From Candidatus Mcinerneyibacteriota bacterium (lineage in GTDB: Bacteria > AUK180 > JAQVHJ01), in NCBI GenBank assembly GCA_030630935.1, contig DAOVMD010000143.1:1-7390 (forward strand): DNA of 7,390 nucleotides. Direction: 5' to 3'. Numbering within the stretch: the stretch's first letter is position 1; every line of letters begins with the position of its first letter. Of this stretch, positions 1-7,390 are shown piece by piece. The notes under the pieces are model-generated. The model was given only the letters and a program-made list of their open reading frames with translations. It did not search any database and was not told the origin of the DNA. The position numbers and the translations under genes were made by a program.

Positions 1-262
1 CCTTAGGCATCTCCAGCTCGAAACAAAAAGCATTGTAATATGTAATGCAAAACAATTCTTACTTATTCATTCTTCAGTCTTCATTCTTCCTTGCAGAGCG
101 AAGAGATGCTTTAAGTTCTCGTTAGTTCTCCCGATACGCTTCGCTATACGGGATCTCCTCTCTCCGTTTGTCGACCTGCTAAAGAATAATTTTTCCTTTT
201 GCTTTTTTTGTTTTTTCTCTGCGTCCTCTGCGGTTAAAGAAAAAGTTTGAGCGAAGCGAGTT
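1..262. repeat. Composite non-coding repeat, copy A (left end may lie outside the window)
   Basis: This is the first of two diverged copies of a long element; the other is at 335-640. The shared order of parts is: a CCTTAGGCATCTCCA start; a short dyad GCATT/AATGC (30-34, 44-48); five 7-base units of TTCTTCA type (56-90); GCAGAGCGAAG (93-103); two 10-base units beginning AGTTCTC (114-123, 124-133); an imperfect palindrome CCCGATA...TATACGGG (130-152); TCGACCTGCT (171-180); a T-rich tract; two 9-base units CTCTGCGTC/CTCTGCGGT (217-234); and AAGTTTGAGCGAAGCGAGTT (243-262). No reading frame of meaningful length is present on either strand. There is no transposase and no clear terminal inverted repeat, so it is not an insertion sequence. 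Copy A begins at base 1, so its true left boundary is unknown. The function is unknown. Confidence 0.85.
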
Positions 263-334
263 AAATTTAATTATTCTTTTTTTGTTTTGTTTTTTCTCTG
301 CGTCCTCTGCGGTGAAAAAAGCATTCATGTGCTT
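263..334. repeat. Linker between the two composite repeats, with an extra nonamer pair
   Basis: This spacer repeats the tail of the composite element a second time: a T-rich run, then CTCTGCGTC (296-304) and CTCTGCGGT (305-313), then an A run. The same T-tract plus nonamer pair is at 217-234, so the T-tract/nonamer module appears to move or duplicate separately from the rest. It has no coding potential. Confidence 0.7.
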
Positions 335-640
335 CCTTAGGCATCTCCAACTCTAAACAAAAAGCATTGTAATATGTAATGCAAAACAATTCTTACTTAT
401 TCATTCTTCACTCTTCATTCTTACTTGCAGAGCGAAGCGATGCTTTAAGTTCTCGTCAGTTCTCTTTAGTTCTCCCGATACGCTTCTCTATCGCTTCACT
501 ATACCCCGATGTAAAATCGGGGTAAACTCAATCTCCTCTCGCCGATCGTCGACCTGCTGAAGAAGTTTTTCTTTTTTTATTTTTTCTCTGCGTCCTCTGC
601 GTCCTCTATGGTTAATAAAAAAGTTTGAGCGAAGTGAGTT
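335..640. repeat. Composite non-coding repeat, copy B
   Basis: This second copy runs parallel to 1-262 with the parts in the same order. The CCTTAGGCATCTCCA start is at 335, the five 7-base units are at 390-424, and the AGTTCTC decamers are at 448-477 with three units instead of two. Next come a hairpin insert (504-522), TCGACCTGCT (549-558), nonamers at 586-612 with three units instead of two, and AAGTTTGAGCGAAGTGAGTT (621-640). It ends eight bases before the stop codon of the CPBP protease gene, so it forms that gene's 3' flank. Compared with copy A it has point changes, an extra unit in two of the internal arrays, and an insertion around 486-530. Confidence 0.85.
504..522. other. Perfect hairpin inside copy B
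   Basis: CCCCGAT (504-510) and ATCGGGG (516-522) are exact complements around a 5-base loop. Copy A has instead a shorter imperfect CCCG...CGGG palindrome at the corresponding place (130-152). There is no following T-run on either strand, so it does not look like an intrinsic terminator. It looks like a small hairpin element inserted into, or expanded within, the repeat. Confidence 0.6.
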
Positions 641-648
641 GTTTGTTT

Positions 649-1311
649 TTATCCTGACTGAGCTTTCAATATAATAGGATATATAATAAATCCAAAAAAA
701 TCAACTAGAAAATGGGTAAGGATATTTGACACGAGATCTCTGCGCCAGATATACTGAACTGAAAAGATTATTCCAGCAAACCCGACAAAGATTAAATGAC
801 CCGGTCCCCAAAAAGGTAAATGTAGAAGAGTAAAAATTATTAAGGGTATGAATATCGCTAATGATTTTGATTTGCTCCAGGCAAGAATTCGTTCCATCGG
901 GTATGACCGGTATAAAATCTCTTCAGTTACCCCGGCTTGAATACAAAATATAATTAGTATCCATGTAGGGAACTTGGTTATCTCTTCCAATCCGGCTTCC
1001 GAACCCATTAATCCAAGGGCTTTAACTAAAAGAGCAATAAGCGGATATGACATGATTATAACAAATGCAGATCCAAAACCAATCGCAAAAGTTTTCCAGG
1101 TTAACTTCTTCAAACCTATTGATGATAAAGGTTTCTTCTCCCAAAATAAAACAACCAGGATAAGAATAACTGTTAATAACCAGAAACCTAACCCATTTAA
1201 AAAATCCGGAAGGTTCTTAATAACATCCCCTACCGCATCTATTAAAAATATACCCGGTAAAATTAACGAAATAATTAAACCTGCTATTGTCGGAATATTC
1301 TTTTTTTTCAT
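649..1311 (-). CDS. CPBP-family (CAAX protease/bacteriocin-processing type) intramembrane metalloprotease
   Basis: This 220-residue, very hydrophobic protein has about six to seven predicted membrane segments. It carries the family's signature motifs: EExxxR as EEILYR (E130, E131, R135), FxxxH as FTLLH (F160, H164), and the last motif as HFLVD (H200, D204). In the Rce1/CPBP family these Glu and His residues form the catalytic site within the membrane. Known members process prenylated proteins or peptides, or act in bacteriocin self-immunity; the substrate here cannot be told. The length is normal for the family and all motifs are intact, so it is probably an active enzyme. The start is ATG with only a weak GAG about ten bases upstream. 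It lies 61 bases after the receptor gene with no promoter I could recognise between them, so translation probably follows read-through from the bioY-receptor transcript. The stop is TAA at 649-651, immediately followed by repeat DNA. Confidence 0.9.
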   Translation of the reverse strand: MKKKNIPTIAGLIISLILPGIFLIDAVGDVIKNLPDFLNGLGFWLLTVILILVVLFWEKKPLSSIGLKKLTWKTFAIGFGSAFVIIMSYPLIALLVKALGLMGSEAGLEEITKFPTWILIIFCIQAGVTEEILYRSYPMERILAWSKSKSLAIFIPLIIFTLLHLPFWGPGHLIFVGFAGIIFSVQYIWRRDLVSNILTHFLVDFFGFIIYPIILKAQSG

Positions 1312-1372
1312 ACCATAATCTCAATTTTAAAAATTTTAATAACTCAATGCATTACTCTTGAATTCGAATCAA

Positions 1373-3559
1373 CTAAAAGATCAAACCCATCCTCAAATAA
1401 ACTCTCCGACCTTCCTGTTCAAACATCTTAACCGGACCAAAGCGGACATTAGGATGATAGAATTGACTGTTAAAAAGATTTTGTATAGTAAGAAAAAAGT
1501 CCAATTTTAATCCTGAGAAATTTATATTATTCCCTGAAAAGGTTAAACTCACCTCGTGAAAAGCATCTATTTCAAAAGGTTTTGATCTACCACCTAAAAT
1601 CAGATCATTATACTGAGCTGTAATTCTATCTACCCAGTGATCTAGAATAGAGATAGTAAAATTGTTTTCCTGAATTCTAATATCATAACTTGCTCCTAAA
1701 TTAATTCTGTATTCAGGAACATTTAAATTACCAACTTTCATCTCCTTGTTAACTACAATACTATCTTCCTTCTCTTTATATTCTACCGTCTCATCTTCTA
1801 TATCAGTAAAACAAAATGTAAGAAACCCAGCAAAGTTTTTATATCTAATTTTTAATACATCTTCAAGGCCTTTTACTGTTAATGAACCCACATTAGAAGC
1901 ACCTCTTTCACCAAATCCAGGGATTAATGCAGTGCGAATTAAATCTTCCGCGTCACTTAGATATACTGTAACTTGATTAAATAGAAATTTACCAAAATAT
2001 TGACTGTAAGAAATTTCATAAGTAGTAATATTTGCCGGTTTAAGGTCAAACTTACCGGTAATTGCCTGTCGCCCCTTCAGTTCAAAGACATTAGGTTCTC
2101 TAAAAGCTTTACCAAAAAGAGCTTTTATATTACTTCTCTCAGTGATTTTATAGACCATCCCACCTCTTGGGGTAATAACTGTTCCATATAAATTTTGCCG
2201 GTCAATTCTGCCACCTATTGTTAAAACAAATTTATCCAGAAAGGTTTGTTGGTCCTGGATAAAAAAAGATTTTTTATTATTATGAAAAGCATCTGCGTCT
2301 TGGTTCTCCTTAATAAAAGGTGGTTGTCTGTCAGGAGAGTAACTGGAAGTAAAACCTACTATATCACATTTTTCATAATCAAGACCGGTAATTAATGTAT
2401 TAGAAATATTGGGGAAATTATAGATTGTTTTAATTTCAACTTTCTTTTTTTTAGAACCACAAGCAGAAAAAGATCGTTGAGTTTCACGCAGTAAGAAAAT
2501 CCGCTTCTCATAATCAGAAAGACCTGCCAGGATAGTTTCAAGTTCATCAAAATTACCAACATAAAGATTTCGTGTAACATCTGTCATAGTTCCGTGACAT
2601 GTTTCGTAGTAATCCTGATACTCAATATTTAATTTTAAATTATTATTAAACAAGTTTCTCTTATACCCAATATAAAATAATCTTAAATCTCTCTGGTCGT
2701 CTGTGTTAGCGTAATCAAACTGAACCATTTCTAAACCAAATCCTTTACGATTTCTGTAATACTCTACTCCTGTATAAACGTTTTTATAGCTTATTTCAAA
2801 GTTAAGTGGAATAGCTGAACTTGGATTAGCATAGACAAATTCGTTACAATTTTTAGGTAGTGGTCTAAAACTATTGGTAGGATTTCCAGGAGAAAAATTC
2901 TGAGTATCAGAGACAAAATCTGTAAAATCTTCTTCATTACTTCTATAAAATCGGAAGGAACCGGATAATCTTCCATCTTCACTGAAATTTTTAGCAAATA
3001 TGAGGTTGAGAGCTTCTGTATTGTATGAACCACCTTCAGATGAAAAGATAATCCCTTCAAATTCAGGATCTCGGCTTTTCGTGATTATGTTAATTACGCC
3101 AACATAGGCATTTGCTCCATAAAGAGCAGAAGCAGGTCCCATAACTACCTCTATTTGCTTTATATTATGAGTAGCAAACTGATTATGTATAAATGTCTCA
3201 GCTGCAATCAGATTCTCCATCTCTCTACCATCAATAAGAAGAAGGGTTTGTGAGAAATTAGAAGAAAATCCCCTCTGACCGCCAAATATTTGAGTATTTG
3301 GATCAGAAATCTCTATCCCTGGAATTGACTTTAACGCATCCTTTAAGTCAAGATAACCATAAATCCTGATATCTTCTTCGGTAATAACATAGATAGTAGC
3401 CGGAGCTTCGGAAATTTTTTGTAAATGTTTAGAAGCAGTTACTACTTGCAGCTCGTTTTCAGTAAAAATGTCAAGTTCTGAAAATGGTTTCTCCTCCTGG
3501 GCAAAAGAAGAAGTAATCATTATACCTACAAATAGTAATGTTAAAATTTGTCTCTTCAT
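1373..3559 (-). CDS. TonB-dependent outer-membrane receptor
   Basis: This 728-residue gated channel takes up scarce large nutrients across the outer membrane, powered by TonB-ExbBD. The Sec signal peptide is residues 1-20, with likely cleavage after SSFA. A TonB-box-like ELQVVTAS is at 36-43. The plug domain is about 48-163 and ends in the classic block around GPASALYGAN (141-150) and GVINIITK (154-161). The 22-strand barrel follows, with GKAFREPNVFEL (483-494), NLFNSQFYHP (694-703) and a C-terminal Phe typical of barrel insertion signals. The length is normal for the family. The reading frame extends four codons upstream to a TTG at 3571, but that lies inside the ribosome binding site. GGAGG followed by five bases selects the ATG at 3557-3559, which also gives a clean signal peptide. 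Five cysteines (238, 321, 367, 398, 583) are many for an outer-membrane barrel and could form loop disulfides. The substrate is unknown; bioY upstream makes biotin a candidate, while iron complexes or cobalamin are the family default. Confidence 0.93.
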   Translation of the reverse strand: MKRQILTLLFVGIMITSSFAQEEKPFSELDIFTENELQVVTASKHLQKISEAPATIYVITEEDIRIYGYLDLKDALKSIPGIEISDPNTQIFGGQRGFSSNFSQTLLLIDGREMENLIAAETFIHNQFATHNIKQIEVVMGPASALYGANAYVGVINIITKSRDPEFEGIIFSSEGGSYNTEALNLIFAKNFSEDGRLSGSFRFYRSNEEDFTDFVSDTQNFSPGNPTNSFRPLPKNCNEFVYANPSSAIPLNFEISYKNVYTGVEYYRNRKGFGLEMVQFDYANTDDQRDLRLFYIGYKRNLFNNNLKLNIEYQDYYETCHGTMTDVTRNLYVGNFDELETILAGLSDYEKRIFLLRETQRSFSACGSKKKKVEIKTIYNFPNISNTLITGLDYEKCDIVGFTSSYSPDRQPPFIKENQDADAFHNNKKSFFIQDQQTFLDKFVLTIGGRIDRQNLYGTVITPRGGMVYKITERSNIKALFGKAFREPNVFELKGRQAITGKFDLKPANITTYEISYSQYFGKFLFNQVTVYLSDAEDLIRTALIPGFGERGASNVGSLTVKGLEDVLKIRYKNFAGFLTFCFTDIEDETVEYKEKEDSIVVNKEMKVGNLNVPEYRINLGASYDIRIQENNFTISILDHWVDRITAQYNDLILGGRSKPFEIDAFHEVSLTFSGNNINFSGLKLDFFLTIQNLFNSQFYHPNVRFGPVKMFEQEGRRVYLRMGLIF

Positions 3560-3576
3560 AGTTTCCTCCAAAAACC

Positions 3577-3593
3577 TTACATCATTTTTGTAA
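3577..3593. promoter_or_regulatory. Short inverted repeat upstream of the receptor gene
   Basis: TTACA (3577-3581) and TGTAA (3589-3593) are complementary around seven bases, just upstream of the receptor's GGAGG site. It could be an operator or a leader hairpin. The arms are only five bases in AT-rich DNA, so chance is a real alternative. A weak -10-like TATAGT lies upstream on the minus strand (3617-3622) but has no matching -35 box. Confidence 0.25.
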
Positions 3594-3646
3594 AAGTTAT
3601 GTTGGTTGTTTCAAATACTATACCAATTTCAATTAAAAACTTTATT

Positions 3647-3702
3647 GTTCTATTCTCTGTTCTCTACTCTCAGCTCTCTGCAGCGAAGCTGTAAGTTCTC
3701 TG
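3647..3702. repeat. Short composite repeat between bioY and the receptor gene
   Basis: Five 7-base units (3647-3681; the last four begin TCTC) are followed by CAGCGAAGCTG (3681-3691), itself a small hairpin, and then TAAGTTCTCTG (3692-3702). The order of 7-base array, GCAG...CGAAG, then TAAGTTCTC is the same as at 56-120 and 390-454, so this is a reduced member of the same family. It ends directly at the bioY stop codon (TTA on the plus strand, 3703-3705) and fills almost half of the bioY-receptor gap. It could affect stability or spacing of a joint mRNA; it does not resemble an intrinsic terminator. Confidence 0.7.
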
Positions 3703-4365
3703 TTAAAGTGATTTTTTTGCCTTCTTAATATCCAAATCACCATTATAAGATTCCTTAGGAGTAATAACTTTCGCTAATGCGGATGCTGCCGCAATTTTGG
3801 TAACATCTCCAATAATGAACGGAATAAAACCAATGCCCAATAATTCCCATAGAGTTGCTCTACTACCTTTTACCAGGTATAGCCATATTCCTAAATGAAA
3901 CAATCCGGCACCATATATCAATATAAAATTTGCAAATATCATTAAACCTAAAATACTAAAAAGGCTCCTTGATTTGATATATCTGTCAGTGAAATAACCA
4001 ATGAAAAGAGCGGCTAAAATAAACCCAATTAAGTAACCACCTGTGGGTCCAAGTATATAACTAAAACCACTATTCATTCCGACGAACCAGGGAATACCAA
4101 TCATACCCAATAATAAATATAATGACATACTAACCCCGCCCCACCATCTGCCAAGAAGGACTCCGGCTAATAATACAGCAAAAGTTTGACCTGTAATAGG
4201 TACGGGAGTCCAGGGAAAATATATTTTAATTTGGGCCAGAAGTCCAGTTACACAAGCCATTGCAAATGCTAAAGCGAGCATGTTTACAAAAGATAAACTG
4301 TATCGCCATTTGAAAAATAAATACCTTTTTCTATAATTCTTATCAAATACTGCTATCTTCTGCAT
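3703..4365 (-). CDS. bioY: Biotin transporter BioY (ECF-type substrate-binding subunit)
   Basis: This integral membrane S-component binds biotin. In the ECF transporter family it works with the shared EcfT/EcfA energising module, and some solitary BioY proteins are reported to transport alone. The 220 residues show about six helices and the family's conserved blocks: TPVPITGQ (53-60), the GVSMSLYLLLGMIGIP stretch (about 77-92), GPTGGYLIGF (106-115) and PFIIGD followed by VTK (182-190). A basic amphipathic stretch of about 22 residues precedes helix 1. Two ATG codons are adjacent. The AAGGAGG site stands only two bases before the first (4366-4368) but five before the second (4363-4365), the same spacing as in the receptor gene, so I take the second. 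No EcfA, EcfT or biotin synthesis gene is in the window. A strong promoter with a leader of about 25 bases lies upstream, too short for a riboswitch. It is the first gene of a likely bioY-receptor-CPBP unit. Confidence 0.95.
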   Translation of the reverse strand: MQKIAVFDKNYRKRYLFFKWRYSLSFVNMLALAFAMACVTGLLAQIKIYFPWTPVPITGQTFAVLLAGVLLGRWWGGVSMSLYLLLGMIGIPWFVGMNSGFSYILGPTGGYLIGFILAALFIGYFTDRYIKSRSLFSILGLMIFANFILIYGAGLFHLGIWLYLVKGSRATLWELLGIGFIPFIIGDVTKIAAASALAKVITPKESYNGDLDIKKAKKSL

Positions 4366-4370
4366 CATTT

Positions 4371-4377
4371 CCTCCTT
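4371..4377 (-). promoter_or_regulatory. Ribosome binding site of bioY
   Basis: AAGGAGG on the minus strand is a full anti-16S match. It lies two bases before the upstream ATG and five before the second ATG, so it favours the second as the working start. Confidence 0.8.
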
Positions 4378-4399
4378 GTATGATTTTTCACTATTTTTG

Positions 4400-4428
4400 A
4401 TTATAACACATTAAATATCTAAAGTCAA
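4400..4428 (-). promoter_or_regulatory. Sigma-70-type extended -10 promoter of bioY
   Basis: On the minus strand, TTGACT (4423-4428) is separated by exactly 17 bases from a perfect TATAAT (4400-4405). The TG of an extended -10 precedes it (TGT, 4406-4408). Transcription should begin near 4392-4394, giving a leader of about 25 bases. I saw no BirA-type dyad (TTGTAAACC...GGTTTACAA) over it. It matches the promoter at 5411-5439 at 21 of 29 positions. Confidence 0.85.
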
Positions 4429-4475
4429 GTTTCAGATTTGCATAGCAGAAGAAAAACAAAAAAAGAAAAACAAAT

Positions 4476-4511
4476 ACATTGACAGGGATTGACGGGATGT
4501 ATGGGATGAAA
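4476..4511. repeat. Nonamer GGGAT repeat in an A-rich tract
   Basis: Three 9-base units, GGGATTGAC, GGGATGTAT and GGGATGAAA (4485-4511), are preceded by a degenerate fourth, ACATTGACA. The array lies inside an A/G-rich tract (about 4446-4536). The design of a 9-base tandem array inside a homopolymer-like tract is the same as the CTCTGCGTC arrays at 217-234, 296-313 and 586-612, though the unit sequence differs. The rest of this gap (4537-4662) holds only an odd-centred palindrome TTGGTAACCAA (near 4580) and a GGATCTCCTCT segment also found in the left repeats. I see no gene. Confidence 0.7.
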
Positions 4512-4662
4512 AAAAGAAGAAAAAGAAAAAAAAATTTTAACATGGACTTTTACGAGACTTGTAAAGTAACTTATTTAGATTGGTAACCAACTTTCATAAT
4601 TGGGTTCCTGGTATCTGATATATCCAAAGGGGAAGACTTCTCCTTCGGATCTCCTCTATTCC

Positions 4663-5313
4663 TTAGAAGTGATAACCTACAAATGCTCCAAAATGAAAAC
4701 CTCCACCTTCGATTTCGCCGGTGACCATTCCGGTATATGAACCATTCACTTTCATTTCATTTATTGAGATTTTTGCGGTAGAAACTTTAAGTTCTAAACC
4801 CAGGTTTATATGCTCATATAAAATCCACATTAATCCACCTGAAGCCCAGATTCCCATTTGACTTCCTTCTATGGTAGTTTTAATATCTCCTGCATATGTA
4901 AAGTGGAATATATAATCTAATTCAATAGAGATTTGCGAAAACCCCGCACCGAGGAAATAGGTAAATTTCTCCGGATTCTTCCCGTAGAATTTTAGAATGC
5001 CTATATTAAGCTCCTGCGTACTTCCTTCAAAATCAATTCCGTATAATTCCCCTTTTTTTGAACTCTGTAAATATTCAAGTTGAACAGAAATAGGCCAATT
5101 AGACATTTTGAAATTTAAATTAAATCCCTGCTCATTCTGCGACTCCACCGGTTTCCAAGCCGGGTCAGGCAGGGCTTTACTCCCCAAAAAAACATTTATA
5201 TTTCCCGTGAATTTACTACCTTCTGAACCAAGTACAATAGTAGCACACCCGAAATTAAACATCAACAGAACACTAACAAAAAGAAAGACAAAAACCTTAT
5301 TTCTCTTTTTCAT
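4663..5313 (-). CDS. Small outer-membrane beta-barrel protein, possibly lipid-anchored
   Basis: I do not recognise a specific family. The 216-residue product begins with a basic, hydrophobic signal sequence (1-22) ending NFGC. Cys23 could be lipidated, but Asn at -3 is poor for a lipobox, so ordinary cleavage nearby is equally possible. The mature part is rich in alternating hydrophobic/polar strands with glycine-rich turns (for example 104-132 and 157-177). It ends in HFGAFVGYHF, with the terminal Phe of an outer-membrane barrel. Size and pattern fit an 8-strand OmpA/OmpW-like barrel. AAGGAGG lies eight bases before the ATG, which supports the start. It has its own promoter (5411-5439) and a leader with a hairpin. 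The gene is followed by 294 bases of repeat-bearing DNA before the bioY ATG pair, so it is probably a separate transcript from bioY. The function is unknown. Confidence 0.82.
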   Translation of the reverse strand: MKKRNKVFVFLFVSVLLMFNFGCATIVLGSEGSKFTGNINVFLGSKALPDPAWKPVESQNEQGFNLNFKMSNWPISVQLEYLQSSKKGELYGIDFEGSTQELNIGILKFYGKNPEKFTYFLGAGFSQISIELDYIFHFTYAGDIKTTIEGSQMGIWASGGLMWILYEHINLGLELKVSTAKISINEMKVNGSYTGMVTGEIEGGGFHFGAFVGYHF

Positions 5314-5335
5314 TTCTCTTTCCTCCTTCTTAAAG

Positions 5336-5366
5336 AGGTAAGTAATTTGTTAAAATTATCTTACCT
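5336..5366. promoter_or_regulatory. Leader hairpin just upstream of the beta-barrel gene's ribosome binding site
   Basis: AGGTAAG (5336-5342) plus TAATTT (5343-5348) pair with AAATTA (5353-5358) plus CTTACCT (5360-5366). One unpaired base (5359) and a 4-base loop leave 13 base pairs. On the mRNA it ends seven bases before AAGGAGG (5322-5328), within the roughly 90-base leader. It could protect the 5' end, tune translation or act as a DNA operator; it lacks the T-run of a terminator. Confidence 0.6.
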
Positions 5367-5398
5367 AAATAATCTGCCCGTTAAATTAAATACTTAAA

Positions 5399-5417
5399 CT
5401 ATCTATCAATAAGATAG
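5399..5417. promoter_or_regulatory. Inverted repeat overlapping the -10 box and start region
   Basis: CTATCT (5399-5404) and AGATAG (5412-5417) are exact complements around seven bases. They cover the -10 box of the beta-barrel gene promoter and the predicted transcription start. The position would suit a repressor operator, but the arms are short. Confidence 0.35.
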
Positions 5418-5439
5418 CACAAAACATACCAAAAGTCAA
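5411..5439 (-). promoter_or_regulatory. Extended -10 promoter of the beta-barrel protein gene
   Basis: On the minus strand, TTGACT (5434-5439), a 17-base spacer and TATCTT (5411-5416) are preceded by TGC (5417-5419), an extended -10. Transcription would start near 5404. A perfect 10-base palindrome, TAGGTACCTA (5441-5450), abuts the -35 box on its upstream side and could be a regulator site. Confidence 0.7.
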
Positions 5440-5496
5440 GTAGGTACCTACAAAAATTCTGGGACCAGCACTATTCTCAAGCAACACAGTTGTTTT

Positions 5497-5531
5497 AGCA
5501 GAGAGCAGATAGCAGAGAACAGAGAGCAGTT
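5497..5531. repeat. Five-unit heptad repeat (AGCAGAG type)
   Basis: Five 7-base units run AGCAGAG, AGCAGAT, AGCAGAG, AACAGAG and a degenerate AGCAGTT. The unit is purine-rich here, so the array lies opposite in orientation to those at 56-90, 390-424 and 3647-3681, which also have five units. About twenty bases further along come TTTCGCTTCGCTTCAC, the complement of the GCGAAG motif that accompanies the other arrays. It lies in the non-coding gap between the zinc-ribbon and beta-barrel genes. Confidence 0.7.
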
Positions 5532-5576
5532 GTTTTTTAGAAAATAGTTTCGCTTCGCTTCACATTTATTATCTAT

Positions 5577-5591
5577 GGGGGTGAAACCCCC
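5577..5591. terminator. G5/C5 hairpin downstream of the zinc-ribbon gene (possible terminator)
   Basis: GGGGGT (5577-5582) pairs with ACCCCC (5586-5591) around GAA. It lies 57 bases past the stop of the zinc-ribbon gene. On the minus strand it is followed by ATAGATAATAAATG rather than a clear U-run, so it may act only as a weak or factor-assisted terminator or as a 3' end stabiliser. Similar C-rich hairpins are common dispersed elements. Confidence 0.35.
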
Positions 5592-5647
5592 AGCAATCGC
5601 TCTAAACAAATATAAACAATATCAGTAAGTCCATTACATGTCCCAGC

Positions 5648-6607
5648 TCAAGCAACCTTGTTGTTTGTGACAGGTGTGTAACCGGGACATGCAATAAGAG
5701 CTCTCTGGAAATATCTCTCAGATTTGTCCAGGTCTCCATTCTTCAATGCACCTAAACCAAAATTACATAATAATCCGGGATGTTCGTAATGCTTATCAAA
5801 TAAATCATTATAATACTCTTCTGCTTTTTCAAGGTCGACTTTCTTGCACAATTTAATCCCATTATTCAAATTATTTATTTTCTCATCCCTTCCCATTTTA
5901 GATTTTATTAAAACTGCAATGGAAGAAGGTATCCCTAAAAAAAAAAGGAAATTAAAGAAAAGCATCTTCCAACCAAGTTTACTTGCACAACTATCGCAGA
6001 GAAACACAGTTTTTTGCTTTAATGAATGAAATAGAATTAAAAAAACACAATATACCTCTTTATATTTCTTTATCCTTCCATAGTATCCGCACTCAGGGCA
6101 ATGCTTGAAAATATTACCATTACTAATAATTTCCAGGTTTGGATCCAATATTGAATTACAAATATTACAATAATAATAACTACAGTCTTTATCTCTCGTG
6201 AGAATCTTTGCTTCACAGACCGGACAAATAGAAATATCTTCATCAGGGACTTTACCAAAATTCTCTTTAATAAAACCCTCTGAACATTTGATGTTTATAT
6301 TTTTACAAATATCTACTTCTTCCCCATGCTGTATAGAAAGATAAAAATGGAAATCCTTACTTAAATATATCTTCAATTCCTTCGAAACTACAAAATCCGG
6401 TTTTAACTTAAGAATAATAGAATTTTTCTTATCGTTTAAAACACTCTCGATAAACTTATAAGGAATAACGGTCGGACCAAGTTTCAAACCATTATCTTCA
6501 ACCTTACTCTCAAATTCTTCCTGACTAAAAAACTCCACTTGCTTTCCATCATGTGTAGTAAAACCAATTACAAAAACACCTTCCGGATATTCTTTTACTA
6601 TTTTCAT
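5648..6607 (-). CDS. Unrecognised protein: PH-like N-terminus, two zinc-ribbon-like cysteine sets, one membrane helix, TPR-like C-terminus
   Basis: No named family is recognised for this 319-residue protein. Residues 1-100 have alternating beta-strand character, and the stretch GLKLGPTVIPYKFIESV (40-56) resembles bacterial PH-like domains; this is a guess. Paired cysteines follow: CPVC (128-131) with CNIC (147-150), then CPEC (170-173) with CDSC (204-207). They make two four-Cys sites fit for zinc. One hydrophobic segment (about 213-234) is a likely membrane anchor. The C-terminus has two TPR-like helix pairs (about 243-270 and 277-309), the second with the LGALKNGDLDKSERYFQRAL pattern. The ATG is preceded by a modest AAGG seven bases upstream. 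It starts 74 bases after the upstream membrane-protein gene on the same strand, so the two may be cotranscribed. Its modules suggest a membrane-tethered protein-interaction role, not an enzyme. Confidence 0.75.
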   Translation of the reverse strand: MKIVKEYPEGVFVIGFTTHDGKQVEFFSQEEFESKVEDNGLKLGPTVIPYKFIESVLNDKKNSIILKLKPDFVVSKELKIYLSKDFHFYLSIQHGEEVDICKNINIKCSEGFIKENFGKVPDEDISICPVCEAKILTRDKDCSYYYCNICNSILDPNLEIISNGNIFKHCPECGYYGRIKKYKEVYCVFLILFHSLKQKTVFLCDSCASKLGWKMLFFNFLFFLGIPSSIAVLIKSKMGRDEKINNLNNGIKLCKKVDLEKAEEYYNDLFDKHYEHPGLLCNFGLGALKNGDLDKSERYFQRALIACPGYTPVTNNKVA

Positions 6608-6681
6608 TTTGTTACCTTTTTTGGTATCATACTATCTACCTTTAAGATTTTAATATAAGATATAAAATACCAGCACACCTA

Positions 6682-7383
6682 TCACTCACTTGTTATATCT
6701 GCGTTTTTATGGTTTCGTTTCCCTGTTCTAAAATAGGTGATATAGTAGTTCAGGTCTTCACTTCCGATCTCAATCTCAAACTGCGATTCAGGAAACTTTT
6801 TCCGCAGCTTAATATCCCAGTTAAACTTCATCAGTTTTGCAAGGTTTTCCTGAAGCCGCAGTTCTTCATGAAAACCACTCAGGTCAACTCTATTTGCGGT
6901 TCGCTCAACTTCCTTAATCTCATCCTTTGATTTTCTTGATTTTCTTAAATACTTTCTAATCTTGGGAAACATTTCATAATTAGCTTTTAATATTATCTTA
7001 TCTCCATATTTTATAAAATCAGAAAACACAAAATCGTTCACAAACCCATATCTATATTTATGGAAATATCTATATGTTATTATGATGAAGTGAACAGTAA
7101 GAATTATAATTACTACAATAGACATTATTATAAAGGGGATTGTTCCAATATTATGAGATTCATCAAGTGTAATGAAAAATATACTAAAAAGAAATAGTGT
7201 CATAATAGTTATAAAAATAAAATATAACAAACTGGAAATTATTATTATTGATTTTGAATTTATTATTGTATGTTCCTTCAGAATAGAATTAATCGATAAT
7301 TTTGTAGAAAGAGCCCAAGCAATTAATATCATTACTGTAAATATAGTCATTAACACCATATGATTTAAATGAGACAGAAACAT
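6682..7383 (-). CDS. Unrecognised membrane protein, probably 5'-partial
   Basis: No family is recognised. The visible 233 residues begin with three hydrophobic segments (about 7-27, 44-72, 80-104). A basic, hydrophilic tail of about 130 residues follows, probably cytoplasmic, with a highly charged stretch (141-163) and an amphipathic region up to TGA at 6682. The true start is uncertain. The frame stays open to the window edge upstream of the ATG at 7381-7383, and no ribosome binding site can be seen in the seven remaining bases, so the protein may be longer. Codon usage is very AT-rich (runs of Ile, Leu and Phe in the helices). It lies 74 bases upstream of the zinc-ribbon/TPR gene on the same strand, and that neighbour also has a membrane helix; a joint function is possible but not shown. 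Confidence 0.65.
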   Translation of the reverse strand: MFLSHLNHMVLMTIFTVMILIAWALSTKLSINSILKEHTIINSKSIIIISSLLYFIFITIMTLFLFSIFFITLDESHNIGTIPFIIMSIVVIIILTVHFIIITYRYFHKYRYGFVNDFVFSDFIKYGDKIILKANYEMFPKIRKYLRKSRKSKDEIKEVERTANRVDLSGFHEELRLQENLAKLMKFNWDIKLRKKFPESQFEIEIGSEDLNYYITYFRTGKRNHKNADITSE

Positions 7384-7390
7384 AGCAGTC

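Follow-up and report, generated by a model that had tools for sequence, protein, structure and literature searches.

The window analysed here is a stretch of 7,390 nucleotides from a Candidatus Mcinerneyibacteriota bacterium, and its first base is also the first base of contig C194 in a draft assembly of 3.16 Mb, 471 contigs and 80% completeness. The first 640 bases contain two turns of a cyclic order of short modules (Table 1), and the genome has dozens of intergenic sites, this contig start among them, that carry the same family of composite repeats. A second mosaic cluster further downstream is a mate of this family; its parts, drawn from the same genome-wide set, are CTCAAGCAAC.., a CAGAGAG array, TTTCGCTTCGCTTCACA, GGGGGTGAAACCCCC and E/S modules. 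The neighbouring genes on the minus strand (649-1311, 1373-3571 and 3703-4368) encode a CAAX-type (Rce1-like) protease, a TonB-dependent receptor and a BioY biotin transporter component, and no link between the genes in 649-4368 and the repeats was found. Short arrays are also present at 4478-4577 and 3646-3681 (GGGATTGACGGGATG, a purine-rich stretch; TCTCTGC heptads), and resemble other array modules of the genome.

Table 1. Repeat modules of the window, with positions and strand.
Feature	Positions	Strand
Final part of module E, truncated at the contig end	1-27	+
Module D, dyad GCATTG..AATGC	28-51	+
Module H, array of a 7-bp unit (ATTCTTC)	52-90	+
Module K, TTGCAGAGCGAAGAGATGCT, which closes the D-H-K unit on the right	91-110	+
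Module T, 10-bp array AGTTCTCGTT	113-130	+
Module P, hairpin CCCGATA..TATACGG	130-152	+
Module p (p1, p2), ..GTCGACCTGCTAAAGAA	153-186	+
T-tract and module C (CTCTGCGTC array)	187-239	+
Module G, AAAAAGTTTGAGCGAAGCGAGTT	240-262	+
Further T-tract and C array (CTCTGCGTC) between the two turns, adjoining the next E module	268-320	+
Second-turn module E, GCATTC..CTCTAAACAAA	321-361	+
Second-turn D-H-K unit	362-444	+
Second-turn T array, about three 10-bp units	447-473	+
Second-turn module P with 11-bp tandem duplication	474-502	+
F-type 23-bp hairpin insertion (ACCCCGAT..ATCGGGGTAA) inside the second-turn P-p	503-525	+
Second-turn module p	526-564	+
Second-turn T-tract, C array and G module	565-640	+
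Second mosaic cluster: modules J, j, B, b, then E/S	5476-5642	+

Aligned as whole copies, positions 1-262 and 335-640 are 76% identical over about 308 columns (E=1.8e-66), and bases 1-130 match bases 335-464 at 95% identity without gaps, in agreement with an earlier note on this DNA that had described two diverged copies with their parts in a common order. The borders given in that note (1-262 and 335-640) hold in part. Two copies are indeed present, but the module borders place the start of the second at GCATTC, at about 321 rather than 335; the first copy is truncated by the contig end, at which the window begins, and 264-320 is occupied by a T-tract and an array rather than by inert spacer. 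Similarly, the CCCGATA palindrome that the copies were said to share is found in both, but in an altered version in the second, where module P carries an 11-bp tandem duplication (CGCTTCTCTAT/CGCTTCACTAT) together with the 23-bp hairpin insertion; these two changes explain most of the length gap between the copies. The description of the element as non-coding was borne out, since the coding capacity of both copies is unconvincing (the sole frame has 82 codons and is open at the contig end), and a search of the repeat region against Rfam families gave no matches.

The earlier note had also reasoned that a simple local tandem duplication would suffice if these two copies were the only ones, and that random match boundaries would argue against a defined element. 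Neither was observed. A search with the 262-bp copy (E<=1e-3) returned 67 places in the host genome; they lie on both strands, and most match only part of the copy. The ends of 203 alignments stack at a small number of points that match the borders of the parts. The best remote copy, on contig C240, is 88% identical over 193 bp and is thereby closer than the adjacent copy as a whole. Among 60 relatives searched, short pieces only were recovered, chiefly of the heptad array and of the CTCTGCGTC array.

Approximately 20 modules, each of about 15-40 bp, were named. Their consensus strings were written from the repeat sequences themselves, and were then counted in ∼497 kb of the genome's own contigs, a sample made up of random contigs and of contigs picked for carrying matches; because the sample was partly chosen in this way, the module densities are inflated. 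The modules occurred 4-56 times each, vs 0-1 times in second-order Markov sequence of equal length, and these counts should be read as a description of the family rather than as a blind discovery, since the sequences that supplied the strings also served for the count. When the random contigs were taken alone (255 kb usable), 14 of 40 contained a main module, and a very rough genome-wide extrapolation gives 10-100 copies per main module. Moreover, 36 of the 60 main-module matches on the random contigs were located less than 500 bp from a contig end, compared to ∼14% of the bases. Searches with nhmmer were underpowered for modules shorter than 30 bp. A degenerate exact pattern for module p found no match among 84,980 species genomes or in IMG/VR, and neither did one for module K in IMG/VR, with records of the own genome possibly excluded. 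The motif GCGAAGCGA was counted 231 times in the own genome, 52 times in the genome of a sister genus (G001, same family) and 11-27 times in others, but the reversed sequence used for comparison overlaps with this motif and is no real control. We do not claim a common rule for array endings (..CTGTTAA, ..GTGGTTAA), for which observed vs Markov counts were 34/13 and 17/1, but also 23/17 and 23/22.

The arrangement of the modules is strongly constrained. In the ∼497 kb, where gene positions are simple ORF calls made with no trained gene finder, 434 of 438 matches to the 14 main modules fell outside ORFs, and four inside an ORF of more than 400 nt. Clusters, defined as at least two main modules, were strand-uniform in 57 of 61 cases, with 5 of 403 modules on the minority strand. 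Adjacent pairs followed the order E1-E2-D-H-K-T-P-p1-p2 in the forward direction 163 times and backward twice, although the forward count is raised by E1-E2, P-p1 and p1-p2, which are halves of single longer modules; the informative pairs (D-H, H-K, K-T, T-P and E2-D) gave 95 forward and 2 backward. The order is cyclic because E1 is often the next module after p2. At some junctions there are alternative partners: either D-H-K or S can come after E, the module before D is E, N, j or b, and K in some places directly abuts other DNA. What the earlier note took for a single element with two defined ends, copied as a block, is rather a chain whose modules are separately present, absent or swapped. 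With many dispersed copies, subsequences in particular arrangements and an intergenic, non-coding location, these chains have the properties of composite repeats.

Replication or transcription as the source of this polarity was considered and rejected. The polarity did not correlate with the coding-strand majority of the contig (27/63, p=0.31), and no correlation with GC skew was found. Neither was any orientation bias of the flanking genes significant: the right end of the clusters faced the 3′ end of a gene in 48 cases vs the 5′ end in 35 (p=0.19), and the corresponding numbers for the left end were 34 and 30 (p=0.71).

Alignment of 24 copies of the D-H(n)-K core unit (∼83 bp) revealed a nearly invariant right end, TTGCAGAGCGAAGCGATGC, and a heptad array H that varies by whole 7-bp units. 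The unit has terminal inverted repeats of 5 bp (columns 3-7 with 85-89), and a second inverted repeat surrounds the array (columns 20-23 with 71-74). Among 21 copies of P-p the 11-bp tandem duplication is present in some, and the 23-bp hairpin insertion is that of the second copy in the window.

For the RpoA of the host, the closest entry in the named collection was at 77% (MAG ‘bacterium isolate STE_202’), with the rest at 40-46%, which places the host in an uncultured lineage. The analysis covered one further genome of the same family, G001, from another genus. G001 matches the E and S consensus, and has a repeat family of its own (GCATTC..TTAAGCATCA..GCTCTAAACATCCGCAACATTATTTATAATGC, a heptad array, ATGCGAAGCGTTT and CTCTGCG arrays) that was found in 47 places with a query composed from G001 sequences; this type of family was absent from five other genomes of the class. 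The E-D-H-K layout is common to both genera, with different words. In one pair of orthologous genes, L088 in the own genome and L214 in G001, a similar promoter stretch has been kept. A mosaic at ∼4820-5170 lies just upstream of this stretch in L088, whereas L214 has no module at the corresponding promoter stretch and a different gene next to it. In a second orthologous pair, L059/L185, one member carries GTTCAA-type arrays and the other two tandem turns of E-D-H-K. The two pairs show gain, loss or replacement between the genera, and not single insertion events. A further module, Q (GAGATTGCCACGTC..CCTCGCAATG), seen in G001 (L171), also has matches in three unrelated genomes (G005, G011 and G026) and is a widespread intergenic repeat crossing phyla.

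We propose, with a probability of about 0.6 and on the basis of one genome of the species, that these clusters are genome-wide, BOX-like intergenic composite repeats whose blocks are copied between sites in a non-autonomous manner. In the clusters, small inverted repeats take turns with arrays whose units measure 7-11 bp; they follow one another head to tail on the same strand, and the cycle runs from an array through E, D-H-K or S, a T array, P-p and a T-tract with another array back to E. According to our proposal, blocks of modules would spread by copying between intergenic sites, arrays would lengthen and shorten through replication slippage, entire turns would be gained or lost via recombination between direct repeats, and chains would be linked via homology at the ends that modules share. 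The clusters would persist because intergenic insertion is tolerated. The copying step should be interpreted with caution and is only a guess, since it is not obvious how nested insertion alone would give a single polarity and a fixed order. The reading in the earlier note is retained insofar as the repeats are multi-copy and non-coding and keep their order and polarity; mobility as such we infer from the dispersed copies and from the differing orthologous regions of the two genera.

An unlikely alternative is that the modules are miniature elements of the REP/RAYT type, moved in single-stranded form by the Y1 transposases (IS200-like or RAYT-like) of the genome. Three Y1_Tnp genes are present. 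In addition, module N, a 66-bp sequence, reads GTAG and a GC-rich hairpin on its other strand, like GTAG-tagged REPs (PMC3733652), and its copies at several sites (L158-L162, L004 and L006) are 97-100% identical. Given this identity module N is far younger than its neighbouring modules; it is possibly a REP-type element that was active in the mosaics not long ago (cf. PMC3733652), and is the most promising module in which to observe a recent move. However, none of 16 modules was found in the stretches analysed around the three Y1 genes, and of the GTAG or CGTC tags at a hairpin foot only the GTAG of N was seen by eye, with no GTAG tag visible in D-H-K, T and P-p. Moreover, REPs of many families are placed in opposite orientation (PMC3733652), whereas the chains described here have one polarity. 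A separate observation concerns L113 (contig C247), where the 3′ part of a Y1 transposase ORF at 480-1210 enters repeated CAAAGATATCGCTC.. units, with similar CTCCGTAGGAGCGATATCTTTGTAG repeats upstream; this is possibly a decayed IS200-type gene with a palindromic repeat family of its own. Inspection by eye suggests that a group II intron has its 3′ end at ∼1-390 of the same locus (domain V-like GAGCCCGTTGCGGGAAAACCGCACGGCGGGTTC), although a search of the draft returned no reverse transcriptase.

It is also conceivable, if rather doubtful, that a dedicated process of directional joining or extension is at work, that is, an unfamiliar copying mechanism that adds modules in one polarity, so that the grammar stays fixed across genera and interchangeable words are replaced. 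A reverse transcriptase as the source of polarity was rejected, as no PF00078 gene was found in the 80%-complete draft.

We find it quite improbable that the modules are functional RNA or DNA elements under selection, such as terminators, 3′ UTR stabilisers or protein-binding arrays. Such a role would agree with the layout common to the sister genus and with modules K and p2, which are almost invariant among copies, and the region 321-640 folds modestly better than shuffled sequences (z -2.8 and -2.0). On the other hand, no compensatory changes were seen in the pairs of the D dyad or the P hairpin, nor in the pairs predicted by RNAalifold itself, and no terminator-like site was found. The negative Rfam search, the flanking genes without significant orientation bias and the differing content of orthologous regions also count against selected function. 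A structured non-coding RNA was rejected on the absence of both an Rfam match and compensatory base changes.

Finally, a simple local tandem duplication at this locus alone fits two adjacent, direct copies and has a parallel in a 100% identical 112-bp direct duplication at another contig end (L058), but with 67 places in the genome and a closer copy on C240 it is excluded as the whole explanation and is very unlikely indeed. Local duplication may be the origin of the second turn at this site.

If the reading as dispersed, BOX-like composite repeats is true, it extends composite bacterial repeats to an uncultured lineage, with an unusually strict grammar of order and polarity that holds for ∼20 modules in two genera. 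Comparison of strains could then put to the test the long-standing question of how mosaics of the BOX or BIME type are built. On the practical side, the clusters are located where the draft assembly breaks.

Several known repeat systems can be compared with this family. With regard to MITEs, D-H-K has inverted ends of 5 bp, and no target-site duplication was seen in the module junctions read, a non-systematic look. Elhai et al. (2008) reportedly described very small dispersed repeats in Nostoc that combine with heptad arrays and are nested in each other; to our knowledge, many modules arranged in a fixed cycle with a single polarity have not been described for them. The NIMEs of Neisseria, elements of 70-200 bp (named in PMC3049150), are likewise intergenic mosaics built from short subsequences, but by description they differ from the present chains, which span several hundred bp in a fixed cyclic order. 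BIMEs, REPs and REPINs share with our family the intergenic mosaic of short palindromes and other motifs (PMC2817692, PMC3116915), and module N is akin to a GTAG-tagged REP (PMC3733652). BIMEs, however, contain REPs in alternating orientation (PMC2817692), an arrangement that is not seen in clusters of near-uniform polarity, and in contrast to REP/RAYT systems (REPtrons) the modules flank none of the three Y1 genes within the stretches analysed. The BOX elements of Streptococcus pneumoniae consist of boxA, a variable boxB array and boxC, and the BOX-type repeats of S. suis of seven subsequences in particular permutations (PMC3049150). Fixed end modules around a variable array, boxA-boxB(n)-boxC, correspond to D-H(n)-K in architecture, with no sequence relation expected, and both are dispersed, tens to several hundred bp long and without a transposase inside. 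Our family differs from BOX in its ∼20 modules, the several kinds of arrays per chain, the cyclic order with repeated turns and the uniform polarity. In conclusion, it is a new, large and polarity-constrained family of composite repeats, nearest to BOX in architecture.
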